From an uncultured Bacteroidales bacterium (GTDB lineage: Bacteria > Bacteroidota > Bacteroidia > Bacteroidales > Bacteroidaceae): 50,099 bases of DNA. The stretch is taken from the NCBI GenBank assembly GCA_902802265.1, contig CADCLN010000030.1:1-50099 (forward strand). Direction: 5' to 3'. Below the pieces are notes generated by a model. That model was given only the letters and a program-made list of their open reading frames with translations, searched no databases and was not told the origin of the DNA. Positions within the stretch are counted from its first letter, which is position 1; each line of letters opens with the position of its first letter. Positions 1 through 50,099 of this stretch are shown here, one piece after another. Made by a program: the position numbers and the translations under genes.

Positions 1-4
1 TATA

Positions 5-12
5 CAAAGGTA
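5..12 (-). promoter_or_regulatory. Bacteroidetes-type -7 promoter box
   Basis: On the minus strand this reads TACCTTTG, the TAnnTTTG -7 box of the Bacteroidetes primary sigma factor. It points left, out of the window, so its gene is not visible. The following bases 13-221 hold no convincing gene. There is a 35-codon open stretch on the plus strand (about 105-212) without an ATG. Confidence 0.45.
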
Positions 13-221
13 CTAATTTTTAGTTAAACAGGCAAAGAAATTTAGTTATATAAACTTAAATACCAAAGAATTATTAATTATTCAGTAAACACTAATTATG
101 AAAAGTGATAAAGGTGGACGAATTTGGAGGTGGAGTATACGTTGATAAGCTTTTGATGTATTTCAGCGGTAAGATGGCTCTATCCAAATTGATGTTCTTC
201 GACCATCGCTAAATTGCAACA

Positions 222-758
222 TTAATTCATAATCACTGTTTTGGTAGTAAAATCAGAATACACGATAATCTGAAATCCCTTGATAGTGGGAGTGCATGGA
301 CGCCCCGAGAGGTCGTAGCGGGCAACCTCCTTTATTTCGTCTTTGTTGCTTCCATTTGCCTCAATCCCCCTGACGGAAGATGGTGTATTCTCGCCATAGT
401 AGATTCCCTGCAGTGATGTACAACCTTCGAATGCATTCTCTCCAATGAAACTCACAGTTTCAGGTAAGTAGATTTCGCGGAGGTATGCTGCTCCCTCAAA
501 TGCTCCACGCGCAATACGACGACAGTTCTCATGGACGGTGTAGGTGGCGTTACGACATCCTGCAGGATAACGCACAAGAATCCAGTCCTTGGTACCCTCA
601 TAGCCGACGGCATAGAGCACCCCATCGATGGTTTTGTACTTGTTCATGTAGGTTCCGTTGATGTAGCCTGACGTGAACTTGTCTACTTTCTCAATCTCTT
701 GGGCATTGATAGCTGTGCTCATCAGCAGAGCGAACAGCAGGAATAACACTTTTCTCAT
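222..758 (-). CDS. Small secreted LRR_5 (BspA-like) protein with C-terminal sorting-like tail
   Basis: 178 residues. The first 19 residues form a typical signal peptide (hydrophobic LFLLFALLMSTAINA, then Q), so the protein is exported. Residues about 75-120 carry one and a half BspA-type leucine-rich repeats (IARGAFEGAAYLREIYLPET, then IGENAFEGCTSL). The last 30 residues (RYDLSGRP, then KGFQIIVYSD, then KTVIMN) look like the beta-strand tail that type IX secretion substrates carry in Bacteroidetes. The repeat block is very short for the family, so this may be a reduced or decayed member. It is 31 bp downstream of the next gene, which is co-directional, and probably shares its promoter. Function unknown; adhesion is only a guess from the family. 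Confidence 0.75.
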   Translation of the reverse strand: MRKVLFLLFALLMSTAINAQEIEKVDKFTSGYINGTYMNKYKTIDGVLYAVGYEGTKDWILVRYPAGCRNATYTVHENCRRIARGAFEGAAYLREIYLPETVSFIGENAFEGCTSLQGIYYGENTPSSVRGIEANGSNKDEIKEVARYDLSGRPCTPTIKGFQIIVYSDFTTKTVIMN

Positions 759-789
759 TGTTTAGATGTTTGTTGATTTGCATATTTGT

Positions 790-1260
790 TTAGCAACCGT
801 CAGCTTTACGTTTTGCCATTGTGTAGTGACCAAAAGAATCTCTCAGATAGAGTTCAGGGAACAAATACCACTCGATAGTTAAGGAGATGTTAGTCCCGCT
901 CCTGGAGAATCGCAGGGTATTGCCATAGTAGGCATAGTTGTAGGTCTCGGTGTACCATTCAGTGTCATATTGCTTGGCCATTGTGACATCGGCTTTGCCA
1001 CCAGACATGAACTTAACCTGTTTGAACTCCACTCCACCAATAATCATGGGGTAATAGCACTGCCAAGTACCCTGCAGTACATAGGCATGGAACACATCGT
1101 CCGTAGTCTTGCGCTGTTGAGCACGATCCAACTCGTCCTGATATGGGCATTCACAGGATACCCATATCAGAGCTGACATCATAATGACAAGTTTTATTTT
1201 AATGGTTTCCTCAAGACACTCCCTTGCCGTGTTGAACTTTTTGCAATAAGTCTTTATCAT
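790..1260 (-). CDS. Hypothetical lipoprotein
   Basis: 156 residues, not recognised. A hydrophobic stretch (VIMMSALIWVSC) ends in a plausible lipobox with Cys at residue 36, preceded by a long basic n-region (KIK). This suggests a lipidated periplasmic or outer-membrane protein. The mature part has evenly spaced aromatic residues and beta-strand-like alternation (GTWQCYYP, KVKF-type strands, WYLFPELYL), in the style of small lipocalin-like or DUF-type Bacteroidetes lipoproteins. I kept the upstream ATG because it lies just after a good promoter box at 1286-1293 and because the internal ATGs would leave no positive n-region. It probably heads a two-gene unit with the LRR protein at 222-758. Confidence 0.6.
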   Translation of the reverse strand: MIKTYCKKFNTARECLEETIKIKLVIMMSALIWVSCECPYQDELDRAQQRKTTDDVFHAYVLQGTWQCYYPMIIGGVEFKQVKFMSGGKADVTMAKQYDTEWYTETYNYAYYGNTLRFSRSGTNISLTIEWYLFPELYLRDSFGHYTMAKRKADGC

Positions 1261-1285
1261 ATTGTAATGGATTGATTTCTGGCTG

Positions 1286-1293
1286 CAAAATTA
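1286..1293 (-). promoter_or_regulatory. -7 promoter box for the 790-1260 gene
   Basis: Minus strand TAATTTTG fits TAnnTTTG and lies about 26 bp upstream of the start codon of the lipoprotein gene at 790-1260. Confidence 0.5.
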
Positions 1294-1343
1294 GACAATC
1301 TATCTTGGAAAGCCAATGTTTCTATACGTATAACAGATAAGGT

Positions 1344-2048
1344 TCATTGAGCCAATTTGCGGAGAGAATGGTATAGCATCTCCATACCGATAGTAGCGGC
1401 TTCCTTGATATGGAGGAACCCCTCAGGAATCTCCACATCCCCTGGGTCAATAACAATATTATGGTTTGCACCAGAACATGCTGCCAGTGTGTTTGCTGGT
1501 GAAACCAACAGCGATGTACCAATAACGACAAATATGTCTGCTTCAAAAGTCGTATTCATTGCAACTGGCATGTTGTGAACAGGTTCGCCAAACCAAACAA
1601 TATATGGTCTGAGCTGACTGCCATCTCTGGCTTTGTCGCCCAGCTTAATATCTTCACCTAATTGTCTTACTTCTATGTTGTCAGGCTTTTCTTTGTCTGA
1701 AGAAGAGCACACTTTTGACAGTTCTCCATGTAGGTGTATCACATGAGAAGATCCAGCACGTTCATGGAGGTTATCAACATTCTGGGTGATAATGCGAACA
1801 TCATACCATTCTTCTAGCTCAGCCAGCAGGAGATGTGCTTTATTAGGTTGTACCTTTAGCAATTGCCTACGGCGAGCATTATAGAAATCGAGTACTGCTT
1901 GCGGGTCATTATGCCAGCCTCCGACACTTGCCAGTTGGATGGCATCCTTCTTCCTCCAAATGCCATCCTTGTCACGGAATGTGTCTATACCACTCTCTTT
2001 ACTTATCCCTGCTCCAGATAGTATGACCAGTTTCTTCTTAATCTTCAT
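1344..2048 (-). CDS. Sir2-family NAD-dependent protein deacylase (sirtuin)
   Basis: 234 residues, normal for bacterial CobB-type sirtuins. The NAD-binding signatures are present: GAGISKESGIDTFR near residues 13-26, TQNVDNLHERAG near 90-101 with the catalytic His in HLHGEL, and VIGTSLLVSPAN near 175-186. YNAR (about residues 56-59) matches the YxxR motif that in class III sirtuins recognises succinyl or malonyl lysine, so a desuccinylase/demalonylase role is likely. The usual four zinc cysteines between HLHGEL and RPYIVWFGE are missing; only one Cys remains. The gene follows the PfkB kinase after 45 bp and is probably co-transcribed with it. Confidence 0.9.
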   Translation of the reverse strand: MKIKKKLVILSGAGISKESGIDTFRDKDGIWRKKDAIQLASVGGWHNDPQAVLDFYNARRRQLLKVQPNKAHLLLAELEEWYDVRIITQNVDNLHERAGSSHVIHLHGELSKVCSSSDKEKPDNIEVRQLGEDIKLGDKARDGSQLRPYIVWFGEPVHNMPVAMNTTFEADIFVVIGTSLLVSPANTLAACSGANHNIVIDPGDVEIPEGFLHIKEAATIGMEMLYHSLRKLAQ

Positions 2049-2093
2049 TATTCCCCTCGCTTTTTTTAAATCATTTTTAAAAATATTTAGTGA

Positions 2094-3002
2094 CTAATGA
2101 TGAATTAACCCCTTAGCACCAATGTATGATATACTCTCAGAAGCCACTCGTTGAGCTTCCATCAGACAGTCCTCTAAGACCGAAATCATCAAGTCGTTAA
2201 TACGGGGCAAGCCATGCTGACCAAGGACATGGATGAAGGTGGAGGAAGTCCAGTCGCCAGCTCCATCTCCATCCTTAGCATTGGGATTCCAGACAGGGGC
2301 AAGATTCTTCCATTCACCATTCCTCAGACGGTAACGTAGTCCATCCTGATTAAGCGTCTGGACAAAGAGTTTGTCAGTATAACCTTCAGTGAAAGAGACA
2401 TCGGCATGTTTCTCGTTAGAGAATTTTACGATGTCGCTGACTTCAACAGCACGAAGGAAATTACGATCAACACGTTCATTCGGCTCGTAATACACCAGTA
2501 CTCCATGCTTATGGAACAACTGGGCCAACAAGATGTTACCGGGAGCACAACGATCGAAGAAGAACACGTCAGGCATCTTCTTTAGTGAATCATAGAGTTC
2601 CCGTGCCTGTTTCAACGTCCAGAAACGATGGTTCACAAAGCGACCGCCACGTGGAGAGTGAGCTATGTAGGCTGTCTTGGGCTTGCCGTCACGTCCAGTC
2701 TTATGTATGATGTCAAGGATGGTTGTACCACCGTCAGAAGTATTGCTGACTAGGTGGGTGTCACAGCCATAAGCCTCCATGTCCGCTTTCAGAAAAAAGC
2801 CAACCTCAGAATTGTCGAGACGAGCAGCGGGAAGCGTATGCCATCCATACCATGCAAGTATAGTCATCACATTACCAGCTGTGCCACCCACATGCTGGTA
2901 GATGATGTTCACGTCCTTACCGTTCTTCTCCTGAAGATTGTCAAGAGGGAAAGTACCAGCACCTAGGCATGTCAGTCTAATTGTTTCATTTTCCGTATTC
3001 AT
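2094..3002 (-). CDS. PfkB-family carbohydrate kinase
   Basis: 302 residues, normal family length. The N-terminal half has the GGTAGNVMTILAWYG segment (about residues 38-52), the PfkB signature 1 region that binds sugar. Near residue 246 the sequence DGDGAGDWTSSTF is the DxxGAGD signature 2, with the catalytic Asp and the anion hole for ATP-dependent phosphorylation. The substrate cannot be read from the sequence; ribokinase- or fructokinase-like sugars are possible. It is the first gene of a unit with the sirtuin and has a clear promoter box 32 bp upstream of its start. Confidence 0.88.
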   Translation of the reverse strand: MNTENETIRLTCLGAGTFPLDNLQEKNGKDVNIIYQHVGGTAGNVMTILAWYGWHTLPAARLDNSEVGFFLKADMEAYGCDTHLVSNTSDGGTTILDIIHKTGRDGKPKTAYIAHSPRGGRFVNHRFWTLKQARELYDSLKKMPDVFFFDRCAPGNILLAQLFHKHGVLVYYEPNERVDRNFLRAVEVSDIVKFSNEKHADVSFTEGYTDKLFVQTLNQDGLRYRLRNGEWKNLAPVWNPNAKDGDGAGDWTSSTFIHVLGQHGLPRINDLMISVLEDCLMEAQRVASESISYIGAKGLIHH

Positions 3003-3033
3003 CTTATAAAACCTAAATTTATCAATTTGGATG

Positions 3034-3041
3034 CAAAGGTA
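3034..3041 (-). promoter_or_regulatory. -7 promoter box for the PfkB/sirtuin unit
   Basis: Minus strand TACCTTTG, an exact TAnnTTTG box, about 32 bp upstream of the PfkB-family start codon. Confidence 0.65.
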
Positions 3042-3069
3042 AAAACATTATTTCAAAGAGAACTAAGTG

Positions 3070-3633
3070 CTATACGTATGCCAGTTTAAGTGCTCCGTAG
3101 CGTTTGAAGTCTTCTCGGAAGGAAACATGATCACGGAAAAGTCGCTTGTCAATACCTCCGAGATTGTTGGGGTCGTTCGGATTGGAATAGCGATACTTCT
3201 CGCCGAAGTCTGAGGTGAAAATGCTCATCTTGTACAGGGTGTAGGAGTCCGAATCGATTTTATGCTTTCGATTGTTTCGCTTGACGTAAGCCGGAGCGTT
3301 ATCAAACCAAGCTTCTAAGTCTGACCACCTAATGATGGTTTTAGCAGGTGTTCTCAATGCTTTGAACATTCCTTGTACCATATACCTATATATAGTAGGA
3401 ATGCTTACACCAAGTAGGGCAGCAGCCTCTTTTGGTGAAATGAACGGTTTATGACCTATACTCTCGACGATGGGCAACGTTACTTGTTGCTCATCTTCAA
3501 CTTGTTCTTTCAATTTCTGCTTCTTTTTTGCCCTGTAAGCCTTGTCTATACATGCTGTTGAGCAGTAAAGAGTCGTCATTTTGTGCGCGATAAATGGTTT
3601 TCCGCACCACTGGCAGCGTTTCTGAATATCCAT
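3070..3633 (-). CDS. Excisionase-like helix-turn-helix protein with N-terminal Cys cluster
   Basis: 187 residues. Residues 7-30 contain CQWCGKPF and YCSTAC, a two-pair Cys cluster that could hold zinc. Residues about 65-112 (ISPKEAAALLGVSIPTIYRY, then IIRWSDLEAWF) are a MerR/excisionase-type HTH_17 domain, the kind used by Xis proteins and integrase-linked regulators. Residues from about 130 on do not match anything I know and may come from a fusion or decay. It sits next to the 3' end of mnmE with repeated GTATCAC sites upstream, so a role at an integrated-element boundary is plausible. No integrase gene is left in the window. Confidence 0.7.
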   Translation of the reverse strand: MDIQKRCQWCGKPFIAHKMTTLYCSTACIDKAYRAKKKQKLKEQVEDEQQVTLPIVESIGHKPFISPKEAAALLGVSIPTIYRYMVQGMFKALRTPAKTIIRWSDLEAWFDNAPAYVKRNNRKHKIDSDSYTLYKMSIFTSDFGEKYRYSNPNDPNNLGGIDKRLFRDHVSFREDFKRYGALKLAYV

Positions 3634-3683
3634 AAATGTCCGTCACTTTGAAGTTTTAACTCGGCTAAAAAACAGCCATTTTT

Positions 3684-3765
3684 GTATCACTCTTTATCGC
3701 AATTTCTCACTGTGTATCACATTGTCCCTTCGATGGCGTTTTGGTACTTTCTCATGGTGTATCAC
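3684..3765. repeat. Three GTATCAC direct repeats (possible recombinase or Xis arm sites)
   Basis: GTATCAC occurs at 3684, 3714 and 3759. The last two belong to 18-base imperfect repeats (3703-3720 and 3748-3765, TTTCTCA..GTGTATCAC). The 30 and 45 bp spacings keep them on a regular phase. They lie upstream of the Xis-like gene and before the end of mnmE, as arm-type or regulator sites of an integrative element would. Confidence 0.5.
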
Positions 3766-3833
3766 CTTTGTTCCAAATATCGCGTTTTTAAGGGCGTTTT
3801 TATTATCTGTTTTACACTCGCTTAAGATGCAAA

Positions 3834-3856
3834 AAGTCCCTCATTTAGAGGGACTT
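3834..3856. terminator. Hairpin, stem AAGTCCCTC/GAGGGACTT
   Basis: Perfect 9-bp stem with a 5-base loop (ATTTA), preceded by an A-run on the plus strand and so a T-run on the minus strand. It could terminate mnmE transcription running left. It lies 43 bp past the mnmE stop. Confidence 0.6.
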
Positions 3857-3898
3857 AGTTCAAATTACTCCAAGTTGTTCAGAGTTGTTTATAAGGGG

Positions 3899-3916
3899 TC
3901 ACTTGCCCACGCAGAA
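3899..3916 (-). other. Possible integration (attB-like) site at the 3' end of mnmE
   Basis: The last five codons plus stop of mnmE read TTCTGCGTGGGCAAGTGA. From memory, the 18-base attB of Salmonella genomic island 1 at the same codons is TTCTGTATTGGTAAGTAA; the two agree at 13 of 18 positions, mostly because both encode FC(V/I)GK. A DNA-binding Xis-like gene and iterated sites lie directly downstream. No second copy of the 18-mer was noticed in 1-3898, so this is a suggestion only. Confidence 0.3.
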
Positions 3917-5305
3917 TGACGAAAAAATGTGGTTGAGAGTTTCTTGGGGCGTTATTTGCCCTTCGCCAGTGATTTCGGTGAGATCGGAAAGGACGAGGCG
4001 GAGATCTTCGGCAAGGAGGTCACCGCTTTGCTGTTGATGGAGACCGTAGATGACGCGTTGGATGTTGGCGTGGGCATGTGTGAGAGCTTCGTAATGACGA
4101 GCATTTGTGATGATGATGCCGTTGGCATTGGCGGTTAGGCCGGATTTTTGTGCTTCTTTAAAGATTTGTTGTTTTAGGTTGGGGATGCCTTCACCTGTCT
4201 TTGCGCTGATTGTGAATAATGGGGTAATGTATGGAGTGAAAGTTTTGGAGTCTATAATGTCTATTTTGTTGTGAACGCAGAGGTGGATTTTGCCTTTGAG
4301 CAGGTTGTGCATCTCTTCGAGTTCATCACATGAAGGTTGTTGATCAAGGAGCCAAATAACGATACGGGCTTGATTGATGGCTTGCATGGTACGTTCAATG
4401 CCGATTTTTTCAACTTCGTCGGTGGTTTCCCGAAGTCCTGCTGTGTCAATGAAACGGAATTGTACGCCGTTGATATCCATTGTTTCTTCGATGGTGTCGC
4501 GAGTGGTTCCGTGAATGTCGGAAACGATAGCACGATTGTCATTGACGAGTTGGTTCAGAAGAGTGCTTTTACCGACATTGGTTTTGCCGATGATGGCGAC
4601 GGGGATTCCTTGCTTGAGTGCTTGGCCCGTCTCGAATGTTTGAGCAAGGCTGGCAATGTGGCTTTCTATCTTTTGGGCGAGTTCTAATAGTTCGGTGCGG
4701 TTGGCAAATTCCAGGTCTTCGTGGTCGGAAAAGTCAAGTTCGAGTTCCAGCAAAGATGTAAGTTCGAGCAGCTGTCCGCGCAGGGTTTTCAAATCCGAGG
4801 AAAAGTGTCCGCGCAGCTGAGACATGGCGATGTCGTGAGTGGCCTTGTTGGTGGCGGCAATGAGGTCGGCAACAGCTTCAGCCTGAGAAAGGTCCAATTT
4901 TCCGTTGAGGTATGCACGTTGGGTAAATTCGCCTGGGCGTGCTATGCGGCAACCATTTTTCACCAACATATCTAACACTTTGTTCAGAATATAGGCAGAG
5001 CCATGACAGGATATTTCCACAGCATCTTCGCCTGTATAGGAGCGAGGAGCATGGAACACAGTAATGAGGGCTTCATCAACAATCTCTATTTGTTGTTGTG
5101 GTTCAGCAACAGGCTGGAGTGGGGTAGAGACAATATGGGTGTAGCGAACCGAATTTGCAGGGAAATCCGAAATATCTCTGCGGCAGATTTTACTAACCAT
5201 AGAGAGGGCTTGAGGACCAGAAACGCGGATGATGCCCAACGCTCCGCCTGGGGCTGTGGCAAGGGCGCAAATTGTGTCGCTATCAAGAGAGTGGCAATGG
5301 ATCAT
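3899..5305 (-). CDS. mnmE: tRNA uridine-5-carboxymethylaminomethyl(34) synthesis GTPase MnmE
   Basis: 468 residues, normal length. With MnmG it modifies U34 of certain tRNAs. The N-terminal folate-binding domain shows GALGIIRVSG (about 20-30) and SYTGEDAVEISCHG. The inserted G domain has the P-loop GKTNVGKS (near 240), DTAGL (near 287) and NKID (near 347). The C-terminus is FCVGK, with the conserved Cys of the family. It ends a long minus-strand run, 10 bp after the DUF486 gene. The region downstream of its stop looks like an element boundary (see findings). Confidence 0.97.
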   Translation of the reverse strand: MIHCHSLDSDTICALATAPGGALGIIRVSGPQALSMVSKICRRDISDFPANSVRYTHIVSTPLQPVAEPQQQIEIVDEALITVFHAPRSYTGEDAVEISCHGSAYILNKVLDMLVKNGCRIARPGEFTQRAYLNGKLDLSQAEAVADLIAATNKATHDIAMSQLRGHFSSDLKTLRGQLLELTSLLELELDFSDHEDLEFANRTELLELAQKIESHIASLAQTFETGQALKQGIPVAIIGKTNVGKSTLLNQLVNDNRAIVSDIHGTTRDTIEETMDINGVQFRFIDTAGLRETTDEVEKIGIERTMQAINQARIVIWLLDQQPSCDELEEMHNLLKGKIHLCVHNKIDIIDSKTFTPYITPLFTISAKTGEGIPNLKQQIFKEAQKSGLTANANGIIITNARHYEALTHAHANIQRVIYGLHQQQSGDLLAEDLRLVLSDLTEITGEGQITPQETLNHIFSSFCVGK

Positions 5306-5315
5306 GCAAGAAATT

Positions 5316-5684
5316 TTATTTCATGAAAACAAAATAGACGGCAGCAATGATGCAGAGGAACGCCGCTGCATGGTTCCAATGAAGCGCCTGATGCTGGAAA
5401 AGTATGTTGGCAATGATGGCAAAAACAAGGAGCGAGACGCATTCCTGGATGACCTTTAATTGTACCAAAGAAAAAGGTCCGCCGTTGCCTACAAAGCCTA
5501 TTCGGTTGGCTGGCACTTGGCAGCAGTATTCAAAAAAGGCGATAACCCAGGAGAATAGGATGATGCTAATCAGCGGCCAGTTGGAAGATACGCCCGTTTG
5601 TTGCAGTTTCAGATGCCCGTACCAAGCAAATGTCATAAAGATATTGCTTAGTACGAGCAGAAGGATAGTGTAAATCATATTCAT
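5316..5684 (-). CDS. DMT/DUF486 family membrane protein
   Basis: 122 residues with four predicted membrane helices (about 4-22, 37-55, 72-95 and 100-120). The family motif FEYCCQVPANRIG around residues 50-63 marks DUF486, a small multidrug/metabolite-transporter-like protein of unknown substrate. Its start codon directly follows the stop of the nucleoside phosphorylase without a gap, and mnmE follows after 10 bp. This indicates translation from one polycistronic message. Confidence 0.85.
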   Translation of the reverse strand: MNMIYTILLLVLSNIFMTFAWYGHLKLQQTGVSSNWPLISIILFSWVIAFFEYCCQVPANRIGFVGNGGPFSLVQLKVIQECVSLLVFAIIANILFQHQALHWNHAAAFLCIIAAVYFVFMK

Positions 5685-6557
5685 TTAGATGCGGTCGAGT
5701 ACCAGTTTGATGAGTGTGTCAATAGTGTTCTTATATTCCGTATTCATTTCTTTTGCATAGCGGCTGGCGATGACCATACAGCAGGTCATGGCACGGTGTC
5801 CCAGTAGTGAAGCTAATCCGGCAAGTGCACTGGACTCCATTTCAAAGTTGCAGACGTGCATTCCGTCATATTCAAATGTGAAAACCTTTTGGTTCTGTTC
5901 TGGGTCAGCCAAAGGAATGCGGAGTTCACGCCCTTGTGGTCCATAGAAACCGCCACAGGCAATGGTGTAGCCGCGAACCATTTCGTCGCCCGCAATCTGA
6001 TTGATGAGGTCAGCGTTTGCAATGGATACGTAGGGTGCACCTTTCAGAGGATTCCAGTTCATGTGCTGCTTGAATAAATCTTCCATTTGCAGGTCGCAAA
6101 CATTGTTACGTCCGGCATAGTAATTGAGCAGACCGTCAAAGCCGATGCTTTTCACGCTGGCAATGAAAGTCCCCACCGGTGTATAGGGTTGAATGCCGCC
6201 GCAAGTGCCTATACGAACAATGCTAAGCGTGCGGTGCTCAGGCTTTTCCGTGCGTTCATTGAAATCAATATTCGCCAATGCGTCGAGTTCGTTCATGACA
6301 ATGTCAATATTGTCACATCCAATACCTGTTGAGAGCACGGTGATGCGTTTGCCCTGATATTGCCCAGTGATGGAATGGAATTCTCGGCTTGACACCTCAC
6401 ATTCTTTCTTTTCAAAGTGTGATGCCACAGTTGTTACTCTGCCTGGATCTCCCACGAGGATGACGCGGTCAGCCAGTTGTTCGGGACGAAGATGAATGTG
6501 AAAAGCAGAACCATCCTCATTGATAATGAGTTCTGAAGGAGGAAAATATTTGCTCAT
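5685..6557 (-). CDS. Nucleoside phosphorylase (PNP/UDP family)
   Basis: 290 residues. The phosphorylase fold signatures are present: VILVGDPGRV near residues 33-42 (phosphate site), RIGTCGGIQPYTPVG near 118-132, and FEMESSALAGLASLLGH near 240-256, which contacts the ribose and base. It splits nucleosides with phosphate in salvage. The motif pattern is closest to uridine phosphorylases, but base specificity cannot be fixed by eye. The 18-bp gap from the upstream PD40 gene and the zero gap to DUF486 place it within the same minus-strand run. Confidence 0.87.
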   Translation of the reverse strand: MSKYFPPSELIINEDGSAFHIHLRPEQLADRVILVGDPGRVTTVASHFEKKECEVSSREFHSITGQYQGKRITVLSTGIGCDNIDIVMNELDALANIDFNERTEKPEHRTLSIVRIGTCGGIQPYTPVGTFIASVKSIGFDGLLNYYAGRNNVCDLQMEDLFKQHMNWNPLKGAPYVSIANADLINQIAGDEMVRGYTIACGGFYGPQGRELRIPLADPEQNQKVFTFEYDGMHVCNFEMESSALAGLASLLGHRAMTCCMVIASRYAKEMNTEYKNTIDTLIKLVLDRI

Positions 6558-6575
6558 AGTAATTGATATTTTAAG

Positions 6576-7811
6576 TTATTTACTTTTTATTTCAAGATTT
6601 CGTGTTTTCTTTTCAGCCTCATGTGCTTTTCTTGTCAACTTCTCCACCTGAGTTTCCAATTTGAGCATTTGTTGGCGCATGGATTTCTTCTTGGCGGCAT
6701 TTGCTGTTGCATATTGGTTGCGAAGCAACTCCAAGTCGTAGTTGGCCTTGTTCAGGTTGTTCACTTTCTGCATCCATTCTCTGCATTGATTCTTCGCTTC
6801 GGCAGATCGAAACTCCTTATAGTAATGGTAGGTGAAATTATCGTTGATGACCAGCGTGAAGTCATACGGTGCCCAGCCATTGATGGAGTTGTTCATAAGC
6901 GACAGTCTCTGCTTTGCTTCGATGCGAGCCTGTTCGTTGCTTGGGTCCCAAGTTGATTTAAACGAGTGCAGCGATGCTGCAGCTATAATCACGTCTTGCT
7001 CATCATTTTCGTAGTCATACGGATGGCGCGAAGAGTTTGGAATGAACGTGTAGATGCATACCTTGTTGTCGGGTTGATAGCGGTCCGAAGCAAACCAGCC
7101 GATCTTGTTCTCTTCGTCGATGACCATGAGGTAGTCGTTGGCGTAGGAATTATAAGGGAACCCCAGATTCTCCGCTTTATAGAACTTGTCCTCATCATAG
7201 TCGTAACGAGTTACGTACAAGTCGTAGTTGCCCAGTCCCTCAGCAGACCGCGCAGCAAAGTAGAACGTGGTGCCATCGGTCATCAGAAACGGATAGTTCA
7301 GGTCACCATCTACCTCCAGTCCCGTGATGTTCTTCTTGTTGGTCGGTTTGCCGCTCTCCAAGTAATAAGACGTGAGTTGCAGCGAACTGCCCGCTAATTC
7401 TGGCTTGTAGATGCGGTTTCCGCGTTGGGTTTCAAACGTCGTTGTCTTTCCGTCTTTCGACGGAGTGATTAAACCCAGCTCTTCGGAATAATTGTAAGCA
7501 TCAAGGAAATTCTTCTTGTCCACGACCACCGAGTCAATGATGACAACATGGTCTGTGCCACGCAGCATCTGTATTCCACGGTTGCAGCGTTCCTGCAGAT
7601 TTTCCAATTCTGCCGTGTCCTTCTTTTTTTTCTTTGCCTGCACCATGTCTTTCTTGATTTTTTCCAGGGTCTGATCGAATTGCAGGTTCTTTATCATCAT
7701 TTCATATTCGCTCGTCGGTTCCTGTTTCACAGGGAATGCGGCCTCCTTGTTTTGCGCAAAGGAAGAAGCACACGTCCACATAGAGAGAAAAAACAAAACG
7801 TACTTATTCAT
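6576..7811 (-). CDS. Exported PD40 (beta-propeller-like) protein with C-terminal coiled coil
   Basis: 411 residues. A signal peptide covers residues 1-19 (cleavage after SFA). Residues about 25-75 are charged and helical with a KKKKK run. Between about 150 and 260 there are propeller-type strands of the PD40 kind (YPFLMTDGTTFYFAARSAEG, DLYVTRYD, GWFASDRYQPDN), which in Bacteroidetes often sit in OmpA-family or cell-envelope proteins. Residues about 340-411 form a basic coiled coil. Function unknown; probably periplasmic. It lies 18 bp after mutS2 and 18 bp before the nucleoside phosphorylase gene. Confidence 0.78.
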   Translation of the reverse strand: MNKYVLFFLSMWTCASSFAQNKEAAFPVKQEPTSEYEMMIKNLQFDQTLEKIKKDMVQAKKKKKDTAELENLQERCNRGIQMLRGTDHVVIIDSVVVDKKNFLDAYNYSEELGLITPSKDGKTTTFETQRGNRIYKPELAGSSLQLTSYYLESGKPTNKKNITGLEVDGDLNYPFLMTDGTTFYFAARSAEGLGNYDLYVTRYDYDEDKFYKAENLGFPYNSYANDYLMVIDEENKIGWFASDRYQPDNKVCIYTFIPNSSRHPYDYENDEQDVIIAAASLHSFKSTWDPSNEQARIEAKQRLSLMNNSINGWAPYDFTLVINDNFTYHYYKEFRSAEAKNQCREWMQKVNNLNKANYDLELLRNQYATANAAKKKSMRQQMLKLETQVEKLTRKAHEAEKKTRNLEIKSK

Positions 7812-7829
7812 ACCTTTTATATTTATATA

Positions 7830-10397
7830 TTATTGAAATTCTACAATCGTAATTCCCGCACCTCCCAACTGTATGTGTTCGTCGCGGAAACTTGACACAT
7901 TGGGGATGGTTGCCAGATACTGACGAATCAGCGTTTTCAAGATGCCGTTGCCCGTTCCGTGCAGGATTCTCACGCTGGAAACATTAGCCACCAATGCATC
8001 GTCAATGTAGTACGTGATGGTTTGCAAAGCTTCTTCGCCCCTCATGCCTCGCACGTCGATGTCCTGCGAAAAGTTCAAGGCTTTCTCTCTGATTTCGTTG
8101 CGAGTCTGTGTCGAAACAAACGTGGCGGCTCTTGGTTGTTCCTTCGGTGGTTCTGTAGGTTCCAGTCTGTTAATCTTGACATTTGTGATGACCGAACCGA
8201 ATACCACACTGGCTTCCTTTCCGTTGACACGTTGCACAATGCCTGGCGTCGTTGTGCCCTTGATGCGCACATAGTTTCCAGGTTGTGGTTGAAAAACAGC
8301 CGATGGCAGCAGACTTGCATTTCCTGAAGTCGCCTGATTCGTAGCCGCCTTTTTGCTTTTATCCTTGTTCTTATTCTGTCGGCGTTTCAGTTTCTCCATT
8401 TGTCGCTGAATGCGTTCCTCCAGGGCTGACGTATCTACCGCATGAATTTCCTCTTTAAATTCGTTATGTTCCTGTCTGATTTGTCGGGTTCGTTCATTCT
8501 CAGCCTGTGCCTCCTTGATTTCCCTTACCGTCTGTTCTATGCGGGCATTGGATCGTTGCAGCAGTTCTTCGGCTTCCGCTTTCGCCTTTGACAAGATTTC
8601 CTTGCGTTGTTCGCGCAGTTTCTGAATTTCTTCTTCATACTGCTCAATGGTTTGCTCCATCTGTCGCTCCTGCTGATGGATGTTTTGGCGCTTCTGTTCC
8701 CAGTAACGCTTGTCTCGGACAATGTCTTGCAGATATTTGTCCGAATTGATGTAGTCCTTGCCCACAATCTCCGACGCATCGGCGATGACATCCTCGGGCA
8801 AACCGATTTTCCTTGCAATCTCTACGGCAAACGAACTGCCCGGGTTGCCAATCTGCAGCTGGAACAGCGGCTGCATTTGCTGGCGGTCGTAGAGCATGGC
8901 TCCGTTGATGATGCCATCAGTGTCTTGAGCCAACAGTTTCAGGTTCTGGTAGTGGGTTGTAATAACTCCATAGGCATGTCTCTGGTTGAAGCGTTTCAGC
9001 ACAGCCTCAGCAATGGCGCCGCCAATTTGCGGCTCGGTGCCTGTACCGAATTCGTCAATCAGAATTAGGGTAGAACCGTCGGCGTGTTTCAGCATATTCT
9101 TCATATTGAGCAGGTGTGAAGAATAAGTCGAAAGGTCATTCTCAATAGACTGTTCGTCTCCGATGTCGATGAAGATGTTTCTGAAAATACCTGTCACACT
9201 GCTTTTTGCCATCGGCACAGGCAAACCACATTGAAGCATATATTGTAACAACCCTGTTGTTTTTAGGCAAACCGATTTGCCACCAGCATTAGGGCCAGAA
9301 ATCAGCAGGATGCGGTTCTTTCCGTTGATGTTGATGTCTAATGGAATCACCTTTTTTGCCTTTTCGCCAGTAAGCATCTCTGCCACATTCTCTTTCTTGA
9401 ACTTTTGTTGCAAAATGGGGTGAACCGCCAGGCTCCAGTCGATGACCTGCTTATTGGTGATTTTCGGTTCCAGGCTGTTCGTCAGGATGGCGAATTTAGC
9501 CTTTGCTCGGATAAAATCGATATCTGCCAGAAACTCGTAGCTGTAAAGGATGTCCTGAATTTCAGGACGCAGTGCAGCCGTAAAGTCCAGCAGAATCCTT
9601 TTGATTTCGTGCCGCTCGTCAGCCTCCAGTTCACGTATGCGGTTGTTTGCCTCCACCACTTCGGCTGGTTCAATGTAGATGGTTCGTCCCGTGTCCGATT
9701 CGTCATGGACAATGCCCTTGATTTTCCTTTTCATAGCAGGAGCCACAGGGATGACCAATCGTCCGTCGCGCAGGGTCGGGGCAACGTCCTTATCTACCAA
9801 TCCTTCAGTTTTTGCCGACTTCATGATATTGGCAAGCGTCTTGGAAATACTGCCAGCCGTTGCTGCCAGTTCTCGGCGTATGCTCATCAATTGTGGAGAG
9901 GCAGAGTCCTTCACATTGCCAAACTTATCAAGAATCTGGTCAATGCGTTTCACCACTTGTGGGTAAGTATGTACATTCCCGCTCAAGTCGTGCAAATGCT
10001 TATATTTATAGGGAACATCCTCGGCTGTGTCGTCAGGCAGCATATCCTCTTCCTCGCCGTTATCCAGTTTCTTCAGGAACGAAACAATCAGGCAAATGGT
10101 GTGGAGTGAACGCTGCAGGTCAAACATCTCTTGCACCTCCAGATAAGTATTCTCTATGCGGGCATGTTTCAATGCGTCGCGCACATCGAAGAAGTGCTGA
10201 TCGGGGAAATCCTCTTCTTGCAGAATCTGCACAAACTCCATCGTCTGACCAATCTCGCGCCTGATTTTTTGTTCATCGGCAGAGAAAGCCATCTCCTGCA
10301 CCCTTTGTCCGCCCAGGGTGCAAAGACATTGTTCGGTAATCATCTCCCGAATCTTGTCAAACGATATTTTCTGTTCAAAATTAGATGGATAAATCAT
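7830..10397 (-). CDS. mutS2: MutS2-family ATPase/endonuclease
   Basis: 855 residues, a little longer than typical. There is no mismatch-recognition domain, as expected for MutS2. The Walker A motif GPNAGGKS is near residue 366, and the Walker B/signature LILIDEFGTGTEPQ is near 445-458. A long coiled coil (about 515-640) is rich in Glu and Gln. The C-terminal Smr nuclease domain (about 775-855) has DVRG and RILHGTGNG. MutS2 suppresses recombination and acts on branched DNA or collided ribosomes in other bacteria. Its start codon overlaps the uvrA stop by 4 bp (ATGA), so the two are translationally coupled. Confidence 0.95.
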   Translation of the reverse strand: MIYPSNFEQKISFDKIREMITEQCLCTLGGQRVQEMAFSADEQKIRREIGQTMEFVQILQEEDFPDQHFFDVRDALKHARIENTYLEVQEMFDLQRSLHTICLIVSFLKKLDNGEEEDMLPDDTAEDVPYKYKHLHDLSGNVHTYPQVVKRIDQILDKFGNVKDSASPQLMSIRRELAATAGSISKTLANIMKSAKTEGLVDKDVAPTLRDGRLVIPVAPAMKRKIKGIVHDESDTGRTIYIEPAEVVEANNRIRELEADERHEIKRILLDFTAALRPEIQDILYSYEFLADIDFIRAKAKFAILTNSLEPKITNKQVIDWSLAVHPILQQKFKKENVAEMLTGEKAKKVIPLDININGKNRILLISGPNAGGKSVCLKTTGLLQYMLQCGLPVPMAKSSVTGIFRNIFIDIGDEQSIENDLSTYSSHLLNMKNMLKHADGSTLILIDEFGTGTEPQIGGAIAEAVLKRFNQRHAYGVITTHYQNLKLLAQDTDGIINGAMLYDRQQMQPLFQLQIGNPGSSFAVEIARKIGLPEDVIADASEIVGKDYINSDKYLQDIVRDKRYWEQKRQNIHQQERQMEQTIEQYEEEIQKLREQRKEILSKAKAEAEELLQRSNARIEQTVREIKEAQAENERTRQIRQEHNEFKEEIHAVDTSALEERIQRQMEKLKRRQNKNKDKSKKAATNQATSGNASLLPSAVFQPQPGNYVRIKGTTTPGIVQRVNGKEASVVFGSVITNVKINRLEPTEPPKEQPRAATFVSTQTRNEIREKALNFSQDIDVRGMRGEEALQTITYYIDDALVANVSSVRILHGTGNGILKTLIRQYLATIPNVSSFRDEHIQLGGAGITIVEFQ

Positions 10398-13222
10398 AAG
10401 TGCAGTTCCTGTTTCAAAAAATTAGCAGTAATACCTTTGCCCGATAGCGCCACCTCTTCAGGCGTACCTGTCACCACCACTTCACCGCCACCTCTGCCGC
10501 CTTCCGGTCCCATGTCGATGATGTAGTCAGCCAGTTTTATCACGTCAAGATTGTGCTCAATCACCAGCACCGTGTTTCCTTTGTTTACCAGGCGGTTCAG
10601 CACTTCCATCAAGATGCGGATATCCTCAAAGTGCAGTCCCGTCGTGGGTTCGTCAAGGATGTACAACGTCTTGCCCGTATCTTTCTTGGAAAGTTCCGTA
10701 GCCAACTTCACACGCTGACTTTCTCCGCCCGAAAGGGTAGAGGAAGGCTGTCCCAGTTTGATGTAACCCAGTCCCACGTCCTGTATGGTTTTTATCTTCG
10801 AAAGAATCTGTGGCTGGTTCTCGAAAAACTCCACAGCCTGGTTGATGGTCATGTCCAGCACATCGGCAATCGACTTGCCCTTGAATCTCACTTCCAGTGT
10901 CTCGCGGTTGTATCGTTTGCCACGACAATCCTCACAGGGCACCAGCACATCGGGCAGGAAGTTCATTTGGATGGTCTTGTAGCCGTTACCCGAACAAGTT
11001 TCACAGCGGCCACCTTTCACATTGAACGAAAAACGTCCAGGCTTGTAGCCACGCATCTTCGCTTCTGGCATTTCGATGAACAGCGCACGAATGTCAGTGA
11101 ATACACCCGTGTAGGTAGCAGGGTTTGAACGCGGGGTGCGTCCCAGCGGACTTTGGTCCACATTGACCACCTTATCTACATTCCTGACACCCTCAATGCA
11201 GTCATACTCCAGCGGTTCTTTCAGCGACCGATAAAACGTCTGCGACAAGATGGGTTGCAGCGTTTCGTTCACCAACGACGATTTTCCACTGCCGCTCACA
11301 CCAGTTACCACGACGAGCCTGCCCAACGGGAAATTTACGGTTACATTCTTCAGGTTATTCCCCCTTGCTCCGTGAATGGTGATGCAGAGCCCGTTCCCCT
11401 TTCTGCGTTCTGCGGGCACCTCGATGCTGCGTTCACCGTTCAGATATTGTGAAGTCAGCGTGTGTGTCTTCAGCATATCCTCTGGCGTGCCCTGGAACAT
11501 CACTTCGCCTCCATTTCTGCCAGCCTTCGGTCCCATGTCAACCACGTAGTCCGAATGGGTCATCATGTCCTTGTCGTGTTCCACCACCACCACCGTGTTG
11601 CCTTCGTCTCGCAAAGCCTTCAGCGAATTAATCAGGCGAATGTTGTCGCGCTGATGCAGTCCAATGCTGGGTTCGTCCAGAATATAAAGCACATTCACCA
11701 ACTTGGCACCAATCTGGGTTGCCAGTCGGATGCGTTGACTCTCTCCGCCCGAAAGACTCATGCTGCTTCTCGACAGAGACAGATAGTTCAGTCCGACATT
11801 CAAGAGAAACTCCAGTCTCGACCGTATCTCTTTGATAATCTCTGTGGCTACCGCCCTTTGTTTACCTTCCAGTTTAGGTTCAATATCGTTGAACCACTCG
11901 TAGAGTTCGTGCAAATCCATGCTCGAAAGTTCATGGATATTTTTACCTGCGATGCGGAAATACAGAGCCTCCTTGTTCAGTCTGCTTCCCTTGCAGACAG
12001 GGCAGGGGGCCACGCTGTCAAACGAGTCTGCCCACTTCTGGGCAGAAGCCGAAGTCTCCGAGTCGCGCAACTGGTGAATATACTTTGCCAGCCCCTCATA
12101 CTCCGTATAGTAGTCGCTGTTCATGTGGAGCAATTCAGCCTTGATTCGGATGCGTTCCTGCCGACCGTAAATGATTTCGTGGATAGCCTCTTCGGGCAAA
12201 TCCCTGACAGGCGTGTTCAGGTCATACCCGTGTGCCTCCAGCACGGCTTCAATCTGCCAGAAGATAAAAGCCTTCTTGGCCTTGCCCAGCGGAGCCAGCG
12301 CACCCTCGGCTACCGACAGATTCCGGTCGGGCACAATCTTGTCCTCGTCAATGAGGCTCACCATGCCCAGCCCCTTGCAATGTGGGCAGGCACCTTGTGG
12401 TGAGTTGAACGAGAAATTGTTGGGTGCAGGTTCATGATAACACAGTCCCGTCGTGGGGCACATCAGTTGCTTGGAGTAGTGCTTCACCTGGTCCGAATCC
12501 TTCTCGCCTACCATCAACTGCCCGTCGCCCATCTTCATGGCCACTTCCAGACTCTTCTTCAGGCGATCCGCATCTTTTCCGTTCACGGCGAGTTTGTCAA
12601 TCACCACCTCGATATTGTGATTCTTGTAACGATCCACCTTCATGCCAGGCATCACCTCCACAATCTCCCCATCGACACGAGCCCAAAGATACCCCTTCTT
12701 GCGAATGCTTTCAAACAGTTCGCGGTAGTGACCCTTGCGGCTTTTCACCATCGGTGCCAAAATGTAGATGCGCTTGCCGTCATAATCCTTCAGAATCTGC
12801 TGCTGCACCTGTTCCTCGGTATATTTCACCATGCGCTCGCCCGTTTCATAACTGTATGCCTCTCCGGCACGTGCGAACAGCAGACGCATATAATCATAGA
12901 CCTCCGTCACCGTGCCCACGGTGGACCGAGGATTCTTGTTCGTAGTCTTCTGTTCGATGCTGATGACGGGCGACAACCCTGTGATTTTATCCACATCGGG
13001 ACGTTCCATGTTGCCGAGGAAATTCCTCACATAGGCTGAGAACGTCTCGATGTAGCGTCTCTGTCCCTCTGCAAACAAAGTGTCGAAAGCCAACGACGAC
13101 TTGCCACTTCCGCTTAGTCCGGTGATGACTGTCAGACTGTTGCGCGGAATGGTCACGTCGATGTTCTTCAGGTTGTGCACCCTTGCACCCTCAATTTCGA
13201 TATGCTGTCTATCTCTGTTCAT
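10394..13222 (-). CDS. uvrA: Excinuclease ABC subunit A
   Basis: 942 residues, normal length. UvrA finds bulky DNA lesions and loads UvrB in nucleotide excision repair. Two ABC ATPase modules are visible: GLSGSGKSS near residue 32 and GVSGSGKSS near 644, with signature motifs SLSGGESQRIRLA and TLSGGESQRVKLA and Walker B helices ending in LYILDEP. Zinc-binding Cys pairs occur in CPHCKGLG, CPVCKGS and CETCSGNG/CEDCRG. It starts 6 bp after the stop of the CHU_C-domain gene. Confidence 0.98.
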   Translation of the reverse strand: MNRDRQHIEIEGARVHNLKNIDVTIPRNSLTVITGLSGSGKSSLAFDTLFAEGQRRYIETFSAYVRNFLGNMERPDVDKITGLSPVISIEQKTTNKNPRSTVGTVTEVYDYMRLLFARAGEAYSYETGERMVKYTEEQVQQQILKDYDGKRIYILAPMVKSRKGHYRELFESIRKKGYLWARVDGEIVEVMPGMKVDRYKNHNIEVVIDKLAVNGKDADRLKKSLEVAMKMGDGQLMVGEKDSDQVKHYSKQLMCPTTGLCYHEPAPNNFSFNSPQGACPHCKGLGMVSLIDEDKIVPDRNLSVAEGALAPLGKAKKAFIFWQIEAVLEAHGYDLNTPVRDLPEEAIHEIIYGRQERIRIKAELLHMNSDYYTEYEGLAKYIHQLRDSETSASAQKWADSFDSVAPCPVCKGSRLNKEALYFRIAGKNIHELSSMDLHELYEWFNDIEPKLEGKQRAVATEIIKEIRSRLEFLLNVGLNYLSLSRSSMSLSGGESQRIRLATQIGAKLVNVLYILDEPSIGLHQRDNIRLINSLKALRDEGNTVVVVEHDKDMMTHSDYVVDMGPKAGRNGGEVMFQGTPEDMLKTHTLTSQYLNGERSIEVPAERRKGNGLCITIHGARGNNLKNVTVNFPLGRLVVVTGVSGSGKSSLVNETLQPILSQTFYRSLKEPLEYDCIEGVRNVDKVVNVDQSPLGRTPRSNPATYTGVFTDIRALFIEMPEAKMRGYKPGRFSFNVKGGRCETCSGNGYKTIQMNFLPDVLVPCEDCRGKRYNRETLEVRFKGKSIADVLDMTINQAVEFFENQPQILSKIKTIQDVGLGYIKLGQPSSTLSGGESQRVKLATELSKKDTGKTLYILDEPTTGLHFEDIRILMEVLNRLVNKGNTVLVIEHNLDVIKLADYIIDMGPEGGRGGGEVVVTGTPEEVALSGKGITANFLKQELHL

Positions 13223-13228
13223 CCGTAG

Positions 13229-13984
13229 TCAATTCTCAGTGCTTCCGTCCGTCTCGTTGCTTTCCTTATACCCCTTCAGCACATTGATGGCCTTCTTGAT
13301 TTTATAAGTCACGCCGTCGCTGCCCTCAGCCACAAGGTTCAGGAAATAAACGCCGTCCTTAGCCACCCTTCCACCGATATATCCATCCCAGATGCAAAGG
13401 CGACCCGCGGTCGATTTCTCATGATTCACCGCCTCCTCATAGTTGCACGAAGCCACCTTCTTGCCCCAGCGGTTGAAAATCATGGCCTCCATCCTGACTA
13501 TCGACTTGTAGCTCAGAATGAGGTAATCGTTACGGCCATCGCCATTCGGAGAAATGCCGTCAGGACAAGTCAGCGAAGATTCAGGGATGGTGAAAGTGAT
13601 GGAGTCCAGGTCGTCAATGTCGTACATCTTCTTCCCGTCATAATAGCAGGACACCGAAAACTTCACGTTGTAAACCCCCGACTCCGTCAGCGTGAACTCC
13701 GTGTCGCGCTCACTTCTTCTCACCTGCAGATTCGCCCTTCCCTGTTCAATCTTCCTCAGTTGCCACTCGTAGTAGCAAGTGAATTCCTCCTCGTTCACCA
13801 TGTTTGCCATACAGGAGATGGTCAGCGGAGCCTCCTCCGAAAACGACTCACCACCATAGATGGTGTCCGTCTCGTTGTGTTCTTTTGAAAAATAAGCAAT
13901 GGCAGGATTAGCATTCGGAATGAGTGTCTGACTCATCACGGACGCAGCAAAAAACAAAAAGCAAATACTAAACAAATATCGCAT
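13229..13984 (-). CDS. Secreted protein with CHU_C / type-B sorting-like C-terminal domain
   Basis: 251 residues with a signal peptide of 18 residues (ending VMSQ). The middle region (about 50-130) resembles an Ig- or PKD-like sandwich. The C-terminal 100 residues hold CPDGISPNGDGRNDYLILSY, then IFNRWGKKV, then WDGYIGG, then DGVYFLNLVAEG. This is the gliding-motility-associated CHU_C domain that serves as a type B signal for type IX secretion. At only 251 residues it is short for this class. It is the first gene of the long minus-strand run and shares its promoter with uvrA and mutS2, an unusual pairing. Confidence 0.82.
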   Translation of the reverse strand: MRYLFSICFLFFAASVMSQTLIPNANPAIAYFSKEHNETDTIYGGESFSEEAPLTISCMANMVNEEEFTCYYEWQLRKIEQGRANLQVRRSERDTEFTLTESGVYNVKFSVSCYYDGKKMYDIDDLDSITFTIPESSLTCPDGISPNGDGRNDYLILSYKSIVRMEAMIFNRWGKKVASCNYEEAVNHEKSTAGRLCIWDGYIGGRVAKDGVYFLNLVAEGSDGVTYKIKKAINVLKGYKESNETDGSTEN

Positions 13985-14013
13985 GGTTCTACATCATTTT
14001 ATAAAACAAGACG

Positions 14014-14021
14014 CAAAGATA
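14014..14021 (-). promoter_or_regulatory. -7 promoter box for the CHU_C-uvrA-mutS2-mnmE run
   Basis: Minus strand TATCTTTG, an exact TAnnTTTG box, 30 bp upstream of the start at 13984. It is the only good box found for the seven-gene minus-strand run. Confidence 0.65.
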
Positions 14022-14106
14022 AGGCTTTTTGGTATCATTTCACATGAAAAAAACAATAAAAAGCCACTAAAAACTAAAAAACCACTTTTATATAATAAAA
14101 AATCAC

Positions 14107-14114
14107 TAATTTTG
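14107..14114 (+). promoter_or_regulatory. -7 promoter box for the LysM gene
   Basis: TAATTTTG fits TAnnTTTG, with a start codon 22 bp downstream at 14136. It faces away from the box at 14014 in the same intergenic region. Confidence 0.6.
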
Positions 14115-14135
14115 CGACTCAAAATCTCAAACATT

Positions 14136-15506
14136 ATGAACAGACCCTTTGCACTCTCACTACTCTTCATTCTTCATTCCGCACTCTTCATTTCTCATTC
14201 CTTTGCCCAGACAGATTGCAAAACCACCCACAAGGCAGCCAAGAAGGAAACCATCTACGGCATCTCCCATCTGTATGGCATCACCGAGGAAGAACTCATT
14301 GCAGCCAACCCCATCCTGTTGGAGAAGAAACTGAAAAAGGGGCAGGAACTCTGCATACCCTACAGCACAGCAGAACGCGACTCCATGCGCCGGAACGAAG
14401 AAGAACGAATCGCCGCCGAACAAGCTGCCATGATTCATCCGCTCACCACGGTGAATGTGGCCGTCATCCTGCCGTTTGCACTCGACAAGCCCAAGCAGAG
14501 CGAAGAAGCACAGAAGATGATGGACTTCTATAAAGGCATCCTGCTCACGGTCGATTCGCTCAAACGGGCAGGACTTAACCTCGACATCATTACCCTGGAC
14601 GAAGGCCCAGCCGACAACTCCAAGATACAGTCTGTGCTGCAGCACACCAAACTGCGCGAAGCCCACCTCATCATCGGTCCAGGACGCAATGCCGACATCA
14701 ACCCTGTAGCCGCCTTTGCACAGCAGCACCACATTCCGCTCGTCATCCCCTTTGCCAACACCGAGGGCATCATCGGAGGTCGTCCCTACGTCTTCCAGTG
14801 CAACACACACCTGTCTGCCCATTATCCACAAGTCAACAAACGCTTCTTGGCACGTCATGCCGACGACAACATCATCTTTGTAGATATGAACGACAAGCAG
14901 GAAGCCTACACCAAGCAACTGGCACAGGCACTCGATGCAGCCTCCGTAAAATATCAGCGCATCAGCTTCACCGAAATGGACAGCAAATTCACACCCATGC
15001 TCAATGCCAGCCAAAACAACCTCATCCTGCCGTCCTCTCCCACCAGCGGCAGCTTCGAAATGCTCTGCCTGAAACTGAACAACCTGAACCTGGACGCTGG
15101 CTACCACCTGCAGCTCTTAGGCTCGTCCGAATGGCAGACACTGCCACAGAAGAGCCAGAAGAATATGTACAAATACAGCGCAACCTACTTCACCACATTC
15201 TACACCAACACCCTGTCCTCCCGCACCCAGCGGTTCTGCCAGCAATTCCAGGAAGCCTACAAGCACCAGCAATACCAGAGCTATCCACGCTACGGCGAAA
15301 TGGGGCACGACATCTCCGCATTCTTCCTCACCGCCTTGCAACGCTATGGCGACAAATTCTTCCAGCACATCCTGCAGCACGACTACAACTCCCTGCAGAT
15401 GCCCCTCCATTTCCAGCGCAAAGACGACCAAAGCGGCTACACCAACACCGCCACCTACGTCATCTACTACAAACCCGAAGGGGATATTATATTGACAACC
15501 TTTTAG
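14136..15506 (+). CDS. Exported LysM-domain protein with periplasmic-binding (type 1) fold
   Basis: 456 residues from the ATG at 14136. I chose this start because a promoter box and a clean signal peptide (ending SHSFAQ) fit it, while the longer open frame begins upstream of that promoter. Residues about 25-75 form a LysM module (KKETIYGISHLYGITEEELI, then LKKGQELCIP), which binds peptidoglycan. From about 100 on the chain resembles amino-acid ABC transporter-type binding proteins (TVNVAVILPFALDKP, LIIGPGRNADINPVA, IPLVIPFANTEG). Such LysM/binding-fold fusions are common in Bacteroidetes. Ligand and role are unknown. Confidence 0.85.
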   Translation: MNRPFALSLLFILHSALFISHSFAQTDCKTTHKAAKKETIYGISHLYGITEEELIAANPILLEKKLKKGQELCIPYSTAERDSMRRNEEERIAAEQAAMIHPLTTVNVAVILPFALDKPKQSEEAQKMMDFYKGILLTVDSLKRAGLNLDIITLDEGPADNSKIQSVLQHTKLREAHLIIGPGRNADINPVAAFAQQHHIPLVIPFANTEGIIGGRPYVFQCNTHLSAHYPQVNKRFLARHADDNIIFVDMNDKQEAYTKQLAQALDAASVKYQRISFTEMDSKFTPMLNASQNNLILPSSPTSGSFEMLCLKLNNLNLDAGYHLQLLGSSEWQTLPQKSQKNMYKYSATYFTTFYTNTLSSRTQRFCQQFQEAYKHQQYQSYPRYGEMGHDISAFFLTALQRYGDKFFQHILQHDYNSLQMPLHFQRKDDQSGYTNTATYVIYYKPEGDIILTTF

Positions 15507-15528
15507 AATAAGACCAGACCCTCTCTAA

Positions 15529-15546
15529 CTCCCCCACTAGGGGGAG
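15529..15546. terminator. G/C-rich hairpin after the LysM gene
   Basis: CTCCCCC (15529-15535) pairs perfectly with GGGGGAG (15540-15546) around a 4-base loop. It begins 22 bp past the stop at 15506. The trailing bases (GACTTTTGGGG) are only partly T-rich, so it could be a terminator or one of the genome's dispersed G/C-rich hairpins. Confidence 0.5.
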
Positions 15547-15566
15547 GACTTTTGGGGAGAAAAAAA

Positions 15567-15621
15567 GGTAAAAGGTAAATGGTAAATAGTAAATGGTAAA
15601 TATAGTTGGTAAATGGTAAAT
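15567..15621 (+). repeat. GGTAAAT heptamer array across the start of the barrel gene
   Basis: About seven copies of GGTAAAT or close variants run into the first codons of the next gene. Two short upstream reading frames begin in the array (ATG at 15579 and at 15593); the second one ends at 15619, overlapping the main ATG at 15613. Confidence 0.7.
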
Positions 15622-16335
15622 AAAAAGATTTTCCTTCTTTTCACGCTTTTCCTCATAGCCTCCTACAGCCCATGTGTGGCGCAGGTAGGACAACGTCGCA
15701 CCGACTTCTCCATCGGAGCCACAGGCGGCTACACCATGAATCGCCGCAACTTCCAGCCCAAAATCAAGCAGGCAAACCTGGGCTTTCCCATGGTAGGCTT
15801 CGCAGCTCGATACATCTGCGAGAAATACTTCACCTGCATTGCAGGCATACAGGCAGAGGTGAATTACAACAACCTGGGATGGAAGGAAGTCATTGAGGAC
15901 GGTTCCGGCAACACCTATTCACGCGACATCCACTACATCGAGGTGCCCATCCTCATGCAGATGGGGTGGGGACGCGAACTCCGCGGATTCAAATTCGTCT
16001 TCATGGCAGGACCGCAGTTTGGCTTCTGCCTCGGCACAGCTGAGCACTACGGAGGCGACCCATGGGACACCAGCCACCGTCCGCAGAACGTCACCCATCA
16101 GTATGGCAAAGACCTCGACAACACCTTCGACTACGGCATTGCAGCCGGCTTGGGCGTGGAGTTCTCTTCTGCCATCGGCCACTTCATCCTCGAAGGGCGC
16201 TACTACTACGGACTGGGCGACGCCTTCGACAACTCCAAGAAAGGCTATTTCGGTCGGTCTGCCAACCAGACCATCGCTGCCAAGCTCACCTACCTCTTCG
16301 ACATCGTGAAAACCAAAGACTGCGTGCGAAAATAG
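15613..16335 (+). CDS. PorT-like outer-membrane beta-barrel protein
   Basis: 240 residues with a signal peptide of about 23 residues (ending CVAQ). The rest alternates amphipathic strands and turns with the family look of small PorT or OMP_b-brl barrels (FSIGATGGYTMNRRNF, IAGIQAEVNYNNLGW, YIEVPILMQMGWG, FVFMAGPQFGFCLG, GIAAGLGVEF, FILEGRYYYGLGDAF). It ends in a strand with a penultimate hydrophobic stretch and a short charged tail. The cargo or ligand is unknown. Its ATG lies inside a heptamer repeat array, so translation may be sensitive to repeat number. Confidence 0.82.
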   Translation: MVNKKIFLLFTLFLIASYSPCVAQVGQRRTDFSIGATGGYTMNRRNFQPKIKQANLGFPMVGFAARYICEKYFTCIAGIQAEVNYNNLGWKEVIEDGSGNTYSRDIHYIEVPILMQMGWGRELRGFKFVFMAGPQFGFCLGTAEHYGGDPWDTSHRPQNVTHQYGKDLDNTFDYGIAAGLGVEFSSAIGHFILEGRYYYGLGDAFDNSKKGYFGRSANQTIAAKLTYLFDIVKTKDCVRK

Positions 16336-16438
16336 CACGAAATTGTAAGGTCAAATATAAAATTGCCCTTTTCTTGTCAAAAAAAGCCGACAGGAAAAGG
16401 GTAATTTGTTAAAAAAAGAAATTTTCTTGCCCTTTTTC

Positions 16439-16469
16439 TTGCACGTTAAAAATATTCCCTATATCTTTG
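16439..16469 (+). promoter_or_regulatory. Promoter of the structured RNA (-33 TTG, -7 TATCTTTG)
   Basis: TTG at 16439-16441 and TATCTTTG at 16462-16469 are separated by 20 bases, the expected layout for the Bacteroidetes primary sigma factor. No start codon or coding frame follows; a structured RNA does. Confidence 0.75.
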
Positions 16470-16475
16470 CAACAC

Positions 16476-16722
16476 TAAAAACAAAAAACGCTCATTGATA
16501 TAGACCGGGGGATGATAGATCGGGATACTCATCAAATTACATCAGAAAACCGGGAATGCGATTCAGTTAATGGCGGGCCACGCCTCCCTGTCGCCAGGTC
16601 TTCGAGCCTGGAGTTTCGGCGGGCATAGGTAACTCTTCGAGTCGGTGGATTACAAAGGCTGAACCTGCGCTCAAAACCTATAAGCTCGGAGTTTCATCAC
16701 ATCGCCTCCTCTGGTCTTTTTA
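16476..16722 (+). ncRNA. Structured non-coding RNA, 6S/Bacteroidales-1-like candidate
   Basis: About 245 bases follow a strong promoter and contain no credible coding frame. The ends can pair: 16502-16514 (AGACCGGGGGAUG) with 16700-16717 (CAUC, then CCUCC, then GGUCU). This closes the molecule just before a T-run. Inside are a hairpin CCAGG (16594-16598)/CCUGG (16607-16611) and a long-range helix AUAGGU (16625-16630)/ACCUAU (16676-16681). An alternative hairpin near the 5' end (GAUGA 16511-16515 with UCAUC 16529-16533) would compete with the closing stem. Overall size, closing stem and lack of linked gene resemble 6S RNA or the Bacteroidales-1 motif. It lacks the marks I would expect for tmRNA, RNase P RNA or SRP RNA. 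The name is inference. Confidence 0.6.
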
Positions 16723-16730
16723 TATAAAGA

Positions 16731-16776
16731 AGAAAAGGAAGAAGTCACCACGACCGCTTCCTTTTCTTTGTTTTTG
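16731..16776 (+). terminator. Strong intrinsic terminator after the structured RNA
   Basis: AGAAAAGGAAG (16731-16741) pairs with CTTCCTTTTCT (16757-16767), an 11-bp perfect stem with a 15-base loop and a T-rich tail. The RNA may end here, or earlier at the T-run beginning at 16717. Confidence 0.8.
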
Positions 16777-16793
16777 ATGTCATACGTTTTTTT

Positions 16794-16856
16794 CTTCTCA
16801 TTAAAGTTTGACTTCTTCTCACTAAAGTTTGACTTCGTCGAGCTAAAGGTTCGTTT
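16794..16856. repeat. Three 21-bp tandem repeats, the third ending in a dispersed motif
   Basis: 16794-16814 and 16815-16835 are copies of a 21-mer (CTTCTCA.TAAAGTTTGACTT) with one mismatch. 16836-16856 is a divergent third copy containing CGAGCTAAAGGTTC, which recurs at 19930-19945 and, in part, at 45705-45714. The remaining bases 16857-16959 hold a degenerate 'ACCACA..GATTACAC' repeat and no gene. Confidence 0.65.
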
Positions 16857-16959
16857 GTTCTTTTTACCACAACAGATTACACAAATTACACAGAAAAATC
16901 ATATTTTAACTAAAATTCTTATTCATTTTCTTCCGTTGGGCCCCAAGAAGTCTATAAAA

Positions 16960-16997
16960 CAGAAACTTCGGATATCTAAAAATACCCGAAGTTTCTG
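16960..16997. terminator. Perfect 12-bp hairpin after the unknown lipoprotein gene
   Basis: CAGAAACTTCGG (16960-16971) pairs with CCGAAGTTTCTG (16986-16997). It lies 41 bp past the stop of the minus-strand lipoprotein and fits an intrinsic terminator, though the T-run is weak. Confidence 0.6.
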
Positions 16998-17037
16998 CTT
17001 TCTTATATATTATTAAAAGATAAATATCAAGATTCCA

Positions 17038-18120
17038 TTATTCGCCTTCATAAATCTCTGGATATAGGTACTGCATCTCCACGACATATTGGTTTCCATA
17101 TTCAAATACACCATATCGCAGGATATTCTCCATGCAAGCTAATACAAGAAATTCGTTGATTGCGTTCATATCTTGTGGGTAGTCCGCTATGTATGAAAGA
17201 ATGGTGCTGCAACAAATGTTACGGTAATGATTGTATATCCAATTGGGTATTTCAGAGTCTTTCGACATGCCTTTTGCATCCTGATATAATGCACGCCATT
17301 TGCGCCAAAGCTCGCATAGGTACAAGGAATATCTTTTCTCCTTCATGAGTGATTCCATGATCGGAATGGCAGGATTCAGTTCATTGTCCTCTATCCATGA
17401 GTCCGTGTCAGCCATGTATGCATGACTAAGCTCCATTGCATAGATGCAGCGAGCATCAAAGTCTTTCGCATTGTGATACTTCTTTTTCAGTTCATCAATC
17501 ATTTTGTCATTGCCACGCTTTTCTATCAATTCTTTCCATTCGGGCACACTTGCACATTGATTACACTCTTCCGAATACAGTTTTTTATCAAACTCGCCGA
17601 ATGTACTTACGTTGTATTTTTCAGACAGATATGCATATAAATCATCTTTTGTCTTCCAGGGGTTAAGCAACGCTGGGTTAACACTATCTGGATTGACAGA
17701 AAGTAAATTCAGTATTTCTTTTTTATAGGCTTTCAGCTTATTCAAGACTTCTGCATCTTTGACTTTTGTGACGTCAATACTTTTGATAGCCTTAGTTACA
17801 TCATGGTTCAACCCTCGCATTTGCAAATCATAGTCGGTTATTATGCTGTTCTGAACAACCGACGCATTATAAGCATCTACCAACCGCTTGACAATGTCTG
17901 ACTTTTGTATAGAGGAATCGATTTGTAGCCATTGGTCCTCATTGGAGAGGGTCCTGAACTCCAATTTATATTCAGATGAATCATTACGTAAACTATCTAA
18001 ATCTGTAAGATTGCTGCTATTGCTCGTATTCTGCTGCTTATTGCTGTTTTGACCACAGCCGCAAACGAATGTCAAACAAATGGCTATTCCTAATAATTTC
18101 AAATATTTAATCATTTTCAT
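17038..18120 (-). CDS. Hypothetical lipoprotein, helical
   Basis: 360 residues, not recognised. The N-terminus is a lipoprotein signal (KYLKLLGIAICLTFVCGC, lipid Cys at about residue 22) followed by an Asn/Ser/Gln-rich linker, so the mature protein is membrane-anchored, probably in the outer membrane. The body is mostly alpha-helical and charged, with Cys pairs at CNQCASVPEW (about 188-197) and CCSTIL (about 303-308). No catalytic motif is visible. It stands alone, with dispersed GATTACAC repeats upstream and a hairpin downstream. I found no clear promoter box. Confidence 0.65.
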   Translation of the reverse strand: MKMIKYLKLLGIAICLTFVCGCGQNSNKQQNTSNSSNLTDLDSLRNDSSEYKLEFRTLSNEDQWLQIDSSIQKSDIVKRLVDAYNASVVQNSIITDYDLQMRGLNHDVTKAIKSIDVTKVKDAEVLNKLKAYKKEILNLLSVNPDSVNPALLNPWKTKDDLYAYLSEKYNVSTFGEFDKKLYSEECNQCASVPEWKELIEKRGNDKMIDELKKKYHNAKDFDARCIYAMELSHAYMADTDSWIEDNELNPAIPIMESLMKEKRYSLYLCELWRKWRALYQDAKGMSKDSEIPNWIYNHYRNICCSTILSYIADYPQDMNAINEFLVLACMENILRYGVFEYGNQYVVEMQYLYPEIYEGE

Positions 18121-18144
18121 TTAAACCTTTTTTCTAAGTTTATT

Positions 18145-18198
18145 ACCACAGATTACACAGATTAAACGGATTTTTTGAACCACAGATTACACAGATTA
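18145..18198. repeat. Two copies of a 20-bp ACCACAGATTACACAGATTA repeat
   Basis: Identical 20-mers at 18145-18164 and 18179-18198, 34 bp apart. Related sequences occur near 16866-16892, 45672-45690 and 46383-46406, always between genes. Confidence 0.75.
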
Positions 18199-18216
18199 AA
18201 AAAACGTCATAAAAGC

Positions 18217-18364
18217 AGTTCTGCCGTTGCGGTAGGAAAGTTCTCTGACTGCGGTGGCAAAGTTCTGCTGCTGCAACGGCACTGCATTGCCAGACGAGTG
18301 GGAAAGTTCTGCCGCTGCAGTGGGAGAACTTTCCCACTGCAGCGGCAGAACTGTCGTACTGAGG
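18217..18364. repeat. 22-bp tandem repeat array with an inverted unit
   Basis: Six full and one partial 22-base units with consensus near AGTTCTGCCGCTGCAGTGGG start at 18217, 18239, 18261, 18283, 18305, 18327 and 18349. The unit at 18327 is inverted, so 18305-18325 pairs perfectly over 21 bp with 18332-18352 around a 6-base loop. The array fills the whole gap up to the stop codon of the next gene at 18365. Confidence 0.85.
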
Positions 18365-19822
18365 TTAGTGTTCAGTCTTTGACTTGGATTGGGCTTTCTC
18401 GGCTTTCTTCTTGGCTTTCGCTTCGGCTTTTTCGGCCTTTTCGCGAGCTTTGTCTTCAGCCTTTTCTGCCTTGTCAGCTTCAGCTTCTGCCTTGGCACGA
18501 GCCTTCTCTTCTTCGGCTTCAGCTTTGGCACGAGCCTTCTCTGCTTCGGCTTCTGCTTTGGCACGAGCTTTCTCTTCTTCGGCTTCTGCTTTGGCACGAG
18601 TTTTTTCTGTTTCAGCATCAGCTTTGGCCTTAGCCTTGGCATCCAACTTTTCTGCTTCAGCCTTAGCATCGGGCTTCAGGGCTTCTGCTTCGGGTTTCTG
18701 GGCATCGGTTTCGGGTTTTTGGGCTTCTGCTTCGGGCTGAGCGGCATCGGGGTTGGCTTTGGCAGCAGCCTTTTCAGCTTTTGCCTTGGCTTTGGCTTCG
18801 GCAGCTTGTTGCTTCTTGAGAGCCTTTTCGGCTGCTTTGGCTTCCTTCTCGGCAGCCTTGCGGGCTTTCTCCTCTTCGCGGAGTCTCTCCTTCACGGTGA
18901 CCACTTTAGGGTTATAGACTCCACGTTTGCGCACCGTGGGCTTGGCGGCAGGTTTCTCTTCTGCCTGTTCGTCAGCCTTTGCTTCGGGTTTTTCGTCAGC
19001 CTTGACTTCTTCGGGCTTCTCGTCCTTTTTGAGTTCCAGTTTCTTTTCTGCTTGTCCGTCAGCTTTGACCTCAGCAGGTTTCTCTTCGGGCTTGGCCTCT
19101 ACCTTTTTGGGGGCTTCGGACTTGACCTCTGGCTGAGTTTCAGTCTTGCCGGCAGTTGGTGCTTCCGCTTTCGCCTTTTTGGCGGCAGCTTTGGCAGCTT
19201 TTTCTTGTTCTTTGGCTGCTGCCTTAGCAGCTTTCTCTTGCTCTTTGGCCGCAGCCTTGGCAGCCTTTTCTTGCTCCTTGGCAATAGCCTTGGCAGCTTT
19301 TTCGGAGACTGGAGACGGGGTAGTGGCAGCGGCGGCGGCAGCCGTTCCGGCAGCCACGACGGGAGCAGCGACGTCGGCAGTCTTGCTGGCAGACTTGTTG
19401 CGTTCCCTTCTGACGGAGAGTTTCTCCTGCTTGGGGGCGGGATTCATGTCGGCGAGTGAAGCGTAGTCGCGCTTGGCGGAGGCACGGGGCGCGAGGGATT
19501 TGCCGAGCAGGGCAGCCTGTTCAGCCTCGGTCAGTTCCTTGCCATTCTTTTGTTTCTGCTTGGCGCGTTGTTTCAGCTTCTTCAGGTTCTCCTTCTCCTT
19601 CTGTACTTCGCGCTTGTGGTGTGCCAGGTCTTTCATGGCACGGTTCTTTTGGCGTTCCAGTTCGCGCACTTCCTGTTGTTTGGCTTTCTGCTCGGCTTTG
19701 AGCGATTTGATTCGCTCGGTGAGCAGAATCTGCACGGTATCTACTTCGGTAGCCGTGGCCGCTGAGAGGGGCGGCGTGATGAGCAGAAGTAGTAGCAGTA
19801 AAGTGGAATGAGTATGTTTCAT
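18365..19822 (-). CDS. Exported Ala/Lys/Glu-rich repeat coiled-coil protein
   Basis: 485 residues. The signal peptide has a run of seven Leu and ends SAATA. After a basic helical segment (about 30-110) most of the chain is low complexity: EKAAKAAAKEQ repeats (11 residues, about 180-215), a KPEEVKADEK Pro/Glu section (about 235-290), and EEEKARAKAEA-type 11-residue repeats (about 400-455). This gives a long charged helix like the central part of TolA, spanning periplasm or wall. No enzymatic domain is seen. Because of the repeats, antisense frames stay open; they are not genes. Its stop abuts the 22-bp array at 18217-18364. Confidence 0.75.
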   Translation of the reverse strand: MKHTHSTLLLLLLLITPPLSAATATEVDTVQILLTERIKSLKAEQKAKQQEVRELERQKNRAMKDLAHHKREVQKEKENLKKLKQRAKQKQKNGKELTEAEQAALLGKSLAPRASAKRDYASLADMNPAPKQEKLSVRRERNKSASKTADVAAPVVAAGTAAAAAATTPSPVSEKAAKAIAKEQEKAAKAAAKEQEKAAKAAAKEQEKAAKAAAKKAKAEAPTAGKTETQPEVKSEAPKKVEAKPEEKPAEVKADGQAEKKLELKKDEKPEEVKADEKPEAKADEQAEEKPAAKPTVRKRGVYNPKVVTVKERLREEEKARKAAEKEAKAAEKALKKQQAAEAKAKAKAEKAAAKANPDAAQPEAEAQKPETDAQKPEAEALKPDAKAEAEKLDAKAKAKADAETEKTRAKAEAEEEKARAKAEAEAEKARAKAEAEEEKARAKAEAEADKAEKAEDKAREKAEKAEAKAKKKAEKAQSKSKTEH

Positions 19823-19838
19823 GTTCTTGTTTATTTAT

Positions 19839-19947
19839 CTAAGGAACCTTTAGGAATTTAGGAAAAGTCCTTTTGAGTCTTTAGACGTTACGGGAGAAAA
19901 ATTCCTTGATTCCCTAATTGGCTACCGCCGAGCTAAAGGTTCCTTAG
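19839..19947. repeat. Inverted repeat CTAAGGAACCTTTAG ... CTAAAGGTTCCTTAG
   Basis: 19839-19853 is the exact reverse complement of 19933-19947; the loop is 79 bases. The right arm overlaps the dispersed motif CCGAGCTAAAGG. It lies between the stop of proS and the start of the coiled-coil gene, both on the minus strand. Confidence 0.75.
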
Positions 19948-19981
19948 AAAAGAAAAAATCTATTCCTTAGCAAAAATGAAA

Positions 19982-21460
19982 TCAATAAGCACGGGCGATG
20001 AGCACTCGGCAGGTAGCCGGTTTGCCGCTGACCATGTCGGTGCCAGGAGTCTGTTCGAAAGCGTAGGGCACGCAGCGGATGGTGGCCTGGGTGTCTTCCT
20101 TGATTTTGGCTTCGGTCTCGGCTGTGCCGTCCCAGTGGCAAAGGAAGAATCCGCCGTCCTTGATGCGTTCCTTGAATTCGTCGTAGTTGTCGCATTCGTA
20201 GATGTGTGCGTCGCGGAACTTGACAGCCTTCTGGTAGATGTTCTGCTGGATGTCGTCGAGGAGTTTCTGGATGTACTGCTCGATGCCTTCGAGGGGCACA
20301 TTTTCCTTCTCCAGTGTGTCGCGACGCATGATTTCTACCAGTCCCTGTTCCAGGTCGCGTGCGCCGAGGACAAGGCGTACAGGCACACCCTTCAGTTCGT
20401 AGTCGGCGAACTTGAAGCCTGGGCGTCGGTTGTCGGCGTTGTCGTACTTCACGCTGATGCCCATTGTTCGCAGGTTCTGCATGAGGGCATTGGCCTTTTC
20501 GTCGAGCATAGGCATCTGGGCAGGTTTTCCGATGGGGATGATGACCACCTGCAAGGGGGCGAGGGCAGGCGGGAGGACGAGTCCGTTGTCGTCGCTGTGG
20601 GTCATGATGAGCGCACCCATCAGTCGGGTGGAAACGCCCCAGGATGTTGCCCAGGCATATTCGGGCTTGTTGTCCTTGTTGAGGAAGGTCACGTCGAAAG
20701 CCTTGCCGAAGTTCTGGCCCAGGAAGTGGCTGGTGCCCGACTGCAGAGCCTTGCCGTCTTGCATCATGGCTTCGATGGTGTAGGTGTCGAGTGCGCCGGC
20801 AAAGCGTTCTGTCTCGCTCTTCACGCCTTGCAATACGGGTACGGCCATGTATTTCTCGGCAAATTCGGCATAAATCTTGAGCATGAGCTTGGCGCGGTCT
20901 TCAGCCTCCTCGCGGGTGGCGTGGGCTGTGTGGCCTTCCTGCCAGAGAAATTCGGAGGTGCGCAGGAAGAGGCGGGTGCGCATTTCCCAACGCATGACGT
21001 TGCACCACTGGTTGCACAGGATGGGCAGGTCGCGGTAGGAGTTGATCCAGCCCTTGTAGGTGTTCCAGATGATGGTCTCCGACGTGGGACGGATGATGAG
21101 TTCCTCTTCGAGCTTGGCTGCGGGGTCAACCACTACGCCGTCGTGTGCCTCGTTGGTCTTCAGGCGGTAGTGGGTCACGACGGCACATTCCTTGGCAAAG
21201 CCTTCCACGTGTTCGGCTTCGCGGCTGAGGAACGACTTGGGGATGAGCAAAGGGAAGTAAGCGTTCTGCACGCCCGTCTGCTTGAACATGCCGTCGAGGG
21301 CCTGCTGCATTTTCTCCCATATTGCATAGCCGTAGGGCTTGATGACCATGCAGCCGCGCACGTCGGATTGTTCGGCGAGGTCAGCCTTTACCACCAGTTC
21401 GTTGTACCATTTTGAGTAATCCTCACTACGTTTAGTGAGGTCTTTCAGTTCTGTTGCCAT
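19982..21460 (-). CDS. proS: Prolyl-tRNA synthetase (archaeal/eukaryotic-type)
   Basis: 492 residues, the length of the compact ProRS type found in archaea, eukaryotes and Bacteroidetes, without the bacterial editing insertion. Class II motifs are visible: motif 1 region [14 protein letters not shown] (about 39-52), motif 2 [20 protein letters not shown] (about 151-170) and motif 3 near [19 protein letters not shown] (about 275-293). An anticodon-binding domain follows at about 300-400, then the C-terminal domain ending with RAY. It charges tRNA-Pro. A promoter box lies 35 bp upstream of the start. Confidence 0.96.
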
Positions 21461-21494
21461 AGTTGTTTACATGTTTTATATTAATTTTTGGCGG

Positions 21495-21502
21495 CAAAGA
21501 TA
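21495..21502 (-). promoter_or_regulatory. -7 promoter box for proS
   Basis: Minus strand TATCTTTG, about 35 bp upstream of the proS start codon. Confidence 0.65.
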
Positions 21503-21545
21503 CAAAAAAATAAATAATAAAAGATGAAGAATGAAGAATATTTCT

Positions 21546-21553
21546 TATCTTTG
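21546..21553 (+). promoter_or_regulatory. -7 promoter box for the OmpA/mtgA pair
   Basis: TATCTTTG followed by GCGGCG, 47 bp upstream of the OmpA-family start at 21600. It is divergent from the proS promoter. Confidence 0.7.
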
Positions 21554-21599
21554 CGGCGTTTTTAAAACACATCAACCAACTTTAAACATTGTAAAGCGT

Positions 21600-22322
21600 A
21601 TGAAAAATCTGAAAGTAATTGCATTTGTACTGAGTGCATTGGTTGTTTTCGCAGGCTGCGGAAATATGAACAACACCACAAAAGGTGGTATGATAGGTGG
21701 CGCTGGCGGTGCTGCTCTGGGCACGCTGGCTGGCGTTCTGATTGGTAAAGGCGCTGGCGGTGCTGCCATTGGTGCCGCTATCGGTACGGCTGTAGGTGCT
21801 ACGGCAGGTGTGCTGATTGGAAAGAAGATGGACAAGGCAAAGGCTGCCGCTGCGGCTGTGGAGAATGCCAAGGTGGAGGAAGTGACTGACCAGAACGGCC
21901 TGAAGGCTGTGAAAATCACTTTCGACTCGGGCATCCTGTTCTCTTCAGGCAGTTCTACATTGAGCTCCGATGCACAGAAATCCCTGCAGAAGTTTGCCAA
22001 CGATGTGCTGAAGGTGAACAGCGACATGGACTGCTCTATCCAGGGCTACACCGACAACACAGGCTTCAAGGGCAGCACGGCTGAACAGAGTGCACAGAAG
22101 AACCAGCAGCTCAGTCTGCAGCGTGCACAGGCTGTCTCTACTTACCTGGTGAACCTGGGTGTGCCTGCCTCGCAAATCAAGGCCATCGAGGGTTTCGGCG
22201 AAGCCAATCCTGTAGCCGACAACTCTACCAATGAGGGCAGAACGCAGAACCGCCGCGTAGAGGTTTACATCTATGCTTCTGAAGCCATGATTAATGCCGC
22301 AAATGCCGGCACTCTGCAGTAA
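21600..22322 (+). CDS. OmpA-family lipoprotein with glycine-zipper segment
   Basis: 240 residues from the ATG at 21600. I chose it because the longer frame starts upstream of the promoter box. The lipoprotein signal ends VVFAGCG. Residues about 30-85 form a Gly/Ala-rich glycine-zipper membrane segment (GGMIGGAGGAALGTLAG, GAAIGAAIGTAVGAT). The C-terminal half is an OmpA domain that binds peptidoglycan (SSGSSTLSSDAQKSL, then IQGYTDNTG, then EGRTQNRRVEVYIYA). It ties the outer membrane to the wall. mtgA starts at the base after its stop, so the two are one operon concerned with the cell wall. Confidence 0.92.
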   Translation: MKNLKVIAFVLSALVVFAGCGNMNNTTKGGMIGGAGGAALGTLAGVLIGKGAGGAAIGAAIGTAVGATAGVLIGKKMDKAKAAAAAVENAKVEEVTDQNGLKAVKITFDSGILFSSGSSTLSSDAQKSLQKFANDVLKVNSDMDCSIQGYTDNTGFKGSTAEQSAQKNQQLSLQRAQAVSTYLVNLGVPASQIKAIEGFGEANPVADNSTNEGRTQNRRVEVYIYASEAMINAANAGTLQ

Positions 22323-23039
22323 ATGATAGGACGTTTCTTTGAAAAAATATGGAAGTTCCTGAAGTGGGCCATCATCGCCTTCTTTGGAACTTCCATTCTT
22401 TCAGTCGTGGTGTACCGCTGGATGCCTGTGCCGTGTTCGCCGTTGATGTTCATCCGCTGTGCACAGCAGCTGAAGAACGGCGAGTCGCTCAAGCTGAAGC
22501 ATCACTGGGTGCCGCTCGACAGCATTTCGGCAGACCTGCCTTTGGCTGTCTGGGCGAGTGAGGACCAGAACTTCATGAACCACAACGGATTTGACTTCAC
22601 GCAGATTAAAACCGCCGTACAGGAGCACATGGACGGCAAGCGCGACCGTGGAGCCAGCACCATCAGTCAGCAGACGGCCAAGAATGTGTTCCTGTGGCCC
22701 TCTCACAGCTGGGTGCGCAAGGGGCTGGAGGTGTATTTCACGGTGCTGATAGAAACGCTGTGGAGCAAGCAGCGCATCATGGAGGTGTATCTCAACACCA
22801 TTGAGATGGGCAACGGCATCTACGGCGCCGAGGCTGTGGCATTGGAGCACTTCGGTTGTCAGGCCAAAGACTTGACGCGACGGCAATGTGCCATGATTGC
22901 GGTTTCGCTGCCCAATCCGATTCGCATGGACAGTTCCGCTCCTTCGTCCTACATGTATCGCCGCCAGTCGTGGGTGCTCCGCCAAATGCGCTGGTTAGGA
23001 GAGTTTCCGAAGAGGGAAGAGAAAGAGGAAAAGAAATGA
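22323..23039 (+). CDS. mtgA: Monofunctional peptidoglycan glycosyltransferase
   Basis: 238 residues. One N-terminal membrane helix (about 10-35) anchors a GT51 domain that polymerises lipid II into glycan strands. Family motifs are present: SEDQNFMNHNGFD (about 79-91, catalytic Glu), RGASTISQQTAKNVFLW (about 108-124) and LNTIEMGNGIYGAEAVA (about 158-174, second Glu). No transpeptidase domain follows, so it is the monofunctional type. It directly abuts the OmpA lipoprotein gene and is followed by a strong terminator. Confidence 0.95.
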   Translation: MIGRFFEKIWKFLKWAIIAFFGTSILSVVVYRWMPVPCSPLMFIRCAQQLKNGESLKLKHHWVPLDSISADLPLAVWASEDQNFMNHNGFDFTQIKTAVQEHMDGKRDRGASTISQQTAKNVFLWPSHSWVRKGLEVYFTVLIETLWSKQRIMEVYLNTIEMGNGIYGAEAVALEHFGCQAKDLTRRQCAMIAVSLPNPIRMDSSAPSSYMYRRQSWVLRQMRWLGEFPKREEKEEKK

Positions 23040-23053
23040 AAAAACAAGCGTGA

Positions 23054-23092
23054 ACCCCGAAAGTCAGACAAAAAACTTTCGGGGTCCACTTC
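23054..23092 (+). terminator. Intrinsic terminator after mtgA
   Basis: ACCCCGAAAGT (23054-23064) pairs perfectly with ACTTTCGGGGT (23075-23085); a T-rich tail follows. It ends the OmpA-mtgA unit. Confidence 0.85.
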
Positions 23093-23132
23093 TTTTTTGC
23101 ATGCCCCCAATAGTTAACGGGGCTTCACAGTT

Positions 23133-25190
23133 TTACTTCACGAATACTTTCTTGTTTCCTTGAATGTAAATGCCTGAGAGGGTTGGACGACCGCTCAGAC
23201 GTTGACCACTCAGCGTATAGAAAACAGGGTTGTTCTCAACGTCGGCCTTCGTGATATGGATGTCGGTAGCGTCTTCAGGCAACTCTGGGTTGTTGGTCAA
23301 CAGATAGAGCTGTCCGCCGTAGAATGGGTTGCAAGTGCCGAAGTACAGACCTTCTTCTGTGGCCAGGAACGATGGGCATCCGTAGTTATATTTGTCGCCG
23401 AAGCCGTTGCGAGTGATGGTCTCGAATGTTTCACCGTCGGAGGTGCGGTACATGTCGAATCCCCATTCGTTGATCATTACTGTATTGTTGATGTAGATAT
23501 ACATGGCTATACCTTGCGTATCAATCTTGTTGTAAATCTCCTGAATGGCTTGTCTTGCCTGTTCCAAGATAGACTGGGCGTTGTCAGCATCCGGCAGATT
23601 GCTGATGGACGATTCAATCATTGACACAATCTCCTGAATCATTCCGCTGTAGTTTATCAGTACCATGATGGTGTTGTCGTCAATCCGCTCTGTTTCTACA
23701 AACTGATCCAGGAAAGTTTTGAGGCTTTCTAGTTTTGCAGCAAGATTTTTTGCAATCTTTTCTGGTATCTCTCCTTTCTTTGAATCGACAAGAAGCTGGA
23801 TGGCCTTTGTGATGTAGCCAATCTTCGAGTATTTCTCTTCCTGCGACATATTGAAGAAATTGCCATTGGTCAGCTGTGTGAGGTATCCGTAGAAGATGCC
23901 TGCGTCCATCGTTGCGATGTAGAGCTGGCCGTCGTATTCGCCCAGTCGCCAGATATATTCGTTGGTAGTGCCTTCCATCAGTTTCGTGAAGTTCTTCAGT
24001 TCTTCAAACTTGCCTGTCTCGTCGTTCAGACACCACACCTTCTGTGGGTTTTGCAACGAATTGAACATATAGAACAAGTAATCCGAAGCCTTTACGTCCT
24101 TGCCGGCAACCTGCTGAAGGAATCCAGCGAAGGCAGAAGCTTCACCACCAAAGGAGTGGTCGAAGTTATACGCATACAACTTGCCCTTAAATTCATAGAC
24201 AGAACCAATCAGCGAGCGCATGGTGCCTGGCTCTCCGCCTACTACATCGCTCAGACCAGGGTTGTTGATGCCGTTGTTCAGACCAGCCACTTCTTCCCAG
24301 TACCAGCCATATTCGTTGGCTTTCTCGTCCTTTGCAGCGGGGTGACCCTTATAGATGACGAATCCTGCGTGGCTTGGGGCAGTGGCATAGATGTAACCGT
24401 CATGGCTGGCAAGTTCCCAGATTGGGGCACCGGCCCAGCTGCTCATAATATCATCGTAGGCTACGTCGCCGAAGTCCTTATAGTCGGCCACACGTTCCCA
24501 CACGGTGTCGTCCTCGTTGCTTTTGCGCAGCACGGCCATCTTCGTGGGGATGCGCTCGTCGTCGGCATCTACCACTTCGCGGTCGTCAGCTCCGGCAAAG
24601 AACAGGTGTCCGTCATACTCGCAGTTGGCACGCAGAGAAACCGAACCCATTGTCTCGAACACTTTGGTGAAGTTTCCGTCTTTGTCCAGTCTCAGGATAT
24701 ACTGAGACACGGTGGGGTCAGCGCTATAAGATCCAAAATAAACATTGTCGCCAAAAGTGACGGCCATACGGTAATAAACGGCCTTTTCGCCTGTGTAAAT
24801 CACCTTGAATTCACCCGTCTTGCGGTTATAAGAAATGATGTTGGCACCTTCGTTGGCATCATTGCGTGGAATGTCGCCATTCGTCACCACGTCAATCATT
24901 GACCAAAACGAATCTACAGAAATGCCGCTGGCAGCAAAAGCTGGGGCATAAAGATTGACCAGTGCGCTGGCGATGTTGCGAGTGGTCGCGATGTAAATTT
25001 CATCGCCACGCATGGCAAGTCGCCACGTGTAGCTGTTTTCGCGGTCGCCACCAGGCATAAGTCCGTCAACTTCTCGTTCTCCTCTGTCAGGATTAGAGAT
25101 TTTTGTTACTGTGTAATTGTCTTGTGCATAGACATTTACTGCACCGCAGGTAAGGGTGGCGGCAAGCACCCATGAGTAAAATTTCTTCAT
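23133..25190 (-). CDS. Large secreted protein with C-terminal sorting-like tail
   Basis: 685 residues, family not recognised. A signal peptide (ending VNVYAQ) shows export. The body alternates short strands of the type DGYIYATAPSH, GKLYAYNFDHS, DGQLYIATMDAG and EGLYFGTCNPFYGG. This spacing suggests a beta-propeller or repeat-sandwich, interrupted by a helical stretch at about 460-560. The last 30 residues (FYTLSGQRLSGRPTLSGIYI, then KKVFVK) are a sorting-like tail of the type seen on type IX secretion substrates, closely matching that of the protein at 36973-37740. It follows a lipoprotein gene after 155 bp that include two palindromes. Confidence 0.8.
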   Translation of the reverse strand: MKKFYSWVLAATLTCGAVNVYAQDNYTVTKISNPDRGEREVDGLMPGGDRENSYTWRLAMRGDEIYIATTRNIASALVNLYAPAFAASGISVDSFWSMIDVVTNGDIPRNDANEGANIISYNRKTGEFKVIYTGEKAVYYRMAVTFGDNVYFGSYSADPTVSQYILRLDKDGNFTKVFETMGSVSLRANCEYDGHLFFAGADDREVVDADDERIPTKMAVLRKSNEDDTVWERVADYKDFGDVAYDDIMSSWAGAPIWELASHDGYIYATAPSHAGFVIYKGHPAAKDEKANEYGWYWEEVAGLNNGINNPGLSDVVGGEPGTMRSLIGSVYEFKGKLYAYNFDHSFGGEASAFAGFLQQVAGKDVKASDYLFYMFNSLQNPQKVWCLNDETGKFEELKNFTKLMEGTTNEYIWRLGEYDGQLYIATMDAGIFYGYLTQLTNGNFFNMSQEEKYSKIGYITKAIQLLVDSKKGEIPEKIAKNLAAKLESLKTFLDQFVETERIDDNTIMVLINYSGMIQEIVSMIESSISNLPDADNAQSILEQARQAIQEIYNKIDTQGIAMYIYINNTVMINEWGFDMYRTSDGETFETITRNGFGDKYNYGCPSFLATEEGLYFGTCNPFYGGQLYLLTNNPELPEDATDIHITKADVENNPVFYTLSGQRLSGRPTLSGIYIQGNKKVFVK

Positions 25191-25260
25191 AAAATAGTTT
25201 TTTGTTAGTTAAAAAAAATATATATACCTCTATTATTAGAAAGGGTATTTGTCATAAAGC

Positions 25261-25314
25261 AAACAAATTTGTTTGGTCAGACAAAGTCGATGTGATTACC
25301 AAACAAATTTGTTA
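25261..25314. promoter_or_regulatory. Twin AAACAAATTTGTTT palindromes, possible operator
   Basis: A perfect 14-bp palindrome at 25261-25274 and a near-perfect copy at 25301-25314 (AAACAAATTTGTTA), centres 40 bp apart. They are 70-125 bp upstream of the secreted-protein start at 25190. Flanking GG/CC makes the pair look like facing copies. A dimeric repressor site is possible; no candidate regulator is nearby. Confidence 0.45.
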
Positions 25315-25345
25315 TATCATGTTCAAGGAGATGTATTCCAAGCCT

Positions 25346-25798
25346 CTACTTAGCCTGTTCTCTCACGAGTGTCTTAATGTCAGAGTCTTTTATTTCGCGC
25401 CACTGCGTTTGTGTGGCAGTCAGACTAAGAACAACATATTGCTCTACATCGCCATCTTCCTCTGTGATGGTGAGGCGGTTGTTCTGGTAGGTGTAAACGA
25501 AGTTGTCAGCATCGTCGCGTCTGAGTTCTTCTCCGTAGTAGTTCCATTCCTCGGAATAGCCAGTGCCGTTGTCGTTGAAGGTGTAGTAGTCGTAGCCTTC
25601 CACCCTTCCGTTGTCGTAGTCTGTGTATTTCCATCTGCCACCTGTCAGTACAGAAGAAAAGTCTGGGCTAATCTGGTCATTGTTTGGATTCTGATTCTGA
25701 TTGTTCTTGTTATCATCGTCGTCACCGCACGATACAAGGTTTACACTCGCAATAGCGACCATGAGCATGGTCATGATTCTAAAAAATGAACGTTTCAT
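25346..25798 (-). CDS. Small lipoprotein, lipocalin-like
   Basis: 150 residues. The signal ends in lipobox NLVSCG with Cys near residue 24, followed by an acidic/Asn linker (DDDDNKNNQNQNPNN), the usual arrangement for outer-membrane-exported Bacteroidetes lipoproteins. The mature domain has GGRWKYTDYDNG, YDYYTFNDNGTGYSEEW and RLTITEEDGDVEQYVVLSL. This is the strand pattern of lipocalin-like or DUF-type domains that often accompany surface proteins. Ligand unknown. It has its own promoter box at 25849-25856. Confidence 0.75.
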   Translation of the reverse strand: MKRSFFRIMTMLMVAIASVNLVSCGDDDDNKNNQNQNPNNDQISPDFSSVLTGGRWKYTDYDNGRVEGYDYYTFNDNGTGYSEEWNYYGEELRRDDADNFVYTYQNNRLTITEEDGDVEQYVVLSLTATQTQWREIKDSDIKTLVREQAK

Positions 25799-25848
25799 AA
25801 TAAGTTTTTTTGATGGGTTAGTAATATTTTAGTTTTGGTTTGTCGAGG

Positions 25849-25856
25849 CAAAGGTA
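25849..25856 (-). promoter_or_regulatory. -7 promoter box for the small lipoprotein
   Basis: Minus strand TACCTTTG, 51 bp upstream of the start codon at 25798. Confidence 0.6.
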
Positions 25857-25939
25857 CAATATTTTTTCTCTATCCACCAAACAATTAGCACATTTTTTTG
25901 AAAAAAATCTAAATAATCCAATCAATATGCTGTTTTTAT

Positions 25940-27400
25940 CTACTGGAACTGATAGCAGCCAACGTCGATGGATTCGGGCTTGCGCTGGATGCCCATGCGG
26001 TCGTAGGGGTAGTCGTCCAGCAGGTTGTCAATGTTGGCACCTTTACCCCGTGCAACACTCGACTCGCTGAGGCGGAAGTCGTAGAAGTATTTGTCGGTGT
26101 CGATGGTGCGGAAGTTCGACTTGTTTTCGGCATCGGCTTCGGTATAGGTGCAGTTGACAAAGAAATTCTGATATTTTTCGTTCTGCACGGTCGTCAGCAC
26201 GCAGTTGGTGAATTTGAAGTTGAACACAGGCTTCAGGCTGTCAGTGGGTTCGAGCGGCGTACCATAGACTTCGTCTTTGTCGTAACCTGTGATGAAACAA
26301 TTGGTCACGTCGAGCATCTCCAAGGGCAGGTAGTAGGTCTTTCCGTCCTCGTTGCTCTGGAAAGCGTTGTAGAAGACGAAGGCATGACCTCGGTCAGCCG
26401 TCCAGGGACAGAACTGGGCGATGGTGCAGAACGAGAAGCGCGACTTGCCGCCGAAGATTTCCACGCAGTTGCCACGGGCGTTGCTGATTTGCGTGTTGGC
26501 TATGGTTGCCAGACTGTTGGTAAGGTTGATGCCGTCGCCTCCAACGTTGTGGATGACGGAGTTGTACATCTCCAGCTTGATTTCCGTGGTGGCGGTGTCG
26601 GTGGCAATGATGCCGTAGTTGCCGCTGTGGATATCCACGTTGTAGAAATAGTTGTCGTGGCTCGTTGCGTTCAGGTAGATTCCCTTCCACTGATTGTCCA
26701 GCCGGTCGTAGGGCAAGTAGCTGAACATCTTGTCGGTACGGTCGCCGCGGAAGGTGATTAGACCCTCTTCGCCGTCGGCATACAGTGTGCCGTAGCAGTC
26801 GATGAATCCGTCGGCATGGAAGCAAAGTGTGGCTCCTGGGTCGATGGTCAGTTCTGCCAGGGTGTCGATGGTCAGTGCGCCACGGATGAGGTAGGGACGC
26901 TGGGCTGTGAAAGTCTCGTCCTCCATCACTTTGTAGTTCTTCAGAATGATGACGTCTTGTCCGTAGGCTTGCAGGTTAACTACCTGGCTGACACCGCTTT
27001 CGAGCGTGAAGACGATTTGGTCGTCGATGAGCACGGGGTTGTCCTTGTCCTGCGGATTGACAGTCACTTCCACGAAGCAGAACAGACTGTCGTTCTTCTG
27101 CATTTTCACGTCTGTGAACGTGGTGCCATACTGTCCGTCCAGGTTCATGCGAAAGCCTTGGGTGCCACCGCTGCGAAAGCTGACGCGGCTGATGCGCACG
27201 TTGTCGCTATTGTTGTTGTAGATGGTGAAGCGCTTGGTACTGCTGCCGATGGTGGTAAACACGGTGTCGAAAGCGATGGTGTCTGTTGAAAATGCCAGCA
27301 CCGAACCGCTGTCGGTCGTGAATGTGTCTTCTTTTTCACAAGCCGCAGCGCAAATCAAGAGTGCGCAAATGGAAATATAATGTAAAATTTGTTTCATCAT
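25940..27400 (-). CDS. Lipoprotein with right-handed beta-helix
   Basis: 486 residues from the ATG at 27400; the upstream TTG would lie within a terminator stem. The lipobox ends CAAACE, so the protein is lipidated. An N-terminal beta-sandwich (about 30-150) is followed by parallel beta-helix turns (about 185-400): GATLCFHADGFIDCYGTLYA, GITATD-like turns, NSVIHNVGGDGINLTNS, TQISNARGNCVEIFG. Beta-helices of this kind are often polysaccharide lyases or adhesins, but no catalytic set is recognisable. A hairpin with a T-run ends only 12 bases before its start codon, which is unusual (see findings). Confidence 0.75.
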   Translation of the reverse strand: MMKQILHYISICALLICAAACEKEDTFTTDSGSVLAFSTDTIAFDTVFTTIGSSTKRFTIYNNNSDNVRISRVSFRSGGTQGFRMNLDGQYGTTFTDVKMQKNDSLFCFVEVTVNPQDKDNPVLIDDQIVFTLESGVSQVVNLQAYGQDVIILKNYKVMEDETFTAQRPYLIRGALTIDTLAELTIDPGATLCFHADGFIDCYGTLYADGEEGLITFRGDRTDKMFSYLPYDRLDNQWKGIYLNATSHDNYFYNVDIHSGNYGIIATDTATTEIKLEMYNSVIHNVGGDGINLTNSLATIANTQISNARGNCVEIFGGKSRFSFCTIAQFCPWTADRGHAFVFYNAFQSNEDGKTYYLPLEMLDVTNCFITGYDKDEVYGTPLEPTDSLKPVFNFKFTNCVLTTVQNEKYQNFFVNCTYTEADAENKSNFRTIDTDKYFYDFRLSESSVARGKGANIDNLLDDYPYDRMGIQRKPESIDVGCYQFQ

Positions 27401-27411
27401 TTTGATACACA

Positions 27412-27454
27412 AAAAAGGGCAAACATTCCTATAAACGAAATGTTCGCCCTTTTT
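27412..27454 (-). terminator. Intrinsic terminator between folC and the beta-helix lipoprotein
   Basis: 27412-27427 and 27439-27454 pair over 15 of 16 positions (AAAAAGGGC/GCCCTTTTT core), with an 11-base loop. It is T-rich on both strands and so could work in both directions. It ends the grpE-dnaJ-folC run. Confidence 0.8.
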
Positions 27455-27471
27455 AGTATAATGTTTTGTTG

Positions 27472-28761
27472 TTAATCTTCAATTTTCAGCAAGTCTGCCA
27501 CCACAAAATTGCTGCCGCCAACGTAGATGAAGTCGTCGGCAGAGGCCTCGCGCCTGGCGGCTTGATAGGCTGCTGCGACGGTGGGGAAACTCTGCCCGTG
27601 CAACCCGTGTTCAGCGGCAAGACGTTGTACCTCAGCAGCTGGCAAGGCACGTTTCACACTGGCCTGTGTGAAATAGTAAACAGCCTCGGCGGGGAGCAAG
27701 GAAAGCACGCCGCCGATGTCCTTGTCGTTCACCATGCCGATGACGATACGCAGTTGTCGGCAGGGCTGCGCTGCCAGTTGGCGCACAATGTACTGGAAGC
27801 CGCCCAGGTTGTGACCTGTGTCGCAGACGGTCTTGGGCGAGTCGTGCAAGGTTTGCCAGCGTCCCATCAATCCTGTCAGTTCGCACACATGGGCAAATCC
27901 ACGCTTCATGTCATTGGGACTGATGAGGAATTTCCCCGTCTGTGTGAGTAGGTTCACAGCCGTCAGAATCGTCTCCGTATTCTTTATCTGGCAGTCGCCA
28001 CAAAGTTCTCCAATCAGTTCGCCGTATGATTTTGTTTCGTAAATCATTCCAATGTCGGCATTAAAGTGATGGTTCAACACTTCATGAACTTCCTCAGCAA
28101 AGCAGATTTGGGCACCCACCTCCTTGGCTTTGGCTTCAAAGATGGGGCGCGTTTCAGGCAGAAATTCGCCGATGACTACGGGCACACCCGTCTTGATGAT
28201 ACCTGCCTTCTCGGCAGCAATCTTGGCCAGCGTGTCGCCCAAGAATTGCACGTGGTCAAACGAGATATTGGTGATAACCGACAGCTCTGGCTGGATGATG
28301 TTCGTGCAGTCCAAACGTCCGCCAAGACCTACCTCGACGACGGCGACATCCACCCGTTGATCGGCAAAATACTTGAACGCCATCGCTGTGACCAGTTCGA
28401 AGAAGGAAGGGTAGAGGGGTTCGAAGAAAGCTTTGTTCTGTGCCACAAAATCCACCACGTACTCCTGGCTGATTTTCTCTCCGTTCACACGGATGCGTTC
28501 CCGAAAGTCCACCAAGTGGGGCGAGGTATAGAGCCCCACTCGGTAGCCAGCCTCTTGCAGGATGGCAGCCAGCGTGTGACAAGTGGAACCCTTGCCGTTG
28601 GTGCCCGCCACATGGATGGTGCGGAACTGGCGGTGGGGATGGGCGAAGTGTTCGTCCAGAGCAAAAGTATTGGCAAGACCTTCCTTATAGGCGGTCTTGC
28701 CAACATTCTGAAAGAGTGGCGCACTGTCATACAGATACGCTATGGTTTCGTCGTATGTCAT
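27472..28761 (-). CDS. folC: Dihydrofolate synthase / folylpolyglutamate synthase
   Basis: 429 residues, normal length. The Mur-ligase-like ATP site [19 protein letters not shown] is near residues 45-63, followed by the family signature [19 protein letters not shown] (about 76-94). Further on are [12 protein letters not shown] (about 141-152), [10 protein letters not shown] and [17 protein letters not shown]. The C-terminal domain has [10 protein letters not shown] (about 313-322). It adds glutamate to dihydropteroate and to folates. Its start overlaps the dnaJ stop by 4 bp (ATGA), tying folate metabolism to the chaperone operon by translation. Confidence 0.95.
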
Positions 28762-29951
28762 CGGCTGAAGTAGCTTTTAAACCGGTTAAAGATGCTTTGC
28801 TTCACGCTCTCCTGTGGCTTGAAGTTGTCGCTCTCCTGCATCTTCTCCAGCGCTTGTTTCTCTTCGCGGTTCAGGGTCTGTGGCATATAGACGCTGATGT
28901 TCACCAATTCGTCGCCGCGTTGACCACGGTTGTAGCCCTGCACCTGTGGTACACCCTTGCCGCGCAGTCTCATCACCGTGCCAGGCTGTGTGCCTGCGGG
29001 AATATTGAGGCGAGCCCGTCCATCGACCGTCGGCACCTCGATGGTGCAACCCAGTACGGCCTGCGGAATGCTGAGCAGCAGGTTGTAGATAAGGTCGTTT
29101 CCGTCGCGAATCAGTTCGGGGTTTTGCTTTTCCTTGATGATGATTTGCAGGTCGCCGTTCACACCGTTGTGACGTCCGGCACCACCTTTGCCATCCAGTG
29201 TAAGCACCATACCTTCCTGCAGACCTGCGGGGAAGTTTACCTCCACAATGGTTTCGCCAGGCTTGATACCTTCGCCGTGGCAGTGGCTACACTTGTTCTT
29301 GATGACGGTACCCTCGCCATGACAGTCGGGACAGGCACTCTGCGTCTGCATCATGCCGAAAATGCTCTTCTGGCTGCGGACGACGTAGCCCGTACCATGA
29401 CACGTGGGGCACTGGTCAATCTTTCCATCCTCCGACCCCGTGCCGTGGCAGTGGTCGCAGGTCACATCGTTCTTGATTTTGAACTTCTTGGTGCAGCCGT
29501 TGACAATTTCGTCCAGTGTCAGTTCCACCCGCAGCCGTTGGTCACGGCCTTTGAACACAGGCTTCTGCTGACGTCTGCCACCACCACCGAATCCACCGCC
29601 AAAACTGCTGAATCCGCCGAATCCACGTCCGCCGCCGAAGCCCATTTCCTCGAAGATGTCGCTGAAGTGGCTGAAGATGTCGTTCATGTCCATGCCCTGG
29701 CCATTGCCAAATCCAGCCGCACCACCCAGACCTTCAAATCCGAACTGGTCGTACTGCTGACGCTTCTGCGGGTCGTGCAGCACTTCGTAAGCCTCTGCAG
29801 CCTCCTTGAACTTGTCCTCAGCATTCTTGTCACCTGGATTGCGGTCGGGGTGATACTTGATGGCCAACTTCTTGTAGGCTTTCTTTATTTCATCGTCTGA
29901 TGCGCCCTTCTGGACGCCCAGCACTTCGTAGTAATCTCTTTTGTTTGCCAT
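28758..29951 (-). CDS. dnaJ: Chaperone protein DnaJ
   Basis: 397 residues. The N-terminal J domain has the HPD tripeptide in [12 protein letters not shown] (about 29-40), which triggers DnaK ATP hydrolysis. A Gly/Phe-rich linker (about 75-130) follows, then four CxxCxGxG zinc motifs: [24 protein letters not shown] and CSHCHGEG (about 160-230). The C-terminal substrate-binding domains end in a basic helix. It works with GrpE, encoded 13 bp upstream, and with DnaK, which is not in this window. Confidence 0.97.
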
Positions 29952-29964
29952 AATCTATTTTATC

Positions 29965-30546
29965 CTATTCTGCCACTGCCACTTTAGCATGGCGGATGAC
30001 TTTGTCGTTGAGCAGATATCCCTCCATGATGCAGTCAATGACCTTGTTCTTCTGGTCTTCGGGCATTCCTGGAACCATGGCGACAGCCTCGTGGAAGTCG
30101 GTGTCGAAAGGTTTGCCCACAACGTCCATCTTCTCAAGGCCCTCCTGCTTCAGCAGTTTCATGAATTTGTCGATAATCAGTGCGACACCTTCCTTGCAGG
30201 CAGCCACATCCTCCAGCTTCTCCATGTTCTGTTCGGCACGTTCAAAGTCGTCGATGATGGGCAGAATGCTCGTGATGACCTTCGCACCGCCGTTCTTGAT
30301 GAGTTCGGCCTTTTCTTGCATCACACGCTTGCGGTAGTTGTCAAACTCGGCAGCCTTGTAGAGCATCTGATTCTTCAGTTCAGCAATCTGTGCCTCGGCG
30401 TCTGCCAGTTTTTCCTCCACCGTCTTTTCCTGGGGAGCTTCTTCCGCTTCCTCAGTCTTAGCTTCTTCTTCTGCAGTTTCTTTCTCTTCTTGAGCCACTT
30501 CCTCTTCCAGCAGCTCCTCCTCGCTATTGTTAATGTCTTTGCTCAT
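29965..30546 (-). CDS. grpE: Nucleotide exchange factor GrpE
   Basis: 193 residues. A long acidic, Glu/Ala-rich N-terminal tail (about 1-55) precedes the coiled-coil dimerisation helix. The family core reads RKRVMQEKAELIKNGGAKVI (about 97-116), then LPIIDDFERA (about 119-128), and the C-terminal beta-wing contains FDTDFHEAVAMVP (about 158-170). It exchanges nucleotide on DnaK. It is the first gene of grpE-dnaJ-folC, and its upstream region holds 10-bp-phased TGNCA boxes in place of a clear TAnnTTTG box. This suggests heat-shock control. Confidence 0.96.
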   Translation of the reverse strand: MSKDINNSEEELLEEEVAQEEKETAEEEAKTEEAEEAPQEKTVEEKLADAEAQIAELKNQMLYKAAEFDNYRKRVMQEKAELIKNGGAKVITSILPIIDDFERAEQNMEKLEDVAACKEGVALIIDKFMKLLKQEGLEKMDVVGKPFDTDFHEAVAMVPGMPEDQKNKVIDCIMEGYLLNDKVIRHAKVAVAE

Positions 30547-30594
30547 AATTAAAAGATGAATTAATTTTTAGTCTGTTGTAGTTACCAAAAAATG

Positions 30595-30637
30595 TGCCAA
30601 CACCTTTTTCGTGCTGACACACTATGCCATTATGTCG
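30595..30637. promoter_or_regulatory. Phased TGNCA boxes upstream of grpE
   Basis: TGCCA at 30595, TGACA at 30615, TGCCA at 30625 and TGTCG at 30635 start at exact multiples of 10 bp, so all face one side of the helix. They are about 50-90 bp upstream of the grpE start. No CIRCE element (TTAGCACTC...GAGTGCTAA) is present. A helix-phased activator or repressor site is likely. Confidence 0.45.
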
Positions 30638-30661
30638 CTTTCTTTCTTCAATTGCCCGTTG

Positions 30662-32665
30662 TCAGTTTTCGATTGTCGCATCTTTCACCCAGGCCGTATT
30701 ATCAGCGTCACTGGGCATACGCCAGTCGCCACGGGGCGAGAGGCTGACGCTACCCACCTTCGGGCCGTCGGGCAGACAACTACGCTTGAACTGCTGTGTG
30801 AAGAATCGGCGGCAGAACGTCGTGAGCCACTTCTGAATGGTCTGTTCGTCGTAATGTCCCACGCTCATGCCCTTCAGAATGGTCTTGCCTTTGTCGGCAA
30901 AGGCTGCGTCCTGCTGGCTGTTGTCCTGCTGGATAAAGGCATGACATGCCAGGTAATAGATTTTTTGCGGACTAAAGCCCATGCGCATAAAGTGGTAGAG
31001 GAAGAAGTCGTGCAATTCGTAGGGGCCCACGAGGTCTTCGGTCTTCTGCTGGATGTTTCCGTCTTTGTCGGCAGGAATAAGTTCGGGCGAAATGGGCGTG
31101 TTGATGATGTCGAGCAGAGTCTCACGGGCAGCCGTGTCGATGCTGGCATGTGCCACCCACGAAACGAGGTAGCGCACCAATGTCTTGGGGATGGAAGCGT
31201 TGACACCGTAGTTCGACATGTGGTCGGCGTTGTATGTAGCCCATCCTAAGGCCAGTTCGGAGAGGTCGCCCGTGCCCACTACGAAGCCGTCCAGCTGGTT
31301 GGCCACGTCCATTAGGATTTGCGTGCGCTCACGTGCCTGCGCATTCTCGTAGGTCACGTCGTGAACCTTCGGATTGTGGCCTATGTCCTTGAAATGTTGC
31401 AGACAAGCCTCGCGGATGCTGATTTCCTTGATAGTGATGCCCAGGGTCTGCATCAGGGTGATGGCATTGTTGTAAGTGCGGTCGGTCGTGCCGAATCCAG
31501 GCATGGTGATGCCAATGATGTCGGTGCGCGGACGTTTCAGCAGGTCGCAGGTCTTGACGCAGACGAGCAGGGCGAGCGTAGAGTCCAGTCCGCCGCTGAT
31601 GCCAATCACCAGGGTCTTGGCATGGGTGTGCTGCAGGCGCTTGGCAAGGGCAGCCGTCTGGATGGAGAAAATCTCCTGGCAGCGTTCTTCCAGTTCCTGT
31701 CCGCTGGGCACGAAGGGGTGGGGGTTGACCCACCGCGTGAGCTGAAAGTCGTAAGCAGGCGTAACGGGCTGCGTATGGATGTGGACGTAGGACGGAAGGG
31801 CTGCATTGCGCACATTGTCGGCAAAGGTCGTGTTGGTGCGCCGCTCAATGTCCAGGCGCTCTATGTCTATCTCGCTGATGATAAGCTGATCGGAGAGCGA
31901 GAAACGGTCGCTGCGTGCCAGCAGAGTGCCGTTTTCGTAAACGAGTGCATTGCCCGCAAACACAAGGTCCTGGGTGGATTCGCCGTAGCCGCACGACGAA
32001 TAGACGTAGCCGCAGTGCAGGCGTGCCGACTGCTGGGCCATGAGGGTGGTGAGGTACTGGTGCTTGCAGATGAGTTCGTTGGATGCGCTCAGGTTGAAGA
32101 TAATTTCTGCTCCGGCCAGGGCGTGGTTGCAGCTGGGCGGAACGGGTGCCCAGAGGTCTTCGCAGAGTTCAATGGCAAAGCAGCAGCTGGTGCTGTGGAA
32201 GAGCATCTGTGTGCCGATGGGGACAACCTGTCCGCAGAGGTGACACTCTGTCGTGGTCAGAGCGGCAGCGGGTGCAAACCAGCGTTTCTCGTAGAACTCG
32301 TTGTAGTTGGGCAGGTAGGTCTTGGGCACGATGCCGACGATTTTGCCGCCATGGATGACCACGGCTGCATTGAAGAGCAGGTTATTCGCCCGTACAGGCA
32401 TACCGACGATGGCGATGATGCGCAGCGAGCGGGTGATGTCGAGCAGGCGGAAGAGGCTTTCTTCGCAGCTGTCGAGCAGCAGTTGCTGTCCGAACAGGTC
32501 GGCACAGGTGTAGCCGCAGAGGCTGAGTTCGGGCAGGCAGATGATTTCTGCGCCCTTGCCTTCGGCCTGCAGCACCAGGCTCTCTATTTCTTTCTCGTTG
32601 TAGTCGCAGTTGGCTACTTGCAGATGGGGAATGGCTGTTGCCACTTTTACAAATCCGTAGTTCAT
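30662..32665 (-). CDS. nadE: Glutamine-dependent NAD+ synthase
   Basis: 667 residues, the long two-domain type. The N-terminal nitrilase-like glutaminase (about 1-280) shows its triad region: Glu in [15 protein letters not shown], Lys in [13 protein letters not shown] and Cys in [13 protein letters not shown]. The C-terminal synthetase has the PP-loop [13 protein letters not shown] (near 358), [12 protein letters not shown] (near 465) and [20 protein letters not shown]. It makes NAD+ from deamido-NAD. It begins 5 bp after the DUF4421 gene. The C-terminal '[20 protein letters not shown]' segment is typical of the family. Confidence 0.96.
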
Positions 32666-32670
32666 ATCTT

Positions 32671-33759
32671 TTACTGTTTCTTCGTTTTATATTCAGGTTT
32701 CTTCAGGAAATTCAGTCCTGCCACGAACTTCAGCGTGCCGTAGGTGTTGGTCAGACCAAACTTCTTGCGTCGGTAGGAATACGTGTGCAGTTCCAGGACC
32801 AGGCCCGTGAACAGCTTCGTATTGTTCCAGATGACCGATGCCCGCGTGGTCATGTCGGTCGAGACGTTGTTCAGGATGTTGTGCTCTTGGTTCGCCTCCT
32901 CGATGTTCGATCGGCGATAACCGACGGAGGGCTGCAGCGAAATGGCGAGGAGTACATTGCGACCCACCACCCAGTTGTAGGAGTATCCGATGCTGACCGA
33001 ATAGTCGTTGTAGTCCACGCGGTTGAACAGCAGCGTTGTGTCGATGGCTGGCTTCAGAAAATGGGGTAACTCCGCGTCGTTGATGGTGATGGACTGGTGG
33101 TTGTATTGGAATCCCAGGTTCCAACTGCCGCAGCTGCGCCGTTGCACGGCATTCAGTCCGAAGGCAGCAGGCCAGGAGAAGTGCTTGTTGTTGAAGATGT
33201 AGAAAGCCTGCAGACCGAAGAGCTTTGAGTTCAGCCCCGAGAAGGAGTTGCTCTGGTCTTTGAAGTCGTAGTCCGTCAGATGGGTGATGCGTGCCGACTT
33301 GCCTGATCGGTAGGTGAACACCTCGGCAAAGATTTTCGCCGTATGGATGGAGAGGCTCTGCCGCATCGACGTGCCGTTAGTCTGACCCGTAGGCTTGCCG
33401 ATGTCGCCCAGGTTCCACATGATGCCATAGCCCAGGATGCTGTAGTAAAGGTATCCACCGAGCACCATCGACGGCGCCGACTCAATGTTCATCGTGTTGC
33501 CTGTCTGCGACGACCGCAGCCGGTAGAAGTCGTGCCAGTAACTCAGTTCAACCTGAGCCGTGAACTGGTACTTCTGCGGTGTGACGTAGTTCGTGTCGCA
33601 CCCCATGAAGAACTTGCTCACAGCACCCAGCACACGCGGAACGAAAGCTTTCTTCTCCTTTGTCGGCAGGCTGTCCACTGCCAGCGTGTCCTGTGCACAG
33701 AGATTCATCGTCACCTGGACTGACAGCACAATCAGGATGATATGTCGCTTCAACTTCAA
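32671..33759 (-). CDS. DUF4421-type outer-membrane protein
   Basis: 362 residues with a signal peptide (ending TMNLCAQ). After DTNYVTPQKYQFTAQVELSYW (about 55-75; first 20 residues are the family hallmark region) the chain is a series of amphipathic strands separated by turns, ending in a basic tail after TYGTLKFVAGLNFL, so a beta-barrel is likely. DUF4421 is common in Bacteroidales and has no assigned function. It sits between an oxidoreductase and nadE, with 17 and 5 bp gaps, so all three are co-transcribed. Confidence 0.82.
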   Translation of the reverse strand: MKLKRHIILIVLSVQVTMNLCAQDTLAVDSLPTKEKKAFVPRVLGAVSKFFMGCDTNYVTPQKYQFTAQVELSYWHDFYRLRSSQTGNTMNIESAPSMVLGGYLYYSILGYGIMWNLGDIGKPTGQTNGTSMRQSLSIHTAKIFAEVFTYRSGKSARITHLTDYDFKDQSNSFSGLNSKLFGLQAFYIFNNKHFSWPAAFGLNAVQRRSCGSWNLGFQYNHQSITINDAELPHFLKPAIDTTLLFNRVDYNDYSVSIGYSYNWVVGRNVLLAISLQPSVGYRRSNIEEANQEHNILNNVSTDMTTRASVIWNNTKLFTGLVLELHTYSYRRKKFGLTNTYGTLKFVAGLNFLKKPEYKTKKQ

Positions 33760-33776
33760 TGTACTATTCAGAGTAA

Positions 33777-34772
33777 TCAGAACTTTCCCAAAATGCGGTC
33801 CATCGCCCAGTTCGTCGGAGTGGCACTCAGGCTGTCACAATCACACTGGGCCGTGCCCTGCAGCGTGCGTACAATATTCTCGATAAGCGGCTGTTGCACG
33901 TGTGGCGGGTTCGGGACGTCAAACAGCTCCACACCCTGCTCCGTGTAGAGCTTGATGGGTTTGTAGTCGAACACGGAGAACGTGATGGTGCCCTTGTCGC
34001 CCACCAGCAGGATGCGGTCCTTGCGGGCAGAATGGTAAGCCACGAAGCACCACGAGGCAGAACCCGTCAGTCCGCTGTCGAAACTGAAACAGGCATTGAA
34101 CGTGTCCTCCACCTTGTACAGTCCAGCCATATTGCGGCAGAAACCTTCTGCCTCGATGATGACGCCGAACATATATTGCAGCAGGTCCAGCTGATGGCTT
34201 GCCAGGTCGTAGAAATAGCCGCCGCCGCCAGCCACCTCGGGCTGCAAGCGCCAGGGCATCTCGGCTCCGCTGGCTGTGTCCAGTTCGCGCGGAGGCACAT
34301 GGAACTGCACCTGAACTGACAGCAGACGACCGATGCGGCCTGAGAATGCCAGTTCCTTCACCTTCTGGAAATAAGGCAGATAGCGCCGGTAATAAGCCAC
34401 GTAGCAGGGCACACCTGTGAGTTCCGAAATGCGGTTCACACGCATACACTCGTCATAGCTGCGCGCCAGGGGCTTCTCCACATAGCAAGGCTTTCCCGCA
34501 CGCATTGCCATGATGGCGTAAGTGGCGTGCGACGACGGCGGCGTGGCTATGTAGATGGCATTTACCTCGGGGTCGTCGATAAGCACCTGCGGGTCAGAGT
34601 AGTAGCGCGGGATGTTATGTCGTTGGGCATACGACTTGGCCTTGTCTTTGTTGCGGCTCATCACAGCCACCACCTGAGAACCCTCAATCAGGCTGAAGGC
34701 AGGACCGCTTTTCTTCTCGGTCACCTCGCCACAACCGATGAATCCCCACTTTATTTCTCGTAAGTTTTGCAT
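33777..34772 (-). CDS. Gfo/Idh/MocA-family oxidoreductase
   Basis: 331 residues. The Rossmann fold is seen at GFIGCGEVTEKKSGPAF (about 10-26), and the family EKP motif at CYVEKPLARSYDEC (about 92-105), with the Lys near the nicotinamide. The C-terminal domain has YDLASHQLDLLQYMFG (about 187-202), where His and Asp are the usual catalytic region. These enzymes oxidise or reduce sugars or sugar derivatives with NAD(P); the substrate is open. It is the first gene of a unit with DUF4421 and nadE, with a promoter box 31 bp upstream. Confidence 0.92.
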   Translation of the reverse strand: MQNLREIKWGFIGCGEVTEKKSGPAFSLIEGSQVVAVMSRNKDKAKSYAQRHNIPRYYSDPQVLIDDPEVNAIYIATPPSSHATYAIMAMRAGKPCYVEKPLARSYDECMRVNRISELTGVPCYVAYYRRYLPYFQKVKELAFSGRIGRLLSVQVQFHVPPRELDTASGAEMPWRLQPEVAGGGGYFYDLASHQLDLLQYMFGVIIEAEGFCRNMAGLYKVEDTFNACFSFDSGLTGSASWCFVAYHSARKDRILLVGDKGTITFSVFDYKPIKLYTEQGVELFDVPNPPHVQQPLIENIVRTLQGTAQCDCDSLSATPTNWAMDRILGKF

Positions 34773-34802
34773 TTATATCATTAAAGTAACTTAAAATTCT
34801 TG

Positions 34803-34810
34803 CAAAGCTA
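34803..34810 (-). promoter_or_regulatory. -7 promoter box for the oxidoreductase-DUF4421-nadE unit
   Basis: Minus strand TAGCTTTG, 31 bp upstream of the start at 34772. It is only 13 bp from the divergent plus-strand box. Confidence 0.6.
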
Positions 34811-34822
34811 ATAAAATCCTCG

Positions 34823-34830
34823 TAATTTTG
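34823..34830 (+). promoter_or_regulatory. -7 promoter box for the membrane protein/rlmD unit
   Basis: TAATTTTG followed by CCGCAC. The first gene starts at 34907, giving an untranslated leader of about 70 bases. Confidence 0.55.
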
Positions 34831-34906
34831 CCGCACATTTTGTCAAAAATACGATTCAAAGTGTGAATTTTCACCCTTTTTCGTGCAAAAATAGATTAAA
34901 AACAAC

Positions 34907-35518
34907 ATGAGAAAAAACATCAAGTGCATTTCAGAGGCCATCAGTTTCCTCTCCGACAACTTCCTCTACATCCTCCGCATCACACTCCCCGTGACAGTGG
35001 TCATGGCAGCCTGTCTCACCTGGTTACCGCCAGTAGCCATTCTGCCCTTCCTTCTTCTGCAGGGCATCATGTTCCGACTGCTCGACGTGAAGAACCGAGG
35101 CTTCGAGGTCAAGGCACAACGTTTCAAGAGCACCTATCGCAGCGGACTGAAAAACGTAATCCGTGTTCTCCATCCGAAAATGTGGGCAAAGACCATAAAG
35201 TATTACTATAACCACTTTTGGCCATTCTTCACACTTACAATATGTTCCTTCGTCTTCTATGGATTCATCGTCTTCATGATATCCGTGCCGCAGATTGCCA
35301 TTCTGGTCATCAAGAACGCCGTCGGCCAATCGCAGCAACTGGGCGACCCCGTCACACTGCCAGCAGGTCTGGACTGGAAGTTCTACTCCGTCCTCTTTTT
35401 CATAAACTTTATTGTCTCCATTGTGCTTTCAGACAGCCTGCTGGCTTTCCCTCTCCGTCGTCAGGAGTGTAAAAAGGAAGATGCCGAAATCGATAACATC
35501 ATACCGAAAAAGAAATGA
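34907..35518 (+). CDS. Hypothetical inner-membrane protein
   Basis: 203 residues, not recognised. Hydrophobic segments at about 20-38, 42-58, 105-125 and 160-182 predict four membrane helices. The loop between helix 2 and 3 and the C-terminus are rich in Lys/Arg (KNRGFEVKAQRFKSTYRSG; PLRRQECKKEDAE; ending PKKK), so both should face the cytoplasm. No catalytic motif is visible. Its stop overlaps the rlmD start by 4 bp, so the two are translated together. Confidence 0.7.
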   Translation: MRKNIKCISEAISFLSDNFLYILRITLPVTVVMAACLTWLPPVAILPFLLLQGIMFRLLDVKNRGFEVKAQRFKSTYRSGLKNVIRVLHPKMWAKTIKYYYNHFWPFFTLTICSFVFYGFIVFMISVPQIAILVIKNAVGQSQQLGDPVTLPAGLDWKFYSVLFFINFIVSIVLSDSLLAFPLRRQECKKEDAEIDNIIPKKK

Positions 35519-36930
35519 GAAACAAGAAGAAACTGCCCCTCATCGAATGGGTCGAGATAACCGCCGTGGCAGCCGAAGGGAAATCCCTTGCCAGGGTCGA
35601 TGACCGCGTGGTGTTTGTGCCCTACGTCGTGCCAGGCGATGTGGTCGATTTGCAGGTGAAACGCAAGAAATCCAGCTATATGGAGGCTGTGGCCGTTCAT
35701 TTCCATAAACGATCACCCCTGCGTGCACAGCCCTTCTGCCAGCACTACGGCGTGTGCGGAGGTTGCAAATGGCAATGCCTCAAATACGAAGAACAGCTCA
35801 AGGCCAAGCAGCAGCAGATATTCGACAACCTGACACGCATCGGCAAGGTGGAACTGCCGCCCATAAGCCCCATCCTGGGTAGCCGGAAGACGCAGGCATA
35901 CCGCAACAAGCTGGAATTTGGATTCTCCGACAAACGCTGGCTCACTGAAGAGGAAGTCAGCCAGGACGTGCGCTACGACGTGATGGACGCCGTGGGATTC
36001 CACATCACAGGTGCCTTCGACAAGATTCTCGATATACAGACGTGCTACCTCATGGACGACATACAGAATCAGATACGCAACTATATCCGCACCTACGCCC
36101 TGAATCACGGACTGGTGTTCTACAACCTGCGCGAAAACCGCGGACTGCTGCGCAGCATGATGGTCAGAAACTCCAACACCGGCGAACTCATGGTACTGAT
36201 ACAGTTCCGCATTGACACAGCCCAGGAACGGCAGCAAGCCATGGACCTGATGCAAAGCCTCGCCGACCATTTCCCCGAAATCACATCCCTGCTCTGGGTC
36301 GATAACCACAAGGCAAACGACACCTTCGCCGACCAGCAGGTCAACCTCTTCCGAGGCACCGACTTCATCTACGAAACCATGGAAGACCTGCGCTTCAAGG
36401 TAGGTCCCAAATCGTTCTACCAGACCAACACCGACCAGGCATACGAACTCTACAAGGTGGCACGCCAGTTTGCCCAGCTCACGGGCACAGAACGGGTCTA
36501 TGACCTCTACACAGGCACAGGCACCATCGCCAACTTCGTGGCACGCCAGGCACAGCAGGTCATCGGCATAGAGTACGTGCCCGAAGCCATTGAGGACGCG
36601 AAGGAGAACGCAGCACTCAACGGCATCGGCAACACACTGTTCTATGCAGGCGACATGAAGGACATCCTCACCCCGCAGTTCATTGCCGACCACGGTCGTC
36701 CCGACGTCATCATTACCGACCCCCCACGGGCAGGTATGCACACCGACGTCATCACCACCATCCTACAGGCAGCCCCGCACCGCATTGTCTATGTCAGCTG
36801 CAATCCAGCCACACAGGCACGCGACCTCCAGATGCTCGACACAGACTACCGTGTCACCGCCATCCAGCCCGTCGATATGTTCCCACACACCCAGCATGTG
36901 GAAAACGTTGTCCTCCTGGAAAAACGATAA
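35515..36930 (+). CDS. rlmD: 23S rRNA (uracil-C5)-methyltransferase, RlmD/RumA type
   Basis: 471 residues. A TRAM RNA-binding domain fills about residues 5-65. The iron-sulphur cluster Cys are at CQHYGVCGGCKWQC (about 76-89) with the fourth likely in DIQTCYLM (about 180-187). The methyltransferase domain shows YDLYTGTGTIANFVA (about 329-343, SAM site), DPPRAGMHTDV (about 402-412) and the nucleophile region VYVSCNPATQARDL (about 423-436). It methylates U1939 or the equivalent in 23S rRNA. Exact target assignment (RlmD or RlmCD) is from family resemblance. Confidence 0.93.
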   Translation: MRNKKKLPLIEWVEITAVAAEGKSLARVDDRVVFVPYVVPGDVVDLQVKRKKSSYMEAVAVHFHKRSPLRAQPFCQHYGVCGGCKWQCLKYEEQLKAKQQQIFDNLTRIGKVELPPISPILGSRKTQAYRNKLEFGFSDKRWLTEEEVSQDVRYDVMDAVGFHITGAFDKILDIQTCYLMDDIQNQIRNYIRTYALNHGLVFYNLRENRGLLRSMMVRNSNTGELMVLIQFRIDTAQERQQAMDLMQSLADHFPEITSLLWVDNHKANDTFADQQVNLFRGTDFIYETMEDLRFKVGPKSFYQTNTDQAYELYKVARQFAQLTGTERVYDLYTGTGTIANFVARQAQQVIGIEYVPEAIEDAKENAALNGIGNTLFYAGDMKDILTPQFIADHGRPDVIITDPPRAGMHTDVITTILQAAPHRIVYVSCNPATQARDLQMLDTDYRVTAIQPVDMFPHTQHVENVVLLEKR

Positions 36931-36972
36931 TTTTCCCCAATAAAAACACCCCTAACAAATAAACACAAAATT

Positions 36973-37740
36973 ATGCGATCCATTACCATCCTCGCTCTGA
37001 CATTCATCCTCCTCAGCAGTTTCCCTCAAACCACCTCGGGTCAACATCGAGCCAAAATGTACTTAGACGGCTATTGGAACACCTTCTGCGTACCATTTAA
37101 CATAGATAGTATAAAATCCACGAGCCTTGCCACGACCACCATCATGGAACTTGACACAGAAAGCGATTACGATGGTCACCGGACAGGTTTTGACAAGGAG
37201 GAGGGCATTCTTTACCTCTTCTTCAAGACCGTTTACGACCCCAAAGAAGCCCTTGACGGCAGCATAGTGGCCAATATGCCCTACATCATGAAAGGGGACC
37301 CCCAACAGCCCGACAACGACCAGACACAGACAGGAGCAAAGTTAAGAGTAAATGCCGGAAGTACCGTTACCAGCCAAGACGGCTGCGTTTCGTTCATTGC
37401 CGCCATGGAACCTGTTATCTTAGAAGCCAACGACAAATCGGTGCTTTACCTTGGCGACGAGAACACGCTCTACTATCCTGGCGACGAAGACGTGACAATC
37501 ACTTCCTTTCACGCCTACTTCAAACTCAATGGCATAGGGGAATCCGACGCAGGGGAAACCAAAATCCGCTCCATCGCCTTGCACTTCGGCAACGAAGATT
37601 CCGCAGGAATAACCTCCCCACATTCTTCAGTCACTCCCACCGATGCCGCATGGTACACCCTCAGCGGCTCGCGCCTCAGCAGTAAACCCACCCTCCGCGG
37701 CCTCTACATCCACCAAGGTCAGAAGGTCTTGATACGCTAA
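36973..37740 (+). CDS. Secreted protein with C-terminal sorting-like tail
   Basis: 255 residues, family not recognised. The signal peptide covers about 1-24 (hydrophobic ILALTFILLSSFP; ends TSGQ). The mature part has beta-rich segments (GYWNTFCVPFNID, GILYLFFKTVYDP, ANMPYIMKGDP). These match the N-terminal 'Cys-x-Pro' domain I know from secreted Prevotella proteins in which a sugar-like or surface role is unproven. The end (WYTLSGSRLSSKPTLRGLYI, then KVLIR) is nearly the same tail as in 23133-25190. It begins 42 bp after rlmD, possibly on the same message. Confidence 0.72.
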   Translation: MRSITILALTFILLSSFPQTTSGQHRAKMYLDGYWNTFCVPFNIDSIKSTSLATTTIMELDTESDYDGHRTGFDKEEGILYLFFKTVYDPKEALDGSIVANMPYIMKGDPQQPDNDQTQTGAKLRVNAGSTVTSQDGCVSFIAAMEPVILEANDKSVLYLGDENTLYYPGDEDVTITSFHAYFKLNGIGESDAGETKIRSIALHFGNEDSAGITSPHSSVTPTDAAWYTLSGSRLSSKPTLRGLYIHQGQKVLIR

Positions 37741-37788
37741 TAAGTAGCTAATAAACACATATCTTAAACTAAAATAAACTTGATATCT

Positions 37789-40700
37789 ATGAAGACGAAA
37801 AACAAAACAACAAATCTGTTGAGATGGGCACTCCTTTCATGCCTGTCCCTCATAAGTGTAAACGTTCTGGCACAAACCACGACGTTCAGTTATACAGCCA
37901 CGGAGAAAATTCCACGCTTTGAGGAGATCCAGTATTTCAAAGGAGCCAAAAGTGTGATTTCCCATGAATACAATGAAGATACGGGCGAGGGTATTGTAGT
38001 CTATGAAGACACGGTGACGGAGTTAGGCAGTTATTGCCTCCAGTGGACGTCCAGTCTGACGGGTATCGTTATCCCCGAGGGTGTTACCAGGATAGGTTTC
38101 CAAGCCTTCTGGCAATGCAGCAATCTGACGAATGTCACCTTGCCAAAGTCGCTTAAAGAGATTGGTGTTCCCAGTGGTCAGGCTTTCGGCGGATGCACTG
38201 GTCTGGCGAATGGCCAGTTCATCATCGACGACCTGGAGTGGTGGTGCAGCCTTACCATCAATGGCGGCTCCAACCCGCTGTCGTTTGCCAAGAAGTTTTA
38301 CTCCGCGCCCGATGTGGAAGTGACAGACCTTGTCATCCCCGAAGGCGTGGAAAGCATCTGTTATAATGCATTCACTGGTTGTGAGGGTATCCAGTCCGTC
38401 ACGCTTCCCTCGACGCTGACATCTATCGGCGGCAATGCCTTTTCACGGACGAACATAAAGTCGGTCGATATTCCTGCCAATGTGACAGAGATTGGCGAAT
38501 ACGCCTTCTCGCGTTGCGCAAAACTGACCTCCGTTACCATCCCCGAAGGCGTGACAACGATTGGTTTAAGTGCGTTTATCTACAGCGGTCTGACATCGCT
38601 GACACTGCCTTCGACCATCACGAGCATGAGTCAGTCGTTCTACGGCTGCGACAGTCTGGCCACGTTGACGCTCACCGACGGCATCACCTCGCTGGGTGCA
38701 TCGTTCTACGACTGTACCGCACTCACAGAGGTGAATATCCCTGGTTCCGTCAAGGAAATCAATTCTTCAGACTTCTCAAGATGCTTAGGGCTGACGACGG
38801 TGATACTGAACGAGGGGACAGAGAGTGTGAACTTTAGATCTTGCGACCAGTTAGCCAACATCAACTTCCCATCGACCGTCAAGAAGATTTCCTTTTATCG
38901 CTGCCCAAGTTTAAAAACCGTCACCCTGCCGGAAGGCGTAACGCGAATTAGTTCTTTCGAGGGCTGCACAGGTCTGAAGCAAATCAATATACCATCGACC
39001 GTTACCTACATTGGTGGCTTTAAGGCTTGCGACTCCTTGGAGACAGTCATCATTGCCGACATTGCCTCGTGGTGCGCTGCACACCACTATGATGCAACGT
39101 ATTATGGACCGACGTTGTTGGCTGGCAAACTCTATTTGGGCTCCGTGGATAGCTATGAGGAAATTACCGACCTGGTTATTCCCGAAGGCGTTACGACCAT
39201 TGCTGGCGGAACGTTCTTTGGTCTGCCCGACATTACCTCTGTGACGCTGCCTTCGACCCTCACCACATGGGAATACAAGGCATTTTACGGCTGCACAGGT
39301 GTGACGGATGTATATTGCCTTGCCAATCCCATCACACTCAATTGGTCGGAGAGCGATAACAACTTTGCGGCTGAAAAGGCGACGCGTATGCACGTGATGG
39401 ACAAAGACATCTGGACGACGAAATTCCCTGCTGCCAATGCCACTTTCGTGGGCGACATGACGCAGCTCCGCTACACGGCCACGGATGCGGTCAGTGCTTT
39501 TGACAATACCGACAACTTCACGGGCGCAACTCGCATGGTGTCCCACATCTATGATGCAGAGACAGGCGAGGGTAGTGCGTTCTACTGTGGAGAAGTGACA
39601 GCCCTGGCCGAAGGTGCTTTTGCCAACAATAAAGACCTGACCAGCATCTCGTTGCCCGACGGTATGACGACCATCGGTGCAGGTGCGTTCAATGGGTGCG
39701 ACAATCTGAAAACGCTGACACTGCCTTCGAGCATTACACTGTTTAGTGAGGGATCCTTCGACGGCTTGACAAACATTACGGATGTGTATTGCGCCATTGA
39801 TCCAGCGTCCCTGACATGGGACGGGACGGGCTTCATGGCTGAGAAGGCAACACAGTTTCATATCGCCATTGCCAGCGATTGGCAGGAGATTTTCCCCGAT
39901 GCCAACGTCACCTTTGTGGGCGACATGACGCGCCTGCGCTACACAGCCACAGCAAAGGAGGCAAAGTCGTTCTATACGCTTGACAACTTTATAGGTGCTA
40001 CCGCGATGGTCTCCCACGACTTCAACCCTGAAACGGGCGAAGGATCTGTCATTTTCAAAGGGGAGGTGACAGGACTGAAATACCGCACATTCTATCAAAA
40101 CGAACTGCTGACCAGCATCACCATTCCTGCGACAGTCACCAAAATGGAGGGCTACATCTTCTACGGCAACCCCAACCTGGTGACCGTAAGTTTGCCGAAC
40201 ACCATTACCTCCATAGGGGAAGCCACGTTTGCCTCTTGCTCCAGCCTGACCACTGTCAACATTCCCACTTCGCTCGCCGAGGTGCCTAGGTTAATGTTCA
40301 ATAAATGTTCCAGCCTGAAGGACATTGACATCCCCGACAGCGTCACTAAGATTGGTTCTTCTGCCTTTGCCTTGTGCACGGGTCTGACCAGCATCTTCAT
40401 CCCAGCCACTGTCACCGAGATAATGAGCCGTGCCTTCGAAAACTGCACAAACCTTGAAAAGGTCATTACGCCTGACCTCGCTGCTTGGTGTGCCATCAAA
40501 TATTCTGGCAACAATCCCGAATCGTGTCCGCTCGTCTATGCCCATCATCTCTATGTAGGCGACAAGGAGAACAACACCGAGGTTACGGACCTGGTCATCC
40601 CCGACGGCGTGGAGGAAATTAGTAAGCTGGCATTCTGGGGATTCTCGGCAATGACCTCACTCTCTTTGCCCACAAGCGTGAAGAAGATAGGCGACTATGC

Positions 40701-41139
40701 CTTCCGTGACTGCACAGGCCTGACGGAAGTGACGCTGCCCGAAGGATTCGAGGATTTTGGTCGCAGTGCCTTCGACGGCAGTACGTCGCTGACCCAGATG
40801 GTATTGCCCGCTACACTCAGGCGGATAGATTACTATGCCTTCACGGGTCTGAAACAGCTCGCCGACATCTATTGCTATGCCGACCCCGACAAACTGGACT
40901 GGCAGAACAGCAAGAATCCTGATGCGCTGATGCCTGAAAAGCAGACACGTTTCCATGTGAAGAGTGCTGCTGCCTGGGAAACCAAGTTCCCCGATGCCAA
41001 CGTCACCTTTGTGGGCGACCTGCCTCACAACATCACAGTGGAGGACATCACCAACCTGATTGACCGCTATCTGAACGGCGATGCCGGCATCACTGTGGAA
41101 GACATCACCTCGCTCATCGATGAGTTCCTTACACAATGA
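37789..41139 (+). CDS. BspA-like leucine-rich repeat surface protein with dockerin-like C-terminus
   Basis: 1116 residues from the ATG at 37789; I prefer it to the TTG at 37780 because it begins a clean signal peptide (ending VNVLAQ). The chain is filled with LRR_5/BspA repeats (pattern ..IP.GVT.IG..AF.GC..LT.VTLP) and is built of three modules. Each opens with a YTAT....F....GA..MVSH....TGEG block, near residues 25, 560 and 717, and closes with FP.AN.TFVGD. The end (from about 1083) has two VEDIT.LID..L units, like a dockerin or a short EF-hand tail. Surface adhesion is inferred from the BspA family. Confidence 0.9.
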   Translation: MKTKNKTTNLLRWALLSCLSLISVNVLAQTTTFSYTATEKIPRFEEIQYFKGAKSVISHEYNEDTGEGIVVYEDTVTELGSYCLQWTSSLTGIVIPEGVTRIGFQAFWQCSNLTNVTLPKSLKEIGVPSGQAFGGCTGLANGQFIIDDLEWWCSLTINGGSNPLSFAKKFYSAPDVEVTDLVIPEGVESICYNAFTGCEGIQSVTLPSTLTSIGGNAFSRTNIKSVDIPANVTEIGEYAFSRCAKLTSVTIPEGVTTIGLSAFIYSGLTSLTLPSTITSMSQSFYGCDSLATLTLTDGITSLGASFYDCTALTEVNIPGSVKEINSSDFSRCLGLTTVILNEGTESVNFRSCDQLANINFPSTVKKISFYRCPSLKTVTLPEGVTRISSFEGCTGLKQINIPSTVTYIGGFKACDSLETVIIADIASWCAAHHYDATYYGPTLLAGKLYLGSVDSYEEITDLVIPEGVTTIAGGTFFGLPDITSVTLPSTLTTWEYKAFYGCTGVTDVYCLANPITLNWSESDNNFAAEKATRMHVMDKDIWTTKFPAANATFVGDMTQLRYTATDAVSAFDNTDNFTGATRMVSHIYDAETGEGSAFYCGEVTALAEGAFANNKDLTSISLPDGMTTIGAGAFNGCDNLKTLTLPSSITLFSEGSFDGLTNITDVYCAIDPASLTWDGTGFMAEKATQFHIAIASDWQEIFPDANVTFVGDMTRLRYTATAKEAKSFYTLDNFIGATAMVSHDFNPETGEGSVIFKGEVTGLKYRTFYQNELLTSITIPATVTKMEGYIFYGNPNLVTVSLPNTITSIGEATFASCSSLTTVNIPTSLAEVPRLMFNKCSSLKDIDIPDSVTKIGSSAFALCTGLTSIFIPATVTEIMSRAFENCTNLEKVITPDLAAWCAIKYSGNNPESCPLVYAHHLYVGDKENNTEVTDLVIPDGVEEISKLAFWGFSAMTSLSLPTSVKKIGDYAFRDCTGLTEVTLPEGFEDFGRSAFDGSTSLTQMVLPATLRRIDYYAFTGLKQLADIYCYADPDKLDWQNSKNPDALMPEKQTRFHVKSAAAWETKFPDANVTFVGDLPHNITVEDITNLIDRYLNGDAGITVEDITSLIDEFLTQ

Positions 41140-41180
41140 TTAAAACTCAGGCACGGAGTCTCTGGAACATGTTAATAAAA

Positions 41181-41728
41181 ACATATCGCTCCGCGATGAT
41201 TAAACGAATGAAACGGATTTGGGAAGCACAAGAACCAATCCGTTCAATCCCTTCAATCGTTCCGCAGGAACATGTTGTTCAATCCCTTCAATCGTTCCGC
41301 AGGAACATGTTGATAAAAAAACATATCGCTCCGCGATGATTAAACGAATGAAACGGATTTGGGAAGCACAAGAATCAATCCGTTCAATCCGTTCAATCGT
41401 TCCGCAGGAACATGTTGATAAGAAACATATCGCTCCGCGATGATTAAACGAATGAAACGGATTTTAGGAAGCACAAGAACCAATCCGTTCAATCGTTCCG
41501 CAGGAACTTGTTGATAAAAAAACATATCGCTACGCGATGATTAAACGAATGAAACGCATTTTAGGAAGCACAAGAATCAATCCGTTAAATCCGTTAAATC
41601 GTTCCGCAGGAACATGTAAATAAGAAACATATCGCTCCGCGATGATTAAACGAATGAAACGGATTTGGGAAGCACAAGAACCAATCCGTTCAATCCCTTC
41701 AATCGTTCCGCAGGAACATGTTGATAAG
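41181..41728. repeat. Five-unit palindromic repeat array
   Basis: Units begin at 41181, 41321, 41425, 41522 and 41627 (periods 140, 104, 97 and 105). Each has: a short palindrome ATCGCtccGCGAT; a long imperfect stem whose left arm is AACGAATGAAACGGATT and whose right arm is AATCCGTTCAATC(n)GTT, with a loop near TTGGGAAGCACAAGAA; and a palindrome GTTCCgcaGGAAC, then a TGTTGATAA-like spacer. The right arm has one or two copies of a 9-base step. It runs right up to the GxxExxY gene, whose start is at 41739. A related piece lies beyond that gene and two more units are at 49.8 kb. Confidence 0.9.
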
Positions 41729-41738
41729 AAATTGTTTT

Positions 41739-42128
41739 ATGGTATATGAAGAAAAAACATATCAGATAATAGGAGCTGCTATGGAGGTGCATCAGCAACT
41801 TGGCTGCGGTTTTACAGAAAAAGTATATCAAGATGCAATGGAAAAGGAACTGCAATTGCGCAAGATTCCATACGGGCGCGAGGTGCGGATGCATGTTTCA
41901 TACAAAGGAGAAACATTAGATGCAGAGTTTGTCCCAGACTTCATTTGCTATAACAATATCATCGTGGAACTGAAGGCAGTACAGGAACTTGAAAACCTGC
42001 ATCGGGCGCAAACAATTAACTACTCTAAAGTGGCCAATGCGAAAGTAGCACTACTGATTAACTTTGGTACAGAATCTTTGGAATATGAAAGACTGTTCAA
42101 TCCTCGATTTAAACAACCAATCCTTTAA
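41739..42128 (+). CDS. GxxExxY family protein (PD-(D/E)xK-like)
   Basis: 129 residues from ATG at 41739; the frame stays open to an ATG at 41718 inside the last repeat, which adds seven residues. The name-giving motif is GFTEKVY near residues 26-32. A PD-(D/E)xK nuclease-like core follows: VPDFICYNNIIVELKAV (about 73-89) has Asp and the ExK pair, and QTINYSKVANAKVALLINFG gives the later helix and strand. Activity is unproven for this family. It is framed on both sides by the same palindromic repeats, which strongly links gene and repeat. Confidence 0.88.
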   Translation: MVYEEKTYQIIGAAMEVHQQLGCGFTEKVYQDAMEKELQLRKIPYGREVRMHVSYKGETLDAEFVPDFICYNNIIVELKAVQELENLHRAQTINYSKVANAKVALLINFGTESLEYERLFNPRFKQPIL

Positions 42129-42177
42129 ATCTGTTCAATCCGTTGTTCCGCAGGAACTTGTAAATAAACTTGTAAAT
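42117..42177. repeat. Partial repeat unit after the GxxExxY gene
   Basis: The last codons and following bases carry AATCCTTTAAATCTGTTCAA, then the GTTCCgcaGGAAC palindrome, then two copies of ACTTGTAAATA. This is the right half of an array unit, so the gene sits within the array. Confidence 0.75.
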
Positions 42178-42191
42178 ATAAAAAACAACTT

Positions 42192-43097
42192 ATGGCATAC
42201 GGCAAAAGAATCTACAACAAAGCATCGCAGAAATTCACGGACTACCCCGTGACCGAACCCGCAGAACTGCTCAACTTCCTGATGAACACCATCGCAGGCA
42301 TCTCGCGCACCAGAGCCAAAGAACTCCTCTCTCAGCGCATGGTCTATGTCAACAAACGCATCACCACACAGTTCAACGAACCCCTCAAACCAGGAATGCT
42401 CGTGCAAGTCTGCCACCACAGGCTCATCCACGAACTCAAAAGCCGCTGGGTCAAACTCGTCTATGAAGACCCCTACATCATCGTTGTGGAGAAAGCCAAC
42501 GGAATCCTCACCAACTCCGCTCCAGGCAACCGCACACACACCGTGAAAGACATCCTCGACGAATACGTGCAGCGGCAGAACAAAAGCTTCTCCGTACACA
42601 CCGTCCACCGTCTCGACCGCGAGACATCGGGACTGCTGCTCTTTGCCAAGCGCAGAGACATCCAGCAGACACTCATCGACCAGTGGCACGACATCGTGAC
42701 CGACCGCCGCTACATCGCCGTCTGCGAAGGCACGATGGAGCGCGATGCCGATACCGTGCGCAGCTTCCTGAAGGACAACCGCATGTTCGTCAGCTACAGC
42801 AGCCCCGAGGAAGAAGGCGGCAAGGAAGCCATCACCCATTACCACACCCTGAAGCGCAAGAACGACTACTCTCTGGTGGAACTCAAGCTCGACACAGGCC
42901 GCAAGAACCAGATTCGCGTCCACATGCAGGACATCGGCCATCCCGTGGCGGGCGACTACAAATACAGCGCACAGACCGACCCCCTGGGGCGCATCTGCCT
43001 CCATGCCTTCCGGCTGGCATTCTATCATCCCGTCACCCATGAACTCCTCAAGTTCGAGACACCCTACCCACAGGAATTTACCGCTTTGCTGAAGTAA
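42192..43097 (+). CDS. RluA-family pseudouridine synthase
   Basis: 301 residues. An S4-like RNA-binding region (about 28-82, GISRTRAKELLSQRMVYVNK) precedes the catalytic domain. The signature VHRLDRETSGLLLFAKRRD (about 139-157) has the catalytic Asp in HRLDRETSG. Later QIRVHMQDIGHPVAGDYKY (about 239-257) is the family's second motif. It converts uridines in rRNA or tRNA; the exact target is uncertain. It starts 63 bp after the GxxExxY gene in a stretch that also holds repeat remnants. Confidence 0.9.
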   Translation: MAYGKRIYNKASQKFTDYPVTEPAELLNFLMNTIAGISRTRAKELLSQRMVYVNKRITTQFNEPLKPGMLVQVCHHRLIHELKSRWVKLVYEDPYIIVVEKANGILTNSAPGNRTHTVKDILDEYVQRQNKSFSVHTVHRLDRETSGLLLFAKRRDIQQTLIDQWHDIVTDRRYIAVCEGTMERDADTVRSFLKDNRMFVSYSSPEEEGGKEAITHYHTLKRKNDYSLVELKLDTGRKNQIRVHMQDIGHPVAGDYKYSAQTDPLGRICLHAFRLAFYHPVTHELLKFETPYPQEFTALLK

Positions 43098-43148
43098 CGG
43101 CAAAGTGCAACCCATTGTATAACCACACTAAATCCCCAGAAAACAATC

Positions 43149-43664
43149 ATGAACATTCTGATTCTACAAGCCTCGCCACGTGCGAATGGCAACACCGTCT
43201 GGATGGCGGAAGAGTACAAGAAAGCTGCCGAGGCAGCAGGCCACAAAGTGACACTGGTAAACGTCGCTAAGAAAAAGATTGCAGGCTGCCTGGCCTGCGA
43301 ATACTGCCACGGCAAGGGCAATGGCGCCTGCATACAGCAGGACGACATGCAGGAGCTTTACCCCCTGATGAACGAAGCCGAGGCACTGGTGCTGGCAGCA
43401 CCCATTTACTACTTCACGCTCTGTGCCCAGATACAGGCGCCCGTCCAGCGCATGTACTGCGTCAACAAGCCCGCCAAGGTAAAGAAAATGGCTCTGCTCG
43501 TGTCGTCCTATTCGCCAGGCGTCTATGACGGCGCCACAGCCGAGTTCCGCGACATCTGCAACTACTGGAGCGTAGAAAACATGGGCTTCGTCACTGCCAA
43601 GATCGACGAGCAGAAAACGGAGGAAACCAAGCAGAAAGTGATAGACCTTGCCGGCAAACTGTAA
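43149..43664 (+). CDS. Flavodoxin-fold NAD(P)H oxidoreductase
   Basis: 171 residues. The N-terminal LQASPRANGNT (about 6-16) binds FMN phosphate. CLACEYCHGKGNGACIQQDD (about 46-65) is the Cys-containing loop common in the iron-sulphur flavoprotein/NADPH-FMN reductase group. AEALVLAAPIYYFTLCAQIQ (about 77-96) forms the second flavin contact. Its C-terminal 73 codons are duplicated, with changes, at 45426-45644, so a larger duplication happened here. Substrate unknown; it is likely a quinone or flavin reductase. Confidence 0.86.
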   Translation: MNILILQASPRANGNTVWMAEEYKKAAEAAGHKVTLVNVAKKKIAGCLACEYCHGKGNGACIQQDDMQELYPLMNEAEALVLAAPIYYFTLCAQIQAPVQRMYCVNKPAKVKKMALLVSSYSPGVYDGATAEFRDICNYWSVENMGFVTAKIDEQKTEETKQKVIDLAGKL

Positions 43665-43703
43665 GGCCAACAACGGTACAATCCGTTCTTAATAACAAAA
43701 AGT

Positions 43704-43734
43704 GAGGGAACCATATCAAGTGTATAGTTCCCTC
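43704..43734. terminator. Bidirectional hairpin between reductase and truncated toxin
   Basis: GAGGGAAC (43704-43711) pairs with GTTCCCTC (43727-43734), with a 15-base loop. On the minus strand it is followed by a T-run (CACTTTTTG), and it lies between convergent genes. Confidence 0.75.
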
Positions 43735-43737
43735 TAT

Positions 43738-43890
43738 TTATTTGGCTTCGGGGTGGCCCAAGCCTGTGCGGGGATGCTGCATGATGTCCATCAGAATCTT
43801 CGTCGCCTTCTTGAAAAGCTGTGGGTTGGATTTCTTCCACTTGCGTAGCGTCCGGTCAGCCTCCCTGGAATACTCAATCGTGTAGATCAT
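43738..43890 (-). pseudogene. Truncated Txe/YoeB-like toxin
   Basis: 50 residues: MIYTIEYSREADRTLRKWKK and so on to HPRTGLGHPEAK. The start resembles YoeB/Txe ribosome-dependent mRNases (about 84-90 residues), and the GLGHPE point is where the family continues into its catalytic half with the Arg, His and Tyr residues. Here a stop comes three codons later, so the toxin should be inactive. Its ATG overlaps the antitoxin stop by 4 bp (ATGA), as in working pairs. A terminator follows directly. Confidence 0.75.
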
Positions 43891-44138
43891 AGGCTGTCGA
43901 AATATCGCTGCATCTCCTCTGGGGTGCTACACTTGATGGTTTCACCCTTGGCATGTTCACGACGAGCCTTGTTGATAGAGTGGCGCATGGCAGGGGTAAT
44001 GGTGCGGTCGTCGCTGATAGTGGCCACGTGTACGGAGGCAATGCCACGAATGAGCTTCAAGGCCTTGCGGATGTCGGACACCGCAGCGTCCGACTCCAGC
44101 GTCACTATCATTTGGGATGCCTGTGGTAATGTTGCCAT
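43887..44138 (-). CDS. Antitoxin of a YoeB-like pair
   Basis: 83 residues from the ATG at 44138. I prefer it to the longer open frame from 44201, which would run through the promoter box at 44171-44178. ALKLIRGIASVHV and then SINKARREHAKGETIKC (about 53-70) and TPEEMQRYFDSL at the C-terminus suggest a small helical antitoxin. The C-terminal part would bind the toxin. No Phd/YefM signature is clear. It is translationally coupled to the truncated toxin, so the pair is probably a remnant. Confidence 0.65.
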   Translation of the reverse strand: MATLPQASQMIVTLESDAAVSDIRKALKLIRGIASVHVATISDDRTITPAMRHSINKARREHAKGETIKCSTPEEMQRYFDSL

Positions 44139-44169
44139 AATAAATACGTTTTTATGTGAATTTTCGGCT

Positions 44170-44237
44170 GCAAAGTTACGACAAATTCCCCAATCCTCCA
44201 AGGCTTTTGGGGGGAAATAAATATCCGTTTGTCTCAG
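44170..44237 (-). repeat. Duplicated promoter/leader block, copy A
   Basis: 68 bases identical at all but one position to 45135-45202. It contains the minus-strand -7 box TAACTTTG (44171-44178) and an extended upstream tract. It drives the YoeB-like pair here and the zeta-like pair in the other copy. Confidence 0.85.
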
Positions 44238-44268
44238 CGTGTCAAAGGAACGCGAGACTAAACGAAAA

Positions 44269-44300
44269 CGCCGATGTTCTCTGTCGTGAGAATCTCGGCG
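44269..44300 (-). terminator. Terminator after the zeta-like gene
   Basis: CGCCGATGTTCTC (44269-44281) pairs, with a bulge, with GAGAATCTCGGCG (44288-44300). On the minus strand the stem is followed by TTTTCGTTT. It lies 31 bp past the stop at 44332. Confidence 0.7.
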
Positions 44301-44331
44301 AATATTCTTGTATTTCTCGGCAGGTGTGGGC

Positions 44332-44925
44332 TCAGTCGATGATGGTCTGCGCCCAGAGGGGAATGTCGTCTGTGTAGCGCTTGAAGGGCTTGCCGTCGAT
44401 AGTGCGGTAAAGCAGACGAGGCAGCTGGTTATCTACGGAGTTGTCGTAAATGTAGGCGCGATCAACGAAGGTGATGGCTTTTGCCGCATTGGCGAGCGAC
44501 TTGTAGTAGCGCGTGATGATTTTCGAAATGGGCACCTCATGGCCGCCGTTCATGTAGCGCTGCGTGATGCGGGCCACATTGATGGTGGGATCAGAAGTGC
44601 AGACGTAGAACAGCTGGATGAAGAAACCTGCATCCTTGGCCTTGCGGAGGAACTCCAGTTTCTCTACGGACGAAAATACAGTCTCGAAAACGAAGTCGCG
44701 GCCTTGCTCCAGACAGTCGTAACGTTGCCGCGTGGCCACCTCGGCAGCCTTCAGTACAGCTTCGGGAGAATTCCAGTTGCCGAAGACTTCCTGCGCGATG
44801 TTGTCGGGATTGATGTACAGGCTGTCAGCCGTCCACTCGTTTTCAAGCAGCTGGATGGTGGTTGTCGTCTTGCCCGAGCCGTTGGGCCCTGCGACGATGC
44901 AGAGCGTGGGTCTTCTTGTTGTCAT
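44332..44925 (-). CDS. Zeta-toxin-like ATP/GTP-dependent kinase
   Basis: 197 residues. Walker A GPNGSGKTTTT (about 13-23) and the downstream NPDNIAQEVFGN (about 39-50) fit the zeta/PezT kinase fold. These toxins phosphorylate UDP-N-acetylglucosamine or related nucleotide sugars and so block wall synthesis; this one's substrate is not proven. The family's catalytic Asp and Arg may lie in DFVFETVFSS and ARITQRY. It overlaps its upstream partner by 4 bp and has a terminator. The chain looks intact. Confidence 0.85.
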   Translation of the reverse strand: MTTRRPTLCIVAGPNGSGKTTTTIQLLENEWTADSLYINPDNIAQEVFGNWNSPEAVLKAAEVATRQRYDCLEQGRDFVFETVFSSVEKLEFLRKAKDAGFFIQLFYVCTSDPTINVARITQRYMNGGHEVPISKIITRYYKSLANAAKAITFVDRAYIYDNSVDNQLPRLLYRTIDGKPFKRYTDDIPLWAQTIID

Positions 44926-45107
44926 ATCGCCATCTTACGTTTCCACTCTTTTATTTCGTCGGCTACGGCCTGGAGTCTTCTGCGTTTCTCGGCTTCAGCC
45001 TTTGCTTTCGACTCACGGGCAGCCTGAGCCACCTTCTCCATCAGAGCCTGAAGCACCTCGTCGGTAGGGTCCTCAAAGCTTGTCAGTTTGTACGTGTCGA
45101 TGCTCAT
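44922..45107 (-). CDS. Small partner (antitoxin-like) of the zeta-like toxin
   Basis: 61 residues: an N-terminal TYKLTSFEDPTDEVLQALME part and a long basic helix AKAEAEKRRRLQAVADEI and so on. No known antitoxin domain is clear. It ends with ATGA overlapping the zeta start, as antitoxin-toxin pairs do. The promoter box at 45136-45143 lies 29 bp upstream. Its sequence is helical, consistent with an epsilon-like or other protein-protein antitoxin. Confidence 0.65.
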   Translation of the reverse strand: MSIDTYKLTSFEDPTDEVLQALMEKVAQAARESKAKAEAEKRRRLQAVADEIKEWKRKMAI

Positions 45108-45134
45108 AATCTTCTTACGTTTGGTGATTACGGC

Positions 45135-45202
45135 GCAAAGTTACGACAAATTCCCCAATCCTCCAAGGCTTTTTGGGGGAAATAAATATCCGTTTGTCTC
45201 AG
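45135..45202 (-). repeat. Duplicated promoter/leader block, copy B
   Basis: Copy of 44170-44237 with one base changed; the -7 box TAACTTTG (minus, 45136-45143) is retained and drives the zeta-like pair. Confidence 0.85.
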
Positions 45203-45239
45203 TATGTCAAGCAACACTGTGCGCTATATACTTTTTATA

Positions 45240-45425
45240 TTATATCGCGCTGGCGGACGGGTTATAGATTCTTGACCAGCTGTTGGAATTGAATGCGGAA
45301 TTTTTCGTGTTGATGCTTGCTGGAGCGGTAACGCCGGCAGGATGTGCATAGCTGTCGGGGAAGATGACCAGGCCAGTCTTTTTGTTCACAATCGCCTTGC
45401 AGTAACGGTCTCCGGTGCGCGTGTT
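45240..45425 (-). pseudogene. C-terminal fragment of a secreted/surface protein
   Basis: An open frame on the minus strand ends at 45240 and reads YCKAIVNKKTGLVIFPDSYA (first part) and TAPASINTKNSAFNSNSWS near the end, then a stop. GLVIFPDSYAHP resembles repeat or paralogous domains in Bacteroidetes surface lipoproteins. The frame has no start and breaks at about 45425, exactly where the plus-strand reductase copy begins. It is a rearrangement remnant. Confidence 0.55.
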
Positions 45426-45644
45426 CAGCGCATGTACTGCGTCAACAAGCCCGCCAAGGTAAAGAAAATGGCTCTGCTCATGTCATCCTATTCCCCCAAC
45501 GTCTATGACGGTGCCACCGCCGAGTTCCGCGACATCTGCAACTACTGGCAGGTTGAGAACATGGGCCTTGTCTCTGCCAAGATCGACGAGCAGAAGACCG
45601 AGGAAACCAAGCAGAAAGTAGTAGCTCTTGCTGGCAAACTATAA
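45426..45644 (+). pseudogene. Truncated second copy of the flavodoxin-fold reductase
   Basis: It matches 43446-43664: the first 54 bases are identical and the rest differs at scattered positions, many of them third bases of codons. It codes for the C-terminal 73 residues only (from QRMYCVNKPAKVKKMALLMS). The FMN-binding N-terminus is missing, so no active enzyme can be made. The longer open frame from 45342 begins in the antisense of the neighbouring fragment and is chimeric. Confidence 0.85.
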
Positions 45645-45685
45645 GGAACTCAACTTTCGCAAGTAATTAAAGAACCACAGATTAC

Positions 45686-45723
45686 AACCACAGATTTGGC
45701 TACGCCGAGCTAAATCTGTGGTT
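45686..45723. repeat. 16-bp hairpin with ACGCCG loop
   Basis: AACCACAGATTTGGCT (45686-45701) pairs with AGCTAAATCTGTGGTT (45708-45723) over 16 bases (one G.T pair). The loop is ACGCCG. The stem sequence belongs to the dispersed GATTACAC family and the loop to the CGAGCTAAA motif. It ends 15 bp before the peroxidase start codon. Confidence 0.8.
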
Positions 45724-45738
45724 ATAAAAAGCGTAAAT

Positions 45739-46362
45739 ATGAAACGTTTACTAACCATTGTGGCAGCAGTTTTTTCTTTGCTGTCATGTAAAAGCAACAC
45801 AAGCGACATGAATACAATTTATGAATTTAATGCCCTTTCCAACAAGGGCAAGGAAGTGAACTTCGCCGACTACAAAGGCAAGGTTCTGCTCATCGTCAAC
45901 ACCGCCTCCAAGTGCGGTTTCACTCCCCAGTACGACGGTCTGGAGGCTCTTTACCAGAAATACAAGGATCAGGGGCTTGTCGTCATCGGATTCCCCTGCG
46001 ACCAGTTCGGCCATCAGGAGCCAGGCACCGACGAGCAGATTGAGGAATTTTGTCGTCTGAACCACGGTGTAACCTTCCCGCTGATGAAGAAGATAGAGGT
46101 CAACGGTGAGAATGCCCATCCCATCTACAACTGGCTGAAGAGTCAGGCAGGTTTTGCAGGTTTCAACCCAGAACACCCGCTCACGAAAGTCCTGGACGGA
46201 ATGTTCTCAAAGGCAGACCCCGACTACGCCAAGAAACCTGACATTAAGTGGAACTTCACCAAGTTCCTCATCAGCAAAGAGGGCAAGGTCGTCAGCCGTT
46301 TCGAGCCTACGGTAGAGCCGCAGGAAATGGAACAGAGCATCGAGCAAGAACTCAGCAAGTAG
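45739..46362 (+). CDS. Lipoprotein glutathione-peroxidase-family peroxidase
   Basis: 207 residues from ATG at 45739; this gives a short lipoprotein signal (MKRLLTIVAAVFSLLSC, Cys 17). The thioredoxin-fold domain starts at about residue 27. The peroxidatic Cys lies in NTASKCGFTPQYDG (about 57-70), the second Cys in GFPCDQFGHQEPGT (about 92-105), and the Trp/Asn in KWNFTKFLI (about 170-178). It reduces peroxides, most likely with thioredoxin. Lipid anchoring in the envelope is an uncommon trait in this family. A hairpin of the dispersed repeat type lies directly upstream. Confidence 0.93.
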   Translation: MKRLLTIVAAVFSLLSCKSNTSDMNTIYEFNALSNKGKEVNFADYKGKVLLIVNTASKCGFTPQYDGLEALYQKYKDQGLVVIGFPCDQFGHQEPGTDEQIEEFCRLNHGVTFPLMKKIEVNGENAHPIYNWLKSQAGFAGFNPEHPLTKVLDGMFSKADPDYAKKPDIKWNFTKFLISKEGKVVSRFEPTVEPQEMEQSIEQELSK

Positions 46363-46426
46363 AACGAGGATGTCTCATACTTAACCACAACGGATTACAC
46401 GGATTTTTCAAATCGAACTCATTAGA

Positions 46427-46459
46427 ATCCCCCGCACCGCGAATGGCTGTGCGGGGGAT
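46427..46459. terminator. G/C-rich terminator hairpin after the peroxidase
   Basis: ATCCCCCGCAC (46427-46437) pairs perfectly with GTGCGGGGGAT (46449-46459), 64 bp after the stop. The stretch 46460-46660 holds no gene; it is A/T-rich with a short repeat fragment near 46383-46406. Confidence 0.7.
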
Positions 46460-46664
46460 GATGTTTTCGGAGGAAAGGAGAAGGATAAGCCAATCAAGGA
46501 ACTCAGGAATAGTCCTATGAGTCCCTGAAGTCCTTAGACTAATAAATTCTACGGAGAAACGGAGATAAGGAGAAGAAAAAGGTAAAATGGTGCATTTTCG
46601 CTCGCTTTTCCTATAAATTTGTCACTAATTTCGTGTGACCACAATTTATTTCCTATAAATTGCT

Positions 46665-46672
46665 TACCTTTG
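46665..46672 (+). promoter_or_regulatory. -7 promoter box for the first peptide/fimbrillin cassette
   Basis: TACCTTTG followed by GCAGCCGAAAA. The small ORF starts 36 bp downstream at 46709. The same core and leader (CTTACCTTTGCAGCCGAAA) recur at 49535-49553. Confidence 0.75.
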
Positions 46673-46708
46673 CAGCCGAAAATTCACTTAACTTTTTAAA
46701 AACACAAA

Positions 46709-46855
46709 ATGATGAAGAAAAATTACGAGAAACCGACGATGCAAATCGTCCAGTTACAACAACAATGCCACATCCTCTCAAGGAGCAGTGGCGTAGGAGC
46801 CATGCGCAGCGGCTATGGTGCTGCGAACACCGACACATGGGGCAATGAAGAGTAG
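46709..46855 (+). CDS. Small 'EKPTMQ' peptide, copy 1
   Basis: 48 residues (MMKKNYEKPTMQIVQLQQQC, ending GYGAANTDTWGNEE), missed by length cut-offs. The N-terminal part K.YEKPTMQIVQLQ and the C-terminal half GVGAMRSGYG are shared with the copy at 48386. A lipoprotein start lies 13 bp downstream in both. A purine-rich GGGAGG run near 46855-46860 serves that start. The peptide lacks a hydrophobic signal. It could be a regulatory leader, a chaperone-bound subunit or a precursor peptide. Function unknown. Confidence 0.7.
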   Translation: MMKKNYEKPTMQIVQLQQQCHILSRSSGVGAMRSGYGAANTDTWGNEE

Positions 46856-46868
46856 GGAGGATACGACA

Positions 46869-48320
46869 ATGAAGAAGTTTATGACAGACATCAAGATGCT
46901 GGCAGCCCTGTTCATTGCAGGAGTCGCCATGACCGCCTGCTCAAGCGACGACAACTTCGAGCAGCCCGCAGAACCCACGACACCGAAGACCTGCACGCTC
47001 ACCGTGAACGCCACGAAGGGTGACGATGCCACGACCCGCGCTCTGGCGCTTGACGAGAGCGGAGTAAAGAACGAACTCAATGCCACATGGACGGCGGGCG
47101 ACAAAGTGGTCGTCTATTATATGCATCCACGGGGCATGGGCGAGGAAGAGATAATGTACACTCCGACGCAAATCGGCACGCTGGAAGCCCAGAGTTCCGG
47201 CGAATCGACCACGTTCACGGGCGAGATCACGACCACAGGCATCACCATCGGAGGCGTGTTCGGCGGTTCGTCCGAGACCCACGACCTCACGACGGGCGAC
47301 AAGCTCTACCTGTCGTATAGCGGCACGCTGGGCGAAGGACTTCAGCCTTTCAGCCAAAAGCAGGACGGCTCGCTCCAGACGCTGGCCAACTATTTTGACT
47401 ACGCCGGTGCCGATGTGACAGTGAGCAGCGTCAGCGGCTCGACGGTGTCCATCAACGAAGCATCCGCTCAATTCGAGAACCTCTCGTACATCGTCCGCTT
47501 CACGCTGAAAGACAAGGCAGGCAACGCCATCAGTCCCTCGAAGCTCGTCATCCAGTGTCAGACCACAGGAGAGTACCCTGTGGTAGCGACAGCCAATATC
47601 GACATCCCCGACGCCACCTACACGGCTAACGGTGCGGGCGTGGTCTTCGTGCAGTTGCCCCAAACCAATCAAACCACGGGATTCTCCGGCAACATCACCC
47701 TGACCGCCAGCGTCGGCAACGATACCTACACCTATACGAAGTCGGGTGTGACCTTCACCAACGGCAAATACTACGAGATTACCGTGAAGATGCTGAAGCA
47801 GGCTGCCACAGGCCATGCCCTCTCGGAATCTGCCGTGGGCGAGGTAGTGGGTTCCGACGGAAAAGCCTACGCCGTGGCCGACAAGGACAATCTGCCTACG
47901 GGCGTGACCGCTGTCGCTATGGTGGCCTATAAGAATGAAACGGGCGGCCTGGCTATCTCACTAACGGATGCCATCGGATATTCAGTTAACTTCAGTCAAG
48001 CAACAGGTACGTATGTTATCCCTACATGGGCTGCAGCTCATCCCATTACTGGAGGCGAATGGCGACTGCCTTCTGCGGAAGACTGGCAGTACATGATGTG
48101 GGGCAGCTATAACCAAGATCGGGGTTCAGAAAGTATAAGCACCTTCCAGACAAACCTCGGCGCTGTAGGTGAAGCCCTGGTGAATGATGGCTATTACTGG
48201 ACGAGCACAGTAGTGAATGATGCCAATGCAAAGGCCGTTTACTACAAAGATGGTTTAGCCCATATTTATGATGTGTCAAAGGCAAACAATTGGCACATCC
48301 GCGCCTGTCTCGCTTTCTGA
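46869..48320 (+). CDS. Fimbrillin-like lipoprotein with C-terminal DUF1566-like domain
   Basis: 483 residues from the ATG at 46869. The lipobox ends VAMTAC, Cys near 24. The N-terminal half (TLTVNATKGDDATTRALALD, then NATWTAGDKVVVYY, then LTASVGNDTYTYTKSGVTF and GKYYEITVKM) matches fimbrillin-like or FimB/Mfa-type domains. The C-terminal third (GGEWRLPSAEDWQYM, then YYWTSTVVND, then NWHIRACLAF) is a Fib_succ/DUF1566-like fold. It is surface-exposed, likely a pilus-type or adhesive subunit. Its first about 100 residues are almost the same as those of the gene at 48540. Confidence 0.88.
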   Translation: MKKFMTDIKMLAALFIAGVAMTACSSDDNFEQPAEPTTPKTCTLTVNATKGDDATTRALALDESGVKNELNATWTAGDKVVVYYMHPRGMGEEEIMYTPTQIGTLEAQSSGESTTFTGEITTTGITIGGVFGGSSETHDLTTGDKLYLSYSGTLGEGLQPFSQKQDGSLQTLANYFDYAGADVTVSSVSGSTVSINEASAQFENLSYIVRFTLKDKAGNAISPSKLVIQCQTTGEYPVVATANIDIPDATYTANGAGVVFVQLPQTNQTTGFSGNITLTASVGNDTYTYTKSGVTFTNGKYYEITVKMLKQAATGHALSESAVGEVVGSDGKAYAVADKDNLPTGVTAVAMVAYKNETGGLAISLTDAIGYSVNFSQATGTYVIPTWAAAHPITGGEWRLPSAEDWQYMMWGSYNQDRGSESISTFQTNLGAVGEALVNDGYYWTSTVVNDANAKAVYYKDGLAHIYDVSKANNWHIRACLAF

Positions 48321-48385
48321 TTTTTTTGACATAAAAAAATAATTCGTGTAAAAAAGAAACGTATCATTAAAATCAACACAAAATA

Positions 48386-48526
48386 ATGAACAAAAAACAT
48401 TACGAGAAACCGACGATGCAAATCGTCCAGTTGCAACACACACAGATGCTGATGGCCAGCGGAGTGGGAGCCATGCGCAGCGGCTATGGTACTGCGAACA
48501 CCGACACATGGGGCAATGAAGAATAA
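48386..48526 (+). CDS. Small 'EKPTMQ' peptide, copy 2
   Basis: 46 residues: MNKKHYEKPTMQIVQLQHTQ, then MLMASGVGAMRSGYGTANTD, then TWGNEE. Relative to copy 1, both ends are nearly identical while the middle (HTQMLMAS against QQCHILSRS) differs in sequence and length. That pattern means the protein, not just the DNA, has changed in one segment. The next start codon (48540) is again 13 bp downstream, with AAGGAAGG as a possible ribosome site. Confidence 0.72.
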   Translation: MNKKHYEKPTMQIVQLQHTQMLMASGVGAMRSGYGTANTDTWGNEE

Positions 48527-48539
48527 GGAAGGCACGACA

Positions 48540-49481
48540 ATGAAGAAGTTTATGACAGACATCAAGACCATGGCTGCCCTGTTCATTGCAGGAGTCGCCA
48601 TGACCGCCTGCTCAAGCGACGACAACTTCGAGCAGCAGCCCGAGAACCCCGCACAGAAAACTTACACCATGACCGTCAACGCCTCGAAGGGAGACGATGC
48701 CATGACCCGCGCCTTGGCGCTTGACGAGAGCGGAGAAAAGAACGTGCTCAACGCCACATGGACGGAGGGCGAGGTAATATTAGTCTATCAGAATGGATCG
48801 AAGATTGGCACGCTGACCGCTGCCGCCAGCTCCACCGCAGAGACCACGCTCAGCGGAACGCTCGACGCTCCAGACGCAACCCAAGAATTGACATTCCATT
48901 TCCATACGGCTGATAACCCCAGTTACAGCGGTCAGGACGGCACGCTGACTAAGATTGCCTCAACGTATGATTTCTGTGCGCCCGCCACCGTCGCCAAAGG
49001 TAGCTTTACGGTCGATGCCGTGAACCACAAGGTTGCCGTTCCCGATGGCATCTCTTTCGGCGCCAACAAGCAGGCTATCGTGAAGTTCGCCTTTGTGGAA
49101 AAGGCTGACAATACCATCAAGCTCAGCCCAAGCACAATAATTGCGTCCTTGGATGTCAGTCCTTCCGCTCCTGCATATACTATGATACAATCAGGGGCAG
49201 CGAGTGCGGGAGTAACACTCCCTTATGAGAACAATATCACCATTCCTGCTGCAACATACACAGAGAATGGCGAAGGTGTCATCTATCTCGCTATTCCCGA
49301 TAAACTGGAAGCTATACCGATATTAAAGAACTATTTTGACTTCACCCTTACCGCCACCGTTGGCTCCGACACCTACAAGTTGACCAAGAGCGGTTTCCCA
49401 TTCGAGAATGGAAAATACTACGAGATTACCGCGAAGATGACGAAGCAGGCTTCTGCCACTTCCTCTGCCACCACCGAGTAG
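48540..49481 (+). CDS. Fimbrillin-like lipoprotein, second copy
   Basis: 313 residues from ATG at 48540. It has the same signal and lipobox (MTAC) as the gene at 46869, and shares TRALALDESG.KN.LNATWT. It then diverges and ends early: VGSDTYKLTKSGFPFENGKY and YEITAKMTKQ, then a Ser/Thr-rich tail. It lacks the DUF1566-like C-terminal domain, so a recent duplication was followed by divergence or domain loss. No TAnnTTTG box precedes its small peptide, so it may be read from the promoter at 46665. Confidence 0.87.
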   Translation: MKKFMTDIKTMAALFIAGVAMTACSSDDNFEQQPENPAQKTYTMTVNASKGDDAMTRALALDESGEKNVLNATWTEGEVILVYQNGSKIGTLTAAASSTAETTLSGTLDAPDATQELTFHFHTADNPSYSGQDGTLTKIASTYDFCAPATVAKGSFTVDAVNHKVAVPDGISFGANKQAIVKFAFVEKADNTIKLSPSTIIASLDVSPSAPAYTMIQSGAASAGVTLPYENNITIPAATYTENGEGVIYLAIPDKLEAIPILKNYFDFTLTATVGSDTYKLTKSGFPFENGKYYEITAKMTKQASATSSATTE

Positions 49482-49536
49482 GTACTCCCGCTCGGAAAAA
49501 ACTCAAATAAATTTGTTTTTTTCACTCACTTAATCT

Positions 49537-49544
49537 TACCTTTG
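49537..49544 (+). promoter_or_regulatory. -7 promoter box for the VapBC remnant
   Basis: TACCTTTG followed by GCAGCCGAAAC, with the leader nearly identical to that at 46665. The small ORF starts 29 bp downstream. Confidence 0.7.
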
Positions 49545-49573
49545 CAGCCGAAACATTAAAATCAGCGTAAAAT

Positions 49574-49738
49574 ATGGAAACAACAACGAGAAGAAGGCCC
49601 TCCAGAAGGAGGAAGAAGCTCACTCCCGAAGAGAGGAGAGCCATCAACGCAACCATCGTGCCGCAGAACAGAAGTATGAAGGCCATCGTTGAGCATCAAG
49701 GTGAAGTGTGGATAAAGGATCCTATGTTATTGCTATGA
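49574..49738 (+). CDS. VapB-like antitoxin, small
   Basis: 54 residues: METTTRRRPSRRRKKLTPEE to KDPMLLL. The N-terminus is strongly basic (RRRPSRRRKK). The C-terminal part IVEHQGEVWIKDPMLLL resembles the toxin-contacting part of VapB-type antitoxins. Its stop overlaps by 4 bp with the start of a PIN-like fragment (ATGA). It is short for VapB, so the DNA-binding part may be reduced. Confidence 0.6.
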   Translation: METTTRRRPSRRRKKLTPEERRAINATIVPQNRSMKAIVEHQGEVWIKDPMLLL

Positions 49739-49794
49739 GATACCTGCTTGACACTTGCATTTACATCTATCTGAGCATCTATAACGAGAAGTAG
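49735..49794 (+). pseudogene. VapC (PIN-domain) toxin fragment
   Basis: 19 residues, MRYLLDTCIYIYLSIYNEK. MRYLLDTxIxIY is the usual start of VapC PIN domains, with the first catalytic Asp. The stop follows at once, so the other acidic residues are absent and it cannot be active. It begins within the stop of the upstream antitoxin-like gene. Confidence 0.65.
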
Positions 49795-49810
49795 GCTTGA
49801 CACCAGATTT

Positions 49811-49997
49811 TATTAAACAACGGATTTAACGGATTTAGGAGGCAATATTTGGTGCCCATCCATCCGTTAAATCCGTTAAATCGTTCCGCAGGAACTTGTG
49901 GATAAAACATATCGCTGCGCGATGATTTAACGGATTCAACGGATTTAGGAGGCAATATTTGAAGACAATCCCATCCGTTAAATCCGTCAAATCCGTT
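49811..49997. repeat. Two palindromic repeat units, same family as the 41 kb array
   Basis: The arms are AACGGATTTAACGG with CCGTTAAATCCGTT, 14 bp perfect pairing in the first unit. The inner linker carries GTTCCgcaGGAAC and ATCGCtgcGCGAT, which are the same two short palindromes as at 41 kb (one loop base changed in the second). The loop is GGAGGCAATATTTG, unlike the array at 41 kb. The VapBC remnant ends 17 bp before. Confidence 0.85.
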
Positions 49998-50000
49998 GTA

Positions 50001-50099
50001 TTACTTCACCAGAATCTTCTTCGTCGTGCCATCGGAATACTTCACGATGTTCACGCCAGGACGGAGTTCGTACTGCTGCACACCGCTCAGGTTGTAGAT
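50001..50099 (-). CDS. C-terminus of a secreted protein (partial, runs off the window)
   Basis: The last 32 residues of a minus-strand gene: IYNLSGVQQYELRPGVNIVK, then YSDGTTKKILVK, then stop. This is a classic type IX-like C-terminal tail. The rest lies outside the window to the right, so the protein's nature cannot be told. Confidence 0.8.
   Translation of the reverse strand: MYNLSGVQQYELRPGVNIVKYSDGTTKKILVK

Follow-up and report, generated by a model that had tools for sequence, protein, structure and literature searches.

The occurrence of a small GxxExxY gene directly behind a tandem array of palindromic units raises the question of whether the protein and the repeats belong to one system and, if so, how such a system would work. 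In the analyzed stretch of DNA (50,099 nt, referred to as the window), the gene occupies positions 41739..42128 of the plus strand, with a further in-frame ATG at 41718, and encodes a protein of 129 aa; in the window, it is flanked by a BspA-type leucine-rich-repeat gene and a gene for a pseudouridine synthase. Five units precede it on the same strand. Unit 1 (41182..41277) consists of the palindrome ATCGCTCCGCGAT, the left arm GATTAAACGAATGAAACGGATT, a loop, the right arm AATCCGTTCAATCCCTTCAATC, and the palindrome GTTCCGCAGGAAC. After it, a partial duplication of 35 nt (41277..41311, plus strand) repeats the end of the unit, with part of the right arm and GTTCCGCAGGAAC. The arms of unit 2 (41322..41417) align best among the five, the right arm of unit 3 (41426..41513) is shorter by about one of the cores described below, unit 4 (41523..41619) has the weakest fold (z -0.9), and unit 5 (41628..41723) adjoins the gene, with no left arm between it and the start codon. 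The units are spaced by about 97-105 nt, with ATCGCTNCGCGAT starting at 41185, 41325, 41429, 41526, and 41631, and GTTCCGCAGGAAC at 41259, 41294, 41399, 41495, 41601, and 41705, the copy at 41294 being part of the duplication. A half unit lies 3' of the gene, composed of a trailing right arm, AATCCTTTAAATCTGTTCAATCCGTT (42119..42144, plus strand), and another GTTCCGCAGGAAC (42145..42157). Since this right arm holds the stop codon (42126-42128) and no left arm precedes the start codon, the focal gene has one own arm only. Two gene-less units are found on the plus strand at 49.8 kb (49812..49898, with near-perfect arms, and 49908..50000). In the whole genome there are 8 copies of ATCGCTNCGCGAT and 26 of GTTCCGCAGGAAC, and none of the control patterns read backwards; these counts and the coordinates confirm the array of five units running up to the gene, with a partial unit after it, as it had been described in the first-pass annotation. 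An Rfam scan of the window gave no family match for the array. The sole match in the window was a Bacteroidales-1 RNA (suggested 6S RNA; 16504-16721, 94.5 bits), from which Bacteroidales is the probable order of the genome.

The focal protein matches the families PDDEXK_3 (E 7e-40; 136.5 bits, cut-off 22) and TIGR04256 GxxExxY (1e-41; 142, cut-off 35). The G, E, and Y of the name motif, as well as D, E-x-K, and Q-x-x-x-Y, are invariant or at least 90% conserved in 37 diverse members. The AlphaFold2 model (pLDDT 95) gives Cas4 SSO0001 as the best PDB match (E 5e-5), with weaker matches to another Cas4 and to lambda exonuclease. The PD-(D/E)xK-like core, previously recognized from the letters of the sequence, is supported by the family match, the conserved positions, and the modeled fold, and the GxxExxY protein resembles, as far as the model goes, a compact predicted nuclease of the Cas4/lambda exonuclease type. 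The likeness to Cas4, lambda exonuclease, and RecB-like PD-(D/E)XK proteins concerns the predicted fold and the conserved D, ExK, and QxxxY positions. However, the focal protein has 129 aa when compared to 202 in SSO0001, it is encoded between a leucine-rich-repeat gene and a pseudouridine synthase gene, and it gives no PADLOC match, for which a defense system was also rejected as a candidate. A GxxExxY hit at a place where another program calls cas4 is mentioned in one paper (PMC8934634). Cargo of phages or plasmids was likewise considered and rejected; searches with the focal protein found nothing in 50,697 phage records and eight matches among 72,556 plasmid records.

How often GxxExxY genes elsewhere lie between repeats was assessed by comparing the 300 nt upstream of a gene with the reverse complement of the 300 nt downstream (inverted) or with these 300 nt directly, with a threshold score of at least 17. 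In the window's order, 72 GxxExxY frames were collected; after removal of 6 broken, partial, or alternative-start frames and 6 with a flank below 250 nt, 60 remained, including orthologous sites and the short genes L099 and L100. Inverted flanking repeats were found for 36 of these 60 genes vs 6 of 311 other open reading frames (ORFs) of the window's genome, and inverted or direct ones for 47/60 vs 12/311. When only one gene per orthologous site was counted, the numbers were 21/43 and 31/43, respectively. The second set was drawn from a multi-phylum sample, mostly metagenome-assembled genomes (MAGs), of Bacteroidota, Acidobacteria, Planctomycetota, Chloroflexota, Gammaproteobacteria, Verrucomicrobia, Methanosarcinales archaea, and others; of its 80 loci, 7 were dropped for short flanks. 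Here, 35 of 73 genes have inverted flanks, compared to 2 of 106 neighboring ORFs, and 41 of 73 have inverted or direct ones, with direct flanks in 3 of the 106 neighboring ORFs. Scores below 17 in both comparisons were obtained for 13/60 order genes and 32/73 multi-phylum genes. Among the six GxxExxY genes of the window's genome, three reach 17 in the inverted comparison and two more in the direct one. The focal gene scores 8.5 inverted, which is below the threshold, and 24.5 direct; L006 of the same genome has a direct score of 115, and L003 is below 17 in both comparisons. The association with flanking repeats is general for GxxExxY genes, which occur in many bacteria and some archaea.

Similarity of the arms also follows similarity of the proteins. 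For 80 genes, with 23 same-site pairs excluded, the sharing of arm 6-mers rises with the identity of the proteins (r 0.45; none of 2000 permutations was as high), and within the order alone r is 0.59, although such a correlation could also come from joint inheritance without recognition. The linked feature is not the pair of short palindromes, as had first been assumed. The 1.5 kb on either side of the other five GxxExxY genes of the window's genome contain none of the 26 copies of GTTCCGCAGGAAC, and in genomes G003 and G016, with 14 and 15 copies, none is on the same contig as a listed GxxExxY gene. As GTTCCGCAGGAAC is missing from other GxxExxY genes, it was ruled out as a cognate mark. A DUF4251 gene (L118, 3655-4134) is enclosed by a pair of inverted GTTCCGCAGGAAC units (inverted score 47), which indicates that the units can flank unrelated genes too.

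What the elements have in common is the architecture of their arms. In the multi-phylum set, the arms are chains of a core, C-R-C-N-R-A-G/T (e.g., CACAGAG, CGCAGAG, or CGCAAAG). The core pattern was written after the arms had been seen; with steps of 8-12 nt allowed, 187 of 195 steps are 8, 9, or 10 nt. Among chains of at least two cores, three 7-nt cores are commonest (28/45 upstream, 37/54 downstream). Such chains stand forward upstream and reverse-complemented downstream at 38 of 73 loci, vs 4 of 73 in the opposite sense. In 69 of 73 comparisons, the spacers of the two arms are of equal length (shuffled mean 25, maximum 38), and the base at core position 2 is common to both arms at a frequency of 0.91 vs 0.53 after shuffling. 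The match of spacer bases between arms is 0.48 vs 0.40 shuffled, a value reached by 295 of 2000 shuffles. The core variant and the spacing therefore agree between arms while the spacer bases barely do, which argues that core and spacing are kept rather than base pairing.

This bears on the earlier claims that the arms still pair well and that the hairpin is what matters. The first of them holds for the two units at 49.8 kb, which have strong DNA folds (z -6.7 and -4.5), but not for the five focal units, in which the arms have several mismatches and the single-stranded DNA folds are weak (z -0.9 to -2.5). The second was not upheld, as the spacer bases behave as given above and the strand bias of G-U mismatches is not clear. 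Over all sets, 173 sense and 149 antisense G-U mismatches were counted (p 0.20), or, set by set, 69/62/42 vs 49/62/38, the order set alone giving p 0.08. Hairpin covariation was, therefore, ruled out as the main evidence for gene-bearing elements. Pairing in these elements does not look like the selected feature; the repeated cores and their spacing are kept instead. In young gene-less units, the arms pair well, spacers included, an observation compatible with recent copying no less than with pairing.

The position of the genes relative to their neighbors is also characteristic. Both neighbors are co-directional at 49/56 order and 47/59 multi-phylum GxxExxY loci, compared to 102/193 control ORFs, all of them from the window's genome. 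Since the detected arms often begin within a few tens of nucleotides of the start codon, a promoter would hardly fit in between, and the gene is probably expressed from the host operon. No rRNA was detected in the 80 multi-phylum loci or in the window (Rfam, gathering score). In a Uliginosibacterium MAG, an int-alpA RNA (L225, 5108-5175) lies downstream of a GxxExxY gene, at a distance of about 1.7 kb.

A second gene family, the S23 four-helix-bundle genes (TIGR02436), has a similar arrangement. Inverted flanks were found for 39 of 65 S23 genes of the window's order (68 loci for 106 rows, with low-scoring rows, L157, and L159 unused, and 3 short ones dropped) and for 13 of 28 in genomes of other groups (28 of 30 loci used, from 63 rows). 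Within S23 arms, lag 7 gives an excess identity of 0.29 in either set, and lag 14 gives 0.23 and 0.29. A lag of 7 or 14 is the best one for 34/45 and 12/18 S23 arm pairs, and a lag of 8-10 for 29/40 and 36/40 GxxExxY arm pairs, the two families being partly compared within the same genomes. At S23 loci, both neighbors are co-directional in 58 of 61 cases. S23 proteins are encoded in intervening sequences (IVSs) of 23S rRNA, which are excised by RNase III, and in Coxiella tandem heptameric repeats stand just upstream of the S23 ORF of the IVS, as described in PMC4990558; the Coxiella heptamers are an independent match to the 7-nt S23 class. The balance tips slightly towards a wider grouping, in which GxxExxY and S23 elements, as sister classes, would together make up a large and so far undescribed superfamily of bacterial and archaeal mobile elements without promoters. 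Its features would be inverted core arrays with a family-specific step (8-10 vs 7 nt), sense orientation in operon interiors, and REPIN-like gene-less units, and the 23S rRNA IVS would be a special, rRNA-borne case. By eye, several congeners (L312, L313, L328-L331) also have period-7 arrays of the S23 type upstream of their pseudouridine synthase orthologue, in the gap that is occupied by the focal array in the window.

For the GxxExxY gene and its arms themselves, it is proposed, with a probability of about 0.6, that they constitute a small mobile element which works similarly to REPINs and their RAYT and uses a predicted PD-(D/E)XK nuclease. The alternative that survives best places the process at the RNA level. 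It assumes an IVS-like passenger, in which the arms pair in the polycistronic transcript and the hairpin is excised by RNase III or by the encoded protein; the passenger would persist because it is silent in RNA, and its spread may go through RNA. The sense orientation within operons, strongest for S23, is consistent with it, as are the RNase III-excised S23 IVSs with the heptamers matching the 7-nt arm period (PMC4990558) and the order-set G-U mismatches, which lean the right way. Nevertheless, we consider this explanation unlikely, as the spacer bases match barely above the shuffled level, the sense excess of G-U mismatches does not hold clearly over all sets, and the modeled protein fold is of the DNA-exonuclease type.

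The comparison of loci bears on the mobility of the proposed element. Two copies in one genome, L087 and L091, stand in two places and are 91% identical over 481 nt. Copies L062 and L096 are 80% identical over 551 nt between different neighbors; they have the same terminal palindrome at both ends and lie, by eye, between the stop and start codons of different genes. L062 is also similar, over the element only, to L094, L095, and L100. No clear target-site duplication was seen by eye at the compared copies. The junction between two 2-oxoacid:ferredoxin oxidoreductase subunit genes was compared in 30 congeneric loci, from matches in 38 of 41 genomes. As the loci were taken best score first, filled sites are favored, and the filled share is not a population estimate: 21 are empty, 8 hold a GxxExxY gene (all 8 profile-checked), and 1 holds an S23 gene. 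The GxxExxY genes at this junction have three arm types, ACGGAT, CACAGAT, and CGAAT, and the S23 gene (L289 / L256 in G015, at the same junction as L002) has TTAAGAATT arms of period 7. At this one polymorphic junction, the ancestral spacer is replaced, not simply interrupted. In G049, outside the 30 loci, the gap at the same junction is about 600 nt. An empty site was not obtained for the focal locus. The downstream pseudouridine synthase gene has a match in 40 of 41 genomes; at the 30 of these loci that were compared, the upstream neighbor, where visible by eye in 170 nt, differs from the leucine-rich-repeat gene of the window.

Filling of one operon junction at 9 of 30 congeneric loci, with the remaining 21 empty (again for the best-scoring loci first), is what could be expected of an intergenic homing endonuclease. 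Such an enzyme, with which a PD-(D/E)XK fold is compatible, would cut the uninterrupted junction of two conserved genes, and the repair would copy its gene into the same place. However, copies at unrelated junctions have only the element in common and not the junction, a homing gene needs neither inverted core arrays nor gene-less units, and one of the filled loci at this junction holds an S23 gene whose arms are different, which together make homing improbable.

Gene-less units are frequent. A Methanosarcinales MAG contains 16 paired units, of which 15 are gene-less (loops of 12-45 nt) and one bears a GxxExxY gene, and besides them 22 unpaired chains. Of the two full-length GxxExxY genes in this MAG, only one lies in a unit with CAC cores; the other has no CAC chain nearby. 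When core pairs were counted in ten genomes, they were found in nine, in most of them far above the control and in one near it, and one genome had none. Near-identical dispersed gene-less units with three ACGGATT cores per arm are present in G003 and G013, the latter, an 83% complete assembly, containing 58 ACGGATT core pairs, and none of its three full-length GxxExxY genes belonging to the protein cluster of that core. The gene-less units at L344-L350 in these two genomes are mostly framed by an outer inverted repeat (CTCAAATTTCGGAT / ACTTCCGAAACTTAAA) that lies beyond the core arms, and several are near contig ends, perhaps because such units break assemblies. Fragments of GxxExxY genes were noticed as well (G058:C39:5-163, G058:C121:46-141, G066:C158, and G066:C102); they look like decayed elements, the G058 pair standing beside core chains. 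That the repeats are spread by something else, and that GxxExxY genes merely reside in repeat-rich intergenic gaps, would agree with the abundance of units away from any GxxExxY gene, with the many units but no matching-cluster gene among the full-length hits of G013, and with other genes, e.g., the DUF4251 gene, between inverted units, but it has little probability, since such flanks occur at only 6 of 311 other ORFs of the window's genome, the period goes with the encoded family (mostly 8-10 for GxxExxY, 7 or 14 for S23) partly in the same genomes, and the relatedness of arms and proteins correlates.

In the preferred explanation, that of a mobile element with its own nuclease, the element would consist of a gene without room for its own promoter and two inverted arms, each with a core of about 7 nt, mostly in three copies, every 8-10 nt. 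The protein may recognize the cores of its own element as a spaced array and may cut at or near the arms. Cutting would then start copying or movement of the element itself, and gene-less units would be moved in trans. Transcription would be supplied by the host operon, and the orientation bias would follow from this. In the focal array, five gene-less units would stand beside a gene-bearing copy with the left arm lost, and the S23 genes, with their 7-nt step, would follow the same scheme.

The hallmark of RAYT proteins is a tyrosine transposase of the HUH/Y1 type (PF01797-type). Only PDDEXK_3 and GxxExxY match the focal protein; since the test for the transposase family fails, the element is not a member of REP/RAYT. 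Other properties of these systems are present, i.e., a gene flanked by its own palindromic units, for the focal gene by direct comparison only, and dispersed gene-less doublets of the same unit. In REP/REPIN-RAYT systems, a single gene stands beside its own palindromic units, which form tandem clusters and also occur as gene-less units presumed to be moved in trans, as described in PMC3116915. The likeness comprises a gene adjoining its own short palindromic units, the two inverted parts, the tandem clusters, and the dispersed gene-less units. The GxxExxY elements differ not only in the protein, which is of PDDEXK_3 and not of HUH/Y1 type, but also in arms built as spaced-core arrays, in the several distinct gene versions that are common per genome, and in the sense orientation within operons. 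The suggestion of the first-pass annotation that protein and repeats form one unit in the fashion of REP and RAYT is, nevertheless, supported by the link across phyla when compared with controls, the relatedness of arms and proteins, the dispersed gene-less units, and the model similar to Cas4 and lambda exonuclease.

With S23 IVSs, the elements have in common a small ORF between terminal inverted repeats that is transcribed in sense with its host (PMC4990558). The differences are the encoded nuclease fold in place of the S23 four-helix bundle, the surroundings free of rRNA at the 80 multi-phylum loci and in the window, and a step that is mostly 8-10 instead of 7 nt. Given the different encoded family and the lack of rRNA around the scanned loci, the elements are not S23 IVSs. 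Similar to MITEs and IS elements, they are short inverted-repeat units with gene-less derivatives, but the GxxExxY protein has no match to a transposase family and the copies no clear target-site duplication. No prior description of GxxExxY elements was found in the open-access literature searched, with most subscription journals and preprints outside its scope, and no report of them appears in the available parts of two papers on S23 IVSs (PMC5524665, PMC4990558). The GxxExxY elements look like an undescribed kind of mobile element.

GxxExxY and S23 proteins are widespread annotations for which no established role was found. If the protein indeed reads the geometry of the arms, both families gain a testable function, and a large body of unexplained intergenic repeats gains a source. 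The origin and spread of S23 intervening sequences would obtain a model outside rRNA, and a Cas4-like nuclease of 129 aa recognizing spaced cores would be a new minimal mobility enzyme.

Two further features of the window are worth recording. A small minus-strand gene at 44331-44925, by eye similar to a P-loop kinase or zeta toxin, is bordered on either side by strong direct repeats (direct score 70.5). The ORF at 45342-45644 seems to be a duplicated tail of the ORF at 43149-43664 (flavodoxin-like by eye), the last ~70 residues of both being nearly identical.
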